Origin: Marinitoga litoralis
GTDB lineage: Bacteria; Thermotogota; Thermotogae; Petrotogales; Petrotogaceae
DNA: 64,000 nt
Direction: 5' to 3'
NCBI RefSeq assembly: GCF_016908145.1
Contig: NZ_JAFBDI010000003.1
Span: 1-64,000, forward strand
How positions within the stretch are numbered: position 1 is the first letter of the stretch; the number at the start of each line of letters is the position of its first letter. Below, one piece after another: positions 1-64,000 of this stretch. The translations under genes and the position numbers were made by a program. A model generated the notes under the pieces. The model searched no databases. It had not been told where the DNA came from and saw only the letters and a program-made list of their open reading frames with translations.

Positions 1-1
1 T

Positions 2-76
2 CTTTTTTTAAATAAAAAGAGAAAGAAGGTTTGTTACGAAAAACTAAGAAAAAACGAGATTCAGGAGGCTAATTAA
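2..76 (+). CDS. possible 3' end of an upstream gene (partial)
   Basis: One frame stays open from the window edge to a TAA at 74-76 and encodes 24 residues rich in Lys and Arg; the other two forward frames stop almost at once. This fits the tail of a gene lying upstream of gnd, but the piece is too short to identify and could be chance in such A+T-rich DNA. The gnd Shine-Dalgarno follows about 15 bases later. Confidence 0.3.
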   Translation, partial: LFLNKKRKKVCYEKLRKNEIQEAN

Positions 77-102
77 GAATATTTCTTTGAAGAGGTGATA
101 GT

Positions 103-1080
103 ATGAAATTAGGTATTATAGGTTTAGGAAGAATGGGAATGAATATGGCTAAAAGATTATTGCAAGGTAATCATGAAGTAGTTGTATATAATAGGACAAA
201 AGAAAAAGTAGAGGAAATGCAAAAGGAAGGAGCTATAGGTTCTTATTCTTTAGAAGAATTTGTAGAAAAGTTAGATTCTCCAAGAATTATTTGGTTGATG
301 TTGCCTGCAGGCGAAGTAACGGATAAAAATATAGAAGCTTTGATACCTTTATTAAATAAAGGAGATATTATAATTGATGGTGCTAATACATATTATAAGG
401 ATGATTTAAAAAGAGCAGAAAAATTAAGAGAGTATGGTATTCATTATATAGATGCTGGAGTATCAGGCGGTATTTGGGGATTAAAAGAAGGATATTGTAC
501 AATGGTTGGTGGAGAAAAAGAAGTATTTGAATATATAGAACCTATTTTAAAAACATTGGCACCAAAAGATGGTTATTTATACTGTGGTCCTACAGGAGCA
601 GGTCATTTTGTTAAAATGGTGCATAATGGAATTGAATATGGATTAATGGAGGCATATGGGGAAGGTTTTGAATTATTAAAGGCTTCAAAATATGGCGAAA
701 ATTTGGATTTATCAAAGGTAGCCCATTTATGGAACCAAGGAAGCGTTATAAGATCATGGTTACTTGAATTATTAGAAAATGCATTTAAAGAAGATAATAA
801 TTTAGATGAAATACAAGGATATGTAGAAGATTCTGGTGAAGCAAGATGGACGGTTTTAGAGGCAGTAGAATCAGGTGTTTCTGTTCCAATTATTTCTAAT
901 TCTTTGTTTAAAAGATTCCAATCAAGACAAAAAGATGTATTTTCAGATAAAGTGGTAGCAGCTCTTAGAAGGGAATTTGGAGGACATGCAGTATATAAAA
1001 AATCTGATGAGATAAAAAAGAATATAGCTGGAGCTGGTAAAGTACAAGCTGCGAATCCTGATGAAAAATTTAGAAGGTGA
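103..1080 (+). CDS. gnd: 6-phosphogluconate dehydrogenase, decarboxylating, short (YqeC/GndA-like) form
   Basis: Oxidises and decarboxylates 6-phosphogluconate to ribulose 5-phosphate in the cytosol, the third step of the oxidative pentose phosphate pathway. The 325-residue protein begins with a Rossmann motif GLGRMG (residues 7-12) and an NRT after the second strand (30-32), typical of the cofactor-binding loop. The substrate motif SGG follows at 121-123, and the catalytic region has K171, H174 and N175. It is shorter than the roughly 470-residue E. coli enzyme and matches the short YqeC-type subfamily. It is first of three pathway genes; the zwf start lies 4 bases after its stop. A good Shine-Dalgarno (GAGGTGAT) precedes the ATG. 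Cofactor preference cannot be settled by eye. Confidence 0.93.
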   Translation: MKLGIIGLGRMGMNMAKRLLQGNHEVVVYNRTKEKVEEMQKEGAIGSYSLEEFVEKLDSPRIIWLMLPAGEVTDKNIEALIPLLNKGDIIIDGANTYYKDDLKRAEKLREYGIHYIDAGVSGGIWGLKEGYCTMVGGEKEVFEYIEPILKTLAPKDGYLYCGPTGAGHFVKMVHNGIEYGLMEAYGEGFELLKASKYGENLDLSKVAHLWNQGSVIRSWLLELLENAFKEDNNLDEIQGYVEDSGEARWTVLEAVESGVSVPIISNSLFKRFQSRQKDVFSDKVVAALRREFGGHAVYKKSDEIKKNIAGAGKVQAANPDEKFRR

Positions 1081-1084
1081 TTAT

Positions 1085-2599
1085 ATGGGGTTTGTAGAAA
1101 ATAAAATTAGTTCAGTAATAGAGCTTTGTGAAGATCCAACCCCAGATCCTGCTGGTATTATTATATTTGGAGCATCAGGAGATTTGAGTTTTAGAAAACT
1201 AATACCTTCAATATTTAAATTATTTAAAAATAGGAAATTAATTAATTTTTATATATTAGGTGTTGGCAGATCAAATCTTTCTGATAAAGACTTTAGAGAA
1301 AGAATTTTAGAAACTCTAAATTTTGATAGAGATTTAGTTAAAAAGTTTATTGATCATGTTTATTTTTTATCAGGAAATTATGATGACGATAATTTATATA
1401 TTAATTTAAAAGAAAAAATAAATATATTGAATAAAAAACATAATGCAAAAAATAATAGGCTATTTTATTTTGCGACTCCACCAAATGTATATTTGCCAAT
1501 AATTAATCATTTAGGTAAATTTAAGTTGAATGAAGAGAATGGTAATTTTGCTAGAATGATTATAGAAAAACCATTTGGTAATAATTTAGAAAGTGCAAAA
1601 AAACTAGATTATGAGTTACATAAGTATTTAAATGAAAAACAAATATATAGAATAGATCATTATCTAGGTAAAGAAACTGTGCAAAATATATTAATGATGA
1701 GATTTGCTAATATAGTTTTTGAGCCTATATGGAATTATAAATATATAGATCATGTTCAAATTACTGTATCAGAAGATTTAGGAGTAGAAAATAGAATAGG
1801 CTATTTTGAAAATACAGGATTATTAAGAGATATGTTTCAAAATCATATTTTGCAATTATTAACGTTAATAGCAATTGAACCTCCTGCATCACTTGAAGCT
1901 AACATGATACATGATGAAAAGATTAAAGTTTTAAAATCAATAAGGCCATTTGAATACGATACTTTGGATGAATATGTTATAAGGGGTCAATATACTGATG
2001 GTTATATTAATGGGGAATTAAAAAAATCATATATGGAAGAAGTTGGAAAAAATACCAATACAGAAACATTTGTAGCAGTAAAAATGTTTATTGATAATTG
2101 GAGATGGAGTGGGGTCCCTTTTTATATAAGAAGTGGGAAACGATTGAAGAAAAAATTATCAGAAGTATCTATTGTCTTTAAAAATGTTCCACATTCAATA
2201 TTCTCAGATTTTTATCCTGTAAAAATAGAACCTAATTCATTAGTAATTAGAATTCAACCCGATGAAGGATTTAAATTAATTTTACAAGCAAAACAGCCTG
2301 GTTCTAAAATGTGTATTAATACTTTGAATATGGAATTTAAATATAGAAATTTCTTTGATTATGAACCTCAAGATGCATATGAAAGACTTATTTTAGATGC
2401 ACTATTAGGCGATCAAACATTATATGTAAGAAACGATGTTATGGAAGAATCTTGGAAATTAGTAACGCCTATTTTACAAAGATGGGAAAATGAAAAAAGC
2501 GATTTGTATTATTATCCTTCTGGGAGTTGGGGACCAAAAGAATCATATAGATTAATAGAGAAGGACGGTAGAAGGTGGAGAGATTATGAGAATATTTGA
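1085..2599 (+). CDS. zwf: glucose-6-phosphate 1-dehydrogenase
   Basis: Oxidises glucose 6-phosphate to 6-phosphogluconolactone, giving NAD(P)H. The 504-residue protein has the N-terminal nucleotide motif GASGDLS (29-35), the conserved EKPFG (161-165) and the active-site motif RIDHYLGKE (189-197), all diagnostic of the family. Length is normal. The ORF is open further upstream inside gnd, but the ATG at 1085 has a well-placed AAGGTGA that overlaps the gnd stop, so I take that start. It overlaps pgl by 14 bases, so the three genes are almost certainly co-transcribed and translationally coupled. Confidence 0.95.
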   Translation: MGFVENKISSVIELCEDPTPDPAGIIIFGASGDLSFRKLIPSIFKLFKNRKLINFYILGVGRSNLSDKDFRERILETLNFDRDLVKKFIDHVYFLSGNYDDDNLYINLKEKINILNKKHNAKNNRLFYFATPPNVYLPIINHLGKFKLNEENGNFARMIIEKPFGNNLESAKKLDYELHKYLNEKQIYRIDHYLGKETVQNILMMRFANIVFEPIWNYKYIDHVQITVSEDLGVENRIGYFENTGLLRDMFQNHILQLLTLIAIEPPASLEANMIHDEKIKVLKSIRPFEYDTLDEYVIRGQYTDGYINGELKKSYMEEVGKNTNTETFVAVKMFIDNWRWSGVPFYIRSGKRLKKKLSEVSIVFKNVPHSIFSDFYPVKIEPNSLVIRIQPDEGFKLILQAKQPGSKMCINTLNMEFKYRNFFDYEPQDAYERLILDALLGDQTLYVRNDVMEESWKLVTPILQRWENEKSDLYYYPSGSWGPKESYRLIEKDGRRWRDYENI

Positions 2600-3272
2600 A
2601 TATGAAAATATTAATGAGATGAGTTTTAATGCTGCCAAAACAATAGTGAATTTTTATGATTATTATATAAAAAAACAAGGGTATTTCACTCTAGTTTTAG
2701 CTGGGGGAAATACCCCTAAATTATTATATGAAATGTTAAGTGTCCAAAGTAATATTAATTGGAAAAAGGTATATTTATTTTTAGGAGATGAAAGATATGT
2801 ACCTTTGGATAATGAATTTAGTAATTATAAAATGATAAAAAATAATTTAATATCCAAAATAGATATTCCAAAAGAAAATGTATTTTATATAAATACTGAT
2901 ATTTCTGATATTGAAAATTGTTCAAAAGAGTATGAAGAAAGAATAAAAACTTTTTTTGATAAAAAAGAAGTTGCTTTTGATTTAATACTATTAGGTATGG
3001 GAGAAGATGGTCACACAGCATCGATTTTTCCAGACACGGAAGTTTCAAATGAAAAATATGTCGATTTTATATATCCGGAAAATGCTAATCCAAAATTACC
3101 AAGAATAACTTTAACCTATAAAGCGATTAATAATAGTAAAAATGTTGTTTTTTTAATTTCTGGTGAAAAGAAAATTAATATTTTAAAAGAAGTATTAAAG
3201 GGAGAAAAAAAATATCCTGTTTCAAAAATATCTCCAAAAGAAAATTTACTATTTTTTGTTTCAAAAAATTAA
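2586..3272 (+). CDS. pgl: 6-phosphogluconolactonase
   Basis: Hydrolyses 6-phosphogluconolactone to 6-phosphogluconate, linking Zwf and Gnd. The 228-residue protein belongs to the glucosamine-6-phosphate isomerase/6PGL fold: it shows LAGGNTPK near residue 40, GDERYVPL and GMGEDGHTASIFP, the last holding the catalytic His of 6PGL. It starts within the last 14 bases of zwf with a GAAGGTGGAG ribosome site inside the zwf coding sequence. The operon order gnd-zwf-pgl gives the complete oxidative branch. No rho-independent terminator follows; reading into the lipoprotein gene is possible. Confidence 0.93.
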   Translation: MRIFEYENINEMSFNAAKTIVNFYDYYIKKQGYFTLVLAGGNTPKLLYEMLSVQSNINWKKVYLFLGDERYVPLDNEFSNYKMIKNNLISKIDIPKENVFYINTDISDIENCSKEYEERIKTFFDKKEVAFDLILLGMGEDGHTASIFPDTEVSNEKYVDFIYPENANPKLPRITLTYKAINNSKNVVFLISGEKKINILKEVLKGEKKYPVSKISPKENLLFFVSKN

Positions 3273-3280
3273 GAAAATCC

Positions 3281-3328
3281 TCACCTCATGTAGAAATATA
3301 ATTTGAGAAGAATTTATAAATGAGGTGA
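3281..3328 (+). promoter_or_regulatory. inverted repeat able to sequester the ribosome binding site of the lipoprotein gene
   Basis: TCACCTCAT (3281-3289) is perfectly complementary to ATGAGGTGA (3320-3328). The right arm contains the AGGTGA Shine-Dalgarno of the gene starting at 3336, so pairing would hide it. A TATAAT-like box sits inside the 30-base loop (3297-3302), with no clear -35. If transcription started from that box, the left arm would be absent and the site free; if RNA came by read-through from pgl, the hairpin could form. The pairing is seen; the regulatory role is inferred. Confidence 0.45.
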
Positions 3329-3335
3329 TAAAAAT

Positions 3336-6300
3336 ATGGATAGAAAAATATATAAAAAGGTATCTTATAAATTATTATTTATATTAATAATTGTATTATT
3401 TCAATCGTGCATTTTTAACTTAAAACCACCAAAACCAATATTAAAATATCCAGAAAATTTAAACAACCTTCCACTCCCAGTAGAGCTCTACTGGGAGTTA
3501 GAAAATGATGTTAAATTAAAAGATATAACTTATATAGTTAAATATGGAACTAATAAATATATATTAGATAAAGAAATTAAAACATCAAAAAATTATATAA
3601 AAATTGAAAATTTATTACCTGAAACCACTTATTATTTACAAATAATAAGTGTTAAAGGTAATCAAACGAATGAGTCAGAAATATATGAATTTAAAACTAC
3701 AGATATACCAAAAGTTGTTTTTGAAAATAATGAATCTTTGATATATAAAAAAGATATATTATTAAGTTGGAATGCTATAGACCAAGATGGTATAAAAAAA
3801 TATGAATTATATATGTCAAAATCAAATGATTTTAATGAATCAGAGTTTTTGTATGAAGGTCCGAATAATAGTTATCCTATAAAAGATTTGAAAATAGGTG
3901 AAACATATTATTTTAAAGTAATCGCTTATGATAAATTTGATATGACTGGAGAAAAGACAATCAAAATAACTGTAGGAGATTTTAAATTTTATAATTTTCA
4001 ACCTTCTAATATGGCAAAAAGTGTACCTCTAAATAATGTAAAATTATCTTTTGACTATAGTGGTGAATCAAATAGTTTTACTTTAATATTTTCACCAAAT
4101 AAAGATCTTTCTGATGACTCAAATAATTATGTTAAGGAAAAAATATCAAATAGAGAATATCTCTTAAAGCCTTTACCTGCTGGCACTACATTTTATTGGA
4201 AAATCATTGATGATATAAATGATATTGAAAGTCCTGTACAGACTTTTACTACCTCGTATATACCAGAAATAAAAATCACATATCCAATAAAAAATAAAGA
4301 AACAGAAAATTATCCAGTTGGAATATCTAGAGATCCCAAAATAACCTGGGAATCTACAGATATAGATAATGATGAATTAACATTTTATATAAAACTAAAA
4401 GAAGTAAATGAAAATGATGATCCAATTTTAGTAAATTTTTCTAGAGATTTATTAGTTGATGATTCAACTAAAAATACATATTATAATGTAAATGGCTTGG
4501 GAAAGGGTAAATTTTATGCTTTAAAAATAATAGCAAATGATGGAAAGGGTAATGAAGATTTTGATATAGTTAAGTTTAAAACTAATATTGAGCCTGAAAA
4601 ACCAAATAATCTATCTCCAAAAAATTTAATAGATATTCCAACACAAATAGCAACGTTAACTTGGAAATGTTATGATCCAGATAATGAATTAAAATTTAAA
4701 GTATATTTAGGTGAATCTAAAAGTGAATTAAGTTTAAAAGGTGAAACATCAAATTATTATTATGAAATAAAAGATTTAAAATATGGAACAGAATATTTTT
4801 GGCAAATAGAAGCTATTGATACAAATAATGCAACATCTATAAGTGATATTGCAACGTTTATGACAAATAAAAAACCAATTTTAAATAATATAAATCCTAC
4901 AATTAATGCAACTAATATATCTTTAAAAACTAAATTAGAATGGGATTTTGTAGATAACAATACATCATATTATAAATTATATTTTTCAAAGTATAACGAA
5001 CCATTATCATTAATAGCGACATTAACAGAAAATAAGTATGAGATAGATACTTTACCAGAAACAAAATATCAATGGGAAGTCATTGCTTTTGATACATATA
5101 ACGCTTCAGGTACATCTGGAATAAATTATTTTGAAACAACAAATAGACCAAGTGTGGAATTATTATCTCCTGATGGTTCTAATGTTTCATTAAAGCCTGT
5201 TTTTAGTTGGAAAGGTACAGATTCAGATAATGATGATTTGAATTACAAGTTCTATTTATATTTATCAAATGAATTAATTGATGAAATTTCAACTCAGTCT
5301 ACTACAATTAATTATTCTGATTTCTTGAAAACTGATAATGAATATTCTTGGAAGGTAGTAGTTGAAGATAGTAATTTTGCAACAAATGTATCTGAATTAT
5401 TATCGTTTAAAACAACTCAAGAACCAACAATTACATTAATATATCCATTATCAGAAGAAAATTTGGGAGCAAACATTAATTTAACCTGGGAAGCTACGGA
5501 TATAGATAATGATGAAATATATTATGAAATATATTTAAACGATACAAAAATTGCTACATCATCATCAAAAGAATATTCATTGGATAATTTGTCGCCAAGT
5601 ACATTATATACATGGAAAGTTATTGCATTTGATTCGAATTTAGCTTCAAATACATCTATTGAAGCAACATTTATGACTGCAAATTCATTACTGAATAAAC
5701 CTAATATAACAAATATATATGGATATGATGAAAGTGGAAACTTGACTAAAGAATATACTTTAAATGAAAAGAAATATCCTAATATATTTAAGATTATTTG
5801 GAAATCATCAAATGAAGCGGTTTATTATGATGTTTATAAAATTAAAAATGATGTAGAGAGCGTTATAGCTACTAATGTAATTAATAATAGTACTATAGTA
5901 AATATACCAGATGGAGGTAGTATTAAATTATATGTAAAAGCGTTTGATAATAACGGTTTTTGTTTAAATGGGGATGAAATAACCTTAAATATTAACCAAC
6001 CTCCTGTATTATTAGATTACTCTCCTAGAGATAATGAAACTAATATATCATTATATCCTACAATTATTTGGAAAGCTGAAGATTATGATTCACAAACATT
6101 TACTATTAGAGTATTTTTCGGAAAAAATGAAGATGAATTAGAAGAAGAATATATTCCAAATGCTCAATCTGAAGGAGAATATACTATAAAAACAGAACTT
6201 CAACCTGGCCAAAAATATTATTGGAAACTAAAATTAGAAGACGAAGTTGGTGGTATAACTGAAACAGATTTTAGAGAATTCACAACTACTCATAGACCAG

Positions 6301-8420
6301 AAATTAATTCAATAAATTTATCGGATAATGCAACGAATGTAAAATTAAATTTCAAGTTAAATTGGGAAGGATATGATGAGGATAGTGACAATTTATCTTA
6401 TACTATAAAATTAAATGGAGATACTTTAAAAGACAACTTAGTAAATAACGAATATACTTTAAATTTAGAAGCCGATAATAATTATATATTAGAACTAATA
6501 GCAAAAGATGATAAAGACAGTCAAAACTCTACAATAATTAACTTTAGTACAACAAAACCTCCAATAATATTTAATATGAATGTAGACGATCCAAAACATT
6601 TTAAAAATGGAGATAAAATTTATTGGGAAGCATCTGACCCTAATGATGATGAATTATATTATGAAATATATATAGGAAATTCAGAAAATTCCTTAAGTAA
6701 AATAGCAACAACAGAAGAAAATTATTATCCTTTAAATAATTTAAGTGAAGGAGAAACATATTATTGGAAAATAATAGCATTTGATAGTAAAGGTGCTTTT
6801 GCTGAATCTGAGATTAAATCATTTAAAACCAATACATCGCCCGAATTTATTAATAATATATATCCAGAAAATAATTCAATAGGAATTGAAAAAAATATTA
6901 CATTAAGTTGGGAAGCAACCGATATAGAAAAAGATAAAATAAAATATGATATATATTTTGGAGAAAATAAAGATAATTTAATAATAAAAGCGGAAGATTA
7001 TGAAATTTCTTATTATAATTTATCTAACTTGGAAAATGGAAAAACTTATTATTGGAAAGTTATTGCAAAGGATGATTTTGGAGGAGAGAGCGAATCTAAA
7101 ATATTTTCTTTTACAACGAATCTATTGCCTACTATTTCAAAATTCAATTATGAATTATATAATGGTTTAGAATCTAAAGTTATTTGGAATGCTATTGATC
7201 CAGAAGGACATATTATTAAATTTGATTTATTAAAATCATTAGACGAAAGTAATTATAGTACAATATTATATAATACATCAGCTACAAATATATACTTAGA
7301 AAGACTTTCGCCAGCTACAAACTATTATTTAAAAATTAGAGCAATTGATGAAAAAAATGATTTTGCTGAATCAACAATAACATTTAAAACAGATAGTGTT
7401 GATACAAATATATTTACTATAGAAAGAGGAGATAATTCAAAAGAAAATAAAGTTATTGACCTTATTGAAAACGTTGATACAAATGAATTTGTTTTTGTTG
7501 AAAAAGAAGATTCTATATATTATTTGACAAAAATTGACAACACAGGCACAGAAACAACAATAAACTCATCAGCTACCATAAATTTTGAACCATATTTTAT
7601 TGAAAAATATAACTCTAATATATTGTTATTAGGTATTAGTGCTGGAAAAATTGTTTTTGATGAATACGGTTCCAATTTAACGCCAATAGTATCAACTCCA
7701 ACAAGTGTTGATAGTTCATTATTAAAAGACTATATTAAAATATCTGATAATGAATATATCCTTTTAGGAGAAGATGCTGGGAATAATTATATATGGAAAG
7801 TAAATATTTCAAATGGTTCAAAAGAATCTGAAAAATCCTTTGATGGTATGGATTTATATTCAATTATTAAGATTCGAGACGAAGATGATAAAGAAAAATA
7901 TATATTATCTGGTGAAAAAGACGGTGAAGGATATATAGTGAAAATTGATGAAAAATTTAATATAGAAGATGAGAAAACATTTAGCGATATTGATAGGGTA
8001 GCAAAATTAAAAAACATTGGAAATACATTTTTATCAATAGGATTTATAAATAATGATTTAGTTATTAAAGAATTTAGTTATAGACTTAATGAATTATATA
8101 AACCTGTATATGAAAATGATTATGATAATTCATTTGTTGATATAATTAGCACTGATAATGGATATTTAATAGTTTTGAACAATAATGACGGAGATATTGA
8201 AATTTTAGAATTAGATGAAAATATCAACTTAATAGAAAAGCATTACTTTGGAAGAGAAGAAGAGGATAAAGCTTTAGGAATGATAAAAACATCAGATAAT
8301 GGATATATTATTTTTGGTCAAACAAAATTTACTGATCAAACTAATGGAAATTCGTATATTATCAAAGTTGATTCTAAATTAAAGGGTTGGAGTACACCAG
8401 AAAAATGGAGGAAAAAATGA
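3336..8420 (+). CDS. giant surface lipoprotein with about 14 fibronectin type III-like modules
   Basis: A 1694-residue exported protein. The N terminus has basic residues, a hydrophobic core and a lipobox ending FQSC, so it is probably lipidated at Cys 25. About 14 successive modules of 90-105 residues follow, up to about residue 1360. Most contain a W-x-A/S-x-D near the start (for example WEATDIDNDE, twice), an ETYYWK-type strand towards the end, and finish with FxTxxxP: a cadherin/Fn3-like beta sandwich. The last 330 residues are different, with repeats of the DNGYxI type suggesting a beta-propeller-like domain. It overlaps the next gene by 4 bases (ATGA). Likely a long periplasmic or surface-exposed adhesin or structural rod; no enzymatic motif was recognised. 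It is not obviously related to the pel genes. Confidence 0.85.
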   Translation: MDRKIYKKVSYKLLFILIIVLFQSCIFNLKPPKPILKYPENLNNLPLPVELYWELENDVKLKDITYIVKYGTNKYILDKEIKTSKNYIKIENLLPETTYYLQIISVKGNQTNESEIYEFKTTDIPKVVFENNESLIYKKDILLSWNAIDQDGIKKYELYMSKSNDFNESEFLYEGPNNSYPIKDLKIGETYYFKVIAYDKFDMTGEKTIKITVGDFKFYNFQPSNMAKSVPLNNVKLSFDYSGESNSFTLIFSPNKDLSDDSNNYVKEKISNREYLLKPLPAGTTFYWKIIDDINDIESPVQTFTTSYIPEIKITYPIKNKETENYPVGISRDPKITWESTDIDNDELTFYIKLKEVNENDDPILVNFSRDLLVDDSTKNTYYNVNGLGKGKFYALKIIANDGKGNEDFDIVKFKTNIEPEKPNNLSPKNLIDIPTQIATLTWKCYDPDNELKFKVYLGESKSELSLKGETSNYYYEIKDLKYGTEYFWQIEAIDTNNATSISDIATFMTNKKPILNNINPTINATNISLKTKLEWDFVDNNTSYYKLYFSKYNEPLSLIATLTENKYEIDTLPETKYQWEVIAFDTYNASGTSGINYFETTNRPSVELLSPDGSNVSLKPVFSWKGTDSDNDDLNYKFYLYLSNELIDEISTQSTTINYSDFLKTDNEYSWKVVVEDSNFATNVSELLSFKTTQEPTITLIYPLSEENLGANINLTWEATDIDNDEIYYEIYLNDTKIATSSSKEYSLDNLSPSTLYTWKVIAFDSNLASNTSIEATFMTANSLLNKPNITNIYGYDESGNLTKEYTLNEKKYPNIFKIIWKSSNEAVYYDVYKIKNDVESVIATNVINNSTIVNIPDGGSIKLYVKAFDNNGFCLNGDEITLNINQPPVLLDYSPRDNETNISLYPTIIWKAEDYDSQTFTIRVFFGKNEDELEEEYIPNAQSEGEYTIKTELQPGQKYYWKLKLEDEVGGITETDFREFTTTHRPEINSINLSDNATNVKLNFKLNWEGYDEDSDNLSYTIKLNGDTLKDNLVNNEYTLNLEADNNYILELIAKDDKDSQNSTIINFSTTKPPIIFNMNVDDPKHFKNGDKIYWEASDPNDDELYYEIYIGNSENSLSKIATTEENYYPLNNLSEGETYYWKIIAFDSKGAFAESEIKSFKTNTSPEFINNIYPENNSIGIEKNITLSWEATDIEKDKIKYDIYFGENKDNLIIKAEDYEISYYNLSNLENGKTYYWKVIAKDDFGGESESKIFSFTTNLLPTISKFNYELYNGLESKVIWNAIDPEGHIIKFDLLKSLDESNYSTILYNTSATNIYLERLSPATNYYLKIRAIDEKNDFAESTITFKTDSVDTNIFTIERGDNSKENKVIDLIENVDTNEFVFVEKEDSIYYLTKIDNTGTETTINSSATINFEPYFIEKYNSNILLLGISAGKIVFDEYGSNLTPIVSTPTSVDSSLLKDYIKISDNEYILLGEDAGNNYIWKVNISNGSKESEKSFDGMDLYSIIKIRDEDDKEKYILSGEKDGEGYIVKIDEKFNIEDEKTFSDIDRVAKLKNIGNTFLSIGFINNDLVIKEFSYRLNELYKPVYENDYDNSFVDIISTDNGYLIVLNNNDGDIEILELDENINLIEKHYFGREEEDKALGMIKTSDNGYIIFGQTKFTDQTNGNSYIIKVDSKLKGWSTPEKWRKK
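3473..3498. repeat. 26-bp perfect palindrome inside the lipoprotein gene
   Basis: The 13 bases ACTCCCAGTAGAG are followed immediately by their exact reverse complement, with no spacer. This is far more G+C-rich than the surrounding sequence and lies about 140 bases into the gene. It codes within the first Fn3-like module. Chance is unlikely at this length; no T-tract follows, so it is not a standard terminator. Confidence 0.7.
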
Positions 8421-9652
8421 GAGGATATATAAAAAATTTAATTTTAATTATACTAATTTTCATTTCAGCAATTGTTTATGGTAAATTAAATAATATATTT
8501 ATCGCATATAGTTATTATAATAATGAACAATCTACTATGTTTTTAGGTTATGATTTAGATTTATTAAAAATAAAAATTGGAAGTCAATTGGACTTCCAAT
8601 TTTCTAGTGAATTATCTATTCCTTTTTATTATAGTAAATTTCTACTTGAACCATACTTTAATTTCTCATCATTTAAAAGTTTGGGAATAAAGTTAGGATA
8701 TGAAAATCTTTCCTTTAGATATAATTATAGCAAGAAATACGGTAACTTATTTGGATTTGATTTTGAAATTCCTATCATTAAAAAATTTGGAAAAAATTCT
8801 GTTTCAACTATAAAAAGTAAAGATAATATAAAAATTGTAGCAGGGGACGAATTATCAATTAAATTAATTGCAAAAACAAAAAACAGTAGGCCTGCAGAAA
8901 ATATTAATTTATTTTATAATATAAATGACTTAGATTTACTATATATAGGAAAAACAAATTCATATGGTGAATTGGAACTAAATATAGATTATATTACCAA
9001 ATCTGGAAGTTATATAATTAATATTTATGATAATAATAAAACTCTATTAAAAAAAATAAGATTAGAAGTAGTTCCATCATTACCTGATAGTATAAAATTT
9101 GATTTTGATAAGGAAATTATATATACTGATGAAGAAAATGTTATTAAAATAAAAAACTTAAAAGTATTTGATAGATATAATAATGAAATAATAAACCCTG
9201 ATATAAAATTTTTAGAATTTAAGTTTATAGGAAATGATATGGATATAAATTATACGTATTTAAATGATTCACTATTAGTAGAGTCTATTGAAAAAAGTGG
9301 TGTATATGAGATATATTATAAATCAGAAATAGATAATAAAATAATATCTGGAACAAAAAAAATAATTGTTGAAAACAATCCTAAAAATATTAAAGAAGTA
9401 AAAACAAATATAAAATACATAGGTAGTGATTTGGGATATGCAATTTTTAAAATAGAAATACCAAAAATTACTTTTTTTAATTACGAAGTTATAGAATCGA
9501 AAAAATTTTTTGTATATAGTAATAATCAAAAAATAGAACTAGAAAATAATATATTTAAAATACCATTAAATGAAATACCAGATAAATTTATAGTGGATGT
9601 ATATTATTATAACTATTTAAAGACTGTAACTATTGAGAATAAAACTTTTTAA
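8417..9652 (+). CDS. secreted beta-rich protein with Ig/Big-like domains, partner of the lipoprotein
   Basis: Unrecognised 411-residue protein. The start at 8417 is chosen because ATGGAGGAAAAA provides a ribosome site and the ATG overlaps the stop of the lipoprotein gene (ATGA); the frame is open further upstream. The N terminus is a signal peptide with a long hydrophobic core, cleaved probably around residue 24. Residues about 25-125 have alternating aromatic/hydrophobic strands like a small beta barrel or beta sheet; two or three Ig-like segments follow, with phrases such as GELELNIDYITKSG that resemble bacterial Ig/Invasin-type repeats. No Cys pairs or catalytic motifs were seen. Tight coupling suggests it acts with the lipoprotein at the cell surface or periplasm. 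Confidence 0.7.
   Translation: MRGYIKNLILIILIFISAIVYGKLNNIFIAYSYYNNEQSTMFLGYDLDLLKIKIGSQLDFQFSSELSIPFYYSKFLLEPYFNFSSFKSLGIKLGYENLSFRYNYSKKYGNLFGFDFEIPIIKKFGKNSVSTIKSKDNIKIVAGDELSIKLIAKTKNSRPAENINLFYNINDLDLLYIGKTNSYGELELNIDYITKSGSYIINIYDNNKTLLKKIRLEVVPSLPDSIKFDFDKEIIYTDEENVIKIKNLKVFDRYNNEIINPDIKFLEFKFIGNDMDINYTYLNDSLLVESIEKSGVYEIYYKSEIDNKIISGTKKIIVENNPKNIKEVKTNIKYIGSDLGYAIFKIEIPKITFFNYEVIESKKFFVYSNNQKIELENNIFKIPLNEIPDKFIVDVYYYNYLKTVTIENKTF
8573..8603. repeat. perfect 13-bp inverted repeat inside a coding region
   Basis: AAAATTGGAAGTC (8573-8585) and its exact complement (8591-8603) flank a 5-base loop AATTG. It lies about 155 bases into the 411-residue protein gene. The arm ends in TTTT and could act as a weak intragenic terminator or simply be a hairpin-templated mutation; neither is proven. 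Confidence 0.6.
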
Positions 9653-9672
9653 TTATAAAAACGTCTAAATAG

Positions 9673-9701
9673 TTGAAAAAAGGATATAAATATGTTATAA
9701 T
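9673..9701 (+). promoter_or_regulatory. sigma-70-type promoter of ssrA
   Basis: TTGAAA (9673-9678) and TATAAT (9696-9701) are separated by exactly 17 bases and lie 10 bases upstream of the predicted 5' end of tmRNA. Near-consensus, as expected for an abundant stable RNA. Confidence 0.85.
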
Positions 9702-9711
9702 CATTAAGCTT

Positions 9712-10072
9712 GGGGACGAAACGGTTTCGACGGGGGTAGAGTAAGTCGGAAAGCGAGCCGTGGAAGACTGTTACCACGTAAAACAATCGGTCAAAAAGAG
9801 AATTGCCGAAGAAAATTACGCATTAGCTGCTTAATATAATATAGCAGCCGTCCTAACAGCCGTTCTGGGTCAAATGGTTGATTAGGACGTCATAATTATG
9901 ACCCTTACCTAAAAATCTTGCTCCCGGGTTTTTAGGGACAGCTTAGGGAGATAGCTTAATCTTATCCTGCCTGTGGGAGAAGATTAAGCGAAATTTAAAA
10001 CACAGGCTGCGCTCGGAGACGTCCGGCTTACTCTGCTTTCGGACGCGGGTTCGACTCCCGCCGTCTCCACCA
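9712..10072 (+). ncRNA. ssrA: tmRNA (transfer-messenger RNA)
   Basis: Rescues ribosomes stalled on broken mRNA together with SmpB (gene at 44135). The 5' end GGGGACG pairs with CGTCTCC before the A and encoded CCA at the 3' end, forming the tRNA-like acceptor stem with one G-U pair. The hallmark GGTTTCGACGGG follows the 5' strand and a T-arm with GGTTCGACTCC lies near the 3' end. The length, 361 bases, is typical. Internal G+C-rich segments give pseudoknots. A consensus promoter lies upstream and a terminator downstream, so this is a monocistronic gene. Confidence 0.97.
9805..9834 (+). other. tmRNA proteolysis tag reading frame
   Basis: The frame starting at GCC 9805 encodes AEENYALAA and stops at TAA 9832-9834. 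An ALAA end is the usual protease-recognised tag terminus. The resume codon is inferred from the length and the Ala start. The stop codon and neighbouring bases can pair with AGCAGC just downstream, the usual helix enclosing the tag stop. Confidence 0.8.
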
Positions 10073-10089
10073 TATTTCAAGTTATTTTT

Positions 10090-10115
10090 AAAGCCCTAGT
10101 AAGGGCTTTTTTATT
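10090..10115 (+). terminator. rho-independent terminator of ssrA
   Basis: AAAGCCCT and AGGGCTTT flank a 4-base loop and are followed by a T-run. It lies 17 bases after the tmRNA CCA end. Confidence 0.88.
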
Positions 10116-10181
10116 ATTGATAATTATTCTAGATATTTTATAATTATAGAATTCATTAACTAAAAAATATAAAAAAATTAT

Positions 10182-10210
10182 TTGAAAAATGAAAAATAAT
10201 ATGGTAAACT
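10182..10210 (+). promoter_or_regulatory. sigma-70-type promoter of the first degV-family gene
   Basis: TTGAAA (10182-10187), 17-base spacer, TAAACT (10205-10210), then 39 bases to the ATG. The -35 is good and the -10 weaker. Confidence 0.6.
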
Positions 10211-10249
10211 TTAAAAGAAAAAATTAAAAAAGAAGTGAGAGGATATTAT

Positions 10250-11107
10250 ATGTCAGTAAAGATTTTAACAGATAGTACAAGTTATTTAGATGATGAAATA
10301 TGTAATAAACTAGATATAAAAAAGATTTCGCTTTATGTATCTTGGGATAATCTAAGCATGAAGGAAGTTGAAGTAGATAATAATGAATTTTATCGCATGA
10401 TTGAAGAAAAGGGGATACCAAAATCCTCTCAACCTTCTGTTGGAGAAATGTACGAAGAAATGAAAAAAATTGTTGAAAAAGGCGATAGCCTTGTTTGTGT
10501 TTTTCTTTCATCAGAAATGAGTGGAACCTATTCCTCAGCACTTATGGTGAAAGATATGATACTTAAAGACTATAAAGATGCAAAAATAGAAATTATTGAC
10601 TCTAAGTCTAATTGTATGCAACTTGGTTTTGCCGTAATGGCAGGAGCTAAAGCTGTAAAGGAAGGGAAGACATTAGATGAAGTTGTAGAGGCTATAAACC
10701 AAAATATCAGAAGAAGCAGGTTTTTGTTTATACCTGATAATCTGGAATATTTGAAAAAGGGTGGAAGAATAGGATCTGCTAAAGCACTTATTGGGAATAT
10801 TTTAAAGATTATTCCTATATTAACAGTTGAAGATGGGAAAACATCAATATTAACTAAAGTTAGAACTAAGAAAAATGCAGTTGCAACAATGGTAAATAAG
10901 GTTATTAAGGATAAATCAATTTATGGTCTAAAAGAAATTGTTGTTCATCATATCAATTGTTATGAAGAAGCAATAGAACTTTCAAAAGTTGTGAAAGAGA
11001 AGTTAAGTATTAAACCAAAAATCGTAGATATAGGACCTGTAATTGGACTTCATGTAGGCCCGGGTGCTATAGGACTAGTTTATTATACAGAAAAGGATAT
11101 GAGGTAA
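10250..11107 (+). CDS. DegV-family fatty acid-binding protein
   Basis: DegV/FakB proteins bind a single long-chain fatty acid and, in bacteria with FakA kinase, present it for phosphorylation and entry into phospholipid synthesis. This 285-residue protein begins VKILTDSTSYL, carries SQPSVGE at about residue 60, SSEMSGTYSSA near 86-96, the loop LEYLKKGGRIG and a C-terminal GLHVGPGAIG, all family hallmarks. The ATG at 10250 has a GAGAGGA ribosome site; an in-frame GTG 15 bases upstream lacks one. It stands alone with its own promoter and shares a bidirectional terminator with the convergent pel-region gene. A second paralog is in the fatty acid operon at 26838. No FakA kinase was seen in the window, so the lipid role is inferred from the family. 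Confidence 0.88.
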   Translation: MSVKILTDSTSYLDDEICNKLDIKKISLYVSWDNLSMKEVEVDNNEFYRMIEEKGIPKSSQPSVGEMYEEMKKIVEKGDSLVCVFLSSEMSGTYSSALMVKDMILKDYKDAKIEIIDSKSNCMQLGFAVMAGAKAVKEGKTLDEVVEAINQNIRRSRFLFIPDNLEYLKKGGRIGSAKALIGNILKIIPILTVEDGKTSILTKVRTKKNAVATMVNKVIKDKSIYGLKEIVVHHINCYEEAIELSKVVKEKLSIKPKIVDIGPVIGLHVGPGAIGLVYYTEKDMR

Positions 11108-11144
11108 TAAAAATTACATTTATTTTTATATAGTCTTTTAACAA

Positions 11145-11169
11145 AAAAATGCCCTTATCGGGCATTTTT
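11145..11169. terminator. bidirectional terminator between the convergent degV and pel-region genes
   Basis: AAAAATGCCC (11145-11154) and GGGCATTTTT (11160-11169) flank the loop TTATC, with A and T runs on opposite sides, so it can stop transcription both ways. It contains the stop codon and last codons of the leftward glycosyltransferase gene. Confidence 0.9.
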
Positions 11170-12624
11170 GTTTTTTAAGTATTCAATTAGTATAATATTG
11201 TCTATTTTTTTAGAACTATCAAAGAAATATTCTGGAATTTCAAGATATTTATCTTTCTTTATAGGATTTTTTAAATATTTTTCTATGTTTTCAAGATATC
11301 TTTTAGCTGTAATTTCCCATGTATAATTTTTTAATACTCTTTCTTTTCCTAATTTTGAATATTTGTCAAAATTTTTAAGTCCTTCTATCATACCATCAAT
11401 TATATTATTTGTATCAAATGGATCAATTAACACTCCATAATTTCCATTGTCAAAAGCTTCAGTGGGGCCACCATTTTTTGTTGCAACTATAGCCATCCCT
11501 ACAGCTGCAGCTTCTATTGGGGCTAAACCAAAAGGCTCATAAAAGGCTGGTAAAACGAATATAGATTTTTTTCTAACAAAATATCTATATGCGCTCGCTA
11601 ACTCTTCTTGGCCTGGAACATCAAAAATTGAAACTTTACCTATTAAATTATTTTTTTCAATAATCTCTTTAATTTCTAATAATATTTTTCTTTCTTTTTC
11701 AGATAATTTATCTATATCCTCAAATCCATTTTTAATACCTCGTACAAAAATTACTAAATTAGCTATTTCTTGTAATTCCTTTGATTGAGAATAAGCTTTT
11801 ACAGCACCAATGTGATTTTTCTTTTCATCAACTCTGCTTGATAATACAATATACTGTTTATTTGTATCTTTTATATCTCTAATTAAGTTTTTTTCTATTT
11901 CGATCCAGAATTTATTATCTATTTCCTTACTTATATTTGAAAAAATATTAATATTTACTCCAGGAGGTATTACTTTGAATTTAGAATCATCATTAATATC
12001 TATAGCGCCATTATATAGTTGATGTGCGTATTGTTCAAATCTTTCTAAATTTGTACTAACAATATTAAAAGCTGATCTGTTCATAGCAATTCTTTCTGCA
12101 TTAATTCTAATAGAGAAGTTATATTCATTATCAAAATCTTCAAAATTATCAATATTGACACCTAATTTATCTAATTTTTGAGCACCTAAAGAATGCGCTG
12201 TGAAAGAAAAAGGTATTTTTGACATTTTTTCAAATATTGCTCCAGCAATACCTCCATCGCCATAATGAGTAGTAATAAAATCTGGCTTAATATTATTTTT
12301 TTCATAATAACTTTTAATTCCTTGGGCAAAGTCTTTAAGAAATGGCCATAATAATTCTTTCCTTAAAAATTTTTCCCCTCCAAAGGGAATTCTAATAATG
12401 TTTAAATTATCATATCCATCATAATTATCAAAATCATATTTGAATTCCGGCCAATCATTATCATCGATTTTTCTAGTGAATATATCAACATTAACACCTA
12501 GTTTAGATAACTCCATTGCAACTTCTCTAACATATATCAATTGCCCACCAAAATCAGGATGTTCTGTGAGATATGAGCTATTTTTATCAAAATTACCTTG
12601 AGGATTTAAAAAAGCTATTCTCAT
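11155..12624 (-). CDS. GT4 glycosyltransferase, sucrose-phosphate-synthase-like
   Basis: Cytosolic retaining glycosyltransferase with GT-B fold, 489 residues. The N terminus MRIAFLNPQG, then FGGQLIYVREVAMELSKLG, is the acceptor-side signature shared by sucrose synthase, sucrose-phosphate synthase and mannosylfructose-phosphate synthase. The donor side has SSRVDEKKN and EPFGLAPIE, the E-x7-E motif, followed by GGPTEA. The sugar-phosphate product is not decidable by eye. It is last in the 13-gene leftward run and overlaps the glycoside hydrolase by 4 bases. With the PfkB sugar kinase two genes upstream it could make a disaccharide phosphate (sucrose-like or mannosylfructose-like compatible solute), or it could serve the exopolysaccharide; the first is more usual for this family. 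Confidence 0.8.
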   Translation of the reverse strand: MRIAFLNPQGNFDKNSSYLTEHPDFGGQLIYVREVAMELSKLGVNVDIFTRKIDDNDWPEFKYDFDNYDGYDNLNIIRIPFGGEKFLRKELLWPFLKDFAQGIKSYYEKNNIKPDFITTHYGDGGIAGAIFEKMSKIPFSFTAHSLGAQKLDKLGVNIDNFEDFDNEYNFSIRINAERIAMNRSAFNIVSTNLERFEQYAHQLYNGAIDINDDSKFKVIPPGVNINIFSNISKEIDNKFWIEIEKNLIRDIKDTNKQYIVLSSRVDEKKNHIGAVKAYSQSKELQEIANLVIFVRGIKNGFEDIDKLSEKERKILLEIKEIIEKNNLIGKVSIFDVPGQEELASAYRYFVRKKSIFVLPAFYEPFGLAPIEAAAVGMAIVATKNGGPTEAFDNGNYGVLIDPFDTNNIIDGMIEGLKNFDKYSKLGKERVLKNYTWEITAKRYLENIEKYLKNPIKKDKYLEIPEYFFDSSKKIDNIILIEYLKNKNAR

Positions 12625-13544
12625 TCTTTCACCTCTTTAAAATATTTTAATGCATCAGATAAGTCTTTTAATTTTTGATTTACATTTGCTGGATAACCAT
12701 AAAATCCATAAATATTACATAAATTAATAAAATCTTTAATAATATCTTCATTAGGATTTTTTGGATTATATACATAATCAGTAACAAGAACAAATTTTCC
12801 ATTATTTTTAATTTTTAATATATATTCTAGCCTTGAATTAATATATTCGTCAGAATTTTTTTTAGTTTTTTTATAAAATAAACTTTCTACACCTATTCCA
12901 GATATTGTATGTATATATTTATTATCATAATCATATTTAATTATATCTTCACCATTTTGTGGAACAACTAAAAATATAGGATTTTTTTTACGAGCATATT
13001 CAGCTATTTCAATAACAAGTTTAATCATTTCAGAAGCCGTTGCTTCAATATCATATCCATTTTTTGCCCAGAATTTATATGAATCAATTAAATCTAAATA
13101 CACTCCCATGAATCCTTGAGCGATTATTTTATCTAAATAATCAAAAATAATATTTTTCCAATCATCATACCAATATTTCACTTTGTAATTACCTGGCCAA
13201 TTGGGATTTTCTCCATCTATCCATGAAGGAGGATTTTCATCCCATTCATCTTTCCAATAATATCTATAATCCTCTGCTTCACCTATACTCAAATAGGCTA
13301 AAGGAATAATATCTAAAATTTTTAATTTATTTATATCATCATGTGTAAACTTTTTTTCATCTGTCCCATCTTTTGAATAATCTAAAATTACAAATTTTGG
13401 TCTATAATTACTAATTATATTATCAATATTTGGGCCATTTATTTGATAGATTATAGGAACTTCAATAATTTCTTTTTTTGGTATAAATAAAAAGGATATA
13501 AGTAATAAAAATATTGTTGTAATACTAATCAATTCTTTTGACAT
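12621..13544 (-). CDS. PelA-type/TM1410-family glycoside hydrolase (GH114/GH166-like)
   Basis: Predicted exported or membrane-anchored TIM-barrel hydrolase of 307 residues, the same family as Thermotoga TM1410 and related to the N-terminal hydrolase domain of PelA. An uncleaved-looking hydrophobic N terminus (about 4-22) is followed by FVILDYSKDG, the diagnostic YLSIGEAEDYRYYW, then GFMGVYLDLIDSY with two Asp, and VPQNGED. The family cleaves alpha-1,4-linked galactosamine-containing polymers in PelA and GH114 members; the substrate here is inferred. It shares the transcript with the pel core, is preceded by AGGTGA, and overlaps the next gene by 4 bases. In Pseudomonas the hydrolase and deacetylase are one PelA polypeptide; here they are separate genes. 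Confidence 0.8.
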   Translation of the reverse strand: MSKELISITTIFLLLISFLFIPKKEIIEVPIIYQINGPNIDNIISNYRPKFVILDYSKDGTDEKKFTHDDINKLKILDIIPLAYLSIGEAEDYRYYWKDEWDENPPSWIDGENPNWPGNYKVKYWYDDWKNIIFDYLDKIIAQGFMGVYLDLIDSYKFWAKNGYDIEATASEMIKLVIEIAEYARKKNPIFLVVPQNGEDIIKYDYDNKYIHTISGIGVESLFYKKTKKNSDEYINSRLEYILKIKNNGKFVLVTDYVYNPKNPNEDIIKDFINLCNIYGFYGYPANVNQKLKDLSDALKYFKEVKE

Positions 13545-13553
13545 AATTTCACC

Positions 13554-14459
13554 TTATATATTATATTTTTTTGTTAATTTCTTCCAATTATCAATAGGAG
13601 CAATTGCACCAGTATATTTTAATTTCTCAGCAGCAAAAGCTAATCCAACTTTTGTTGATTTAATAATATCTAATTTATTTAACAATCCTGTATAAATTCC
13701 AGACCATACTGCATCACCTGCACCAGTAACATCAATAATCTCAGTTGCATATGTAGGAATTGTTATTTCTACCTCATTATTTTTAACATATACACCATCT
13801 TTTCCCAAAGTAAAAATAATGTTTTTGAAATTATAATCATTAAAATATTTAATGTAGTTATTTAGACCATCTTTTCCAAAAATATGTTCCGCATCATCCA
13901 AAGATGGCTTAATAATATCCACATATGGTCCTAGTTCTTTAAGAACTTCAATTATTGAGTATTTATTATGCCACAACAATTTCCTATAATTTGGATCAAA
14001 CCCAATAATTATATTATGTTTTTTTGCTATTTTTATTAAATTCAAAATATTTTCATATTGTTTAGTTTCAGAAACTGCCCATGATGAAATATGCATTATT
14101 TTAAATTTGCTTAAATCAATATTTTCAGGAATGTTTAAATTTAACGAAGCATTTCTATAAGCTTTAAATTCTGGCGTATCTTTTGATTTATTCACAAAAA
14201 CTATATCTGTATTATGTTTAGGGGAAATAGACAAATAATCTGTTTTAACTGAATAACTTTTTAAAAAATCAACAATGTATTTTCCAAAAGGGTCTTCGCC
14301 AACTGTGGATAATAAATAACTATTAATTCCCTGATTGGAAAGGTTAATAGCAATGTTTGCAGGTGATCCGCCAAAATACTTATTGAAAACGGTTGCATTT
14401 TTTAATGATGAAGAATCTGTAATCATATCTATTAAAACTTCACCAATTGATAAAAACAT
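13554..14459 (-). CDS. PfkB-family sugar kinase (fructokinase-like)
   Basis: ATP-dependent cytosolic kinase of 301 residues. It starts FLSIGEVLIDM, has FGGSPANIAINLS near residue 30, FDPNYR about 160 and the ATP/anion-hole signature DVTGAGDAVWSG near 255 with the catalytic Asp. The GGSPAN form is common in fructokinases and 2-keto-3-deoxygluconate kinases. The start at 14459 follows AAGGAGTGA; the longer ORF start lies inside the nitrilase gene. With the downstream sucrose-phosphate-synthase-like enzyme, phosphorylation of fructose is a reasonable but unproven guess. Confidence 0.88.
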   Translation of the reverse strand: MFLSIGEVLIDMITDSSSLKNATVFNKYFGGSPANIAINLSNQGINSYLLSTVGEDPFGKYIVDFLKSYSVKTDYLSISPKHNTDIVFVNKSKDTPEFKAYRNASLNLNIPENIDLSKFKIMHISSWAVSETKQYENILNLIKIAKKHNIIIGFDPNYRKLLWHNKYSIIEVLKELGPYVDIIKPSLDDAEHIFGKDGLNNYIKYFNDYNFKNIIFTLGKDGVYVKNNEVEITIPTYATEIIDVTGAGDAVWSGIYTGLLNKLDIIKSTKVGLAFAAEKLKYTGAIAPIDNWKKLTKKYNI

Positions 14460-14463
14460 AAAA

Positions 14464-15249
14464 TCACTCCTTGTAATATTCGGGACTTCTATCTTCAAAA
14501 ATATTATTATATTTATTTAAATTTTTGTTATTAGCTTCGCTCGGATCAATTTCTATAACTTTAACTTTATCTCCTTTTTCAGGAAGTCTAATTAAAACCT
14601 CGCCTTTTGGATTAGTTATTTGGCTCATTCCAGTGAATTTATTAGAATTTAATAAGTTAATTTCTTCTCCCCACCTATTTGAGGTAACAATAAAAACTCT
14701 ATTTTCTAAAGATCTAAATTTATTTGCTTCTTGACAATAAGGCATTACTAAATTTGCACTATGAGCAATAATTTGTGCCCCTTTTAAAGCTAAAGTTCTA
14801 AAAGATTCAGGAAAAAACCAATCAAAACAAATAGCTAATCCTACTTTTACGCCATCAACATCTTCAACCCAAAAACCAGTATTACCTTTTTCAAAAAATA
14901 ATTTTTCTTCATAAAATAAATGAGTTTTTCTGTATATTCTATAACTTCCATCTTTTTTTAATAAAATGGAAGAATTATAAAATTTATTTTCATATTTTTC
15001 AACAAAACCAAATACTATGTTTATTTTCTTTGAAACAGCTAAGTCTCTAAACGCTTGTATAGAATATCCCTTTTTGTCTTCAGCTACCCATTCAACTTCA
15101 TTTTTTGTATTAAAAGTATATCCAGTAAATGCTAATTCGGGGAAAACAAAAAGATCAGCATTTTCATTTTTTATTAATTTTATTCCTTTTTCAACATTTT
15201 CCTTAATTTGGAACAGTTCTGGTTTGAATTGAACTAATCCTATTTTCAT
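14464..15249 (-). CDS. carbon-nitrogen hydrolase (nitrilase superfamily)
   Basis: 261-residue cytosolic amidohydrolase. The Glu-Lys-Cys triad is present: PELAFTGY (Glu), YRKTHLF (Lys) and AICFDWFFPE (Cys). The substrate is unknown; omega-amidase, N-carbamoylputrescine amidase-like and general amidases share these motifs. An in-frame GTG 9 bases upstream exists, but GAAGGGTG sits correctly for the ATG at 15249, leaving 1 base between it and the cyclo-ligase stop. It is embedded in the pel transcript without an obvious link to polysaccharide synthesis. A role in metabolite repair alongside the folate enzyme is possible. Confidence 0.85.
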   Translation of the reverse strand: MKIGLVQFKPELFQIKENVEKGIKLIKNENADLFVFPELAFTGYTFNTKNEVEWVAEDKKGYSIQAFRDLAVSKKINIVFGFVEKYENKFYNSSILLKKDGSYRIYRKTHLFYEEKLFFEKGNTGFWVEDVDGVKVGLAICFDWFFPESFRTLALKGAQIIAHSANLVMPYCQEANKFRSLENRVFIVTSNRWGEEINLLNSNKFTGMSQITNPKGEVLIRLPEKGDKVKVIEIDPSEANNKNLNKYNNIFEDRSPEYYKE

Positions 15250-15250
15250 A

Positions 15251-15790
15251 TTATTCACCCTTCAGTATTCTGTTTTCTGTGATTATCATATCCATCTTTA
15301 TATCATGTTCAAATGAAGGTAGTTCTTCAACGACTTGAAAATCAAAGGCAATTCCAATTAGGAATCCTCGTTTATGTTTAGAAAAGTATCTATCATAATA
15401 ACCGCCACCATAACCTAAGCGATAGAATTTCATATCAAAAGCAACGCCTGGTATTAAGAACACATCTATATTATTACTATAATAATTTCCGATTGGTTCC
15501 ATAATACCAAATTTACCTTTTTCAAAATCATTCATAGATGATATTTTTACAAAAATCATATCATTACCAACAATCTTGGGGAAAAAGATATTTTTTTCTT
15601 TTATAATTTCTAATAGAGGCAAAATATTTACTTCTTTTCTAAATGGATAATACATTGCAATGTTATTATAATTAAAATTATTAATGGTATTTCTAATATT
15701 TTCTAAAATAATCATACTTTTTTTAGCATATTCTTCTTCGGGTAGTTCTTTTCTTTTTTTTAATAAAGCTTTTCTAATAACATCTTTCAT
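15251..15790 (-). CDS. 5-formyltetrahydrofolate cyclo-ligase
   Basis: Converts 5-formyl-THF to 5,10-methenyl-THF with ATP, a folate salvage/repair step. The 179-residue protein has an N-terminal basic helix RKALLKKRKEL, VFLIPGVAFD near residue 110 and the diagnostic GYGGGYYDRY about 128-137. Length is normal. It overlaps the end of the deacetylase gene by one base (TAATG) and is followed 1 base later by the nitrilase, so it belongs to the same leftward transcript. A housekeeping passenger in this operon. Confidence 0.93.
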   Translation of the reverse strand: MKDVIRKALLKKRKELPEEEYAKKSMIILENIRNTINNFNYNNIAMYYPFRKEVNILPLLEIIKEKNIFFPKIVGNDMIFVKISSMNDFEKGKFGIMEPIGNYYSNNIDVFLIPGVAFDMKFYRLGYGGGYYDRYFSKHKRGFLIGIAFDFQVVEELPSFEHDIKMDMIITENRILKGE

Positions 15791-18084
15791 TAAAATTCAC
15801 CTAAAAACTCTACACTTAAAATATTTTTGTTCATTTCAATTATGTATAAATTATTGTCTCTATAATAATGAATAATTTTTCCACCAGAAACTTTTCTTAT
15901 ATTATTTTTACTTTTTATCATAAAATACTTTGGAAATAATGACGAATTAGGAATTATTACTTTTAAATTATTTTCATTATATTCATATTTAACATCTTGT
16001 GTTAAGTAATCAAAGAAAAATGGATATGCTTCAGATGCCGTTTGATTTCTTAACCATGGAAATTTAGATTTTATTGTATTATAAAATGTTTCTAAATTAT
16101 TATACATTTGATCCCAATTTAGATTTTCTGGATTTCTATCTTTAGCAAAAACATCATCTGGATGTATAAAATGTTGAAAAGATCCAAAATTAGCTAATGT
16201 ATTTATTGTTGAGAGATAAACTCTACTTAATGGATAATATCCATATGTAGATCTAGGGATTATTATTGTAAAATTATGTCTTATTTCAAATTCCGATAAA
16301 TAAATATTATCTTCATATACTGTTCCAACAGTTTTTATTGTAGGAATAGCTTCTAAAAGATTATTTAATCCAAAGTCATCAATTAAGTTATTTGGTGCAA
16401 CATAACTACTAATTATGACTTCATGACCAATGATTTCGCTAATAAAGTCCTTTGCAGCTTTTAAACTTAATTTTATATTTTCAGGATTTGCCCATCTGTC
16501 TTTAGTTAATGAATTGTGATTATATCCATGTAATCCTAATTCAAAATCAGTATTGCTAATTTCTTTCATAGCTTTATATGGATAATTTTTTTTACTAATA
16601 AAAAATTCAGTAAATTCAAATGGTGGATTACTAGAACCATTATAACTTAATGGAGTTACAAAAGTATATTTTATATTATATTTTTCTGCAAATTTTTTTA
16701 TTGAAGGCCACCAAATTTCATAATAATACTCATCATCTGTAACTTTCTTTCCATTTATTTCAACTTTTTCTATATTATATGATGGTAATGGGAAATCATC
16801 AATATAAAATATGAAAGAATTTAATAAACCAGCAATAGATGAATCTTGCATCTCGAGAATAGATTGTAAAATTAACCCTCTAACACCTTTTAAAATAATA
16901 CCTGGATATATGTATCCTATATATCCCTTATTAACTTTTTCATACCAAATTGCAGGAACTTTTGTACTGTCATTTTCTAAATATGCTAAAATTGTATGGT
17001 TTTCGTTTAAAGAAATATTAAATGTAATTTTAAAATTTCTATTAAATACAGTTCCGTTTTCAGCATTTCCTATAGGGAATAGTTGTTTAGAAAAAAAGAT
17101 TTTTGATATATTAATGTCATCTATTTTAGTATAAACATTCCAAGGTGTATTATAAATATCTGTTGAAAATATTAAAGAACCACCATTATTTATAAATCTT
17201 TCAATAGTTTTTGTTTTTCTATATCTCGAATCTGTATTCCAAATTATATATCTATAAGGCAAAAGATCAAATAAGGAGAGATTATAAAAATCATCTACAT
17301 TAATAAATTCATAATTTATCTTGGCATATTTAAATATTGTTTTTAATTCATTTTGAGAATATAAATACCCTTTTTCATCAAATTTTGTTTTAATAATTAA
17401 AACCTTATTTTTTGTACCAACTTTTTGATTTGTTAATTTTAAAAGTAGTTTTTCAATATTAAAAATAATATTTCCTTCTTTATCAATGAAACTATTAAAA
17501 ATAGCGCCACCACCATTTTCAGATAATATTATCATTGGATATTCTTCGTTTTCAATTTCAAAAGATAATAATATATCGTCTTTTCCAAAAGTTATATATT
17601 TTTCTACAGGACGTGTAATATTAGTAGCAGGAGTAGAAATGAAAAAATCATTGTTAACATTAAGAGTATAATTTTCTAAATTTTTATATCCATACATATA
17701 ATGAATACCTAATTTGTTTAATAAATTATTTATTTCTCTTATATTAGACGTGACTCCTAAATTATTAAAGAAAAAGAAAAATCCGCCATTTTCAACAAAA
17801 GTTGCTAATTGTCTTAAGTATAATGAAGAATCTTTTAAATCAGGTGAATAATACCAACTAATAACCCCAAAATAATCGTCATTTTTGATTCTATAATAAT
17901 TCATGTTTTCAACATTATTAAATTCATATTCAATATCATATTTTTCCAATAGAGGAACAATATGATATTTGAACATATATTCACCATATTGTTCAGAATT
18001 TTTATATAATAATAATAATTTTTTTTGACCAAATAAAGATAATGATAATACTAATAATAAAATAAAAATAATAGTTTTTTTCAT
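15790..18084 (-). CDS. exported PelA-type polysaccharide deacetylase (DUF2194-like)
   Basis: Probably de-N-acetylates the exopolysaccharide outside the inner membrane. The 764-residue protein starts with a signal peptide (about 1-20). Residues 22-220 and 225-420 look like two repeats of a Rossmann/glutamine-amidotransferase-like fold, each with a FVENGGFFFFFN- or FINNGGSLIFSTD-type segment. From 422 on comes a CE4/NodB-like domain: YIDDFP (Asp 429/430), H519-x3-H523 in LHGYNHNS, and HPDD at 641-644, fitting the catalytic base and metal ligands of PelA deacetylases. It overlaps pelG by 4 bases. This domain order resembles the separate deacetylase of Gram-positive pel operons. The deacetylase assignment is good; the substrate is inferred from neighbours. 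Confidence 0.8.
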   Translation of the reverse strand: MKKTIIFILLLVLSLSLFGQKKLLLLYKNSEQYGEYMFKYHIVPLLEKYDIEYEFNNVENMNYYRIKNDDYFGVISWYYSPDLKDSSLYLRQLATFVENGGFFFFFNNLGVTSNIREINNLLNKLGIHYMYGYKNLENYTLNVNNDFFISTPATNITRPVEKYITFGKDDILLSFEIENEEYPMIILSENGGGAIFNSFIDKEGNIIFNIEKLLLKLTNQKVGTKNKVLIIKTKFDEKGYLYSQNELKTIFKYAKINYEFINVDDFYNLSLFDLLPYRYIIWNTDSRYRKTKTIERFINNGGSLIFSTDIYNTPWNVYTKIDDINISKIFFSKQLFPIGNAENGTVFNRNFKITFNISLNENHTILAYLENDSTKVPAIWYEKVNKGYIGYIYPGIILKGVRGLILQSILEMQDSSIAGLLNSFIFYIDDFPLPSYNIEKVEINGKKVTDDEYYYEIWWPSIKKFAEKYNIKYTFVTPLSYNGSSNPPFEFTEFFISKKNYPYKAMKEISNTDFELGLHGYNHNSLTKDRWANPENIKLSLKAAKDFISEIIGHEVIISSYVAPNNLIDDFGLNNLLEAIPTIKTVGTVYEDNIYLSEFEIRHNFTIIIPRSTYGYYPLSRVYLSTINTLANFGSFQHFIHPDDVFAKDRNPENLNWDQMYNNLETFYNTIKSKFPWLRNQTASEAYPFFFDYLTQDVKYEYNENNLKVIIPNSSLFPKYFMIKSKNNIRKVSGGKIIHYYRDNNLYIIEMNKNILSVEFLGEF

Positions 18085-19499
18085 TTTTGCTCCTCCATTA
18101 ATTTTTTAATTTGTTTAAAATCTATATAAAAACCTTCTTTAACTGCCAAATTCTGCCTAAAATATTCTAATTGAATTATATTAGAAACTTTTTTTATTAA
18201 TATTTTATAACCTATAAAAGTACCAAAAGCAAAAGCAAAGGCATAACTTGCACCTAATGAATAATAACCTAAATTATATGTAAAAATATAACTCAGTACA
18301 GCATTAATAATTAATACTGTGATATTTAAATATAATGCAGTATTTCTAAAATCAAAATAAAGAATAAGCAGTACAATCATCAAATAATAAGAATTTAACA
18401 TAGCCCCTATTAAACCTATTCTGAGAATAGGTTTTAACATTTCAGATACAAATGGTATTAAATTGATTTCATTCAAAAACAATAGTGAAAATGTAAAAGC
18501 TAATTGAACTCTTACTACTAAGTTTATATCATATTTTAATTCTTTTAACATATTTTTTTCCCTTATTTCTATTTCTGCATAATTAAAGCCTTGTCTTAAA
18601 GAATCATAGAATAATTTATATGTTTTATAAAATCTTGTTTCTAAAACTAAAATGAACATAGTAGATGTAGGAATTATAGTCAAATATGCAATAAACATTG
18701 GATTATCATATATGAAAGAGAAGTGAAATCCCTTTAAAGGAATCTCTCCAAAATGTGGAGAATACCAAGTAATAAAATCATCTATCCATAACGCTAAATA
18801 ATATGTGAAACCAATAAAAATATTTTGCCAGTATTTTGGTATTTCATTCATCCAATCATATGAGATTCCTTTATTACTTCCAAAATGAACTAATGCTATC
18901 ATATAATGCACAAAAGTACCAATATTTACACCAAAAGCATAGCCTAGTATATAACCTAATGGATTTTCATCAGATCCAAAATAATTTGATAAGATAATGG
19001 AAAAAATACCCATAATTAAAAATGCTAATATATACCAATTTACAGAATCAGAAGATAAGGATGCTATTGAAATTATCCATAATGACAACAATGATAAATT
19101 TAAATACGAGAAAGATATTACAAACCATAATTCATGATTGTTAAAGGCAAAAAATATAAGCATTAACAATATAATTATTATAGAACTATATGTCAATATT
19201 CCCATTACTTCAGGTAAAATTCGTTTATAATCCTTTGAAAATATCAAATCTGAGATTCTCCTTGATTCAAACATAATAAATAAACCAGATACAATAATAG
19301 AAGTAACAAATGAATAAACAATAGCAACATTAAAATATATATTATCAATTCTAAAAATAGTTAGTATAATCCATAATGATAGTGTTGTAATAATCCAAGG
19401 GCCTGAAGAAACCATGATAGAATATGCAACTGCTAACAAGTCAGTTGAAACGCCACCTCTATGGAATAGTTTATTAAGTCTAAAACCAACTCCTGCCAT
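18081..19499 (-). CDS. pelG: PelG-like exopolysaccharide transporter/synthase membrane protein
   Basis: 472-residue protein with about 12 membrane segments. It begins AGVGFRLNKLF with GGVSTDLLAVAYS shortly after; the short basic N terminus followed by this block is the PelG signature, and the overall fold is of the MATE/MOP-flippase type. The hydrophilic loops contain the ITWYSP motif common in PelG. Together with PelF it is thought to polymerise and pass the polymer across the inner membrane. It overlaps pelF by one base and the deacetylase by 4, so the three are translationally coupled. Confidence 0.88.
   Translation of the reverse strand: MAGVGFRLNKLFHRGGVSTDLLAVAYSIMVSSGPWIITTLSLWIILTIFRIDNIYFNVAIVYSFVTSIIVSGLFIMFESRRISDLIFSKDYKRILPEVMGILTYSSIIIILLMLIFFAFNNHELWFVISFSYLNLSLLSLWIISIASLSSDSVNWYILAFLIMGIFSIILSNYFGSDENPLGYILGYAFGVNIGTFVHYMIALVHFGSNKGISYDWMNEIPKYWQNIFIGFTYYLALWIDDFITWYSPHFGEIPLKGFHFSFIYDNPMFIAYLTIIPTSTMFILVLETRFYKTYKLFYDSLRQGFNYAEIEIREKNMLKELKYDINLVVRVQLAFTFSLLFLNEINLIPFVSEMLKPILRIGLIGAMLNSYYLMIVLLILYFDFRNTALYLNITVLIINAVLSYIFTYNLGYYSLGASYAFAFAFGTFIGYKILIKKVSNIIQLEYFRQNLAVKEGFYIDFKQIKKLMEEQK
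18412..18434. repeat. perfect 10-bp hairpin inside pelG
   Basis: AAACCTATTC and GAATAGGTTT flank the 3-base loop TGA within the coding sequence. No T-run or other signal adjoins it. Reported because several similar exact hairpins occur in coding regions of the window. Confidence 0.4.
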
Positions 19500-20905
19500 T
19501 ATTCCACCACCGATATATACAAATCTCTATAATTATTAATCATTTGATCTAACCTATATCTTTTTTGAACTCTAATCCTTGCTATTTCAGATGCTTTCAA
19601 TCTGAAATTATCATCTTCATATAATCTTATTAATCCATTAGCTAAGCCTATAAAGTCCTTAGGCTTAACTACAAAACCAGCATCTCCTATAATATCCTCT
19701 TTAGAACCATATATCATTTCCGAACATGCACCCACATCGGTCGTCACTACAGGTATTCCTGCAGCAAATGCTTCCAAAATAACTAAAGGTTGCCCTTCAC
19801 TAACGCTGGATAATAACAAAGCATTTAATTTAGGATAATAATCTAAAACATTTACCTTACCAGTAAATTCTACAGTATCTTCTAGTCTAAAAATTTCTAT
19901 CATTTCCTTACATTCTTGAAAATATTCCGGTTCTTCATCTGTTGGCCCAATAATATACAGTTTAAAATTATTTATTTTCTCTTTAACAATCTTAGCAGCT
20001 TTTATAGCTGTTTTAATATCTTTTATTTCAACAACTCTTCCAACTAAACCTACTACAAATGGATCTTTTTCTTTTCTGTATTCTAATTTAGAAAATTTAT
20101 CATAATCTATCCCGTTAGGAATAACATACATTTTTGAATGATCATCACATAATTCTTTTTCAAACATTTGGTTTTTTGAAAATAAAGTAGTTATTTTTTC
20201 AGATCCTTTATATACTAATGAACTAATTGTATTAAACAATCTAATCCAAGCAGTTCTATATTCATCTTTTATCCAATCTGCTTTTAATACTTCCAACTGT
20301 CTTTCCCTATGATAAATACCATGTTCTGTTAAAATAACTGGAGTATTATATCTTATACCATTCATAATAGCAGATATTCCCGCGTATCCGGTGGTAATAG
20401 TATGATATATATCGCATTTTGGAAAATCTACAGTCATAGAATTTAAAAATGGCAATAACATTGATTGTAATGTCCAATAATAATTTGTGAAATCTTCATA
20501 AGGAATATAGGTTTTGTAAAAGTATAAAATAAAATCCCAATATATATCAGTTTTTAGTATACTGGTAAAATCATAGTTATTATATTTTATTAAAATATCA
20601 TACAATTTCTCAGCCATTTTTTTTTCGTTAAATGGATATTTGATAGCTTCTTTAAGATCTTCTCCAAATTTCTTGTTGATCTTATGTTTATGTTTGAAAT
20701 CGTATTTTGCAAATAGAAAAAACTCAAAATAGTCGACAACATTTTCTGGAAATATATATTTTGGTATTCTTTTTTGAGGTTCTGGTCCTAATTGTATTAC
20801 ACAGAAATCAACATCTTTCATAGATTTCATTAAAGTATTTCCCCAGCTGGAAACTCCTCCAGTGACATAAGGATAAGTTCCTTCGAAAACAATTCCCACC
20901 TTCAT
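19499..20905 (-). CDS. pelF: PelF glycosyltransferase (GT4)
   Basis: Cytosolic polymerase-type glycosyltransferase of the Pel system, 468 residues, thought to use UDP-N-acetylhexosamine. The N terminus holds the PelF signature EGTYPYVTGGVSSW (residues 8-21). The donor domain has VGLVGRVVEIKD and the E-x7-E motif (Glu 370 and Glu 378) in SEGQPLVILEAF, followed by TTDVGACSEM. Length and motif order match Pseudomonas PelF. It overlaps the preceding small membrane protein gene by 4 bases and pelG by 1. Confidence 0.93.
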   Translation of the reverse strand: MKVGIVFEGTYPYVTGGVSSWGNTLMKSMKDVDFCVIQLGPEPQKRIPKYIFPENVVDYFEFFLFAKYDFKHKHKINKKFGEDLKEAIKYPFNEKKMAEKLYDILIKYNNYDFTSILKTDIYWDFILYFYKTYIPYEDFTNYYWTLQSMLLPFLNSMTVDFPKCDIYHTITTGYAGISAIMNGIRYNTPVILTEHGIYHRERQLEVLKADWIKDEYRTAWIRLFNTISSLVYKGSEKITTLFSKNQMFEKELCDDHSKMYVIPNGIDYDKFSKLEYRKEKDPFVVGLVGRVVEIKDIKTAIKAAKIVKEKINNFKLYIIGPTDEEPEYFQECKEMIEIFRLEDTVEFTGKVNVLDYYPKLNALLLSSVSEGQPLVILEAFAAGIPVVTTDVGACSEMIYGSKEDIIGDAGFVVKPKDFIGLANGLIRLYEDDNFRLKASEIARIRVQKRYRLDQMINNYRDLYISVVE

Positions 20906-21609
20906 TTAGTATCACCCATATTAATCATATTATCAATGAATTTTAAATCATCATCATTTATATATTCTTTAATAATTTCTAATTTTTCAGGAAAATAATT
21001 AGAAATTAATAAATATAATATAACTTTATCTTTTTCATTCAAATTATCTTTTAAATTTTCAATAAATTTTTCATTACCAGAAAACAAAAATAACCCTAAT
21101 TTTTCTTTAGTTGATAAATATTTCATCAAATCGTCAATTGATTCGAAATCTGAAATATTTTTTAAAGTATATATTAAATAATCGTATTTGATTTTTTCCC
21201 CGTATTTAATAGTATCTTCATGTTCCAATACTTTTGCTACACCAATTAATTCATTTATCAATATCAAATCTTTATCTGTATAATATTTTTTATCTCTTAA
21301 TTTTGTAAGTAATTCTTTTTCTCTTAAATATGAAGTTCTTTTTTGCCAAGGTAAAGATTTAATATAATTTGGATCAAATTCTTGTGTAGTTTTATAATTA
21401 ACAAATAAAATTAATAAAATTAATAATAATGTAGACGCAAATAATATATAATAAGCAGGAATAATTTTGAATATTTTACTGCCAATGCGTTCAATATAAG
21501 TTTTTATTTTGTTCTCTTTCTTATGTTTAAATTTTTTATCAGCTAAAATCTTTTTAAAAATAGACTTATCTATAATAAATGTTTTTGAAATATCTTTTCT
21601 CTTTTTCAT
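20902..21609 (-). CDS. small single-pass membrane protein of the pel operon, unknown
   Basis: Not recognised. 235 residues: a strongly basic N terminus of about 48 residues (many Lys, presumably cytosolic), one membrane segment at roughly 51-71, and a 160-residue helical, Lys/Glu-rich extracytoplasmic part without Cys or obvious catalytic motifs. Its helical pattern recalls the TPR/HEAT-like part of PelE but without the recognisable PelE core. It lies between the second pelE-like gene (1 base) and pelF (4-base overlap), so it is likely a structural or scaffolding part of the synthase complex. Possibly a lineage-specific substitute for part of PelB or PelE. Confidence 0.75.
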   Translation of the reverse strand: MKKRKDISKTFIIDKSIFKKILADKKFKHKKENKIKTYIERIGSKIFKIIPAYYILFASTLLLILLILFVNYKTTQEFDPNYIKSLPWQKRTSYLREKELLTKLRDKKYYTDKDLILINELIGVAKVLEHEDTIKYGEKIKYDYLIYTLKNISDFESIDDLMKYLSTKEKLGLFLFSGNEKFIENLKDNLNEKDKVILYLLISNYFPEKLEIIKEYINDDDLKFIDNMINMGDTK

Positions 21610-21610
21610 T

Positions 21611-22552
21611 TTATCCTCCCAAAATAAATTTTATAGATTCTTCCGAAGGAGAAAAACCGTAATCCAAAAATCTAGAGATTAAAGATTGAACTTTTTTAGG
21701 TTTCCTATTTTTTATATAAAATAATATAGCATATTCATATATTTCTGGTGTAGCATTGTTTTCTAAAGCATTTTCTAATAAATTATTTATTAAATCATAA
21801 TTATTGGTATATTCTAAAATTTTAAGATAATATACAAGTAATTTTGAACTATAATAATGTTTTTTCAATGATTCCTCTATATTCTTTAGAGTTTCTTTGA
21901 TGAAAAGATCTTCTTTATTGATAACTAAAAAACCTGATTTTATATAATAATAAGAATATTTAGCATAATTAACACAATCTTCTAATGAATCAGAATTCTT
22001 TGAATAATAAGAAATTTTTTTAACCAATAAATTTTCCAAGCTTGTTAAAGCTTCAGAAGCATATAAAACGACATCAGGATTTACATCAATATATATAGCA
22101 TTTCTAATTATTTCAATACCTTCAAGGAAATCTATTTTTTCATTTTTAGTGGAATTAAAAACTAATCTAACAACAAATTTTCTTTGTGAAGGATCTCCAT
22201 ATTTTAGCATAATATTAAAAGGAGCTAAGTCAAAGGAGTAATATGAAATTCTTTTTGTTTCTAATAGTTTTCCTTCTTCAAAATCAAATTCTTTATATAA
22301 CGGATGAAATTCTTTGATACTATAATAATGAATAATAGGATAAAAAGGAAATAAAATTAAAGAAACAGTAGATTTGAAAAATGTTGATCCCAATTTTTTT
22401 GTTTCTGAGAACAAGAGTGTATAAGTAAATATAAAATATAATATAAAAAAAATTATTGAAATTGAATATAGTCTAAATAAAAATAAGAATAAACTAACAA
22501 TTCCACATATTAAAGATATTATTGATAATAATAAGATTTTCCGCTTTTCCAT
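21611..22552 (-). CDS. pelE: PelE-like membrane protein, copy 2
   Basis: 313 residues with an N-terminal hydrophobic region (two or three membrane segments, about 5-85) and a helical-repeat cytosolic part. It is a close paralog of the gene immediately upstream: both contain LAPF-I-LKYGDP-QRK-VVRLV, then FL/ID-GIE-IRNAI-ID and PDVVLYAS-ALT-LE, and both end in SPE--IKFILGG. In Pseudomonas, PelE has two membrane segments plus TPRs and joins PelD, PelF and PelG. Spacing is 1 base on both sides. The PelE assignment rests on architecture and position. Confidence 0.75.
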   Translation of the reverse strand: MEKRKILLLSIISLICGIVSLFLFLFRLYSISIIFFILYFIFTYTLLFSETKKLGSTFFKSTVSLILFPFYPIIHYYSIKEFHPLYKEFDFEEGKLLETKRISYYSFDLAPFNIMLKYGDPSQRKFVVRLVFNSTKNEKIDFLEGIEIIRNAIYIDVNPDVVLYASEALTSLENLLVKKISYYSKNSDSLEDCVNYAKYSYYYIKSGFLVINKEDLFIKETLKNIEESLKKHYYSSKLLVYYLKILEYTNNYDLINNLLENALENNATPEIYEYAILFYIKNRKPKKVQSLISRFLDYGFSPSEESIKFILGG

Positions 22553-22553
22553 A

Positions 22554-23495
22554 TTACCCCCCTAGAATAAATTTAATCGCGTCATTTTCGGGTGAAAAAC
22601 CAAGATCCATATATAATGAAACAAGCTCCTGAACAACCTTGGGTTTTCTTTTTTTTATATAATAAAAAATAGCGTACTCTAATATTTTTTGATGTTTAAA
22701 GGTATTTAATTTTTCTCTAAGCATATTTTCTAACTCTGCATATTCATTTAATAATTCCATTATTTTAAATGTATAAAATATTAAATCTGGACTCTCTGGA
22801 AATGTTTCAATAGAGGGTCTTAAAATAATAAGAGCTTGCCAAAGGATTTCTTTTTCATGTTCTCCAGCTAAAAATCCGGACTTGGCATAGTAGTATGAAT
22901 ATTTTCCAAAGTTTATATAATCTTCTAGCGAATTTAAATTTTTCATATAATATGAAATTGATGATATTAAATATTTTTCTAAATTAGTTAATGCATCTGA
23001 TGCGTATAAAACAACATCTGGATGTGAGTCAATTTTTATAGCATTTCTAATAAGCTCTATTCCGTCAATAAAATCGACTTTATTTTCAAGAATGGAATTG
23101 TAAACTAATCTAACAACATATTTTCTTTGTTGTGGATCACCATATTTTAAGATAATATAAAAAGGTGCTAAATCCACAGATGAGAATGAAATATTTCCTG
23201 TTATGTCTAATTTACCTTCTTCAAAGTCAATAGGAGAATATAAAGGTTTTATTTTTTTTATATGAAAAAATAGGATTAATGGGAAATACGGAAAAAGTAA
23301 AATAGACATAAATAATTCTAAAATAAATAATTTTTTTTGCTTCTTATCTTTTAAAATAATTATTATATTAAATAATATATACAACACTAGAAAAATAATT
23401 CCCCAAGATATTAAATTTATTAAAAATAAAATTATACTTACGAATCCAAAAATTGTAGAAAATATGGATAGCACTTCAAACAATCTTTTATACAT
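22554..23495 (-). CDS. pelE: PelE-like membrane protein, copy 1
   Basis: 313 residues, same length and layout as the following paralog: hydrophobic N terminus, then conserved block LKYGDPQQRKYVVRLV, and TPR/HEAT-like helices to the end. It overlaps the pelD stop by 8 bases and has a GGAGG ribosome site within pelD. Equal lengths and matching sequences over the whole protein show a tandem duplication rather than distant relation. The two copies may form a hetero-oligomer with PelD. Confidence 0.77.
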   Translation of the reverse strand: MYKRLFEVLSIFSTIFGFVSIILFLINLISWGIIFLVLYILFNIIIILKDKKQKKLFILELFMSILLFPYFPLILFFHIKKIKPLYSPIDFEEGKLDITGNISFSSVDLAPFYIILKYGDPQQRKYVVRLVYNSILENKVDFIDGIELIRNAIKIDSHPDVVLYASDALTNLEKYLISSISYYMKNLNSLEDYINFGKYSYYYAKSGFLAGEHEKEILWQALIILRPSIETFPESPDLIFYTFKIMELLNEYAELENMLREKLNTFKHQKILEYAIFYYIKKRKPKVVQELVSLYMDLGFSPENDAIKFILGG

Positions 23496-24702
23496 ATTTG
23501 GTATATGCCTCCAAAATTTCTATATTTTGATCGTAATTTTTAATCTTTTCCAATACTCTATGTAATCCTACATCAGTACTTAAAGTTAAAATAATTCTAA
23601 ATTCCATAGAAGTTTCATCATAAAAAATAAAGTCTGTATCTCTTATAAATGATTTTAAATTTTCCTCAGATATTTTATGAGGACTTTTTGCAATTATCAC
23701 AGAATACGGTATTTTAAATCTAATTCTTCTTTCTTCTATTTTCTCTAAAGCATCGTTAAATTTTTCAATAACCGAAACTGTATTGATTTTCTCGGTTAAT
23801 TCCGTTGAAGCATAAAGTAAAGTACTTAACCAATCTGCTAAAATTTTTAGATAAATTTCAGTATTTTTATTAATTTTTTCTGGGTCAATAACTTCAACTA
23901 TAATAAAACCCAAAACATTTTTATTTTCAGTTATTGATACAGCCATAGCAGGTTCATATTCGAAATTATATTCCGATTCAGTTAAAAATAATACATTTGT
24001 ATTAGCACTTCCAAATTCTTTTGCTAGACTTAAAACAACAGATTTTTCTAAATCAAAAGAATTAGGTAAGAATTGTTCTCCTTTTCTTACTTTTAATCTT
24101 AAAAAGTTATTTTTGCTTAAAGTATATATTGAAACTGTTTTAGCACTAATAAAATCTGAAATTAAATCTATAGCTTCATTAAAAATATCTTCACTATTAT
24201 CGTATTCAATTTCTTTTAATCTATCTACTAATAATGAAACACCCTTTTTTTCTAAAACCAACTTTTGCTCCAAATCATCTGTAACATTTTTATACTTTCT
24301 AATATCTTCTTCTAATAGATTAATTTTATTTTTTAATAATTCAACTTTGTCACTTAATATGTTGATTTGTTGGACATACATGTCTCTGAAAAAACCAACT
24401 ATTACTCCCAAAGATAATGTAAATAGTGGAATTTTTAACACTTCCCACGTTATTATTATATTTAAAAAATCATTATTGCTATTTAAATATATAGATATGA
24501 AGGTTAAAATAGTACTAATTATACCAGAAAAAAGAGAAAGGTTTATACCGTATCTAATAGATACAAACAAATTAAAAATAAAATATGGATTAGGGTTAAT
24601 TAAAACGTACCCAAAATATTTTAAATTAATATCCAAAAAAAATAATAAGAAGTTTATTAATATTATTTCGATAATACCAAAAATTTTTTTCTGTTCTCTC
24701 AT
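23488..24702 (-). CDS. pelD: PelD-like c-di-GMP receptor (membrane, GAF, degenerate GGDEF)
   Basis: 404 residues. About four membrane segments occupy 7-107, followed by a coiled coil (about 110-165), a GAF-like domain (about 169-300) and a C-terminal GGDEF-like domain (about 305-404). The GGDEF signature is lost (the aligned site reads DETSMEF), but R354-D-T-D357 sits at the position of the RxxD inhibitory site, upstream by the usual spacing. This is the PelD layout: catalytically dead, able to bind c-di-GMP and switch on the synthase after translation. It overlaps the PilZ gene by 1 base and pelE by 8. c-di-GMP binding is inferred from the motif. Confidence 0.87.
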   Translation of the reverse strand: MREQKKIFGIIEIILINFLLFFLDINLKYFGYVLINPNPYFIFNLFVSIRYGINLSLFSGIISTILTFISIYLNSNNDFLNIIITWEVLKIPLFTLSLGVIVGFFRDMYVQQINILSDKVELLKNKINLLEEDIRKYKNVTDDLEQKLVLEKKGVSLLVDRLKEIEYDNSEDIFNEAIDLISDFISAKTVSIYTLSKNNFLRLKVRKGEQFLPNSFDLEKSVVLSLAKEFGSANTNVLFLTESEYNFEYEPAMAVSITENKNVLGFIIVEVIDPEKINKNTEIYLKILADWLSTLLYASTELTEKINTVSVIEKFNDALEKIEERRIRFKIPYSVIIAKSPHKISEENLKSFIRDTDFIFYDETSMEFRIILTLSTDVGLHRVLEKIKNYDQNIEILEAYTKYV

Positions 24703-25376
24703 TACTTTTCCTCCAAATTATTATGTTTAGCTTTTATGGTATATAAATTGACATACCTAACAATATTTTTTTCTAAATCATATCCAAGATTTAAAAACTT
24801 TAAACCATACAATTTTTCACCAAAAAGATTTTCTCCAATATATCGAACAACTCTTACACTAATTTCAGATAATATAAAATCCTCATCTAAAGTAAGGTTT
24901 TTTAATAAATATTCCTTTTCTGTATTTAATTCTTCTTTAACAGCTATTTGTAATCCTCCGGCACTTAAGTCTCTAGTTTCAAAAGGGATTATCCTATTTT
25001 CATCTTTCTCGAATAATGTACCTTCTCTAACTATAGGAATTCTAAAAAATAATCTTTTTTGTATTTTATAGCATGATGTTGGTAAATATATTAATATATT
25101 ATCCTTTGAAATATCTAAAACATAAGATTTTATCATAACATTAGAGCCTTTATTATAAACTCTTATGTTTATATTTTCATGTTCATGTAATTTAATTTTT
25201 TGATTTTTATATACGGGAGGGAGAATTTTAGCAATCTTTTTTTTAAAATCTAAATCAATTACTCTGCTATTTCCTATTATATGTTGTTGAGGAAGTTCTA
25301 CATCTATTAAATCTCCCACATATAAAATTTTTCTTACTTTAACTTTTTCTACAAAAACACTATTTCTCTCTTGCAT
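24702..25376 (-). CDS. YcgR-like PilZ-domain c-di-GMP-binding protein
   Basis: 224-residue soluble protein. The N-terminal half (1-100) resembles the YcgR/FlgZ beta-barrel region. The PilZ domain begins at about 105 with R108-LFF-R112, the RxxxR phosphate-binding motif, and D136-LSAGG, the (D/N)xSxxG motif, so it should bind c-di-GMP. It is the first gene of the leftward run, next to a promoter at 25412-25439, and its stop overlaps the pelD start (TAATG). A c-di-GMP effector at the head of a pel operon suggests a second control layer, for example on motility or on the synthase itself. Confidence 0.9.
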   Translation of the reverse strand: MQERNSVFVEKVKVRKILYVGDLIDVELPQQHIIGNSRVIDLDFKKKIAKILPPVYKNQKIKLHEHENINIRVYNKGSNVMIKSYVLDISKDNILIYLPTSCYKIQKRLFFRIPIVREGTLFEKDENRIIPFETRDLSAGGLQIAVKEELNTEKEYLLKNLTLDEDFILSEISVRVVRYIGENLFGEKLYGLKFLNLGYDLEKNIVRYVNLYTIKAKHNNLEEK

Positions 25377-25411
25377 AATACCTCCAAGATAATGAATTTT
25401 TATTCTTATAT

Positions 25412-25439
25412 ATTATAGCATATTTTTAAAATAATTTAA
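25412..25439 (-). promoter_or_regulatory. extended -10 promoter of the PilZ-pel operon
   Basis: On the minus strand, TTAAAT (25434-25439) and TATAAT (25412-25417) are 16 bases apart, and TGC directly precedes the -10, giving an extended -10 element. It lies 36 bases upstream of the PilZ start. Confidence 0.65.
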
Positions 25440-25443
25440 TAAA

Positions 25444-25474
25444 ATTAAAAAGTATAAAAATTATACTTTTTAAT
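25444..25474. repeat. perfect 14-bp hairpin in the pel-fab divergent region
   Basis: ATTAAAAAGTATAA and its exact complement flank a 3-base AAA loop. It adjoins the -35 of the PilZ promoter and lies upstream of fabF. It may be an operator, or a cruciform in supercoiled DNA; it is pure A+T apart from one G-C pair. Confidence 0.55.
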
Positions 25475-25506
25475 CACCCTTTAATTATTATAGTATAAAA
25501 ATTATA
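25451..25506. repeat. direct repeat of AGTATAAAAATTATA
   Basis: The 15-base unit occurs at 25451-25465 and 25492-25506, starts 41 bases apart (about four helical turns). The first copy is part of the 14-bp hairpin; the second abuts the 24-bp palindrome. This looks like a repeated binding site. Confidence 0.5.
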
Positions 25507-25508
25507 AC

Positions 25509-25532
25509 ATAATAGAACATATGTTCTATTAT
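25509..25532. promoter_or_regulatory. 24-bp perfect palindrome, probable operator of the fatty acid operon
   Basis: The sequence is its own reverse complement over 24 bases, centred on CATATG, with inner arms AATAGAACAT and ATGTTCTATT. A TATAAC box (25503-25508) lies immediately upstream, so a bound dimeric repressor would cover the start of transcription. No regulator gene adjoins it. Function is inferred from symmetry and position. Confidence 0.6.
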
Positions 25533-25595
25533 TTAAAGGTTGGCACAATGTTGCTAATTATTATTTTGGATAAAACATAAATGGGAGGTAATAAA

Positions 25596-26825
25596 ATGAA
25601 AAAAGTAGTTGTAACAGGTTTAGGAACAATTAATTCTATAGGAAAAACAAAGGAAGAATTCAAAGAAAATTTAAAAAAAATGACTATAGGTATTGATTAT
25701 ATTACTCAATTTGATACTACAGATCATAAAGTAAAAATAGCTGCCGAAGTAAAGGATTTTGATCCAACGCAATATATGGATAAAAAAACAGCAAAAAGAT
25801 ATGATAGATTCTTGCAATTTGCAATTGCTGCGACTAAAGATGCATTAGAAGATAGTAAATTAGATAATGGTGAATGGAAAGAGAATGCTGCTGTAATTGT
25901 GGCTTCGGGAATAGGTGGTTTTAAAACATTATATAGCGAATTTCAAAAAATGCAAGAAAAAGGACCTAAATCAGTTAGTCCATTTTTAATTCCTATGATG
26001 ATATCTGATATGGCTTCAGGTGTTGTATCTATAGAATTTGGATTAAAGGGTCCTAATTTTAACACAGTTAGTGCTTGTGCTTCTTCTTTACATGCTATAG
26101 CAATGGGGAGTATGTTGATAAGGCATGGATATGTTGACGTTGCAATAGTTGGAGGGGCAGAAGCTACAATTGATCCAATGCCAATAGCAGCATTTGCAAA
26201 TATGAGAGCATTATCAACTAGAAATGATGATCCTAAAGGTGCCTCAAGGCCCTTTGATAAGGAAAGAGATGGATTTGTAATGGGAGAAGGCGCTGGAGTA
26301 TTAGTGTTGGAGTCAGAAGAACATGCAAAAAAGAGAAATGCTAATATATATGGATATATTGAAGGTTTTGGGATGACAGGAGATGCATATCATATAAGCG
26401 CTCCAGATGAAGAAGGAAAAGGTGCAGCAAAAGCTATTAAAATAGCGTTAAAAGATGCAAATATTTCACCTGAAAAAATTGAATTAGCTAATTGTCATGC
26501 AACATCAACACCTGCTGGAGATGTTGCCGAAACAAGAGCATTAAGATCTGCTCTTGGTGAACATATAAAAAAAATATATATACAAGGTTCAAAAACATTA
26601 TTTGGTCATGGATTAGGAGCAGCAGCAGCTATTGAGTTTGTAGGAATGATATTACAAATGAAAGAAGGATTTATTCACGGAATGCCAAATTTAGATAATA
26701 TAGATGAAGAATTAATTGATTTAAATATTCCAAAAAAGACAGTTGAGTATAAGGCTGAGTATGCTATAAAAAATTCATTTGGCTTTGGTGGTCATAATGT
26801 TTCTGTAATATATAGAAGTATATAA
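25596..26825 (+). CDS. fabF: 3-oxoacyl-[ACP] synthase II
   Basis: Elongating condensing enzyme of type II fatty acid synthesis, 409 residues. The Cys-His-His triad is intact: C161 in VSACASSLHA, H301 in NCHATSTPAGD and H338 in LFGHGLGAAAAIE; the GFGGHNVS C-terminal motif is present. The ATG at 25596 is chosen because GGGAGGT precedes it; the longer start at 25581 overlaps this site. First gene of the operon, downstream of the palindrome at 25509. Confidence 0.96.
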   Translation: MKKVVVTGLGTINSIGKTKEEFKENLKKMTIGIDYITQFDTTDHKVKIAAEVKDFDPTQYMDKKTAKRYDRFLQFAIAATKDALEDSKLDNGEWKENAAVIVASGIGGFKTLYSEFQKMQEKGPKSVSPFLIPMMISDMASGVVSIEFGLKGPNFNTVSACASSLHAIAMGSMLIRHGYVDVAIVGGAEATIDPMPIAAFANMRALSTRNDDPKGASRPFDKERDGFVMGEGAGVLVLESEEHAKKRNANIYGYIEGFGMTGDAYHISAPDEEGKGAAKAIKIALKDANISPEKIELANCHATSTPAGDVAETRALRSALGEHIKKIYIQGSKTLFGHGLGAAAAIEFVGMILQMKEGFIHGMPNLDNIDEELIDLNIPKKTVEYKAEYAIKNSFGFGGHNVSVIYRSI

Positions 26826-26837
26826 GGAGAGGATAAT

Positions 26838-27677
26838 ATGAAAATAGGATTAGTGACAGATAATACATGTAATTTACCTTTAGAATTTTTAGAAAAAAAT
26901 GATATAGGAGTAGCTTCATTATACATTTTAAGAGATGGAAATCATATAAAAGCTGTAGATCTTTGTCCAACTACATTTTACGAAGAATTAAAGGTAGGGT
27001 CATATATTCCATTAACTTCACAACCATCGGTAAAAGACTTTGAAGAAGTATATAGAGAGATGCTAAAAAAATATGATTATTTAATAACAGTGACAATTTC
27101 TGAAAAGTTGAGCGGTACATTAAATTCAGCCAGATTGGCTTCAACAATGGTGGATGAAAAAAGAATATTTGTTGTTGATTCAAAATTAACAAGTTTTGGA
27201 TTAGGTTTTTTATTATTAGAATTAAAAGAGAGAATTGAAAGTAATAATTACTCATTAGAACAATTAATAGAATATGCAAAAAACTTTTATAATACCATAA
27301 AAATTATATTTACCGTAACTAATTTAGATTATTTATATAAAGGTGGAAGAATTGGGAAAGCAAAAGCTTTGATGGGTGGATTATTAAATATGAAACCATT
27401 ACTATCTTTAGTGGATGGTGAAATAATTCCAGTAAAAAGCGTTAGAGGATATAATAAAATGATAAAAGAATTAGTAAATTTTTCTTTAGAAAGAATAGAT
27501 ACTTTGAAATTAAAAAGGACAGCAATTATTCATACAGGTAACTTAAAGTATGGAACAATGATAATAGATGAATTAAATAATAGAGGAATTAAAGAAGATA
27601 CATATGCATTATTAGATCCAGTTATAGGTACACATTTAGGACCTGATGCTATAGGAGTGATTACTCAATGGGAATAG
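26838..27677 (+). CDS. DegV-family fatty acid-binding protein (fatty acid operon copy)
   Basis: 279-residue homolog of the protein at 10250. It begins KIGLVTDNTCNLP, has SQPSVKDFEEV, ISEKLSGTLNSARLA, NLDYLYKGGRIGKAKALMGG and ends with GTHLGPDAIG, the DegV motifs. FakB proteins bind free fatty acids for phosphorylation; placement between fabF and fabZ supports a lipid role more strongly than for the first copy. It overlaps fabZ by 10 bases. Confidence 0.9.
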   Translation: MKIGLVTDNTCNLPLEFLEKNDIGVASLYILRDGNHIKAVDLCPTTFYEELKVGSYIPLTSQPSVKDFEEVYREMLKKYDYLITVTISEKLSGTLNSARLASTMVDEKRIFVVDSKLTSFGLGFLLLELKERIESNNYSLEQLIEYAKNFYNTIKIIFTVTNLDYLYKGGRIGKAKALMGGLLNMKPLLSLVDGEIIPVKSVRGYNKMIKELVNFSLERIDTLKLKRTAIIHTGNLKYGTMIIDELNNRGIKEDTYALLDPVIGTHLGPDAIGVITQWE

Positions 27678-28102
27678 AAGGAATGAATATAGATGAAATA
27701 ATGAAAATATTACCTCACAGATATCCATTCTTGCTAGTAGATGGCGTATTAGAAATTCAAGAAAAAAAAATTATTGCATATAAAAATGTTAGTATAAATG
27801 ACCCTTATTTTCAAGGTCATTTTCCCGATTATCCAATTATGCCAGGTGTATTAATAATTGAAGGATTAGCACAAACTGCTGGAATTCTTTTAATGAAAGA
27901 CTTAAAAAAAGATTCAATTCCATTATTTTTGGGAATAGATAAAGCAAGATTTAAAAAGGAAGTCAGGCCAGGAGATACTTTAATATATGATATAGAATTA
28001 CTACAAGAAAAAATGGGAATGTATAAAGTTAAAGGAATAGCTAAGGTGGAAAGCAAAGTAGTTGCGAGTGCAGAATTAATGGTTGGAATAAAGAGGGGAT
28101 AA
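27668..28102 (+). CDS. fabZ: 3-hydroxyacyl-[ACP] dehydratase
   Basis: Dehydrates 3-hydroxyacyl-ACP in each elongation cycle. 144 residues with LPHRYPFLLVD near the start and the catalytic His/Glu segment GHFPDYPIMPGVLIIE. I keep the start at 27668 because GGAGTGA lies 8 bases upstream, inside degV; the alternative ATG at 27683 has its purine run too close. No FabA-type isomerase is visible, so unsaturated fatty acids, if made, need another route. Confidence 0.94.
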   Translation: MGIEGMNIDEIMKILPHRYPFLLVDGVLEIQEKKIIAYKNVSINDPYFQGHFPDYPIMPGVLIIEGLAQTAGILLMKDLKKDSIPLFLGIDKARFKKEVRPGDTLIYDIELLQEKMGMYKVKGIAKVESKVVASAELMVGIKRG

Positions 28103-28103
28103 A

Positions 28104-28985
28104 ATGTATATTACTCAAATAAATGTATATATTCCAGAAAATAAATTGGATAATAAAATATTATCCAAAAAATTCAATGTTTCTGAAGATTGGATATTAA
28201 AAAGAACTGGAATAAAAAATAGATACATTTCTAATATTGATATTTTTCAAATGGGCTTAAAAGCTGCTGAGAAATTAAATTTAGAAGATGTTGACACAAT
28301 TCTTTTTGTTTCATCTATAGGAGCTCATTATGTACCTTATTATGTCAGAACATATGAAAAATTAAATATTGATAAATTAAGATATGGAATAGATGTATCT
28401 AATGGTTTTGTAGGCTTTGTGACTTCACTGCATATAGCTGATGTTATGTTTAGGGAAAAAATTGCAAATAAAATATTAATAATAGTATCAGAAAAATTGT
28501 CAGAGCTTGTAGATGAAGAAGATATTAATACATCAATATTATTTTCTGATGCTGCAGTTGCAATGGTTTTGGAAAATAATGATAATTGTGTTTGCGATCA
28601 TAGAGTAATATATGATAGTGAATATTTAGATGCATTAAATGTTAATGATAATAAAAAAATTATAATGAATGGAAAAAGAGTATACAAGTTTGCCGTTAGT
28701 AACATGAAAAAAATGATAAAAGATTACTTAAAAGACTACGAAGAAAAAATAATTGTTCCACATCAAGCTAATAAGAGAATATTAGAAAGTGTGAAAAATA
28801 ATTTTAATAATATGGAGTTTTTAGATATTATAGAAGATTTTGGAAATACAGGAGCAGCAAGTATCCCTTTGACATTATATAAAATATACGGAAATACAAA
28901 AATAGATTTAAAAAAACACTTATTAATATCTGTAGGTGGAGGAATGACAACATCAGGTATTACCTGGAGGTGCAATAATGAATAG
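28104..28985 (+). CDS. FabH-like ketoacyl-ACP synthase III lacking the catalytic cysteine
   Basis: 293 residues, somewhat shorter than the usual 310-330. The fold is KAS III: SEDWILKRTGIKNRY near the N terminus, catalytic His in VPHQANKRIL (H220), catalytic Asn in DFGNTGAASIPL (N248), and the C-terminal GGGMTTSG. The block that should hold the nucleophilic Cys reads DVSNGFVGFV, with Phe 102 (TTT, 28407-28409) where Cys is expected. A Cys would differ by one base (TGT). It therefore cannot form the acyl-enzyme used to start fatty acid synthesis. It may decarboxylate malonyl-ACP to acetyl-ACP, be structural, or reflect a base error. It overlaps fabK by 8 bases. Confidence 0.85.
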   Translation: MYITQINVYIPENKLDNKILSKKFNVSEDWILKRTGIKNRYISNIDIFQMGLKAAEKLNLEDVDTILFVSSIGAHYVPYYVRTYEKLNIDKLRYGIDVSNGFVGFVTSLHIADVMFREKIANKILIIVSEKLSELVDEEDINTSILFSDAAVAMVLENNDNCVCDHRVIYDSEYLDALNVNDNKKIIMNGKRVYKFAVSNMKKMIKDYLKDYEEKIIVPHQANKRILESVKNNFNNMEFLDIIEDFGNTGAASIPLTLYKIYGNTKIDLKKHLLISVGGGMTTSGITWRCNNE

Positions 28986-29889
28986 AGTTACACAATTGCT
29001 TGGTATTAAATATCCTATTTTAGAAGGTGGAATGGCTTGGGTTGGCACTCCAAAATTAGCTGCTGCAGTTTCTGAAGCAGGAGGATTAGGCACAATAGGT
29101 GCAGGTAGTATGACACCAGAGATTTTAAAAGATGCTATAAAAACTATAAAAGATTTTACTAATAAACCGTTTGCAGTAAATATAATATTGGTAAATCCCT
29201 ATGCTGATCAATTAGTTGAAATAGTCAAAGAAGAAAATGTCCCTATAGTTATATTTGGAGCAGGTAATCCTGGGAAATATATACCTTCATTAAAAGAAAC
29301 AAATATAAAAGTATTAGCTGTTGTATCTTCAGAAAATTTAGCAATTAGACTTGAAAAAATAGGAGTTGATGCAATTATTGGTGAAGGTATGGAATGTGGA
29401 GGCCATATTGGAGATGTCTCAACAATGGTGTTAATACCAAAACTAGTTGATGTATTAAATGTTCCTGTAATTGCAGCAGGTGGAATAGCAGATATAAGAG
29501 GTATGAAAGCTGCATTTGAATTAGGTGCTGAAGGAATTCAAATGGGAACTAGATTTATAGCAACTTATGAATGTGAAGCGCATGAAAATTATAAGAATCT
29601 AATATTAAAAGCTGGAATAAGAGATGCAATAGTTACAGGAGCTGCTATTGGGCATCCTGCAAGAGTGATAAAGACTAAATTTGCAAAAAAAATAAAAAGT
29701 TTAGAATTACAGTCTCCAGAAGAAGCGGAAGAAATGTTAGTTGGTAGTTTAAAAAATGCATTTTTATATGGAGATTTAGATAATGGATCGTTTATGGCAG
29801 GTCAAAGTGCAGGTTTAATAAATGAAATTAAAAGTGTAAAAGAAATTATTGAAGAGTTTGGAAAAGAAATAAGTGAGGTGTTAAAATGA
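28978..29889 (+). CDS. fabK: enoyl-[ACP] reductase II (flavoprotein)
   Basis: NAD(P)H/FMN-dependent reductase completing the elongation cycle; 303 residues of the nitronate monooxygenase/FabK TIM-barrel family. It shows GGMAWVGTPKLAAAVSEAGG at the N terminus, GEGMECGGHIGD mid-protein, PVIAAGGIAD and GAEGIQMGTRF for FMN binding. Position inside the fab operon decides FabK over a nitronate monooxygenase. A good GGAGGTG precedes the ATG. It overlaps fabD by 4 bases. Confidence 0.93.
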   Translation: MNRVTQLLGIKYPILEGGMAWVGTPKLAAAVSEAGGLGTIGAGSMTPEILKDAIKTIKDFTNKPFAVNIILVNPYADQLVEIVKEENVPIVIFGAGNPGKYIPSLKETNIKVLAVVSSENLAIRLEKIGVDAIIGEGMECGGHIGDVSTMVLIPKLVDVLNVPVIAAGGIADIRGMKAAFELGAEGIQMGTRFIATYECEAHENYKNLILKAGIRDAIVTGAAIGHPARVIKTKFAKKIKSLELQSPEEAEEMLVGSLKNAFLYGDLDNGSFMAGQSAGLINEIKSVKEIIEEFGKEISEVLK

Positions 29890-30773
29890 TTGCCTTTGTA
29901 TTTCCTGGACAAGGATCACAAAAATTAGGTATGGGAAAAGAAATTTTAGATAAGTATCCTGAATATAATGAATATTTAGATAAAGCATCAAAGGTTATAA
30001 ATGTTGATCTGAAATCAATTATTTTTGGAGACGATGAAAAAATATTAACATTGACTGAAAATGCTCAACCAGCGTTATTAAGTATTTCATATATTATATA
30101 TTTGTATGCAACAGAAAAATTAAATATACATCCTGATATTGTAGCAGGTCATTCATTAGGTGAGTGGACAGCTTTAGTTGCTTCAGATGTAATTTCTTTT
30201 GAAGAAGGAGTACAATTAGTTAGATTAAGAGGAAAATACATGAGTGAAGCATGCCCTCCAGGTGTAGGAAGTATGGGAGCGGTAATTGGATTGGATATTA
30301 ATCGAGTAAGAGAATTAATAGATAAATTTGAGAATATCAATATAGCTAATCATAATGCTTTGGATCAAATAGTTATTAGTGGAGATAAGAAAGAAGTAGT
30401 TGAGGCATTGGAATTATTAAAAGAAAATGGAGCAAAAAAAGTAGTAGAGTTGAATGTTAGCGGCCCTTTCCATTCAAAATTAATAAAACAAGCTCAAGAA
30501 AAGTTAGCAGAAAATTTAAAAGACACTGAATTTAATAAACCAAAATATAATCTTATTCAAAATTACACAGGTGATGTGGAAAATGACCCTAAAAAGATAA
30601 AAGAAAACATAATTAATCAAATTACAGGAACAGTAAGGTGGGTAGATAGTGTTAAAAAGATGAAAGAATTAGGAGTTACAGAAGTATATGAAGTAGGGCC
30701 AGGAAAGGTATTAACAGGTTTGGTAAAAAGAATAGATAAAAGTTTAAATCCAAAAAGTATTTTGAGTATATAA
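29886..30773 (+). CDS. fabD: malonyl-CoA:ACP transacylase
   Basis: Transfers malonyl from CoA to ACP. 295 residues: FVFPGQGSQKLGMG at the N terminus, nucleophile Ser 90 in GHSLGEW, and the catalytic His in NVSGPFHSKL. Last gene of the operon, followed by a strong terminator. acpP, fabG and the acetyl-CoA carboxylase genes are not in this window. Confidence 0.95.
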   Translation: MIAFVFPGQGSQKLGMGKEILDKYPEYNEYLDKASKVINVDLKSIIFGDDEKILTLTENAQPALLSISYIIYLYATEKLNIHPDIVAGHSLGEWTALVASDVISFEEGVQLVRLRGKYMSEACPPGVGSMGAVIGLDINRVRELIDKFENINIANHNALDQIVISGDKKEVVEALELLKENGAKKVVELNVSGPFHSKLIKQAQEKLAENLKDTEFNKPKYNLIQNYTGDVENDPKKIKENIINQITGTVRWVDSVKKMKELGVTEVYEVGPGKVLTGLVKRIDKSLNPKSILSI

Positions 30774-30795
30774 AATTAATCACAAGACAGCCAAA

Positions 30796-30828
30796 AAAAG
30801 AAATCCAGCTATTTGCTGGATTTCTTTT
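30796..30828. terminator. bidirectional terminator between fabD and polC
   Basis: Arms AAAAGAAATCCAGC and GCTGGATTTCTTTT (14 bp, perfect) with loop TATTT, bordered by A and T runs. It serves the rightward fab operon and the leftward polC gene, whose stop lies at its edge. Confidence 0.92.
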
Positions 30829-33800
30829 ACATAAATCCTTCAAATAAATTAACTTGATTTTTTTCTGGAAGTCCTTTTAACATTCCTAATTTTTTAAAAG
30901 TTTCTACTGTAGTTTTATTAATACCAGTTCTATTTAATAAATCTTCGATGGATAAGAACTCTTTTTCTTTTCTTGCTTCAAGAATACTAATTGCAGCTTT
31001 TTCTCCTAAGTTTGGCACTTTAATAAATGGTATTCTCAAATTATTTTCTTCAATAATAAAATTCTTAGCATCAGATTTATATATATCAGGAGGTAAAAAT
31101 CCAAAACCACGTAATAACATTTCGTATGCTATTTCTAACACTGTGAGTTCATTTTTCTCTTTTACATCTAATGATTTTAATGATTTTAATTCAAAAATTC
31201 TAGATCTAATTGCATTTTTCCCTTTAAGAATAACTTCGATATTAAATTCATCGCCCTTTACAGAAAAGTATGTTGCATAAAAAGCAAGGGGATAATGAAC
31301 TTTGAAATAAGCAATTCTAAAAGCCATACTAACATATGCAGCAGCATGGGCTTTTGGGAAAAGATATTTTATTTTTTTACAAGAATTAATAAACCATTCT
31401 GGAACATTATTCTTTTTCATTTCTTCTTCATCTTCATCTGCAAGACCTTTTCCTTTTCTAACCTTCTCCATAATAAAGAAAGAGTGTTTTTTATCTAGGC
31501 CTTTTTGTATTAAATAATTCATAATATCATCACGACATGCAATAACTTCATCAACAGTTGCCTGTTTTGAAACTATTAAATCTCTAGCATTATTTAACCA
31601 AACATCGGTACCATGAGATAAACCTGATATTCTAACCAATGCAGCAAATGTTTTTGGTTTTGTTTCTTCTAACATTCCTCTAACAAATTGTGTTCCGAAT
31701 TCTGGAATTCCTAATGTTCCAACAGTTGTTCTTAAATCAGATGTTAAATCAATACCTAAAGCTTTAGAAGAAGAAAAAATAGACATTGTTTCTTTATCAT
31801 CCATTTTTATTTTATTATATTCAACCCCAGTTAAATCACTTAACATTTTTAAAAAGGTAGGGTCATCGTGTCCAAGTGCGTCTAACTTAACCAAATCATC
31901 ATGAATAACATGATAATCAAAATGTGTTGTCATAGTGTCTGCCTTTCTATCATTTGCTGGAAATTGAACAGGAGTAAAGTCATATACTTCCATATTTTTA
32001 GGTACAATCATTAAACCACCTGGATGTTGTCCAGTTGTTCTTCTAGCACCTTCTATTTTTTTTGCTAATCTAATTATTTCAGGGGTTTTTAATTCTTCTC
32101 CAATTTCTTCAGAATATTTTCTTACATATCCATAGGCTGTTTTTTCTGCAACTGTAGATATAGTACCAGCTCTAAAAACATGATCAGATCCGAATAATTC
32201 TTCTATGAACTTATGAGCTCTAGACTGATATTCTCCAGAAAAGTTTAAATCTATATCAGGAACTTTATCTCCTTCAAATCCCATAAATGTTTCAAAAGGA
32301 ATATCTTGACCATTTTTATATAGCTCTGTTCCGCACTTTGGACATTTCTTATCTGGTAAATCATATCCAGAATCATATGAACCATCAGTAATAAACTCGC
32401 TATACTTACATTCTGGGCATATATAATGAGGAGGCAAAGGATTAACCTCTGTAATTCCCATCATTGTAGCTACTAATGAAGATCCTACAGAACCTCTTGA
32501 ACCAACTAAATACCCATCATCATTTGATTTTTTTACAATTTTTTGAGCCATTAAATATAAAACAGCATATCCGTGATTAATAATAGAGTTTAATTCTCTT
32601 TCAATTCTTGCTTTAACAATTTCAGGTAATGGATCACCGTATAATTCTTTAGCTGTTTTCCAACTTAATTCTCTAACGGTGTCATCAGCACCTTCTATTA
32701 TTGGAGGGTGCAGTTTGCCTTCTAATGGTTTTATTTCTTCAATCAAATCAGCAATTTTATTTGTGTTTTCTATGACTATTTCCTTAGCTATATTGTCATC
32801 TTCAAATATTTCGTATGCAGCTTCTAACATTTCATCTGTTGTTCTAAAATGTTTATTAGAATCATATACAGATTTCTTTTGTCCTTTTGTTGCTGAACCT
32901 ATAATTAAAGCATCTCTAGCTTTTTTATCTTCTATATTTAAATAATGAGCATTACTAGTCATAACAACAGGTATATTAAATTTTTTAGCTGATTTATACA
33001 GATATTTGAAAAAATCTTTTATCTTTTCTTTTTCTACTCCACGATGTTCAATACTATCTAAAGGTTGAATTTCTATATAATCAAATAAACTAATTAAATC
33101 ATCTATTTCTGCTTCTGAAGCACCTTTAGAATATTCTTCGAATATAATGTTCTTTGAACATCCACTACCAATTAATAACCCATTTCTATTTTCAAGTAGT
33201 TCACTTAATAATACTGTAGTATCTCTATAGAAATATTCTGTATGAGCTTTAGAAACTAATTTGTATAAATTTTTTAAACCGGTTCTATTTTTGACTAATA
33301 CTGTAGTATGATATTTTCTAAGCTTTTTAAAATCAATCATTTTTTCTAGATTTATTAAATCGTTTATTTTTTTGATTCCTCTTCCTTTGGCTTTATCTAA
33401 TAATTTTAAGAAAGCATATGCAGTTACTTTAGCATCCTCATGAGCTCTATGATGTTCAAAATCTCCCAATCCTAATGCATTAACAACTTTATCAAGAGAA
33501 TGACCGCCTCTTAAATTCAATAGGGCTCTAGCCATAGCTAAAGTATCAATATATGGTATTTTTATTTCTATATCCATTATATCTTTTACCCAACGTCTTA
33601 AAAACCTATAATCAAAATTTGCGTTGTGAGCAACTAAAATTGAGTTTTCAATAAATTTCATAAATTCTGGTAAAACTTCATTAATATCAGGTGCATCTCT
33701 AAGCATTTCATTTGTAATACCAGTAATTTCTTGTATTTTTTGAGGTACATTTTTTTTAGGTTTAACTAATTTATGAAAAACATCTGTAATTTCACCATTT

Positions 33801-35035
33801 TCAATTTTTACAGCACCAAATTCAATTATTTCTTCTGTATTTGGATCAAAACCTGTTGTTTCAAAGTCAAAAACAACAAAATTAGAGTTAAATTCTATGT
33901 TTTCAGAAAAATTATTTATTATTGAGATCTTATTGTTTACTATATTTACTTCACAACCGAAAATTGGTTTAATGTTGTTTTTTTTAGCTGCACTATAAAA
34001 TGTTGGAATTGATTGAACAACTTCATGATCTGTTATAGCAATTGCTTTATGTCCCCATTTAGCTGCAGTCTTTACCAATTCATCAACATCTAAAACAGAA
34101 TCTAAAGCACTGAACTTAGAATGTGCATGCAATTCTACTCTTTTTTCCTCTGAATTATCAATTCTTTCATGTTTATCTATTTTCATTATATTTTCCGGAA
34201 TAATAACATATTCTCTTATATATTCATCATATGTTACCTTACCTTCAATTTTTATATGATCTCCCTCTTTAATTTTACTATTAATCATTTCAGCATTATT
34301 TTTAAATATTTTTATGGTTATTGAATCTTTATTATCGGTAATATACATAATTAATATAATTGCTCTATCATTGAATTCTTTGTAAAAAACTGTTCCTTCA
34401 ACAACAACTTTTGGAGTTTGATACACAAATTCATTTAATTTATTTAAAGGCATGGACACCTTATTAATAGCATTTCCCAAAATAACATTATTCTTATCTG
34501 TTTCTTTGTTTTGAACAATATCATCATTATTATCATATTCATCTATGATATATGTATCATCAATATTATTTAAATCATTACTTAAATCCTTTTCTAATTC
34601 TATATAATCAATATTTAGTGTTTCGTCAAAAATAAACTCATAGTTTGGTAAAAACCCCAAACCCCTAATTAAAATATTGTCAATTACTTTTTTGTTTTTT
34701 TTCATTCTTTCTAGTGCAAATTTGTTAGATACTCTAAAAATTAATTCGTTATTAGATATATCCGGTATTAAAAATCTTAGGTAATTTTCTTCATCATTAC
34801 CTTTAATTAAATTTAACCAATTTTCTGATATATATTCAATGTTTTTCATGGAGGATAATTCTATTTTTACAGGCATTTTCATTAATCTTGAAAAGAATCT
34901 TTTAATAGATTTTTCTTCATTTTCGCTTAATGGGTTATGTAGTTTTAATATGAGAAAGTCGTTTATTTCAATATCTCCTTGAAGGTTAAAAGGATCAAAT
35001 CCTAGTTTGGAAAGTAAAAAATCAGAAATTTTCAT
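30827..35035 (-). CDS. polC: DNA polymerase III alpha subunit, PolC type with built-in 3'-5' exonuclease
   Basis: Replicative DNA polymerase, 1402 residues. In order: N-terminal PolC domain, OB-fold segment (about 205-290), PHP domain beginning VELHAHSKFSALDSV, DnaQ-like exonuclease inserted in the PHP with FVVFDFETTGFDP and later HNANFDYRFL and HRAHEDAKVTAYAF, then the zinc motif CPECKYSEF...CPKCG, palm motif DIDLNFSGEY and a C-terminal HhH region. This is the Gram-positive/Thermotogota PolC layout. It has its own GGAGGG ribosome site and is isolated from neighbours by terminators on both sides. Confidence 0.97.
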   Translation of the reverse strand: MKISDFLLSKLGFDPFNLQGDIEINDFLILKLHNPLSENEEKSIKRFFSRLMKMPVKIELSSMKNIEYISENWLNLIKGNDEENYLRFLIPDISNNELIFRVSNKFALERMKKNKKVIDNILIRGLGFLPNYEFIFDETLNIDYIELEKDLSNDLNNIDDTYIIDEYDNNDDIVQNKETDKNNVILGNAINKVSMPLNKLNEFVYQTPKVVVEGTVFYKEFNDRAIILIMYITDNKDSITIKIFKNNAEMINSKIKEGDHIKIEGKVTYDEYIREYVIIPENIMKIDKHERIDNSEEKRVELHAHSKFSALDSVLDVDELVKTAAKWGHKAIAITDHEVVQSIPTFYSAAKKNNIKPIFGCEVNIVNNKISIINNFSENIEFNSNFVVFDFETTGFDPNTEEIIEFGAVKIENGEITDVFHKLVKPKKNVPQKIQEITGITNEMLRDAPDINEVLPEFMKFIENSILVAHNANFDYRFLRRWVKDIMDIEIKIPYIDTLAMARALLNLRGGHSLDKVVNALGLGDFEHHRAHEDAKVTAYAFLKLLDKAKGRGIKKINDLINLEKMIDFKKLRKYHTTVLVKNRTGLKNLYKLVSKAHTEYFYRDTTVLLSELLENRNGLLIGSGCSKNIIFEEYSKGASEAEIDDLISLFDYIEIQPLDSIEHRGVEKEKIKDFFKYLYKSAKKFNIPVVMTSNAHYLNIEDKKARDALIIGSATKGQKKSVYDSNKHFRTTDEMLEAAYEIFEDDNIAKEIVIENTNKIADLIEEIKPLEGKLHPPIIEGADDTVRELSWKTAKELYGDPLPEIVKARIERELNSIINHGYAVLYLMAQKIVKKSNDDGYLVGSRGSVGSSLVATMMGITEVNPLPPHYICPECKYSEFITDGSYDSGYDLPDKKCPKCGTELYKNGQDIPFETFMGFEGDKVPDIDLNFSGEYQSRAHKFIEELFGSDHVFRAGTISTVAEKTAYGYVRKYSEEIGEELKTPEIIRLAKKIEGARRTTGQHPGGLMIVPKNMEVYDFTPVQFPANDRKADTMTTHFDYHVIHDDLVKLDALGHDDPTFLKMLSDLTGVEYNKIKMDDKETMSIFSSSKALGIDLTSDLRTTVGTLGIPEFGTQFVRGMLEETKPKTFAALVRISGLSHGTDVWLNNARDLIVSKQATVDEVIACRDDIMNYLIQKGLDKKHSFFIMEKVRKGKGLADEDEEEMKKNNVPEWFINSCKKIKYLFPKAHAAAYVSMAFRIAYFKVHYPLAFYATYFSVKGDEFNIEVILKGKNAIRSRIFELKSLKSLDVKEKNELTVLEIAYEMLLRGFGFLPPDIYKSDAKNFIIEENNLRIPFIKVPNLGEKAAISILEARKEKEFLSIEDLLNRTGINKTTVETFKKLGMLKGLPEKNQVNLFEGFM

Positions 35036-35095
35036 ATGTGGCCCTCCTTCATTAACTACATAAATATATCATATTTTTTTTAAATTTTGAATAAT

Positions 35096-35127
35096 AAAAA
35101 ATGGAGTTCTTTCGAACCCCATTTTTT
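35096..35127 (-). terminator. terminator of the CoA-disulfide-reductase-like gene
   Basis: A 14-bp stem with one mismatch (AAAAAATGG...CCATTTTTT, loop TTTC) follows the leftward gene ending at 35142 and ends in a T-run in that direction. It separates it from polC. Confidence 0.82.
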
Positions 35128-35141
35128 ATTATGTATTAAAA

Positions 35142-36485
35142 TTATAATTTTTTAATAGCTTGAGTTGCTGCAACTAAATCAATATCCCAAACAGGTGAAA
35201 ATGGTGGAGAATATGCTAAGTCCATATTCCTTAACATTTCAACTGTTCCATTGTTATATATTAATGAAGTTATTACATTCAATCTTGGGTGTATCTCTCC
35301 GCCAATAAATTGAGCTCCTAATATCCTACCGCTTTCTTTTTCAAAAACTAATTTCATTTTAATTTTTTTTGATCCCCTATAATAATGAGCTCTACTTCCT
35401 GATTTAATATATACGGAATCAGCATTAAACCCTTTGTTGATTGCTTCTTTTAATGTTAATCCAGTTTTTGCATATTCAATATCTTCAAATTTGGTAATTA
35501 ATGAACCAACTACTCCAATAAACGAATCATTTCCACCTGCTATATTTTTACCTGCTATTCTTCCTTGCTTATTTGCTGTTGTTCCAAGAGGAATATATAC
35601 ATTTTCTTTTGTAATATAATGATTTACTGTTGCACAATCTCCTGCAGAATATACATCATTTATATTTGTTTCCATTTTTTCATTAACAATAACAGCTCCA
35701 TTTTTAGCCATGTTTAATCCTTTATCTTTTAAAAACTCTGTATTAGGTTTTACTCCAATAGCAACAATTACCATATCAGCTGTATATTCTTCATTATCAG
35801 TTATTACTTTGAATGATCCATTATCCTTTATTATATCTTTTGCAAAAGTATTAAATACTAAAGTAACTCCTTTTTCTTGTAAAGCATTAACAAATTCTTC
35901 GTGAATTTCTGGTTCAATATTTCCTAACAAATGATCGGTACCTTCAATTATTGTAATATCAATATTATGAGTTTTTAATGCTTCAGCAGTTTCAATACCA
36001 ATAAACCCACCACCGATTACAATTGCTTTTTTGGGATTGTGAGAATTAATGTAATTTAATATATTTTTTGCATCATCAGGATTTCTTAATTTGAAAATCC
36101 CATCTTCACCCCATGCTGTAAAATGTGGAATTACTGGTGAAGCCCCAGTAGATATAACTAGCTTATCATACTTAACTTCTTTTTCTCCAGCTTCATTTTT
36201 TATATAAACAATTTTATTTTCAAAGTCAATATCATATACTTCGTTATTAACAAAAACATCAGCACCTTTTTTTTCTTTAAAAATTTCAGGAGTTAAAGCT
36301 ATTACAGATTCTGGAGACTTAACATCACCACTTATAACATATGGAAGGCCACATCCACCATATGAAATATATGGTTCTTTTTGAAAAATTGCAATTTTTA
36401 AATCTTTATTAATTCTTTTTGCACTCGCAGCAGCACTTGTTCCTGCAGCAACTCCACCAATAATAACTACATCATATTTTTCCAT
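35142..36485 (-). CDS. CoA-disulfide reductase / NADH oxidase-family flavoprotein
   Basis: FAD-dependent pyridine nucleotide-disulfide oxidoreductase, 447 residues. FAD motif VVIIGGVAAGTSAA, single redox Cys 45 in SYGGCGLPY (the CoADR/NOX type rather than a CxxxxC), NAD(P) motif AIVIGGGFIGIETAE near 165 and DVYSAGDCATV near 280. Family members reduce CoA disulfide, oxygen, or sulfur/polysulfide via CoA. In a sulfur-reducing thermophile lineage a polysulfide or oxygen-detoxification role is plausible. No rhodanese domain is fused. Strong GGAGGTG ribosome site; monocistronic. Confidence 0.88.
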   Translation of the reverse strand: MEKYDVVIIGGVAAGTSAAASAKRINKDLKIAIFQKEPYISYGGCGLPYVISGDVKSPESVIALTPEIFKEKKGADVFVNNEVYDIDFENKIVYIKNEAGEKEVKYDKLVISTGASPVIPHFTAWGEDGIFKLRNPDDAKNILNYINSHNPKKAIVIGGGFIGIETAEALKTHNIDITIIEGTDHLLGNIEPEIHEEFVNALQEKGVTLVFNTFAKDIIKDNGSFKVITDNEEYTADMVIVAIGVKPNTEFLKDKGLNMAKNGAVIVNEKMETNINDVYSAGDCATVNHYITKENVYIPLGTTANKQGRIAGKNIAGGNDSFIGVVGSLITKFEDIEYAKTGLTLKEAINKGFNADSVYIKSGSRAHYYRGSKKIKMKLVFEKESGRILGAQFIGGEIHPRLNVITSLIYNNGTVEMLRNMDLAYSPPFSPVWDIDLVAATQAIKKL

Positions 36486-36553
36486 GAAAACACCTCCGAA
36501 ATATTTTATTAATAATATCTATTGATTATTAACATAAATTTTAAAAATAAATG

Positions 36554-36568
36554 GAGCTCAGCTCCACT
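36554..36568 (-). terminator. terminator after the small membrane protein gene
   Basis: TGGAGCT-C-AGCTCCA stem, followed on the minus strand by TTTATTTTT. It lies 23 bases beyond the leftward stop at 36591. Confidence 0.65.
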
Positions 36569-36590
36569 ATAATAATTCAAAGATAACGAA

Positions 36591-37148
36591 TTACTTTAAT
36601 AAATCATAATAGGATAATAATGATAAGAATATTGAATAGGTAATATATATAATACTAGGAATATAGAAAATCTGATTTTTTCCTAATGAAGTATTACCAA
36701 ACAAGGAAGTGCCAAACCATTGAATCCCATTTTTAAAAATGATATATATAATTGCAAAAATCATTATTAAAGAAATAAAAAACTTAATGACTGCTGTTAT
36801 TCTAGTTATTTTTAAATACCCTTTAAGATAATAAATAGCATTTAATTGTTCAGTTAGGCTATATATAAAAAATAATGAACCAATAATTATTAAATAAAAA
36901 ACATCCAAAGTAAATTGATTACCAAGCATGCTTTGTATTAAGGGTTTTTGAAAATTAATAAAAATAACGACGGATAATAATATTAATGATATTAAAAAAT
37001 TAAAACTAGAAAAAACAATTTTTAACCATCCTAATCCAGCGTTTCCTGGTTCAATAGTTTCTTTTTGTTCATTAAAAACATGTTCTTTTCTATTTTTAAT
37101 TATATTTTTCCTTCTTCTCTCGTCGTGATGAATTTTTAACGTGGCCAT
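36591..37148 (-). CDS. four-segment membrane protein, unknown
   Basis: Not recognised. 185 residues: an N-terminal cytosolic stretch of about 40 residues, very basic (HHDERRRKNIIKNRKEH), then four predicted membrane segments at roughly 45-65, 80-98, 108-132 and 155-180. No catalytic motif. It starts 1 base after the macrodomain gene with a GGAGG site, so both are surely co-expressed. Possibly a small integral membrane partner of that protein or of the permease upstream. Confidence 0.75.
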   Translation of the reverse strand: MATLKIHHDERRRKNIIKNRKEHVFNEQKETIEPGNAGLGWLKIVFSSFNFLISLILLSVVIFINFQKPLIQSMLGNQFTLDVFYLIIIGSLFFIYSLTEQLNAIYYLKGYLKITRITAVIKFFISLIMIFAIIYIIFKNGIQWFGTSLFGNTSLGKNQIFYIPSIIYITYSIFLSLLSYYDLLK

Positions 37149-37149
37149 A

Positions 37150-37695
37150 TTATCCTCCTATTATTTCTTTGAACAATAATGCTTTGTTTTTGTCTAATAA
37201 ACAGAATCTTATTTCTTTTATATTTTTTGATATTTTTGAAAAATCTTCAACAGCTAAATAATAAACCTTACATGCCTTATCAAAAGGATATCCAAATATA
37301 CCAGAACTAATTGCAGGAAAAGATATTGAATTTAAATTTAATTCATCAGCTTTTTTTAATGAGTTTATTATCGCATTATATAATATATTTTCTTCGTTAT
37401 CTTTTCCTCCATGCCAAACAGGACCTACTGCATGAATAATATATTTAGCTTTTAAGTTTCCCCCCGAAGTAATACCAACTTGTCCAGGTTTTATTATACC
37501 ATTCTTTTTAATATATTCATCACTTTCTTTTTGGATGGTATATCCACCAGCTCTTACAATTGCTGCAGCTACACCACCACCATGTGATAAGTATGAATTG
37601 GCTGCGTTTACAATAGCATCAACATTTTCCTTTGTAATATCACCAATGACTATTTTAAAGGTTAAATCATTGATTCTTTTTTCAAAAATAGTCAT
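37150..37695 (-). CDS. macrodomain protein (ADP-ribose-binding, MacroD/YmdB-like)
   Basis: 181-residue single macrodomain. The signature GDITKENVDAIVNAAN (about 18-33) and HGGGVAAAIVRAGG binding loop, then the HAVGP and PAISSGIFGYP motifs, are all intact, matching O-acetyl-ADP-ribose/ADP-ribosyl-aspartate hydrolases. It acts in the cytosol on ADP-ribosylated products. No ADP-ribosyltransferase or sirtuin is nearby. It lies 29 bases after the permease stop and 1 base before the membrane protein gene. Confidence 0.93.
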   Translation of the reverse strand: MTIFEKRINDLTFKIVIGDITKENVDAIVNAANSYLSHGGGVAAAIVRAGGYTIQKESDEYIKKNGIIKPGQVGITSGGNLKAKYIIHAVGPVWHGGKDNEENILYNAIINSLKKADELNLNSISFPAISSGIFGYPFDKACKVYYLAVEDFSKISKNIKEIRFCLLDKNKALLFKEIIGG

Positions 37696-37724
37696 AATAT
37701 CATCTCCATATATAATATAAACTA

Positions 37725-38990
37725 TTATATAAATAATATATACAATGAACCTAGTATAAGAGGGATTAAAACTGTTATAAATGAGTTTTTCATATATTCT
37801 TTAAATGATATAGTCTTATTGTAGTTCTTTTCTAATAACGATACTCCTACTATATTTTGAACAGCTCCTAATGGAGTTAAATTAGTACCTAAATTAGCTC
37901 CTATAGCATAAGCATACCATAGTTCAAATGGAGCTCCATTTATAATCAATAATTTAATAACAGGAGCTAAAATCAATGTTCCTGGTACAGCACTTAAAAA
38001 CGGAATTGTGAATGCAGAAATCCACATTATTACTAACATTAATATTATAGGAGTTCCTAATAATGGGTTAAATAAGTGGGCTATTACTTGGGTAACACCT
38101 ATTTCTTCTAATGAAAAAGCTATTGTAAATAATCCACCATAAAAAAACATAGTATCCCAATCAAGATCTTTAGACATACTTTCAAAATCTTTTTGAGATA
38201 AAAGCATTAAAATTAAGGCGCCAGCTAAGGCTATTAATGCGAGATCAATATTTATTACAGAGTGTAGCATAAATCCAACAAGTACAAATACAAAAACAAT
38301 AACCCCTTTATACATTAGTGATTTGTTTTCGATAGCTTTTTCTGGATCAATATCAGATAAGGTTTTCAATTTTTCATTAAATTCTTTAATATTGAATTTA
38401 TTTGAAAATTTAAATATTAATATTACAGATATAAATGATAATGCTGTAATAGGCAACATAGTATTGAGGAATTTTGCAAAGTCTAAGTTTCCTATAGATC
38501 CTAAAACAATATTCAAAGGACTACCAATTAGAGTACTCATACCACCAATATTATCAATTGTAATTGTTAATAACATTAATGGAGTAGGATTAATTTCCAA
38601 TGTATCAGCTAATAAAAATATTATAGGAGCCATTAGCATTATAGTTATTAAATTATCTAAAAAGGCGGAAAACAAAGCAACAAGAATCATAATAAGAATT
38701 AACACTACCCAAAACTTATATCGACTTATTTTTATTGCATTTATAGCAGTAAAAGTAAAAAAACCACTTTCTTTTAGAATTTCTACAATAATCATCATAC
38801 CAAGCAAAATACCCAACGTTTCGAAACTAACTATTCTGCCTATATTATCAAATTCTAAGCCTTCAACGGGTTTTAAAATAAACAATAATATACCAAAAAA
38901 GAAAGTGATAATGGACTTTTTAACTCTTCTAGCAAAAATAATAAAATAGTAAGCAATAATGGTTATACCAAAAACTATAAGCTCTGACAT
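37725..38990 (-). CDS. ArsB/NhaD-superfamily ion transporter permease
   Basis: 421 residues, about 11-12 membrane segments. Family features include LGMMIIVEILKESGFF, SAFLDNLITIMLMAPI and the NIGGMSTLIGSPLNIVLG loop, with a second AVPGTLILAPV and GANLGTNLTPLG half. These mark the ion transporter (ArsB/NhaD/CitMHS, SLC13-related) superfamily; the ion or anion moved is not decidable. A GGAGGCGG site precedes the ATG. It is first in a leftward three-gene group with the macrodomain and small membrane proteins. The 199-base gap to clpC must hold divergent promoters, but I found no convincing -35/-10 pair for this gene. Confidence 0.87.
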   Translation of the reverse strand: MSELIVFGITIIAYYFIIFARRVKKSIITFFFGILLFILKPVEGLEFDNIGRIVSFETLGILLGMMIIVEILKESGFFTFTAINAIKISRYKFWVVLILIMILVALFSAFLDNLITIMLMAPIIFLLADTLEINPTPLMLLTITIDNIGGMSTLIGSPLNIVLGSIGNLDFAKFLNTMLPITALSFISVILIFKFSNKFNIKEFNEKLKTLSDIDPEKAIENKSLMYKGVIVFVFVLVGFMLHSVINIDLALIALAGALILMLLSQKDFESMSKDLDWDTMFFYGGLFTIAFSLEEIGVTQVIAHLFNPLLGTPIILMLVIMWISAFTIPFLSAVPGTLILAPVIKLLIINGAPFELWYAYAIGANLGTNLTPLGAVQNIVGVSLLEKNYNKTISFKEYMKNSFITVLIPLILGSLYILFI

Positions 38991-39189
38991 AAGACCGCCT
39001 CCAATTAGATATTTTCTACTTAATTAAACTCCTTTTCTTTAAATTTCTCTTGAAAAGTATTTTAATTTTTTAAAAATATTTCATCTCGTTTAAAGTTGTA
39101 TTGTGATGAATTTCAAGTTTATTTTTAAAAAAAATCTTCTTAATTTAATGAAAATGTGTTAAAATAAATATGTAAATGGAGGTGATAAT

Positions 39190-41688
39190 ATGTTCGATAA
39201 CTTTACAGATAGAGCAGCAAAGGTATTTATTGAAGCACAAAATGAAGCTAGATATATGGGGCATCCATATGTTGGAACTGAACACTTATTATTAGGACTA
39301 TTAAAGGTAAATGGTAAATATTTATCTCAAATCTTTTCATATTATAACATAACGTATGGAAAAATAAAAACTGAAATAACCAATATAGTTGGCGTAAATG
39401 CTACACAAAATATTGTTGGCGCGTCACCACAACCTACTCCTAGAGCAAAAAGAATCATTGAATTAGCATATGATGAATCAGAGATTTTAGGTACATCTCA
39501 AATTGATGCAGAACATTTGCTTCTTGGAATATGTAGGGAAGGTGAAGGTATAGCTGCTCATGTATTGAGACGTTTAGGGATTAATCTTGTAGAAATGAGA
39601 AAAAAACTTTCTGATTTAATGTTGAATAAAGGCGAAGGTACATCTGAAATTGAATCTTTTAAAGAAGAAGATGAAGAAAGAATAAGGCAAAAACAAAATG
39701 CTTTAAAACAATTAGAAGGATATGGAACAGATTTAACAGAAAAAGCAGCTAAAGATGAGCTAGATCCTGTTATTGGAAGAGATGTTGAAATTAGAAGAGT
39801 AATGGAAATATTATCCAGAAGAAAAAAGAATAATCCAGTTTTAATTGGAGAAGCTGGAGTTGGTAAAAGTGCTATTGTTGAAGGGTTAGCTGAAAGAATT
39901 GTAAATGGCGATGTTCCAGAAGTACTAAAGGATAAATGTATTTTTTCTCTTGATCTAACTTCATTGGTAGCGGGAACTAAATATCGTGGTGAATTTGAAA
40001 AAAGAATGAAAAAGTTAATGCAAGTACTTGAAAAAAATAAAGACATAATATTATTTGTAGATGAATTGCATATGATAGTAGAAGCAGGTGCAGCCGAAGG
40101 TTCATCCATGGATGCCGCAAATGTTTTAAAGCCTGCATTAGCCAATGGAGATATTACAATAATCGGCGCAACCACTCCATCAGAGTATAGAAAGTTTATT
40201 GAAAAAGACCCTGCTCTTGAAAGAAGATTCCAAAAAATATATGTAAACGAACCATCATATGAAGAAGCAATAGAAATATTAAAAGGTATAAAAACCAAAT
40301 ATGAAGAACATCATAAGGTTGAATATACAAATGATGCTATAGAAGCTGCTGTTAATTTATCATTAAGATATATAACAGATAGATTTTTACCAGATAAAGC
40401 GGTTGATTTAATAGATGAAGCAGGTGCTAGAGCAAGATTAAAAGCATTAACATTACCTGCAAATCTAAAAAAGTTATTAAATAAAATAGAGGAATTAGAA
40501 GAACAAAAAGAAAATATGATCAGAAATAATGATTTTACTAAAGTAGATGAAATAAAAACTGAAATAAATAAATTAAAAGAAAAATATTCAAAAAAATATG
40601 CAGAATGGCGTGAGAAAGCAGAAAAAGAAATAATTGAAATTACAGAAGAACATATATCTGAAGTTGTCTCTGATTGGACTGGAGTTCCATTGAAAAAATT
40701 AGAAATGTCAGAAATGGAAAGATTACTTAATCTTGAAGCAGTTCTGCATGAAAGGGTTATTGGACAAGATGATGCAATTAAAGCAGTAGCAAAAGCAATA
40801 AGACGTGCAAGAAGTGGAATAAAGGATCCAAGAAGGCCAACAGGAGTATTTTTATTCTTAGGTCCAACCGGTGTTGGAAAAACTGAATTAGCAAAAACTA
40901 TAGCTGAATATTTATTTGGTGATGAAAAAGCATTAGTAAGAATCGATATGTCAGAATATATGGAAAAATTTAATGTATCTAGATTAGTAGGTGCACCTCC
41001 AGGATATGTAGGATATGATGAGGGAGGACAATTAACTGAAGCAGTTAGAAGAAGACCATATTCTGTAATTTTACTTGATGAAATTGAAAAAGCACACCCA
41101 GATGTATATAATATTTTACTTCAAATAATGGATGATGGAAGATTAACAGATTCACAAGGAAGAGTAGTAGACTTTAGAAATTCTATTATCATTATGACAA
41201 GTAATTTGGGTAGTGAAGTTATTAATAAGACTAAGAGATTTATGGGATTTGTAGATGAAGAAACGGAAGAAAGTAAATATAAGGAAATAAAGCAATCTGT
41301 TATGGAAGAAGTAAAAAAAGCATTTAAACCAGAATTTTTAAATAGATTAGATGAAATGGTAGTTTTCCATTCATTAACTAAGAATGATATGAAAGAAATA
41401 ATAAAAATCCAATTAAATGATTTAGAGAAAAGATTAAAGGAAAAAGATTTACATATAAGATTAAAGGATGAAGCAGTTGATTTTCTTATTGAAAAAGGGT
41501 TTGATCCGATTTTTGGTGCTAGACCATTAAAAAGAGCTATTCAAAGATATTTAGAAGATCCTTTAGCAGAAGAAATATTAAAAGGTAGATTTAAAGAAGG
41601 AGATAAAGTAATTATTGAAGTGAAAAAAGGAAATATATATTTTAAAAAAGGAAGAACTACGGCTAAACAAAAGCAGAAGGTGCTATAA
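39190..41688 (+). CDS. clpC: Clp protease ATPase subunit ClpC
   Basis: AAA+ unfoldase that feeds ClpP or refolds proteins; 832 residues. Double Clp_N repeats (1-145), first ATPase module with GEAGVGKSAIVEGLA, a UVR-type middle segment (IEELEEQKENMIRNNDF), second module with GPTGVGKTELAKTIAEYLFG, and a C-terminal D2-small domain. The UVR-type segment and length mark ClpC rather than ClpB. A TAAAAT (39160-39165) lies 24 bases upstream without a good -35; no CtsR or CIRCE operator was seen. ClpC opens the operon clpC-radA-disA-smpB. Confidence 0.95.
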   Translation: MFDNFTDRAAKVFIEAQNEARYMGHPYVGTEHLLLGLLKVNGKYLSQIFSYYNITYGKIKTEITNIVGVNATQNIVGASPQPTPRAKRIIELAYDESEILGTSQIDAEHLLLGICREGEGIAAHVLRRLGINLVEMRKKLSDLMLNKGEGTSEIESFKEEDEERIRQKQNALKQLEGYGTDLTEKAAKDELDPVIGRDVEIRRVMEILSRRKKNNPVLIGEAGVGKSAIVEGLAERIVNGDVPEVLKDKCIFSLDLTSLVAGTKYRGEFEKRMKKLMQVLEKNKDIILFVDELHMIVEAGAAEGSSMDAANVLKPALANGDITIIGATTPSEYRKFIEKDPALERRFQKIYVNEPSYEEAIEILKGIKTKYEEHHKVEYTNDAIEAAVNLSLRYITDRFLPDKAVDLIDEAGARARLKALTLPANLKKLLNKIEELEEQKENMIRNNDFTKVDEIKTEINKLKEKYSKKYAEWREKAEKEIIEITEEHISEVVSDWTGVPLKKLEMSEMERLLNLEAVLHERVIGQDDAIKAVAKAIRRARSGIKDPRRPTGVFLFLGPTGVGKTELAKTIAEYLFGDEKALVRIDMSEYMEKFNVSRLVGAPPGYVGYDEGGQLTEAVRRRPYSVILLDEIEKAHPDVYNILLQIMDDGRLTDSQGRVVDFRNSIIIMTSNLGSEVINKTKRFMGFVDEETEESKYKEIKQSVMEEVKKAFKPEFLNRLDEMVVFHSLTKNDMKEIIKIQLNDLEKRLKEKDLHIRLKDEAVDFLIEKGFDPIFGARPLKRAIQRYLEDPLAEEILKGRFKEGDKVIIEVKKGNIYFKKGRTTAKQKQKVL

Positions 41689-43034
41689 TGGCTAAAAAGA
41701 ATCAAAATTATTTTGTTTGTTCAGATTGTGGATATGAAAGTACAAAATGGTTTGCAAAATGTCCTTCATGTAATGAATGGAATACCGCGGTAGAATATAC
41801 CGCGGATATTTCTAATGATAATACAAATATAAATGTCGAACCTTCAGAAATATTATTTTTAAACGATGAAATTAAAGAACCTATAAAAATTGATACTGGT
41901 TTTAAAGAATTAAACGAAATATTAAAAGGTGGATTAGTAGAAAGTGCAGTATATTTACTTGCCGGTGAGCCCGGTATTGGTAAAAGTACATTTTTAACAC
42001 AATTATCTTCAAATATTGCGGAAAAAAAATCTGTTATATATGTTTCCGGGGAAGAATCTGCTGAACAAGTATTTCAAAGGTTTAAAAGGATAGGATTAAA
42101 GAGTAATAAGAAAAATATAGGATTAGTTTTTGAAAACTCATTAGAAAAATTAATTTCATTAATAGAAAAATTAGATAATATACCTGATATACTATTAATT
42201 GATTCTATACAAACTATAAAATCTTATAATTTTTCTTCTTATGCTGGTAGTGTTTTGCAAGTAAAAGAGGTTACTAGATATTTATCAGAATATTGTAAGA
42301 AAAAGGGGATTACATTAATTATAGTAGGACATGTAACAAAAGATGGATTAATAGCGGGACCTAAAATTTTAGAACATATGGTAGACGCAGTGTTGCAATT
42401 TGAGTTAGAAAAAACTTCCGGACTTAGAATGTTAAGAATATTAAAGAATAGATATGGGCCTACTGATGAAATATTAATGTTTGAAATGACTCAAAAAGGT
42501 TTAAATCCAATATCGGAATATACTCAATATTTTTTAAAAGATTACAAAAATGCATCAGGGAATGTTTTGACTATAGTAAAAGAAGGAAGTAAATTAATAC
42601 CCATAGAAATTCAAGCATTGGTTAGTAAGCCAGTTTATGGTAATCCAAGAAGAGTAACTTCAGGTGCTCCATTAGATAGATTACTAATGATTATTGCTGT
42701 TTTGAGTAAAAGATTAAGATTACCAATTGAGTCTAAAGATATATTCTTAAGCACTGCGGGAGGATTCAAAATATCTGATACATCAAGTGATTTAGCAATT
42801 GCATATGCTTTACTTTCTTCTCTTTTTGATATATCAACTAGTAGCTCAATAATTGTTTTTGGTGAAATTGGACTTGATGGAAATATCAGAAATATACGAG
42901 ACTTAGAAAAAAGAATAGAATTTGCTAATAAACTAGGAATAGAAAAAATTGTAATACCTAATTTTAAAGTAAAATATGACAATGTAATTTCTATATCAAA
43001 TTTAAATGATTTAGTAAAAAAATTTTTCGCATGA
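41688..43034 (+). CDS. radA: DNA repair protein RadA (Sms)
   Basis: Branch-migration helicase-like protein in recombination, 448 residues. N-terminal C4 zinc finger (CSDCG...CPSC), Walker A GEPGIGKST about 92-100, the RadA motif KNRYG (about 251-255) and a Lon-protease-like C-terminal domain. The start overlaps the clpC stop by one base (TAATG). The radA-disA pair with clpC is conserved in Firmicutes; here ctsR, mcsA and mcsB are absent. Confidence 0.95.
   Translation: MAKKNQNYFVCSDCGYESTKWFAKCPSCNEWNTAVEYTADISNDNTNINVEPSEILFLNDEIKEPIKIDTGFKELNEILKGGLVESAVYLLAGEPGIGKSTFLTQLSSNIAEKKSVIYVSGEESAEQVFQRFKRIGLKSNKKNIGLVFENSLEKLISLIEKLDNIPDILLIDSIQTIKSYNFSSYAGSVLQVKEVTRYLSEYCKKKGITLIIVGHVTKDGLIAGPKILEHMVDAVLQFELEKTSGLRMLRILKNRYGPTDEILMFEMTQKGLNPISEYTQYFLKDYKNASGNVLTIVKEGSKLIPIEIQALVSKPVYGNPRRVTSGAPLDRLLMIIAVLSKRLRLPIESKDIFLSTAGGFKISDTSSDLAIAYALLSSLFDISTSSSIIVFGEIGLDGNIRNIRDLEKRIEFANKLGIEKIVIPNFKVKYDNVISISNLNDLVKKFFA
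41785..41805. repeat. G+C-rich perfect hairpin inside radA
   Basis: CCGCGGTA and TACCGCGG flank a GAATA loop, in the linker after the zinc finger. It has two SacII-type CCGCGG sites 16 bases apart, striking in such A+T-rich DNA. No T-run, so not a terminator by the usual rule. Confidence 0.5.
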
Positions 43035-43046
43035 TGGAGTGATAAT

Positions 43047-44138
43047 ATGAAAGAAATATTTATAGAAGTATTAAACTTACTTGCTCCTGGAAAAAAACTT
43101 AGAAATGGTATTGACTTAATAATTTCTGCGAATTTAGGCGCTTTGATATTTTTAACTGATAACGCAGAAGAACATATGAATAATGGTTTAATACAATTAG
43201 GTTTTGTTATAGACGTGGATTTTGAACCAGAAAGATTATATGAATTAGCCAAAATGGATGGGGCAATTGTTTTGAATAAGGATGCTACTAGGATATTATA
43301 TGCAAATGTCCAATTAAACCCTTCAAGTGATATACCAAGTTTTCAAACGGGAATGAGACATAGAACTGCTGAAAGAATGGCTAAACAAACAAATGAAGTA
43401 CTTATTGCTGTATCAAAAAGAAGAAATCAAGTTTCTTTGTATAAGGGGAATTTTAGTAGAGTATTATATCCAGAAACAATTATATTTCCAAGATTAAACC
43501 AAGAAATTTCCGTAGCACAAAGGTATAGACAAACATTTTTTGACCTATTATCAGAAATTAATATTTCTGAAATGGAAAATAGAGTTATATTATATAATGT
43601 AGTAGATGCAATATCAAAAGGTTTTATGACATTAAAAGTAGCAGAAAAAGCAGAAAAATATTTATTAGAATTAGGAGAAGCTGCCGAAAGTTCTAGGTTA
43701 GAAATTAATGAGATAAATAGGATTACACCTAAATATTTAGGGGCTTTAATAATGGACTATTCAAAAAATTTATTGGATTTTCAATATCCACAAGAGGCTT
43801 TAACTTTGTTTGATGGATTTGATACAGAAGACTTTTTAAATATGAAATTAATATCAGAAAAATTAGGATATGAAATAGAAACAGAAAATGATTTGGAAGA
43901 ATATTTTGTTTCGCCTAGAGGGTTTAGATTATTATATTCAACAAGGATTCCATCAATAATCGTTAGAAATGTTGTAGAAACATTTAAAAACTTAGATACC
44001 CTTATGAAAGCTAATATTGATGAGTTAATAAATGTACCAGGGATAGGTAAAAAGCGTGCAGAGAGAATAAGTAGAGCTATAAGAAGGAAAAATGAATTTT
44101 CAGAAAAAATATCATCTGAAGCAGGTGAAAATAAATGA
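43047..44138 (+). CDS. disA: DNA integrity scanning protein, diadenylate cyclase DisA
   Basis: Makes c-di-AMP from two ATP while scanning DNA for branched structures. 363 residues: DAC domain with D71-GA and the R104-HRT motif (both essential), a helical linker, and a C-terminal HhH domain with [14 protein letters not shown] for DNA binding. Octameric in the family. Start preceded by GGAGTGA. Overlaps smpB by 4 bases. No c-di-AMP phosphodiesterase is in the window. Confidence 0.96.
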
Positions 44139-44584
44139 AGATTATTAATAACAATAAGCAAGCTACATATCAATATCATATTTTAGAAAAATATGAAGCA
44201 GGGATTGAATTAAAAGGTTCTGAAGTTAAATCTTTAAGAGAAGGAAGAGTTAACTTAAAAGATGCTTTTTGTAAAATTGAAAAAGGAGAAATATTTTTAT
44301 ATAACGCACATATTAGTCAATATAAAAATGCTTCATTATTTAATCATGATCCAGAAAGACCAAGAAGATTATTGATGCATAAATATGAGATATTAAAATT
44401 AGATCAAAAAGTAAAAGAAAAAGGATTAACTATTATTCCTTTAAAAATGTATTTTAATGAAAAAGGATTGGCTAAAGTTGAAATAGCATTGGTAAAAGGA
44501 AAGAAATTATATGACAAAAGAGAAGATATTGCTAAAAGAGATATGGAAAGAAGATTGAGAAAAAGCATTAAATATGATATGTGA
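44135..44584 (+). CDS. smpB: SsrA-binding protein SmpB
   Basis: 149-residue partner of tmRNA in ribosome rescue. It shows [32 protein letters not shown] near the N terminus and a C-terminal basic tail ([13 protein letters not shown]) that enters the mRNA channel. The ATG overlaps the disA stop. It completes the trans-translation pair with the tmRNA at 9712, about 34 kb away. Confidence 0.96.
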
Positions 44585-44592
44585 GGTGTAAT

Positions 44593-45528
44593 ATGAACGG
44601 AGCTAAAGCAATTGAAATGAAAGGGGTTACAAGAAATTTTGGAGATGTAATAGCTTTAAATAATATAGACTTTGAAGTGGATGAAGGCAAGATAGTTGGA
44701 TTATTAGGTCCTAATGGTGCCGGAAAGTCAACTTTAATGAAGATTGTTTCTACTCTTATTTTACCTTCATCTGGAGAAGTTAAATCTTTTGGATATGATG
44801 TAGTAAAAGAAAAAAATAAAGTAAGGAATTTTATTAGCTTAGTTTCAGATTATACTGTTTTAGAGGATGAATTAACACCATATGAAAATCTTATTCTTTT
44901 TGGGAAAATAAGTAATGTAAAAGGAGATTTAAAAAAAAGAGCATTAAATCTTTTAGAAGATTTTGGACTAACTCAATATAAGAATAGACTAACAAAAAAT
45001 TTATCATCAGGAAATAAACAAAAATTAAATATAGCTAGATCTTTAATTAAAGATCCCAAATTATTATTATTAGATGAACCAACAATAGCTATTGATGTAG
45101 AAACTTCTAGATTCATTAGAGAATATATATTAGATCAAAATTTGAAGAATAATAAGACTATTTTAATCTCTTCACATTATATGTGGGAAGTGGAACAAAT
45201 AGCTTCAGAGATAGCTATTTTAGTTGATGGGAAAATAATTATTCAGGATAAAATGATTAATATTATGAAAAAATTTGAAGATGAATTATCTATTTTTGAA
45301 GTCGAATTAGAAAGTTCAGATTATTTTTCGAAAATAGAAGAATTAAAAAATAATGAAAATATTAGTGGTGTAAAGGTTATATCTTCTACTACTGTTATTA
45401 TTGAAACGCCAATAAAAAATATTGAGTTTAGTAAATTATTAAAAGACAATAATATTAAATGTACATATAGAAATATGAAATTATCTTTAGAAGATGTATA
45501 TTCTTATGTAATTAAAGGGAGATTTTAA
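44593..45528 (+). CDS. ABC transporter ATPase, NatA/CcmA-like, without permease
   Basis: 311-residue cytosolic ATPase. Walker A GPNGAGKSTLMK, signature LSSGNKQKLN, Walker B LLLLDEP, then a C-terminal regulatory region of about 90 residues. This is the drug/sodium-export NatA type. The ATG at 44593 follows GAGGTG, and the longer frame begins with a GTG at 44581 within smpB. No permease gene adjoins it: the next gene is a pseudouridine synthase, so its membrane partner is elsewhere. Confidence 0.87.
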   Translation: MNGAKAIEMKGVTRNFGDVIALNNIDFEVDEGKIVGLLGPNGAGKSTLMKIVSTLILPSSGEVKSFGYDVVKEKNKVRNFISLVSDYTVLEDELTPYENLILFGKISNVKGDLKKRALNLLEDFGLTQYKNRLTKNLSSGNKQKLNIARSLIKDPKLLLLDEPTIAIDVETSRFIREYILDQNLKNNKTILISSHYMWEVEQIASEIAILVDGKIIIQDKMINIMKKFEDELSIFEVELESSDYFSKIEELKNNENISGVKVISSTTVIIETPIKNIEFSKLLKDNNIKCTYRNMKLSLEDVYSYVIKGRF

Positions 45529-46223
45529 TGGATAGATTAGATAAATTTTTAGTAAACGCTAAAGTTGGATCAAGAAGTGAAGTGAAAAAATTAATAAAAA
45601 AAGGATTAATTAAGGTTAATGGTGAGATAATAAAAAAATTTGATTATAAGGTGTCAAATGAAGATATTATAGAATATAATAATGAAGTTGTTGAGGGAAG
45701 TAGATTAGTATACATAATGATAAATAAACCAATAGGTTATTTATCTTCTACATATGATTCTAGAGATAAATATGTGTTACAATTGATAGATCATAAATTC
45801 AAAGATGAATTATCTATTGCAGGAAGATTAGATAAAGATGCTCATGGGCTTCTTTTCTTAACAAATGATGGAGGACTTGTTCATAAAATAATATCTCCTA
45901 ATAAAAATATTTTTAAAACATATGAGGTTAAAGTTGAAGGAGATATTACAAAAGAAAAATTAAAAAAATTGGAAAATGGAATTGATTTAAAAGATTTTAC
46001 TACAAAACCAGCAATTATTGAAAAAGTAGAAGATAATATAATTACAATAAAAATCTCTGAAGGAAAATATCATCAGATAAAAAGAATGATGAAAGCTGTT
46101 GGACTAACTGTAGTTGATTTAAAAAGAATAGCTATAGGAAATTTATGTTTGGGAGACTTAAAAGAAGGAGAATGGATTGAAATTGAAAAACCAAATATTT
46201 TCAATAACAACTCCCCAGAATAA
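45528..46223 (+). CDS. RsuA/RluB-family rRNA pseudouridine synthase
   Basis: 231 residues: an N-terminal S4 RNA-binding domain (MDRLDKFLVNAKVGSRSEV...) and the catalytic domain with GRLDKDAHGLLFLTNDG, whose Asp in RLDKDA is catalytic. The family modifies 16S or 23S rRNA (RsuA, RluB, RluE, RluF); the exact site cannot be told. It overlaps the ABC gene stop by one base. Its last 66 bases overlap the convergent prepilin-peptidase-like gene, and no terminator lies between. Confidence 0.92.
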   Translation: MDRLDKFLVNAKVGSRSEVKKLIKKGLIKVNGEIIKKFDYKVSNEDIIEYNNEVVEGSRLVYIMINKPIGYLSSTYDSRDKYVLQLIDHKFKDELSIAGRLDKDAHGLLFLTNDGGLVHKIISPNKNIFKTYEVKVEGDITKEKLKKLENGIDLKDFTTKPAIIEKVEDNIITIKISEGKYHQIKRMMKAVGLTVVDLKRIAIGNLCLGDLKEGEWIEIEKPNIFNNNSPE

Positions 46224-46658
46224 ATAGTATCCTAAAGGTACTTTTTCTTTTTTTGAAAAGATTAAAGATAAAATTACTGAAAAAATTAATATATAAAAAA
46301 TATTATATCCATAGAATAACGATAATCCAAATAATAATTTTATGTCTCCAAATCCTAATTTATCTTTTTTTGAATAAGGTAATAATATCAAAAGGATTAT
46401 TATACTTATGGTCAAATTAATAAAATTTGTATTTATTATTCCTATTAAAATTATTGAATAATTAAAAATATCAGGAATATAAAAAGTATTAAAATCAATG
46501 AATGCAATCATACCCATTAATAATATTAATATATTAATTTTCCCATATAAAACTACTCCCAAAATAATTGGGAGTAGTATTTTTTTATTTAATTTAAGAG
46601 AGTTTATTATTATAAATATGTCTTCTTTAATCCAAGAAAACAGATTTTTCATCATCAT
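46158..46658 (-). CDS. prepilin-peptidase-like A24 aspartic protease without the methylase domain
   Basis: 166-residue polytopic membrane protein. The two catalytic Asp motifs of type IV prepilin peptidases are present: D55 in IDFNTFYIPD and D105 in GFGDIK (GxGDxK). The N-terminal zinc/methyltransferase part of PilD is missing, leaving the FlaK/CpaA-like core. The ATG triplet at the start lies in the last 32 bases of the TPR gene, with only a weak purine stretch upstream, so the start is uncertain; a Met downstream is possible. The tail overlaps the convergent pseudouridine synthase by 66 bases. No pilin genes are nearby. Confidence 0.78.
   Translation of the reverse strand: MMMKNLFSWIKEDIFIIINSLKLNKKILLPIILGVVLYGKINILILLMGMIAFIDFNTFYIPDIFNYSIILIGIINTNFINLTISIIILLILLPYSKKDKLGFGDIKLLFGLSLFYGYNIFYILIFSVILSLIFSKKEKVPLGYYLFWGVVIENIWFFNFNPFSFF
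46552..46585 (+). terminator. rightward terminator lying antisense inside the prepilin-peptidase-like gene
   Basis: ACTACTCCC (46552-46560) and GGGAGTAGT (46570-46578) flank AAAATAATT, then ATTTTTTTA on the plus strand. It is about 330 bases after the pseudouridine synthase stop and would end the clpC-to-synthase transcript inside the opposing gene. Confidence 0.7.
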
Positions 46659-47700
46659 TTAAATATTCTTCTAGAATATTTTTTACTCCATAATAATACC
46701 AAGAATATTTATCTTTTAACTCTTTTATAAGTTGTCTAGCCTCCTCGCTTCTTCCAGATTTAATCAATGGAACAGTCAATAATAATTTAAAGTGTTCATA
46801 ATTATCGTTTTTGTTTAAGAATTTCGTTATAAATTTCTCTACTTTATCATATTTACCATTTTGGAACATTATTTTAGACCAAATTTCCAAATCGCTAACA
46901 TATTCTGGTTGTGAAACTGAAATTTCTTCTTTTAATTCTTCTGCTTCAATATTTCTTTCTAATTTTCTATATATTTCCATTAATTCATATTTAGCTAAAA
47001 TGCTTTTTGGATATTTGTGTAAGAATTTTTCTAAAATTCTAGCTGCATTTTTAAGATTTCCACTTTGTCTATATGCGTCAGCAATCATAAAATAAGTAAC
47101 GGTATTTTCTGGCATTAATTCAACTTCTTTTAGCCATACTTCTGCAGCTTTTTCAAATTCTCCTAAATTAAAATATGTTTCTCCTAATTCTGCTAATGCT
47201 GCCACATTCCAAGGATCTTGTTTAACTGCTAGCTCTAAATATTTTTTTCCTTCATCAAAATTACCTTCTTCAATTAATACTGAACCGAGTATTTCATAAG
47301 CAGGTGTATAATTTGGGTCTATTTCAATCATGAATTTAACAATTTTTTTTAATTCGTCAAAATTATGATGATCTGCGTAATCTAAAATAACGTCATATAA
47401 TTCGTTTAATGTAGAATGATTAAAATCAGAAGGTTTTAAATTGAATTCATTTAAATATTTAATGAATTCAGAAAAAATGAAAGGTTTGGTAACAAAATTA
47501 GATAATATTCCTGGTATATACTCAGAAAATTTCTTAATTTTATTAGCCTCAACCATTAATTTTTCATTTGACTTTAAATCAGCTATCATTAAATCTAAAT
47601 CTCCTTCATACATAACATCAGCTAATATAACTGGAAAAACTGTTAAAGTATTTATTTCTATTTTTTCTCCATTTAAATCGAATATTGCAATTGTTTTCAT
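46627..47700 (-). CDS. tetratricopeptide repeat protein
   Basis: 357 residues, soluble. The first 60 residues form a distinct beta-rich domain starting TIAIFDLNGEKIEINTLTVFP; from about 100 to the end come TPR units, with clear repeats at NYTPAYEILGSVLIEEGNFDEG, WNVAALAELGETYFNLGEFEKA and NTVTYFMIADAYRQSG. A scaffold role is likely; partner unknown. An AAGGGGTGA ribosome site precedes the ATG. It overlaps the prepilin-peptidase-like gene by 32 bases, so the two may be co-transcribed. Confidence 0.85.
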   Translation of the reverse strand: MKTIAIFDLNGEKIEINTLTVFPVILADVMYEGDLDLMIADLKSNEKLMVEANKIKKFSEYIPGILSNFVTKPFIFSEFIKYLNEFNLKPSDFNHSTLNELYDVILDYADHHNFDELKKIVKFMIEIDPNYTPAYEILGSVLIEEGNFDEGKKYLELAVKQDPWNVAALAELGETYFNLGEFEKAAEVWLKEVELMPENTVTYFMIADAYRQSGNLKNAARILEKFLHKYPKSILAKYELMEIYRKLERNIEAEELKEEISVSQPEYVSDLEIWSKIMFQNGKYDKVEKFITKFLNKNDNYEHFKLLLTVPLIKSGRSEEARQLIKELKDKYSWYYYGVKNILEEYLNDDEKSVFLD

Positions 47701-47860
47701 AAAATCACCCCTTTATATTTTAATATTGATGTAATTATATTTTATCATTTTTTACATAAAATAATAAATGTTATTTTTTATTGTAAGTTTTAATTTTAAT
47801 AAAATGATTATGATTATATAGTATTAGTTATAAAAATCTAAAAGTATAGGATGGTAATAT

Positions 47861-48625
47861 ATGAAGTTATTTCGATATGTGGGTTATTTTTTTATATTAA
47901 TTTTAATATATTCATTTTTTTTAGAACCTTTTTCTATTAAAAAAAGTAATTTGAATATTGATATTCCAGAATTTGAATCAAATATAAAAATCATTCATAT
48001 TACTGATCTTCATATGTATAAATATATATTTTTTCATGATAAAATATTGAATATTATTAGGGAAGAAAAACCAGATATTATTTTATATACAGGAGATTCA
48101 ATTATAAAAAATACAGATAAAGATGATCTAAAAAAGTTTTTTGAAGAGTTAAGTAAAATAGCCCCAGTATATGTGGTATATGGGAATTGGGATTATTATA
48201 ATTTAGAAATGGTAAATGAAGTATACAATCAAAAAAATATACATATTATAAATAATAATACTATAAGTATATATTTTGATGATTTTTCATTAAAATTAAT
48301 AGGTCTTCCAATTTATAAAAAAATAGAATATATTGATACTACTCCAGCAAGTTATACTATAGCACTTGAGCATATACCAGATACAATATTTTATAATAAA
48401 GAAATATTTGATCAAGCTAACTTGATTTTAGCTGGCCATACACATGGAGGCCAAGTTTACATACCTTTTCTAACAAAATACTTTATAAAAAAATATTCTT
48501 TTTATTTGAGAGGCAAAGTTAACTTTAATGAAAACAAAATAATGTATATTAATAGAGGGTTGGGTGCTTGGTTTAATATTAGATTTTTAGCTCCTCCAGA
48601 AATTTTGATTATAACTTTAAATTAA
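47861..48625 (+). CDS. membrane-anchored metallophosphoesterase (YkuE/CpdA-like)
   Basis: 254 residues: an N-terminal membrane anchor (about 7-24), then the calcineurin-like motifs HITDLHMYK, YTGDSI, YGNWDYY (GNxD form) and LAGHTHGGQV, giving the metal ligands. This is the family of membrane-bound UDP-diacylglucosamine or phosphoester hydrolases; the substrate is unknown. The catalytic part faces outside or the cytosol depending on anchor orientation. It stands alone; the rpmE promoter lies just downstream. Confidence 0.88.
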   Translation: MKLFRYVGYFFILILIYSFFLEPFSIKKSNLNIDIPEFESNIKIIHITDLHMYKYIFFHDKILNIIREEKPDIILYTGDSIIKNTDKDDLKKFFEELSKIAPVYVVYGNWDYYNLEMVNEVYNQKNIHIINNNTISIYFDDFSLKLIGLPIYKKIEYIDTTPASYTIALEHIPDTIFYNKEIFDQANLILAGHTHGGQVYIPFLTKYFIKKYSFYLRGKVNFNENKIMYINRGLGAWFNIRFLAPPEILIITLN

Positions 48626-48663
48626 ATTTTAATATAATTGTTTATTAAAATATAAATTATTCC

Positions 48664-48692
48664 TTGACTATGAAAAGAGAATATGTTATAAT
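48664..48692 (+). promoter_or_regulatory. consensus promoter of rpmE
   Basis: TTGACT (48664-48669), 17-base spacer, TATAAT (48687-48692). Nearly perfect sigma-70 match; ATG is 39 bases further on. Confidence 0.88.
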
Positions 48693-48730
48693 TTTCCAGA
48701 CAAAAAAATTATAATATAGAGGTGAAATGC

Positions 48731-48946
48731 ATGAAAAAAGGAATACACCCTGAAATGAAACTTATCACTGTTAAATGTGCATGTGGTGCTGAACATCAAA
48801 TGTATAGTACAGAAGATAACTTCCGTGTGGATGTTTGTTCTAAATGTCATCCATTCTTCTTAGGGGAAACAAGTTCTCAAATTATTGATACAGAAGGAAG
48901 AGTTCAAAAGTTCAAAAACAAATACTCAAAATTTCTTAACTCATAA
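48731..48946 (+). CDS. rpmE: 50S ribosomal protein L31
   Basis: 71 residues, zinc-binding C+ type: CACG near the N terminus and [10 protein letters not shown] near residue 40 supply four Cys. The ATG at 48731 follows GAGGTG; an in-frame GTG nine bases earlier is part of that ribosome site. It has a strong promoter and ends before a stem-loop. Confidence 0.95.
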
Positions 48947-48947
48947 G

Positions 48948-48965
48948 TGGGAGGATAACCTCCCA
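48948..48965 (+). terminator. stem-loop after rpmE (weak terminator or attenuator)
   Basis: TGGGAGG and CCTCCCA with an ATAA loop right after the rpmE stop. The downstream sequence is TATTATTAT rather than a T-run, so transcription probably continues in part to the S1 gene. Confidence 0.5.
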
Positions 48966-49003
48966 TATTATTATATATAAATTATTTTATGGAGGTAGTA
49001 CTT

Positions 49004-49378
49004 GTGGCTAAAAGTATGGCATTTGGCGAAACTGTTAAAGTAACTGTTAAGGACATTAAAAAATTCGGAGCATTTGTTACACTAGAATCTGGAGAAGAGG
49101 GATTTATTCACATTTCAAAGATTTCAAATGACTATGTTAAAAACATCTCAGACTTTTTAAAAGTTGGACAAGAACTCGAAGGAAAAATCATTGGGAAAAC
49201 TAAAGATGGGAAAGTAGAACTCTCCTTGAAAACCGAAGATATTCAAAAACAACCAGAAGAAAAGAAAGACGATGAATTCGAAAAGAAACTTACAAGATTC
49301 TTAAAAGACAGCGACAGAAAATTATCTGAATACTCAAGAAGACTCGAAAAGAAAAGAGGTGGCAAGGGGAAAAGATAA
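49004..49378 (+). CDS. S1-domain RNA-binding protein
   Basis: 124 residues. One S1/OB domain: GETVKVTVKDIKKFGAFVTL, EGFIHISKIS, and KVGQELEGKIIGKTKDGKVELSL, followed by a basic, charged tail. It resembles the YugI/general stress protein 13 group that binds ribosomes or mRNA. Start: the frame opens at ATG 48989, but that ATG is part of GGAGGT; the GTG at 49004 is at the right distance, so I use it. It lies 57 bases after rpmE and has a strong terminator. Confidence 0.85.
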   Translation: MAKSMAFGETVKVTVKDIKKFGAFVTLESGEEGFIHISKISNDYVKNISDFLKVGQELEGKIIGKTKDGKVELSLKTEDIQKQPEEKKDDEFEKKLTRFLKDSDRKLSEYSRRLEKKRGGKGKR

Positions 49379-49400
49379 TATTTAATATTTTAGGGGGATT

Positions 49401-49431
49401 AAGGCAGCTAATAAGCTGCCTTATTTTTTTT
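49401..49431 (+). terminator. terminator of the S1-domain gene
   Basis: AAGGCAGCT and AGCTGCCTT with an AATA loop, then ATTTTTTTTT on the plus strand. It overlaps the stop codon of the convergent FmdB-type gene. Confidence 0.9.
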
Positions 49432-49621
49432 CACTTGAAGACGATGATTTAGAATCAGTTATATAATAGCCGCTACCTTTAAAAGATATTCCTATTTTAC
49501 CGATACTTTTTCTTGCTTTTGAGCCACACTTTTCGCAATAAACTTCGTGTTCTTCATTCATGCCATGCATTATAGTGAATTCATGTTCGCAATTTTCGCA
49601 AACATATCTATATATTGGCAT
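49421..49621 (-). CDS. FmdB-family zinc ribbon protein
   Basis: 66 residues. The N-terminal PIYRYVCENCEHEFTIMHGMNEEHEVYCEKCG has two CxxC pairs for zinc, the FmdB/YhfH-like regulatory-protein family. Function is unknown; these are often near ribosomal or stress genes. The C-terminal half has a Ser-rich tail (SKSSSSSEKK). Promoter on the minus strand at 49640-49669. Confidence 0.9.
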   Translation of the reverse strand: MPIYRYVCENCEHEFTIMHGMNEEHEVYCEKCGSKARKSIGKIGISFKGSGYYITDSKSSSSSEKK

Positions 49622-49639
49622 TCAATCACCTCCCAGGTC

Positions 49640-49669
49640 ATTATATATTATCTGTAGTTATTTTAGCAA
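49640..49669 (-). promoter_or_regulatory. promoter of the FmdB-type gene
   Basis: Minus strand TTGCTA (49664-49669), 18-base spacer, TATAAT (49640-49645), 18 bases before the ATG. The -35 is imperfect. Confidence 0.55.
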
Positions 49670-49741
49670 TAATTTGTTTAAAAAGTATTTCACATAATTT
49701 AACTTCATACAACAAAAGAAAATATAAATTCTTTTTTTTAC

Positions 49742-49770
49742 TTGAATTATCAAAAGTTTTAGTGTATAAT
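49742..49770 (+). promoter_or_regulatory. promoter of secG-tyrS
   Basis: TTGAAT (49742-49747), 17-base spacer, TATAAT (49765-49770), about 42 bases before the secG start. Confidence 0.8.
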
Positions 49771-49812
49771 ATTTTTTGAGATAAAAGAATTATATCAAAG
49801 GAGGAATATGAA

Positions 49813-50052
49813 GTGTCAATTCTAACAGTATTAGCAGTATTAGTTCATATCGCGTTATCTATAGCTTTAATTTACTTTGCATTACAAAGAATGCAAAAAA
49901 ATGCTGAATTAGGTGGAGCATTTGGTTCAGGTGCTTCTCATACAATGTTTGGAAGAGAAAAAGGATTTGATCCTGCAGCAAAAATGGCTTTATGGGCAGG
50001 TATATTATTTATGGTATCTTGTTTTGTAGTAGCAGCACTTCTTGCGAGGTGA
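49813..50052 (+). CDS. secG: preprotein translocase subunit SecG
   Basis: 79 residues with two membrane segments (about 4-22 and 59-78) joined by a polar loop, and the motif GGAFGSGASHTMFG, the SecG signature. It assists SecYE in protein export. GTG start, chosen because AAAGGAGG is 8 bases upstream. tyrS begins 7 bases after its stop. Confidence 0.93.
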   Translation: MSILTVLAVLVHIALSIALIYFALQRMQKNAELGGAFGSGASHTMFGREKGFDPAAKMALWAGILFMVSCFVVAALLAR

Positions 50053-50059
50053 ATAAATA

Positions 50060-51250
50060 GTGGATTTTGAAAAACAATTCGAAATAATAAAAAGAAATAC
50101 AGTTGATCTTATTACAGATGATGATTTAAAAGAACGTTTGAAATCCAAAAAGACTTTAAGAGTTAAGTTAGGTGTGGATCCATCTAGACCTGATCTACAT
50201 TTAGGTCATGCTGTTGTTTTAAAAAAATTAAGAGAATTTCAAGATTTAGGTCACCAGGTAGTGTTAATTATTGGAGATTTCACTGCTAGAATAGGTGACC
50301 CATCAGGTCGTTCTAAGACTAGACCAATGCTTACTAAAGAAGAAGTAGAAAAAAATGCAGAGTCATATAAAAAACAAGCATTTAAGATTTTAGATCCAGA
50401 AAAAACAGAAATTAGATATAATGGCGAATGGTTAGATAAAATGTCTTTCTATGATGTTATTAAATTATCTTCCAATTATACTGTTGCCAGAATGTTAGAA
50501 AGAGACGATTTTGCTAAAAGATTAGCTAATAATGAACCTATTAGTGTGTCTGAATTTATGTATCCATTAGCACAAGCTTACGATTCTGTTATGGTAGAAG
50601 CAGATGTAGAAATTGGAGGTACAGATCAATTATTTAATCTTTTAGTTGGTAGAAAAATACAAGAAGCATATGGTCAAAAACCTCAAGTTGTATTAACAAT
50701 GCCTATAATTGAGGGTACTGATGGAAGTTTAAAAATGAGTAAGTCATATGATAATTACATTGCTTTTGAAGATGAGCCATTTGATATGTATGGAAAGGTT
50801 ATGTCTATTCCAGATACTTTAATATTAAAGTACATGAGATTGGCAACCGATATACCAGAAGAGAAGATTTTAGAATATGAAGAAAAAATGAAAAATAATT
50901 CTATTAACCCAAGAGATATAAAAATGGTTTTGGCTCATGAAATTGTTAAATTCTTCCATGGGGAAGAAAAAGCTAATTATGCTCAAAACGAATTTATTAA
51001 AGTCTTTCAAAAGAAAGATATTCCAGATGAAATGGAAGAAATAATAGTTGAAAATAATGTTTCAGTTATTGATTTATTAATGAGAACAAAAAGTGTTTCA
51101 AGCAAAAGTGAAGCAAAACGGCTTATTAATCAAGGTGCTGTTAAATTAAATGATGAAAAAATCAATGATCCATTCCAATTATTAGAGATTAAAGGTGATG
51201 AAATCTTAAGAATTGGGAAAAGGAGATTTTTTAAACTTAAAACAAATTAA
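50060..51250 (+). CDS. tyrS: tyrosyl-tRNA synthetase
   Basis: Class I aminoacyl-tRNA synthetase, 396 residues. HLGH at 47-50 is the HIGH motif, followed by IGDFTARIGDPSGRS; the KMSKS motif lies near residue 230; a C-terminal S4 domain (LMRTKSVSSKSEAKRLINQGAV...) binds tRNA. This is the TyrZ-like type with a long C-terminal S4 domain. GTG start. Likely co-transcribed with secG. Confidence 0.96.
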   Translation: MDFEKQFEIIKRNTVDLITDDDLKERLKSKKTLRVKLGVDPSRPDLHLGHAVVLKKLREFQDLGHQVVLIIGDFTARIGDPSGRSKTRPMLTKEEVEKNAESYKKQAFKILDPEKTEIRYNGEWLDKMSFYDVIKLSSNYTVARMLERDDFAKRLANNEPISVSEFMYPLAQAYDSVMVEADVEIGGTDQLFNLLVGRKIQEAYGQKPQVVLTMPIIEGTDGSLKMSKSYDNYIAFEDEPFDMYGKVMSIPDTLILKYMRLATDIPEEKILEYEEKMKNNSINPRDIKMVLAHEIVKFFHGEEKANYAQNEFIKVFQKKDIPDEMEEIIVENNVSVIDLLMRTKSVSSKSEAKRLINQGAVKLNDEKINDPFQLLEIKGDEILRIGKRRFFKLKTN

Positions 51251-51334
51251 AAATTTTTCTATTTTTATAGTATAATAATATAGGTGTGGTTTAAAAACAA
51301 AAAAATTCAAAATTTAAAAGAGGGGGTAGAGCGT

Positions 51335-52288
51335 ATGCGTAAAACATTATTAGTAGTAGCATTAGTTCTTTTTGGAGTGTTATCATTTGCTTTTAAGGAT
51401 GTGCCTGCAGATCATTGGGCATATGATTATGTAATGGATTTAGCTAACAGAGGAATTTTACCTATGGAAGACAATTTTAATCCGGATGTTGTATTAACAA
51501 AAGCAGAAATTGCTGTATTATTATCTGACACATTAACTTATTTAGAAAATGATCCAGTTTTAGCAAAAGCAGAAGATATTAAAAGAGTAGAAGAAGTTAT
51601 GAAGATGTTAGATATGAAATTAGGGGATGTTGCATTTTCTGTTGAAGCATTAAAAGGTGAAATTGATAATGTAAAAACAGCAAATGCAAGAAATTTCTTA
51701 GAATTAAAATATACTGTATTGGATTTATCCGACAGATTAAATGTATTACCTCAATTAAAAGATGATGTTGCAGTAAATATTGAAAACATTGATGGATTAT
51801 GGGAAGAATTAGATATGGTTAAATCAGATTTAGACTATGTTTCAGGTATGAATGTTAAAGAACATGAGATGTTAAAAGATATGTTAGCAGGAAAAGCAGA
51901 TAAAGAAGAATTAGATGCTTTATCAAAAGATTTAACAAAAGCTATGAATGAATTAGAAACATTAACTAAAGTAGCTTATAGAGCATTTAATAATGCTGAT
52001 ATGATTTTAGAAGATATGTTAGCTATGCAAGAAGATTTATATGAATTAGAAGAAAAAGTTAATGAAGTTTCACCAGCAAAATTAGGTGCTATTGAATCAG
52101 CAGTAACAGCTAATCAAAATGTATTAATCACATTATCAAAATCAAATAAAGAATTAGCAGGAAAAGTTGAAATGCATGAAGAAAAATTAAATACAGTAGA
52201 AGATTCAGCTTCAAAAGCAAATATTATGTCATTAGTTGCTTTATTAGTTGCAGGTGTTGCATTAGTTGTTCCTTTCGTAGTAAAATAA
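51335..52288 (+). CDS. Omp-alpha-like sheath protein (SLH, coiled coil, C-terminal anchor)
   Basis: 317 residues. Signal peptide ending about FAF, then an SLH-type domain (KDVPADHWAYDYVMDLANRGIL), a long heptad-rich coiled coil (about 75-290) and a C-terminal hydrophobic anchor (LVALLVAGVALVVPFVV). This is the Omp-alpha plan of Thermotogota: rod spanning periplasm, SLH end on the cell wall and tail in the outer sheath. The ATG at 51335 follows GAGGGGGT; the frame is open for 17 codons upstream. A TATAAT box (51271-51276) lies upstream without a clear -35. Confidence 0.9.
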   Translation: MRKTLLVVALVLFGVLSFAFKDVPADHWAYDYVMDLANRGILPMEDNFNPDVVLTKAEIAVLLSDTLTYLENDPVLAKAEDIKRVEEVMKMLDMKLGDVAFSVEALKGEIDNVKTANARNFLELKYTVLDLSDRLNVLPQLKDDVAVNIENIDGLWEELDMVKSDLDYVSGMNVKEHEMLKDMLAGKADKEELDALSKDLTKAMNELETLTKVAYRAFNNADMILEDMLAMQEDLYELEEKVNEVSPAKLGAIESAVTANQNVLITLSKSNKELAGKVEMHEEKLNTVEDSASKANIMSLVALLVAGVALVVPFVVK

Positions 52289-52325
52289 TATATCAACTGA
52301 ATAATTAATTTAACGTTAAAAACTC

Positions 52326-52354
52326 TTGACTTTTATTTACAAATATGATAGAAT
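52326..52354 (+). promoter_or_regulatory. promoter of the porin gene
   Basis: TTGACT (52326-52331), 17-base spacer, TAGAAT (52349-52354); the ribosome site GGAGG precedes the ATG at 52403. Confidence 0.8.
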
Positions 52355-52402
52355 AATTACAGTTTATTACAAATAAAATTTATATTTAAGGAGGTTGTTT
52401 GC

Positions 52403-53917
52403 ATGAAGAAAGTATTAGTATTATTAGTAGCTTTATTTGCAGTAGCTATGTTTGCTACAACAAATGCAAATGTATCAACAGAAGCTTGGGTGCAAGGAAG
52501 TGTTACATTTACTTTAGGGTTCGACGAAAATGGATTAGATCTTAACTTTAGTCAATATGATAACGATCAAGGCTATACATTGCACACAGGTATTTACGTA
52601 ACAGTACCTACAGGTGTAAATGCAGATGGTTCAGCAACATTATCTGCAAATGTTTCAGGTGGTTTTGGATTAGATAGCTGGACAACATTTGGAATTGATA
52701 ATATGAGTTATGAGGACGCAAATGTAAAGTTGTATTTAGCTAACTCTCCATATTATGACACATTCTCCTCATACACAGTTGCAAATTATGATAATAATTA
52801 TGATGGTTTAACAGATGCTCCTTTAGGCGCACACTATGCAGAATTAACAGTAAAACCATTAGGATTAGATGTATTATATGTTGATTTAAACTCTTCCTAT
52901 GATGTTACTGATCATTCAACATCTACAAAAGATGCTTCATTCTTAAATTCAGATGTTTTTGCAGCAAAAAAATCTTTAGATCTTGGAGCATTTGATTTAA
53001 CAGCTGCAGGTGCATTTTGGGCATCAGCACCAATGGCAAGAACAGCTGGAGTAGCTTTAGGTTATTCAGCAGATTTTAATTTATCTGGTAAAGATGCTTT
53101 AAAAGGATTAGGAATAAATGCAGTATATGGTGCTCAAAGCGCTACAGAAACAGATTTATCAGAAACTGCAATGAGAGTATTTGTAGATTATTCAAAAGAT
53201 TTTGAAGCTGGAATTGCGACATTATCTCCATATGTATCCTTTACTTATCAAAAAGGATTAGATAAATTAGCATTAGTAAACCAAGCATGGTCAGGAGATG
53301 CTTCAAATGTTTATGCTTCTTTAAATACTGCTTTAGACTTTGGTTTATCATTAGGTGTAGAAGGAACATACTATTTATCATCAGCCTCAACACCTGAATA
53401 TTCAGCATATGTGAGTTATGCACATAAATTTGCTGATTTAGCAAATATTGAAATGTTAAAAGTAACAAGAGCTTGGGATACAACTGATGTTGCAACAAAT
53501 GTGTTAAGATTCTCTGCTAAATTATCTGGTTCTCAAACATTCGATACAGTGACTGCAGGATATAGCTTATTTGCAAGAGTTCCAAACTTATTGGATAACC
53601 CAAGTAAAACATTCTGGTTATATGCAAATCCATATGTAACACTAAAACCTGTAGATAAAGTATCTGTATCAGCTAATTTATATGCTTATATAAATGCTTC
53701 TGATTCTACTGCTGATAAAAAAGATGATTTTGGTTATTCAGTAAATGTTGCTTACAATCCAAATTCTGTTATTGAATTAGGAGCTCATTTAGGTAATGAA
53801 GTAGCTGGGTATTCTTATGATGATGATTTTGGTGATTTCTATTATTACACAGGTAATGCATCCGGATTAGGTGGATACCACTGGTATGCATACGTAACAG
53901 GTACAGTAGAATTTTAA
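52403..53917 (+). CDS. outer-sheath beta-barrel porin (Omp-beta-like)
   Basis: 504 residues. Signal peptide of about 18-22 residues ending near TTNA. The rest is rich in Gly, aromatic and alternating hydrophobic residues with many beta strands, no Cys, and ends in YVTGTVEF with a terminal Phe, the outer membrane barrel insertion signal. Following the Omp-alpha-like gene, this is the likely Omp-beta-type porin. No known specificity. Own promoter; strong terminator after it. High Ala and Asp content and better codon choice suggest high expression. Confidence 0.8.
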   Translation: MKKVLVLLVALFAVAMFATTNANVSTEAWVQGSVTFTLGFDENGLDLNFSQYDNDQGYTLHTGIYVTVPTGVNADGSATLSANVSGGFGLDSWTTFGIDNMSYEDANVKLYLANSPYYDTFSSYTVANYDNNYDGLTDAPLGAHYAELTVKPLGLDVLYVDLNSSYDVTDHSTSTKDASFLNSDVFAAKKSLDLGAFDLTAAGAFWASAPMARTAGVALGYSADFNLSGKDALKGLGINAVYGAQSATETDLSETAMRVFVDYSKDFEAGIATLSPYVSFTYQKGLDKLALVNQAWSGDASNVYASLNTALDFGLSLGVEGTYYLSSASTPEYSAYVSYAHKFADLANIEMLKVTRAWDTTDVATNVLRFSAKLSGSQTFDTVTAGYSLFARVPNLLDNPSKTFWLYANPYVTLKPVDKVSVSANLYAYINASDSTADKKDDFGYSVNVAYNPNSVIELGAHLGNEVAGYSYDDDFGDFYYYTGNASGLGGYHWYAYVTGTVEF

Positions 53918-53934
53918 TAGATAATAATATTATC

Positions 53935-53961
53935 AATCCCGGCAATTGCCGGGATTTTTTT
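53935..53961 (+). terminator. terminator of the porin gene
   Basis: AATCCCGGC and GCCGGGATT with an AATT loop, then a run of seven T. The stem is a 22-base perfect palindrome. Confidence 0.92.
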
Positions 53962-53995
53962 AGCGGTATTATTTAATTATCACGGAGGTTTTAAA

Positions 53996-55666
53996 ATGAA
54001 AAAAGGAGTTTTTTTATTAATATTCTTTTTTGTTTTCTTCATTTTCTCTTTTGGAATAGATTTTGACATTGATTATTGGTATATTGATTATAAGCTATTA
54101 TTAGATGAAAACGGAATCGATATAAAAGATAATCTGGATATTTCGTATAAAATTTCTTTTAGTGATTACTTATTTTCAAAAAAATGGGAGTTATCTTTTG
54201 AAAATTATAATGGTTTTCCAGAATTTGATGAACTAAAAATTCATTTTAATGATGAATATTCTTTTTTATTTAAATCAAATTATTTTGGAATCAACTATAA
54301 AGATAAAATTACCTTATATTATAAAGACTTATCAGATAATTATGTTGTATCCGAAGATAAATCAAGCAAAAATATTTCTTTTAATTTAGAAAATTTATTA
54401 AATAATTCAGAATATGGTTTTTTAATAGAAAAATATAAATATAAAAATTTTAGAATTGATTATCTTAATATATATGCAAAAAACAATACAAATACTTATT
54501 CGAAAGATATTTATTATTTAAATTCAACAACAAAAAACAATGAAATAGAAAGGTTAAATCAATTAAAATCAACATTAGAATATTTAAAAAATAAATATAT
54601 CAGTGAATTTTACATTTCTGAACAGGGAACCGATGTTTCTTCAAATTCAACAATTATTGCAATAAACAACTCTATTGAAGAAATTGATGATCAAATTGAA
54701 AGTTTAAATTCTTATTCTCAAAAGGAGAATATAGATACTACATATATTGAAAATGGAATATATTCATACTTAAAATATAATGGCTTTTATTTTACTGGTA
54801 TATATTTAAGAAAAGAAAATGAAGAGATTAAAAGTGAAAAAGCGACTCCAATAGAATTAGATGTTGCAGATTATATTAATTTCAATAATTCCGAATTAGA
54901 TATAAATAATATATTGTCATTAAAAAATATCGAAATTGGAAATGAATATAATTATTCATTAGAAAAGGAAATTAAAACAAAAAAATATTTAAAGATTGGC
55001 TATAAAAATAGATTTAAGGCTTTAAATACTTTTTTCTTGCCTAATATTAAATTTATATGGAAAAAAGATAATACATTGCCTTATTATATTTATCCATTAA
55101 GTTTAAGTGCAGAATATTTGAATTTTGATTCAATTTATAAGATATATTCGGAAGAAGCAACTACTCTTGTTTTAGGTTCTCAAATAACGAAACTATTTGG
55201 GAAGAATTCTTTTTATTTAAATTATAACTTAGCAATGGATTTTAATGAAGGTAAAAATTCTTATAATCAAGTATTAGATGGATTTTTAAGATTCCAATTT
55301 GGAAAAAATTATACTAAGTTAGGGTATAAAAATTATACTTTACACTTAGGTGATAAAGAAAATGAGGATATATTTCAAAAATACTATTTTGAAGGAGTTT
55401 TAATTCCAATAAAAAATATTTATTTAAATACCCAGCTATGGGATTACGGTTATGACAAATTGAAAGATATTGAACATGAAGTTGGATACGAAGTTGATAT
55501 TTATTATAAGTTAAATGAAATGAGAACAGGTTTTGAATTTGGAAATGCTGTTACAGATAAAACAACTAAACTTATTGTTGGTTCTAAGGATAATCATTAT
55601 TGGCAATTTTATATCAAAATAGATTTAACACCATCTTCTGAAGAAGCTTTTGAATATAAAGAATAA
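53996..55666 (+). CDS. exported beta-rich envelope protein, unknown
   Basis: Not recognised. 556 residues with a 17-20 residue signal peptide (hydrophobic Phe-rich core) and a body full of aromatic, alternating beta-strand segments; the end has YWQFYIKIDL, like a last barrel strand, followed by an acidic tail. A central helical stretch (about 180-250) includes EIERLNQLKSTLEYLKN. It probably sits in the outer sheath beside the porin. Good GGAGG site. Its position after Omp-alpha and porin genes suggests an envelope role, but no specific function. Confidence 0.7.
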   Translation: MKKGVFLLIFFFVFFIFSFGIDFDIDYWYIDYKLLLDENGIDIKDNLDISYKISFSDYLFSKKWELSFENYNGFPEFDELKIHFNDEYSFLFKSNYFGINYKDKITLYYKDLSDNYVVSEDKSSKNISFNLENLLNNSEYGFLIEKYKYKNFRIDYLNIYAKNNTNTYSKDIYYLNSTTKNNEIERLNQLKSTLEYLKNKYISEFYISEQGTDVSSNSTIIAINNSIEEIDDQIESLNSYSQKENIDTTYIENGIYSYLKYNGFYFTGIYLRKENEEIKSEKATPIELDVADYINFNNSELDINNILSLKNIEIGNEYNYSLEKEIKTKKYLKIGYKNRFKALNTFFLPNIKFIWKKDNTLPYYIYPLSLSAEYLNFDSIYKIYSEEATTLVLGSQITKLFGKNSFYLNYNLAMDFNEGKNSYNQVLDGFLRFQFGKNYTKLGYKNYTLHLGDKENEDIFQKYYFEGVLIPIKNIYLNTQLWDYGYDKLKDIEHEVGYEVDIYYKLNEMRTGFEFGNAVTDKTTKLIVGSKDNHYWQFYIKIDLTPSSEEAFEYKE

Positions 55667-55672
55667 AAAAAC

Positions 55673-55695
55673 CCCGGAAATAATCCGGGATTTTT
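55673..55695. terminator. bidirectional terminator between the envelope gene and tRNA-Asp
   Basis: CCCGGA and TCCGGG flank AATAA. A T-run follows on the plus strand (ATTTTT) and a longer one on the minus strand, where it ends the tRNA-Asp transcript. Confidence 0.8.
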
Positions 55696-55696
55696 C

Positions 55697-55773
55697 TGGC
55701 GGGGACGACGGGACTCGAACCCGCGGCCACCGGTGTGACAGACCGGCATGCTAACCAACTGCACCACGTCCCC
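55697..55773 (-). tRNA. tRNA-Asp (anticodon GTC)
   Basis: 77 bases with encoded CCA. Acceptor stem GGGGACG/CGTCCCC, D-arm with GTTGGTTAGC, anticodon stem CCGGT/ACCGG around CTGTCAC (anticodon GTC), T-arm with GGTTCGAGTCC, discriminator G, as expected for Asp. A TAAAAT (55787-55792 on the minus strand) might be the -10 box. Confidence 0.97.
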
Positions 55774-55921
55774 AACCGACAGTTATATTTTACCAAAAGA
55801 ATTATTACAAATCCAGTCATATGTGGTTTCTAAAAAGTGACATGTTTTTTAGTATTTTTTTAAAGAATTATATGTTTTTAATTGAAAAAATAGAAAAAAT
55901 CTTCAAAATTAATATTAATGC

Positions 55922-55950
55922 TTGATTTTAACAAAAAAATGTGGTAAAAT
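55922..55950 (+). promoter_or_regulatory. promoter of the HU gene
   Basis: TTGATT (55922-55927), 17-base spacer, TAAAAT (55945-55950); 42 bases to the ATG. Confidence 0.78.
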
Positions 55951-55992
55951 TCCTGTGAAATGCGTTTATATCAATACTTAGGGGGTGCGTGT

Positions 55993-56265
55993 ATGAATAA
56001 GAAAGAATTAGTTAGTGCATTAGCTGAAAAAGTTAATGTAACAAAGAAAGAAGCAGCATTATTTGTTGATTCTTTTGTTGAAGTTGTTTCAGATGCTTTA
56101 GAAAAAGGTGAAAGCGTTAAAATTGTTGGATTTGGAACATTTGAAGTTGTAGAAAGAAAACCAAGAAAAGGTGTTAATCCACAAACAAAAGAAGCTATTG
56201 AAATTCCTGGTGGAAAAGTACCTAAATTTAAAGCTGGTAAAGAATTAAAAGAAAAAGTAAAATAA
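55993..56265 (+). CDS. hup: DNA-binding protein HU
   Basis: 90-residue nucleoid protein. It starts NKKELVSALAEKVNVTKKEAALFVDSF and has VKIVGFGTFEVVERKPRKGVNPQTKE with the Pro-containing arm for DNA bending; GGKVPKFKAGKELKE ends it. The ATG at 55993 has GGGGGTG upstream; the longer frame starting at 55960 has no ribosome site. Followed by a strong terminator. Confidence 0.96.
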   Translation: MNKKELVSALAEKVNVTKKEAALFVDSFVEVVSDALEKGESVKIVGFGTFEVVERKPRKGVNPQTKEAIEIPGGKVPKFKAGKELKEKVK

Positions 56266-56296
56266 TTTAAACGGAGCCAAAAAGGCTCCGTTTAAA
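56266..56296 (+). terminator. terminator of HU / leader hairpin of crcB
   Basis: TTTAAACGGAGCC and its exact complement flank AAAAA. The T-run is short (the arm ends TTTAAATTT), and the crcB ribosome site starts 4 bases later, so this hairpin is both an HU terminator and very close to crcB translation start. Confidence 0.75.
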
Positions 56297-56311
56297 TTTA
56301 GGAGGTATTTT

Positions 56312-56689
56312 ATGTCTTTAATATATATTGGATTAGGAGGATTTTTTGGAGCAATATTTAGATATATAGTATCGAAATATATAAACACATCTTTCCCTTT
56401 AAGTAATATGCCATATGGAACTCTAGTAATTAATATTATAGGTGCATTTATATTGAGTTTTTTAATGTCATTGAGCATATATAAGTTGGAAATACCTAAA
56501 AATTTTATGTTGTTTTTTGCAACGGGATTTATAGGATCATTTACAACGTTCTCAACATTAATGTATGAAACTATTATTCTAAGTGAAGAGTCATTTAATT
56601 TATATTCTTTGATTTATTTAACTTTAAGTATTATGTTAGGGTTATTATTTTCATTTATAGGATATTCTTTGGGGAGGATGGGATCATGA
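56312..56689 (+). CDS. crcB: fluoride channel CrcB/Fluc
   Basis: 125 residues with four membrane segments. Signature segments: GGFFGAIFRY near the N terminus, GTLVINIIGAF, and GFIGSFTTFSTLMYE, with the Na+/F- path residues. It exports fluoride as a dual-topology dimer. No fluoride riboswitch was seen upstream: only the HU terminator and 15 bases separate it. It overlaps the DUF190 gene by 4 bases. Confidence 0.95.
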   Translation: MSLIYIGLGGFFGAIFRYIVSKYINTSFPLSNMPYGTLVINIIGAFILSFLMSLSIYKLEIPKNFMLFFATGFIGSFTTFSTLMYETIILSEESFNLYSLIYLTLSIMLGLLFSFIGYSLGRMGS

Positions 56690-57006
56690 CATTTTTAAGA
56701 GTATATTTAGGAGAAAGCGATCATTGCTCTCATGAACCAGCATATAAGAAAATAGTAAAATTATGTTATGATAAAGGAATAAAAGGAGTTACTGTTTTAA
56801 AAGGAATAATGGGATTTGGAGAAAAACATCATGTTCATAGAGTTGATTTTTTTACATTAAGCGAGGATTTGCCTATAATTATTGAAGTTATTGATGAAAA
56901 AGAGAAAATTTTAGATTTGATAGAAGATATAAAAAAATGTGATTTTGATGGGTTAGTAGTATATTGGGATGTAAATACAATAAGAATAAATAAAGAAGCC
57001 CATTAA
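56686..57006 (+). CDS. DUF190 family protein
   Basis: 106 residues. It starts FLRVYLGESDHCSHEPAYKKIV with LKGIMGFGEKHHVHRVDFFTLSEDLPIIIEVID, the DUF190 signature with a PII-like fold. Family members often lie next to crcB; the role is unknown. It overlaps crcB by 4 bases (ATGA), so both are translated together. Confidence 0.9.
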   Translation: MTFLRVYLGESDHCSHEPAYKKIVKLCYDKGIKGVTVLKGIMGFGEKHHVHRVDFFTLSEDLPIIIEVIDEKEKILDLIEDIKKCDFDGLVVYWDVNTIRINKEAH

Positions 57007-57011
57007 GGGCT
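56997..57011. terminator. weak terminator between DUF190 and the 46-residue ORF
   Basis: AGCCC and GGGCT flank ATTAA; CCTTTTTA follows on the plus strand, and TCTTTATTT on the minus strand. Only 5 bp, so uncertain, though it fits the 3' ends of both genes. Confidence 0.45.
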
Positions 57012-57016
57012 CCTTT

Positions 57017-57157
57017 TTATATATTTATATTATTATTCATATATATTTCTAATGCTTCTTCTTTAAAGTTTTCAACTAATTTGTCTATTTCGTTTTCTGA
57101 AGGTTTATTTTCCATGTATCCTAATTTTTTATTTAAAAATCTGGAAATGATTTTCAT
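57017..57157 (-). CDS. 46-residue charged protein, unknown
   Basis: Too short for a usual gene caller but well supported: a near-perfect ribosome site GGGGAGGGAG lies 5 bases before ATG 57157. Its start reads MKIISRFLNKKLGY, and the remainder is helical and acidic (NEIDKLVENFKEEALEIYM). It has no Cys and no membrane segment. Convergent with DUF190; the shared stem at 56997 could end both. No recognised family. Confidence 0.6.
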   Translation of the reverse strand: MKIISRFLNKKLGYMENKPSENEIDKLVENFKEEALEIYMNNNINI

Positions 57158-57325
57158 TTATCTCCCTCCCCTTGTAATGATTTCATATTTATTATATATT
57201 TTAAAAAATACAATTCGGTTTCCGAACTATTATGTTATGTATTTAAATTCTTTTCATTTATATTAATCAATAAAATTTTAAAGGAGGAAGAAATATTAAT
57301 TTAATATTATTGAAATGTAGTATCT

Positions 57326-58675
57326 TTAAATATAAATTTTTTCAAAGTAATTTATACTTTTACTAATAATACTCTTTATTTCATCCATAGTATAGGTATA
57401 ATTCTTTTCTCCATATTCTTTAATGACGAATAAATTAGTTAAAAGTTCAAATTCCTTTGGATAATTTATATTTTTTAATAATTCATAAGGGGTTAAATGA
57501 GAATAAGATTTAAAATATTTATTTCTTATATATTTATAACCTTCATCTATTAAAAAAGGTATATCTTCATCATTAAACTCTTCTACAGAGAAATTCTCTA
57601 TCTTTTTTTCTTCTAATTTTTGTTTATTAAATAATTTTTTTAAGAATATAATAATTGTAATTCCTAAAAGAATTGATATTATTAAAAAAATCCATTTAAT
57701 TTCACTATATATTTTAGTATATGCGCTTCTCGGTGAATTAGCAATCTCTCTAAAAACATCAACAATTTTACTAGAAGAGGCAGCGTTTATATTATTGCTT
57801 TTTGTATTTAAAGAGCTTATTTCATTTTCCGCCATAGAAACACGGTCTCTGTTCATATATGCAATGCTTGTACCCATTATAGCCCAAGCAGAAAAGAAAA
57901 TTATTATATAAATGATAATTTTTCTTTTTTCTTTTTTTGTAAATAATCTCCAAGTATAAAATGCTGAAATAATAGCAATTAAACCGCCTATAAAAATATT
58001 TATAAAAATTATAGTATCAATAACATTATTATTTTTTTTAATTTGTTCTTTTTCTTCAACAGTAATATTATTGATATATTTCTTTTTTACTATTTCCAAT
58101 CGTTCATTTGTTTTAGGCGTTTGAGAGTTAGATAAAGTGTCATTATTATCATTTAATTGAACATCAGAAGAAAAATTTATATTTTTTATAGGATTATAAT
58201 AACTACCAAAATTCCATATAGTAAAAATAATAAATATAGAAAAAATGAAAACAATTAATTTCTTATTTTTTTGATCTTTTAATATTTCAATTAAAGAAAC
58301 AATAAAAGTTAAAAGAGGGAAAAATGGATTAATTAAATTTCTTAATAAAATAACTGAAACTAAAAATAAGAATGTATATTTTATAACATCCTTTGATTCA
58401 AAAGGTAAAAAATATGAAAGAACAACAATAGCAATTAAATTGAAACTATATAACAAATTTTTTGAATCTACAGCATTTAAAAGAAAAAAAATCCAAGCAA
58501 ATACTCCAATTAAAGATAAAAAAGCAATATAGTAAGGCATTCCAAATTTTCGTATTCTAATAAATAAAAATGAAAATAAAAATCCCATTAATAATATAAC
58601 GATTCCGCTATGCAAATTAAAAGGTACAAAGGTTAAAAAAAGAGATATTAAATAAATTAATCTTTGTCTTTTCAT
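57326..58675 (-). CDS. TgpA-like membrane protein without transglutaminase domain, DUF4129 tail
   Basis: 449 residues. Several N-terminal membrane segments (about 5-165), an extracytoplasmic stretch, two further segments (about 222-245 and 255-278), another at 325-345, and a cytosolic C-terminal DUF4129-like region (GYKYIRNKYFKSYSHLTPYELL... TNLFVIKEYGEKNYT). The usual TgpA transglutaminase-like core with Cys-His-Asp was not seen. It ends the moxR-DUF58-DUF4129 group, spaced 8 bases from DUF58. The product may act in envelope assembly or assist MoxR-dependent maturation; no enzyme function is supported. Confidence 0.75.
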   Translation of the reverse strand: MKRQRLIYLISLFLTFVPFNLHSGIVILLMGFLFSFLFIRIRKFGMPYYIAFLSLIGVFAWIFFLLNAVDSKNLLYSFNLIAIVVLSYFLPFESKDVIKYTFLFLVSVILLRNLINPFFPLLTFIVSLIEILKDQKNKKLIVFIFSIFIIFTIWNFGSYYNPIKNINFSSDVQLNDNNDTLSNSQTPKTNERLEIVKKKYINNITVEEKEQIKKNNNVIDTIIFINIFIGGLIAIISAFYTWRLFTKKEKRKIIIYIIIFFSAWAIMGTSIAYMNRDRVSMAENEISSLNTKSNNINAASSSKIVDVFREIANSPRSAYTKIYSEIKWIFLIISILLGITIIIFLKKLFNKQKLEEKKIENFSVEEFNDEDIPFLIDEGYKYIRNKYFKSYSHLTPYELLKNINYPKEFELLTNLFVIKEYGEKNYTYTMDEIKSIISKSINYFEKIYI

Positions 58676-58683
58676 GCTATCAC

Positions 58684-59931
58684 CTATATTGTTTCAAAAA
58701 TTTCAGTTAAAGAGTTATTAGGAGAAATCAATCTAACTATAATATGATTTTCTTCTAATAAAACAGCTTTTTTCTCAAGATCAATAGCTTCTATCCTAAA
58801 CATCTCATGTTCTTTTATATCTAATTTTCCTTCACTTTCAATCCTAAAACCATACGGCATTAATAAAACAATTACCTTTGAGGTTTTAGCTCTTAATTTT
58901 ATTAAGTCTGGAATAATACTGTCAGTTAAGTGGATAGAAATTATAATTACAGTATCTTCATATGTAAAAATATCCTTTTCTATAACTTCTTCTAATTTAT
59001 ATTTATGATCATTAGTTCCTTCTACACTTGATAAAATATCAAAATAATTAACCCAATCATTTGATGAATGTCTAATTATATCTTTCCCGATAATAACTAA
59101 ATTGACATCTTGATGTTTATCTTTTTGATATTTGATAATACTTGCAGTAGCTTTTAGAGCATATTCTTCATATATTTTTCTTTCGCTTTTCCAAAAAATA
59201 TTATTTTTTGGTATTCCATCTGGAAGATTTAAATCTACAAACATATATAATTTTCCTGTAGATGTATGAGAATACTTTTTTACCATTAATTTATCATATT
59301 TAGCAGATATTTTCCAATTTATTCTATTCATAGGTTCATTATTATATTCATCAATATTTTCAACATATGTAACATCTTCTAATACTCGTATATTTGATTT
59401 TTGACCTGGTAAAAGCTTCTTTAAACTTTCTTTATTAAATTCAGAATAAATAAATTCGGGTAAAACTTCTATAGTTTTTTCAACTTTTTTTGTTTTCCAA
59501 AACTCAAACCCTAAAGGAGTACTATATTTTAAGCTTATATAACCAATTTCCTTTAATCCCCTGCTTCCAAAAGATGTTATAAATACTATTTTTTTTCTTT
59601 CATTAGCTTTGATTTTAACTTTTTGAAAGGGAGGTTTTAATCTGCTTAATAAATTTGATGGGGATATAGTAACAATAATATCCTCATTAGAATTGTTTTT
59701 TAGAAAAACTCTATACTCCAGTTCTTCTTCTATAAAACATTTTTCATATTCTAAATCATATGTGATTTCTATATTTTCAAATATTTTTTTCTTTTGAAAG
59801 AATTCATACCACCCTAAACCAACAAAAGTCAATAGCAATATCGTATAATTGCTAAAATAAAAAATATTAAATAATAATGCTACAAAAGACATTATTATTA
59901 ATCCTTTTATTTTATAATTCATATTTATCAT
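58684..59931 (-). CDS. DUF58-domain protein
   Basis: 415 residues: an N-terminal membrane hairpin (about 8-38) and a vWA-like cytosolic domain. The DUF58 signature RINWKISAKYDKLMVKKY lies near residue 206, followed by MFVDLN and the VWA-like TVIIISIHLTD. DUF58 proteins work with MoxR ATPases. The start at 59931 directly abuts the moxR stop. Two further Met codons close by leave the start slightly uncertain. Confidence 0.87.
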   Translation of the reverse strand: MINMNYKIKGLIIMSFVALLFNIFYFSNYTILLLTFVGLGWYEFFQKKKIFENIEITYDLEYEKCFIEEELEYRVFLKNNSNEDIIVTISPSNLLSRLKPPFQKVKIKANERKKIVFITSFGSRGLKEIGYISLKYSTPLGFEFWKTKKVEKTIEVLPEFIYSEFNKESLKKLLPGQKSNIRVLEDVTYVENIDEYNNEPMNRINWKISAKYDKLMVKKYSHTSTGKLYMFVDLNLPDGIPKNNIFWKSERKIYEEYALKATASIIKYQKDKHQDVNLVIIGKDIIRHSSNDWVNYFDILSSVEGTNDHKYKLEEVIEKDIFTYEDTVIIISIHLTDSIIPDLIKLRAKTSKVIVLLMPYGFRIESEGKLDIKEHEMFRIEAIDLEKKAVLLEENHIIVRLISPNNSLTEIFETI

Positions 59932-60864
59932 CTACTTTATTACCTTTACTTCATCTAAAATTTCTTCAATTAATTTATAAGTTGATACTTTTTTAATTTT
60001 TGCTTCAGCTTTTAAAATTATTCTATGAGATAAAGTATATTTTGCAATTTTCTTAATATCATCAGGAATAACAAAATCTCTATTTTCTATTGCTGCAATG
60101 CTTTTTGATAATTGCATTAAAGCTATAGATCCTCTAGGACTTGCACCAACTTTTATATCCTTATGATTTCTTGTCTTATTTACAATATCAACAATATATT
60201 TTTTTATTTCATCTGAAACATGTACATTTTTAATTTCTTCTTTTATTTTTTTTATTTCATCGTAATTAGAAACAGATGTTATTTTACTAATAGGATGTTC
60301 TTTTTCTTGAGAATTAAGCATATTAATTTCATTTTCGATATCTGGATACCCTAAAGAGAGTTTAATCATAAATCTATCTAATTGAGCTTCTGGTAAAGGG
60401 AATGTACCTTCATACTCAATAGGATTTTGAGTAGCTATAACAAAAAAGTTATTATCTAAATTATGAGTTATTCCATCAATAGATACTTGATTTTCTGCTA
60501 ATGATTCTAATAATGCAGATTGTGTCCTAGGAGTTGCTCTATTAATTTCATCACCTAGAAGAATATTAGTAAATATTGGTCCTTTTTTTAATATAAACTC
60601 GTTTTTGTTCTTATCAAAAATATATAAACCAATTAAATCATTAGGTAGTAAATCTGGTGTAAATTGAACTCTTTTAAAATCTAAATCAAATGATTTCGCT
60701 AAAGCTCTAGCTAACATAGTTTTTCCTGTACCTGGTACATCTTCAAGTAAAACATGACCATTTGAGTAAAATACAGCCAAAACTAATTTAATTTCTTCTT
60801 CCTTACCTTTAATAACAGTGCTTACATTATTAATGATTTTTTTTGATAAGTCTGACGTAATCAT
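59932..60864 (-). CDS. MoxR-family AAA+ ATPase
   Basis: 310 residues. Walker A EDVPGTGKTMLARALA, Walker B LLGDEINRATP, sensor 1 FFVIATQNPIEYEGTFPLPEAQ and the RGSIALMQ segment are all typical. MoxR proteins are chaperone-like and usually encoded with DUF58/vWA partners, as here. The ATG at 60864 has AAAGGAGA; the longer frame, 21 codons upstream, has no ribosome site. A TATAAT lies on the minus strand at 60896-60901, without a clear -35. Confidence 0.94.
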   Translation of the reverse strand: MITSDLSKKIINNVSTVIKGKEEEIKLVLAVFYSNGHVLLEDVPGTGKTMLARALAKSFDLDFKRVQFTPDLLPNDLIGLYIFDKNKNEFILKKGPIFTNILLGDEINRATPRTQSALLESLAENQVSIDGITHNLDNNFFVIATQNPIEYEGTFPLPEAQLDRFMIKLSLGYPDIENEINMLNSQEKEHPISKITSVSNYDEIKKIKEEIKNVHVSDEIKKYIVDIVNKTRNHKDIKVGASPRGSIALMQLSKSIAAIENRDFVIPDDIKKIAKYTLSHRIILKAEAKIKKVSTYKLIEEILDEVKVIK

Positions 60865-60912
60865 AATATTCTCCTTTCTGAAAAATTTCACTTTAATTAT
60901 AACATGATATAT

Positions 60913-60935
60913 AAAAAATGCTCCCATAAGGGAGC
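60913..60935 (-). terminator. terminator of the ABC exporter operon
   Basis: Minus strand GCTCCC and GGGAGC around TTAT, then ATTTTTT. It follows the leftward ABC permease stop at 61016 and precedes the moxR promoter. Confidence 0.82.
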
Positions 60936-61015
60936 TAAATCATTTATTTATCTATTTTAAGGGGTTGTACCATAATTATACAATTCAATACTTAGAAAAC
61001 ACTTAGAAAAATATT

Positions 61016-62620
61016 TCATTCCCATTTCAACATTCTTTCTTTTACTTTATTAATTTCTTTAGAAATTAATAATAGTATAATTAAAATTAAAGAGATTGGC
61101 AATGCGGCACCAATAAGATGGTATAAAATTTCAGAATCAAAAAGGAAATCTATAAATTTTAATTTTAAATTTTCGTTTATTATAGAAAATAAATATAAAT
61201 TACCTGGAATAAATATACCAAAACTAAATCCTAAAATAACACCTTCTAGATACATAACTTCTTTTCCTTTAATTATATTTTTTTGTGATAAATCACGTTT
61301 AGGATCTTTTAGATACATACTAACTCCCAAAATAGAAGAATATACAATTAAAATAATAACTGGTATTATAGACATTAAGTTAATCCAATTTCCTTTATTT
61401 AATAAGTATATTAAAATGGTTAAACCTATATATTCTGTGGAGAAAATAATTATTGGTACAATTATTTTAGAAAAAATCATATTTCCAATTGTAATAGGGA
61501 ATAACTTTGGTATTGGCCAAAGTTTTCCTTCATATGATATAGAAAAAATAGAAATCATAGCTGAATATATTGAAGCAATCATAACAAAAATAAAACTAAT
61601 TAATTCAGCATCAGAATTTGTAAATATAAAAATTAATGGTAAAAATACTGGATATAGTATAAGGAAAAATGTTTGAGAATCTCTGAATAATAACTTAAAA
61701 TCTTTTTTAATAGTAGGAAATTTTGTTGTTTTAAATTTTACTTCATTATTTTTCTTTTTTCCTTTTTTCCTAGATACGCTTAGTTCTAAAGAATTTGCAA
61801 TATTATAAACAATATATCCCAATAAAACATTTATAATAATCAATGTAAATAATGCAAACATATTTCCATTCATTGTTAAAATAACCCAAGTATGTGGCCA
61901 AATATAATTTAAAAGTAATGAAGATAAATTAGTTAAATAATCAATAACTTGATTTGGATCATTATTTTCAAATAATCTAGGAACAACATTTGTTATTCCC
62001 ACATACAAAAATATACTTATAAAATACATTATCATTGTCATTCTTTTTGCTGATGTTTTAGTTAGAAATTTAGAAAATAAAACTCCACCTAAATTTGATA
62101 TTAATAGCAATAATAATATATATGCGAATCCTGCAATAAGGGTAAAAAATATGTTAGTTTTTGCAATTATTCCATATATAACAAAAATAGGTATCATCAT
62201 ACCTAAAGGAAGGCCAGCCATTACCAAGCTATCAATAGCACTTGAAATATAAATATCTGAACGTTTTATAGGCATGGATAAAAGTATTTGTGTCATATCG
62301 CTTTCGTATAAATTAGATACAATAGCTGGAGAATAATTAAGAAAAAACATAAAACCCATAATTAAAAACCAAATTGAAAACACGATATCTAATATTGACC
62401 AAGGTAAATCAATACCCAATTGAACCAAAGGAATATTTAAATCTTTAAATAAAAAATACATAAATGGTGATATAGTTGCACCAAAAACTACTGCAGGGAT
62501 AATATATGCTAAAACTCCACTTAAAGGGTTAGACTTTTTGTAAGTACCATCTTTCTTTTTTTTAGGTCTTACTTTATTCTGATAAGAATATTTTAAAATT
62601 AACCATATTTTATTTTTCAT
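61016..62620 (-). CDS. ABC exporter permease (ABC-2-like)
   Basis: 534 residues with about 11-12 membrane segments in two halves, separated by a basic cytosolic loop near 285-310 (SVSRKKGKKKNNEVKFK). N-terminal cytosolic stretch before the first segment is also basic. It pairs with the ATPase 10 bases upstream. The substrate is unknown; large two-half permeases of this kind in Thermotogota and Firmicutes are related to multidrug or lantibiotic-type export. Confidence 0.83.
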   Translation of the reverse strand: MKNKIWLILKYSYQNKVRPKKKKDGTYKKSNPLSGVLAYIIPAVVFGATISPFMYFLFKDLNIPLVQLGIDLPWSILDIVFSIWFLIMGFMFFLNYSPAIVSNLYESDMTQILLSMPIKRSDIYISSAIDSLVMAGLPLGMMIPIFVIYGIIAKTNIFFTLIAGFAYILLLLLISNLGGVLFSKFLTKTSAKRMTMIMYFISIFLYVGITNVVPRLFENNDPNQVIDYLTNLSSLLLNYIWPHTWVILTMNGNMFALFTLIIINVLLGYIVYNIANSLELSVSRKKGKKKNNEVKFKTTKFPTIKKDFKLLFRDSQTFFLILYPVFLPLIFIFTNSDAELISFIFVMIASIYSAMISIFSISYEGKLWPIPKLFPITIGNMIFSKIIVPIIIFSTEYIGLTILIYLLNKGNWINLMSIIPVIILIVYSSILGVSMYLKDPKRDLSQKNIIKGKEVMYLEGVILGFSFGIFIPGNLYLFSIINENLKLKFIDFLFDSEILYHLIGAALPISLILIILLLISKEINKVKERMLKWE

Positions 62621-62630
62621 AAAACCACCC

Positions 62631-63383
62631 CTAAAGTTCTTTTATAATGTCATCTAATTCTCCAGCTCCTGTTAATTCAAGGAATAGATCTTCAAGTGAT
62701 TGTTTTTCTTTTGTATTAGATAAAGCTTTTAATTCTTCTAATGTACCTTCAGCTATTAAATTACCTTTAGAGATAATACCTATTCTATCACACATTTTCT
62801 CAGCAATTTCAAGTATATGAGTAGTCAAAAATATAGTAGCTCCTTCTTTTGAATATTTTTCTAATAGCATTTTTAATATTTTAGCAGATTTTGCATCAAG
62901 CCCAACAGTAGGTTCGTCCAAAAAAATAACTTTTGGTTTTCTCATTAAAACTGAGGCAACCATTAATTTTTGTTTCATCCCGTGTGAATAATCTCCAATA
63001 AATGAATCTAAATAATCAATTTCAAAAGCCTCACAAATTTCATCTAACCTATTTTTAGATTCCTTTTTATCAACTTCATATATATTCATAATAAATTCGA
63101 TAAATTCAGAACCTTTTAAATTTTCATACATTTTTGGTTCATCTGGAACTACTCCAATATTTGCTTTTATTTTTATTTCATCAGTTTTCATGTTCATACC
63201 TAATATTTCAATTTCTCCAGATGTAGGTTTTAATGTTCCGGTTAGCATTCTTATAGTTGTTGTTTTACCGGCTCCATTTGGTCCTAAAAAACCATATATT
63301 TCACCGTTTTTTATATCTAAATTAATATTATTTACTGCGGTGAAATCCCCAAATTTTCTTGTTAAATTTTTGGCTTTAATCAT
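62631..63383 (-). CDS. ABC transporter ATPase
   Basis: 250 residues. Walker A GPNGAGKTTTIRML, signature YSHGMKQKLM, Walker B VIFLDEPTVGLD, then the H-loop LTTHIL. It is the motor of the permease that follows. Its start lies 11 bases after the LytTR regulator, so the three form one transcript and the regulator may control it. Confidence 0.92.
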   Translation of the reverse strand: MIKAKNLTRKFGDFTAVNNINLDIKNGEIYGFLGPNGAGKTTTIRMLTGTLKPTSGEIEILGMNMKTDEIKIKANIGVVPDEPKMYENLKGSEFIEFIMNIYEVDKKESKNRLDEICEAFEIDYLDSFIGDYSHGMKQKLMVASVLMRKPKVIFLDEPTVGLDAKSAKILKMLLEKYSKEGATIFLTTHILEIAEKMCDRIGIISKGNLIAEGTLEELKALSNTKEKQSLEDLFLELTGAGELDDIIKEL

Positions 63384-63394
63384 TTTAATACCTC

Positions 63395-64000
63395 CTAAAA
63401 ATGGAATTTTTCTTTTATACTATTTAAATAACTTCTGCCAATTTTTAACTCTATACCGTTATCTAATTCTATTATATATTCCCTAGCAAATAATTTTTTA
63501 AATTTTTTTATATGATTTATGGAAACTATATAACTTTTATGAATTCTTATAAATGTTTGAGGATTTAATTTTTCTTCTAAATCTTTTAAAGTATCATCAT
63601 AATAATATTCAATGTTATTAGTGCATAAAAAAACATACTTATCTTCTGCTTTAAAATAATAAACTTTTTCTTCAGGTATTAATAAAATAATATCTCTATC
63701 CTTTACAACAAATTTTGTTGAAATATTACTTTTTTCTTTTATTCTATCAATAGCTCTTTCAACAGAAATTTTTAATCTTTTTAAATCAAAAGGTTTTAGA
63801 AGATAATCTATAGCATTTTCTTCAAAAGCCTTTATTGCATAATCTTGATAAGCGGTGACAAAAATCACATAAGGTTCATAAGAAAGAGATTTTAATACTT
63901 CAAAACCATCATATTCTGGTAAATTTATATCTAAGAAAATTAAATCAGGTTTTTTTTCTTCTATAATATTTATAGCATTTTTTCCATCGCTAGCTTCTCC
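63395..64000 (-). CDS. LytTR-family response regulator (5' end outside the window)
   Basis: 201 residues are visible; the gene runs off the window, so the first residues are missing. A receiver domain with phospho-acceptor Asp (DINLP, codon 63929-63931), VIFVTAYQDYAIKAFEENAIDYLLKPFD with the conserved Lys, then a LytTR DNA-binding domain (VYYFKAEDKYVFL... FIRIHKSYIVSINHIKK). Its partner histidine kinase is probably just upstream of the window. It likely regulates the adjoining ABC exporter. Confidence 0.93.
   Translation of the reverse strand, partial: GEASDGKNAINIIEEKKPDLIFLDINLPEYDGFEVLKSLSYEPYVIFVTAYQDYAIKAFEENAIDYLLKPFDLKRLKISVERAIDRIKEKSNISTKFVVKDRDIILLIPEEKVYYFKAEDKYVFLCTNNIEYYYDDTLKDLEEKLNPQTFIRIHKSYIVSINHIKKFKKLFAREYIIELDNGIELKIGRSYLNSIKEKFHF

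Follow-up and report, generated by a model that had tools for sequence, protein, structure and literature searches.

Can a member of the FabH family that has lost its catalytic cysteine still serve the initiation of fatty acid synthesis? The question is raised by a gene in the window, by which we mean the whole 64,000-nucleotide stretch of Marinitoga litoralis DNA that was analyzed. The original prediction placed a FabH homolog within a fatty acid operon here, and the gene order fabF-degV-fabZ-fabH-fabK-fabD, with fabH fitted tightly between fabZ and fabK, confirms it (Table 1). A DegV-family gene, named from the sequence of its product, separates fabF from fabZ both here and in many relatives; the members of this family are fatty acid binders.

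Table 1. Features of the fab operon, active-site codons of the FabH homolog, and the second KAS III gene of the genome. Positions are those of the window unless a contig is named.
Feature	Position	Strand	Basis or remark
Phe-type FabH (KAS III homolog without catalytic Cys), 293 aa	28104..28985	+	ORF translation, Pfam, alignment to solved FabHs
fabF (KAS II), Cys and both His intact; sole FabF of the genome	25599..26825	+	
DegV-family gene within the fab operon	26838..27677	+	named from its sequence
fabZ	27668..28102	+	stop 1 base ahead of the fabH start
fabK (enoyl-ACP reductase II)	28978..29889	+	8-base overlap with the fabH end
fabD (malonyl-CoA:ACP transacylase)	29886..30773	+	GHSLGE motif
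Phe102, codon TTT; place of catalytic Cys112 (E. coli numbering)	28407..28409	+	alignment
His220, codon CAT; E. coli His244; His in 12/12 Phe-types	28761..28763	+	alignment
Asn248, codon AAT; E. coli Asn274; Asn in 12/12 Phe-types	28845..28847	+	alignment
Val277, codon GTA; E. coli Phe304 position; Val in 12/12 Phe-types	28932..28934	+	alignment
Tyr76, on the E. coli Phe87 loop; Tyr-x-Pro in 12/12 Phe-types, in 0 Cys-types	28329..28331	+	alignment
Ile141; E. coli Arg151 place; Ile, Val or Pro across all Phe-types	28524..28526	+	alignment
Second KAS III, of family PRK06840, with its Cys and with His in place of Asn274	G000:C39, L060:6514-7527	-	NCBIfam

The protein passes both Pfam models of the KAS III fold, ACP_syn_III (55.7 bits; gathering threshold 24) and ACP_syn_III_C (53 bits; threshold 26.6), and among solved proteins it comes closest to FabHs, with Aquifex 2ebd as the best match (E = 8e-35). 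It stays below the curated cut-offs of TIGR00747 (162.4 versus 292.1) and NF006829 (176.5 versus 249); most Cys-type FabHs of the Thermotogota likewise fall under the TIGR00747 cut-off. With FabH/KAS III (TIGR00747, PRK09352), the protein shares the Pfam fold family, the sequence match to solved FabHs, the setting in a fab operon and the positions His244, Asn274, Trp32, Arg36 and Thr37 (E. coli numbering). On the other hand, it carries Phe for Cys and Val at position 304, has no Arg151, and is about 25 residues shorter than the E. coli FabH. The reference sequences were FabH, FabF, FabG and ACP of E. coli, together with Aquifex, Bacillus-type, Staphylococcus and Neisseria-type sequences that were retrieved by searches.

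Translation and alignment bore out the predicted substitution. The motif DVSNGFVGF, which corresponds to D...CxGF in FabHs, aligns with DISAACSGF of Aquifex 2ebd and places Phe102 on the catalytic Cys, as do the alignments to other solved FabHs and to Cys112 of the E. coli enzyme. His220 and Asn248, which had been predicted to be intact, align with His244 and Asn274, leaving a Cys-His-Asn triad in which only the Cys is replaced. The Phe304 position is occupied by Tyr in the Thermotogota Cys-types and by Phe, Met or Ile in sequences from outside. Trp32, Arg36, Thr37, Met207, Gly209, His244, Asn247 and Asn274 (E. coli numbering) are invariant in the 12 Phe-types, and the Lys214 and Arg249 positions on the ACP side always hold Lys or Arg. 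The Tyr on the Phe87 loop was judged from alignments that keep the f11 sequences in register (these are shifted on the loop in one other alignment; the labels f1–f11 for families are those of the search tool). Arg151, a CoA contact in E. coli, is also gone from some Thermotogota Cys-types, so its loss is not specific to the Phe-types. Because the Phe co-occurs with the Phe304-to-Val change, the Phe87-loop Tyr and the loss of Arg151, the site looks, from these alignments, remodelled rather than decayed. An AlphaFold2 model built from two sequences reached a pLDDT of 37, which is too poor to place Phe102.

Could the Phe simply be a base error, with TGT read as TTT? The two codons are one base apart. 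Phe stands at this place in each of the 12 orthologs that the phylum yielded, from three families, and all occupy the same operon position between fabZ and fabK. The codon is TTT in each of the genus's seven genomes and in one genome of another genus of the family (G018), and among the more distant orthologs of f4 (G022) and f11 (G100, G101 and G102), which are 30–44% identical to the Marinitoga protein, it is TTC in three of the four and TTT in one. The 11 other Phe-types share 30–85% identity with the Marinitoga protein and keep the His, the Asn and the surrounding residues. Since the Phe is conserved in 12 genomes, and partly as TTC in other families, a misread TGT is untenable, its probability being close to nil, and the possibility that all close orthologs carry Cys proved false. 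A scan of genome contigs with the Marinitoga protein gave matches from Marinitoga only, and the one near relative with a name was Marinitoga lauensis (80% identity over the protein), classified in the Petrotogaceae, Petrotogales, Thermotogota; the FabHs among the plasmid records listed were all less than 35% identical to it.

Furthermore, each of the seven genomes in the genus carries the gene at full length. Within the genus, dN/dS was 0.10–0.19 for fabH, 0.05–0.12 for fabF and fabK, and 0.07–0.20 for fabD and fabZ, values that are rough, as dS is near saturation in some pairs. By these ratios, which for fabH resemble those of fabD and fabZ, the Phe-type fabH is under purifying selection.

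How is this variant distributed? A Phe-type occurs in 12 of 103 Thermotogota genomes and a Cys-type in 18; the remaining 73, some of them incomplete, show neither. A Phe-type profile scored the 12 Phe-types at 375–517 bits and the Cys-types at 216 bits or less, a gap that arises partly by construction since the Phe-types themselves built the profile; it found no further member across the 103 genomes. The Cys-type FabHs (f2, f5 and f7) are the nearest in sequence and share the gene order fabH-fabK-fabD, but they keep the Cys, have Tyr at 304, and belong to separate operon lineages. For Kosmotoga/Kosmotogales, lateral acquisition of the Cys-FabH operon has been reported (PMC5674127). No fabH is present, and fabZ directly adjoins fabK, in the majority of the family's remaining genera and also in other families. 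Similarly, no FabH was found in many near-complete Thermotogota genomes (most f1 genera, f8, f9 and f10), in which FabF, FabZ, FabK and FabD are present, and the control genome of Thermotoga maritima gave no response to the FabH model.

In a FabH tree, the Phe-types stood on one side of a branch with support of 92/89, or 81/79 without the Cys column, to be read with caution since two long branches meet at this point, and a long stem branch led to the Phe-types of the Petrotogaceae. A tree of FabF, FabZ, FabK and FabD gave a clearer picture: the operons with Phe-FabH and those without fabH lay on one side of a 100/100 branch, with all Cys-FabH operons (f2, f5 and f7) outside this group; one fabH-less f2 genome fell among the Cys-FabH operons. 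As the Phe-FabH and fabH-less operons form a single group in this tree, the Cys was probably lost once, in the ancestor of the operon lineage, and the gene was then lost several times. Three f6 genomes (G025, G026 and G027; L091–L096) have two FabF genes each, in separate clusters with FabK, FabZ or ACP; both FabFs keep the Cys, and the fab clusters contain no FabH. In one further genome, fabF is split by stops (G007:C12:265735-266953, minus strand), probably through an assembly error.

Does another enzyme in M. litoralis provide the missing cysteine? The supposition that the genome lacks a true FabH held, as searches of the 99.89% complete genome with the protein itself and with TIGR00747 found no second FabH and no Cys-type FabH. 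A heterodimer with a Cys-bearing FabH was considered and dropped, the genome offering no partner. TIGR00747 picked up only a divergent KAS III and, as a partial match, the adjoining thiolase-like gene. The divergent KAS III scored 485.6 with PRK06840 (3-oxoacyl-ACP synthase; cut-off 315), and with this NCBIfam assignment we dropped a motif-based reading of it as HMG-CoA synthase. The genes around it appear to encode a thiolase, a CoA-transferase-like protein and an ABC transporter of the branched-chain amino acid type. Because this cluster looks catabolic and the protein has His where FabH has Asn274, it is not, by these marks, a stand-in for FabH, though it may yet play some part. It is also missing from two FabH-less relatives (G003 and G012).

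MadA/MadB, recognized by the YiiD_C hot-dog domain PF09500, had no match over the cut-off in any genome of the family, and a Pfam scan of the Phe-FabH gave the two KAS III domains only and no PF09500. The single FabF retains its Cys and both His. The genome encodes two stand-alone acyl carrier proteins, besides which a PP-binding carrier domain lies inside a 1013-aa open frame (G000:C10:15827-16027, minus strand). We also observed, in two genomes from different families, a single reading frame that joins a permease domain of the branched-chain amino acid type to an alpha/beta hydrolase (L060:3-1643, minus strand, by translation; L049:2295-3992, plus strand, by Pfam). Adjoining an alpha/beta hydrolase in a transporter gene cluster is a member of another KAS III-like family (L049:3989-4978, plus strand), with the motif FDVNASCANGALL, the Cys kept, and the FabH His and Asn absent; this family has relatives in f4, f8, f9, f10 and f11.

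What, then, might the Phe-type protein do? In KAS III, the His and Asn are the residues used on malonyl-ACP, and KAS enzymes in which the Cys is changed to Gln (KSQ) act as malonyl decarboxylases. We propose, with our confidence evenly balanced, that the protein is a FabH-derived malonyl-ACP decarboxylase that would supply acetyl-ACP to FabF. Without the Cys, the acyl-enzyme could no longer form, and the normal ping-pong condensation of acetyl-CoA with malonyl-ACP would therefore be impossible. Malonyl-ACP would still be bound, with His220 and Asn248 holding the thioester oxygen, and would be decarboxylated to acetyl-ACP, which the single FabF would then extend. The pocket that once held the acyl group would be filled by Phe102 together with Val277 and the altered Phe87 loop. 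The reaction, the filling of the pocket and the use of acetyl-ACP by the Marinitoga FabF are the parts of this scheme that we infer; the retained His and Asn, the largely retained ACP-side residues, the purifying selection and the operon position are consistent with it. Wild-type E. coli FabH decarboxylates malonyl-CoA in the absence of acetyl-CoA (PMC9979976), and with this precedent and the conserved His and Asn, decarboxylation is the most economical reading. FabB and FabF can start chains with acetyl-ACP, the product of malonyl-ACP decarboxylase, as shown for the E. coli FabB and the Streptococcus pneumoniae FabF, and the authors of that work suggest that outside the Proteobacteria the acetyl-ACP perhaps comes from a different gene family (PMC8666670).

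Several observations speak against a decarboxylase. The replacement known from natural decarboxylating enzymes is Gln, with its amide, whereas the apolar Phe could obstruct binding of malonyl. The FabH-less relatives keep the rest of the operon and presumably manage with FabF, so the step is not strictly needed, and a gene that was lost repeatedly may well have had a minor role. FabF presumably starts chains alone in the close relatives and in Thermotoga maritima, none of which has a FabH; in Enterococcus lacking FabH, FabF has been proposed to make its own acetyl-ACP (PMC13372179). As operons of the same type exist without fabH, acetyl-ACP could conceivably come from elsewhere than the Phe-FabH, which may have an auxiliary function or some other task that depends on ACP. 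Either FabF in the relatives makes acetyl-ACP and the Phe-FabH adds to it, or the Phe-FabH does something else.

Could it be a KAS III without catalytic activity that serves the fatty acid synthase as a regulator or scaffold by binding ACP, acyl-ACP or other Fab enzymes, with FabF starting chains by side reactions? The loss of both Cys and Arg151, the relatives that need no FabH, the long stem branch to the Petrotogaceae Phe-types, and the view that in the absence of FabH acetyl-ACP probably comes from FabF-type enzymes (PMC13372179) all suit this reading. However, a scaffold would not need the His, the Asn and their surroundings to stay invariant over such deep divergence, and we consider it rather unlikely. 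A different Cys-free reaction on ACP or CoA substrates, such as direct condensation, acyl transfer or thioester hydrolysis, would agree with the remodelled acyl pocket common to all Phe-types (Val277, Tyr76 and Phe102) and with the retained Trp32, Arg36 and Thr37 positions. The lost Arg151 contact argues against CoA substrates, although some Cys-types of the phylum have lost it too, and no gene in the context indicates another product; this reading is unlikely. Finally, the gene could be a functionless remnant near its loss, as might be suggested by the lack of a fabH between fabZ and fabK in the majority of the family's remaining genera and also in other families, and by the several losses that the operon tree implies. 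The low dN/dS, the intact length in every genome of the genus, and the invariance of the Phe, His and Asn in three families make this very improbable for M. litoralis.

Returning to decarboxylation, we suggest, a little more tentatively than for the activity itself, a history in which replacement of Cys by Phe and rebuilding of the pocket turned FabH into a dedicated malonyl-ACP decarboxylase throughout the lineage, which was then lost repeatedly as FabF became self-starting. Cys-less ketosynthases that decarboxylate malonyl-ACP are known from polyketide synthases, where KSQ domains and chain length factors share with the Marinitoga protein a ketosynthase fold with the Cys replaced. There, decarboxylation supplies the acetyl starter, whereas for the Marinitoga protein this is only proposed; moreover, the polyketide proteins are of the KAS I/II type with Gln, and the Marinitoga protein has KAS III domains with Phe and belongs to primary fatty acid synthesis. 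Among such decarboxylating ketosynthases, we know of none in primary fatty acid synthesis that is of the KAS III type and has Phe, and our literature search found no paper on a Phe-type FabH, which is weak evidence given that subscription papers lay mostly outside that search. MadA/MadB carry out the reaction proposed here, to the same end of providing FabF with acetyl-ACP, but have a hot-dog fold, occur in Proteobacteria and are unrelated in sequence.

If the proposed activity is correct, the Phe-type would be the equivalent, among KAS III proteins, of the polyketide KSQ and, outside the Proteobacteria, of MadA/MadB. Initiation of fatty acid synthesis without FabH outside the Proteobacteria is an open question (PMC8666670, PMC13372179), and the Thermotogota, with Cys-FabH, Phe-FabH or no FabH in like operons, offer a natural series. 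Phe-type proteins should not be annotated as FabH by name. Elsewhere in the window, near a glycosyltransferase-like gene, two adjacent 313-aa proteins (21611-22552 and 22554-23495, minus strand) resemble tandem paralogs bearing N-terminal membrane segments.
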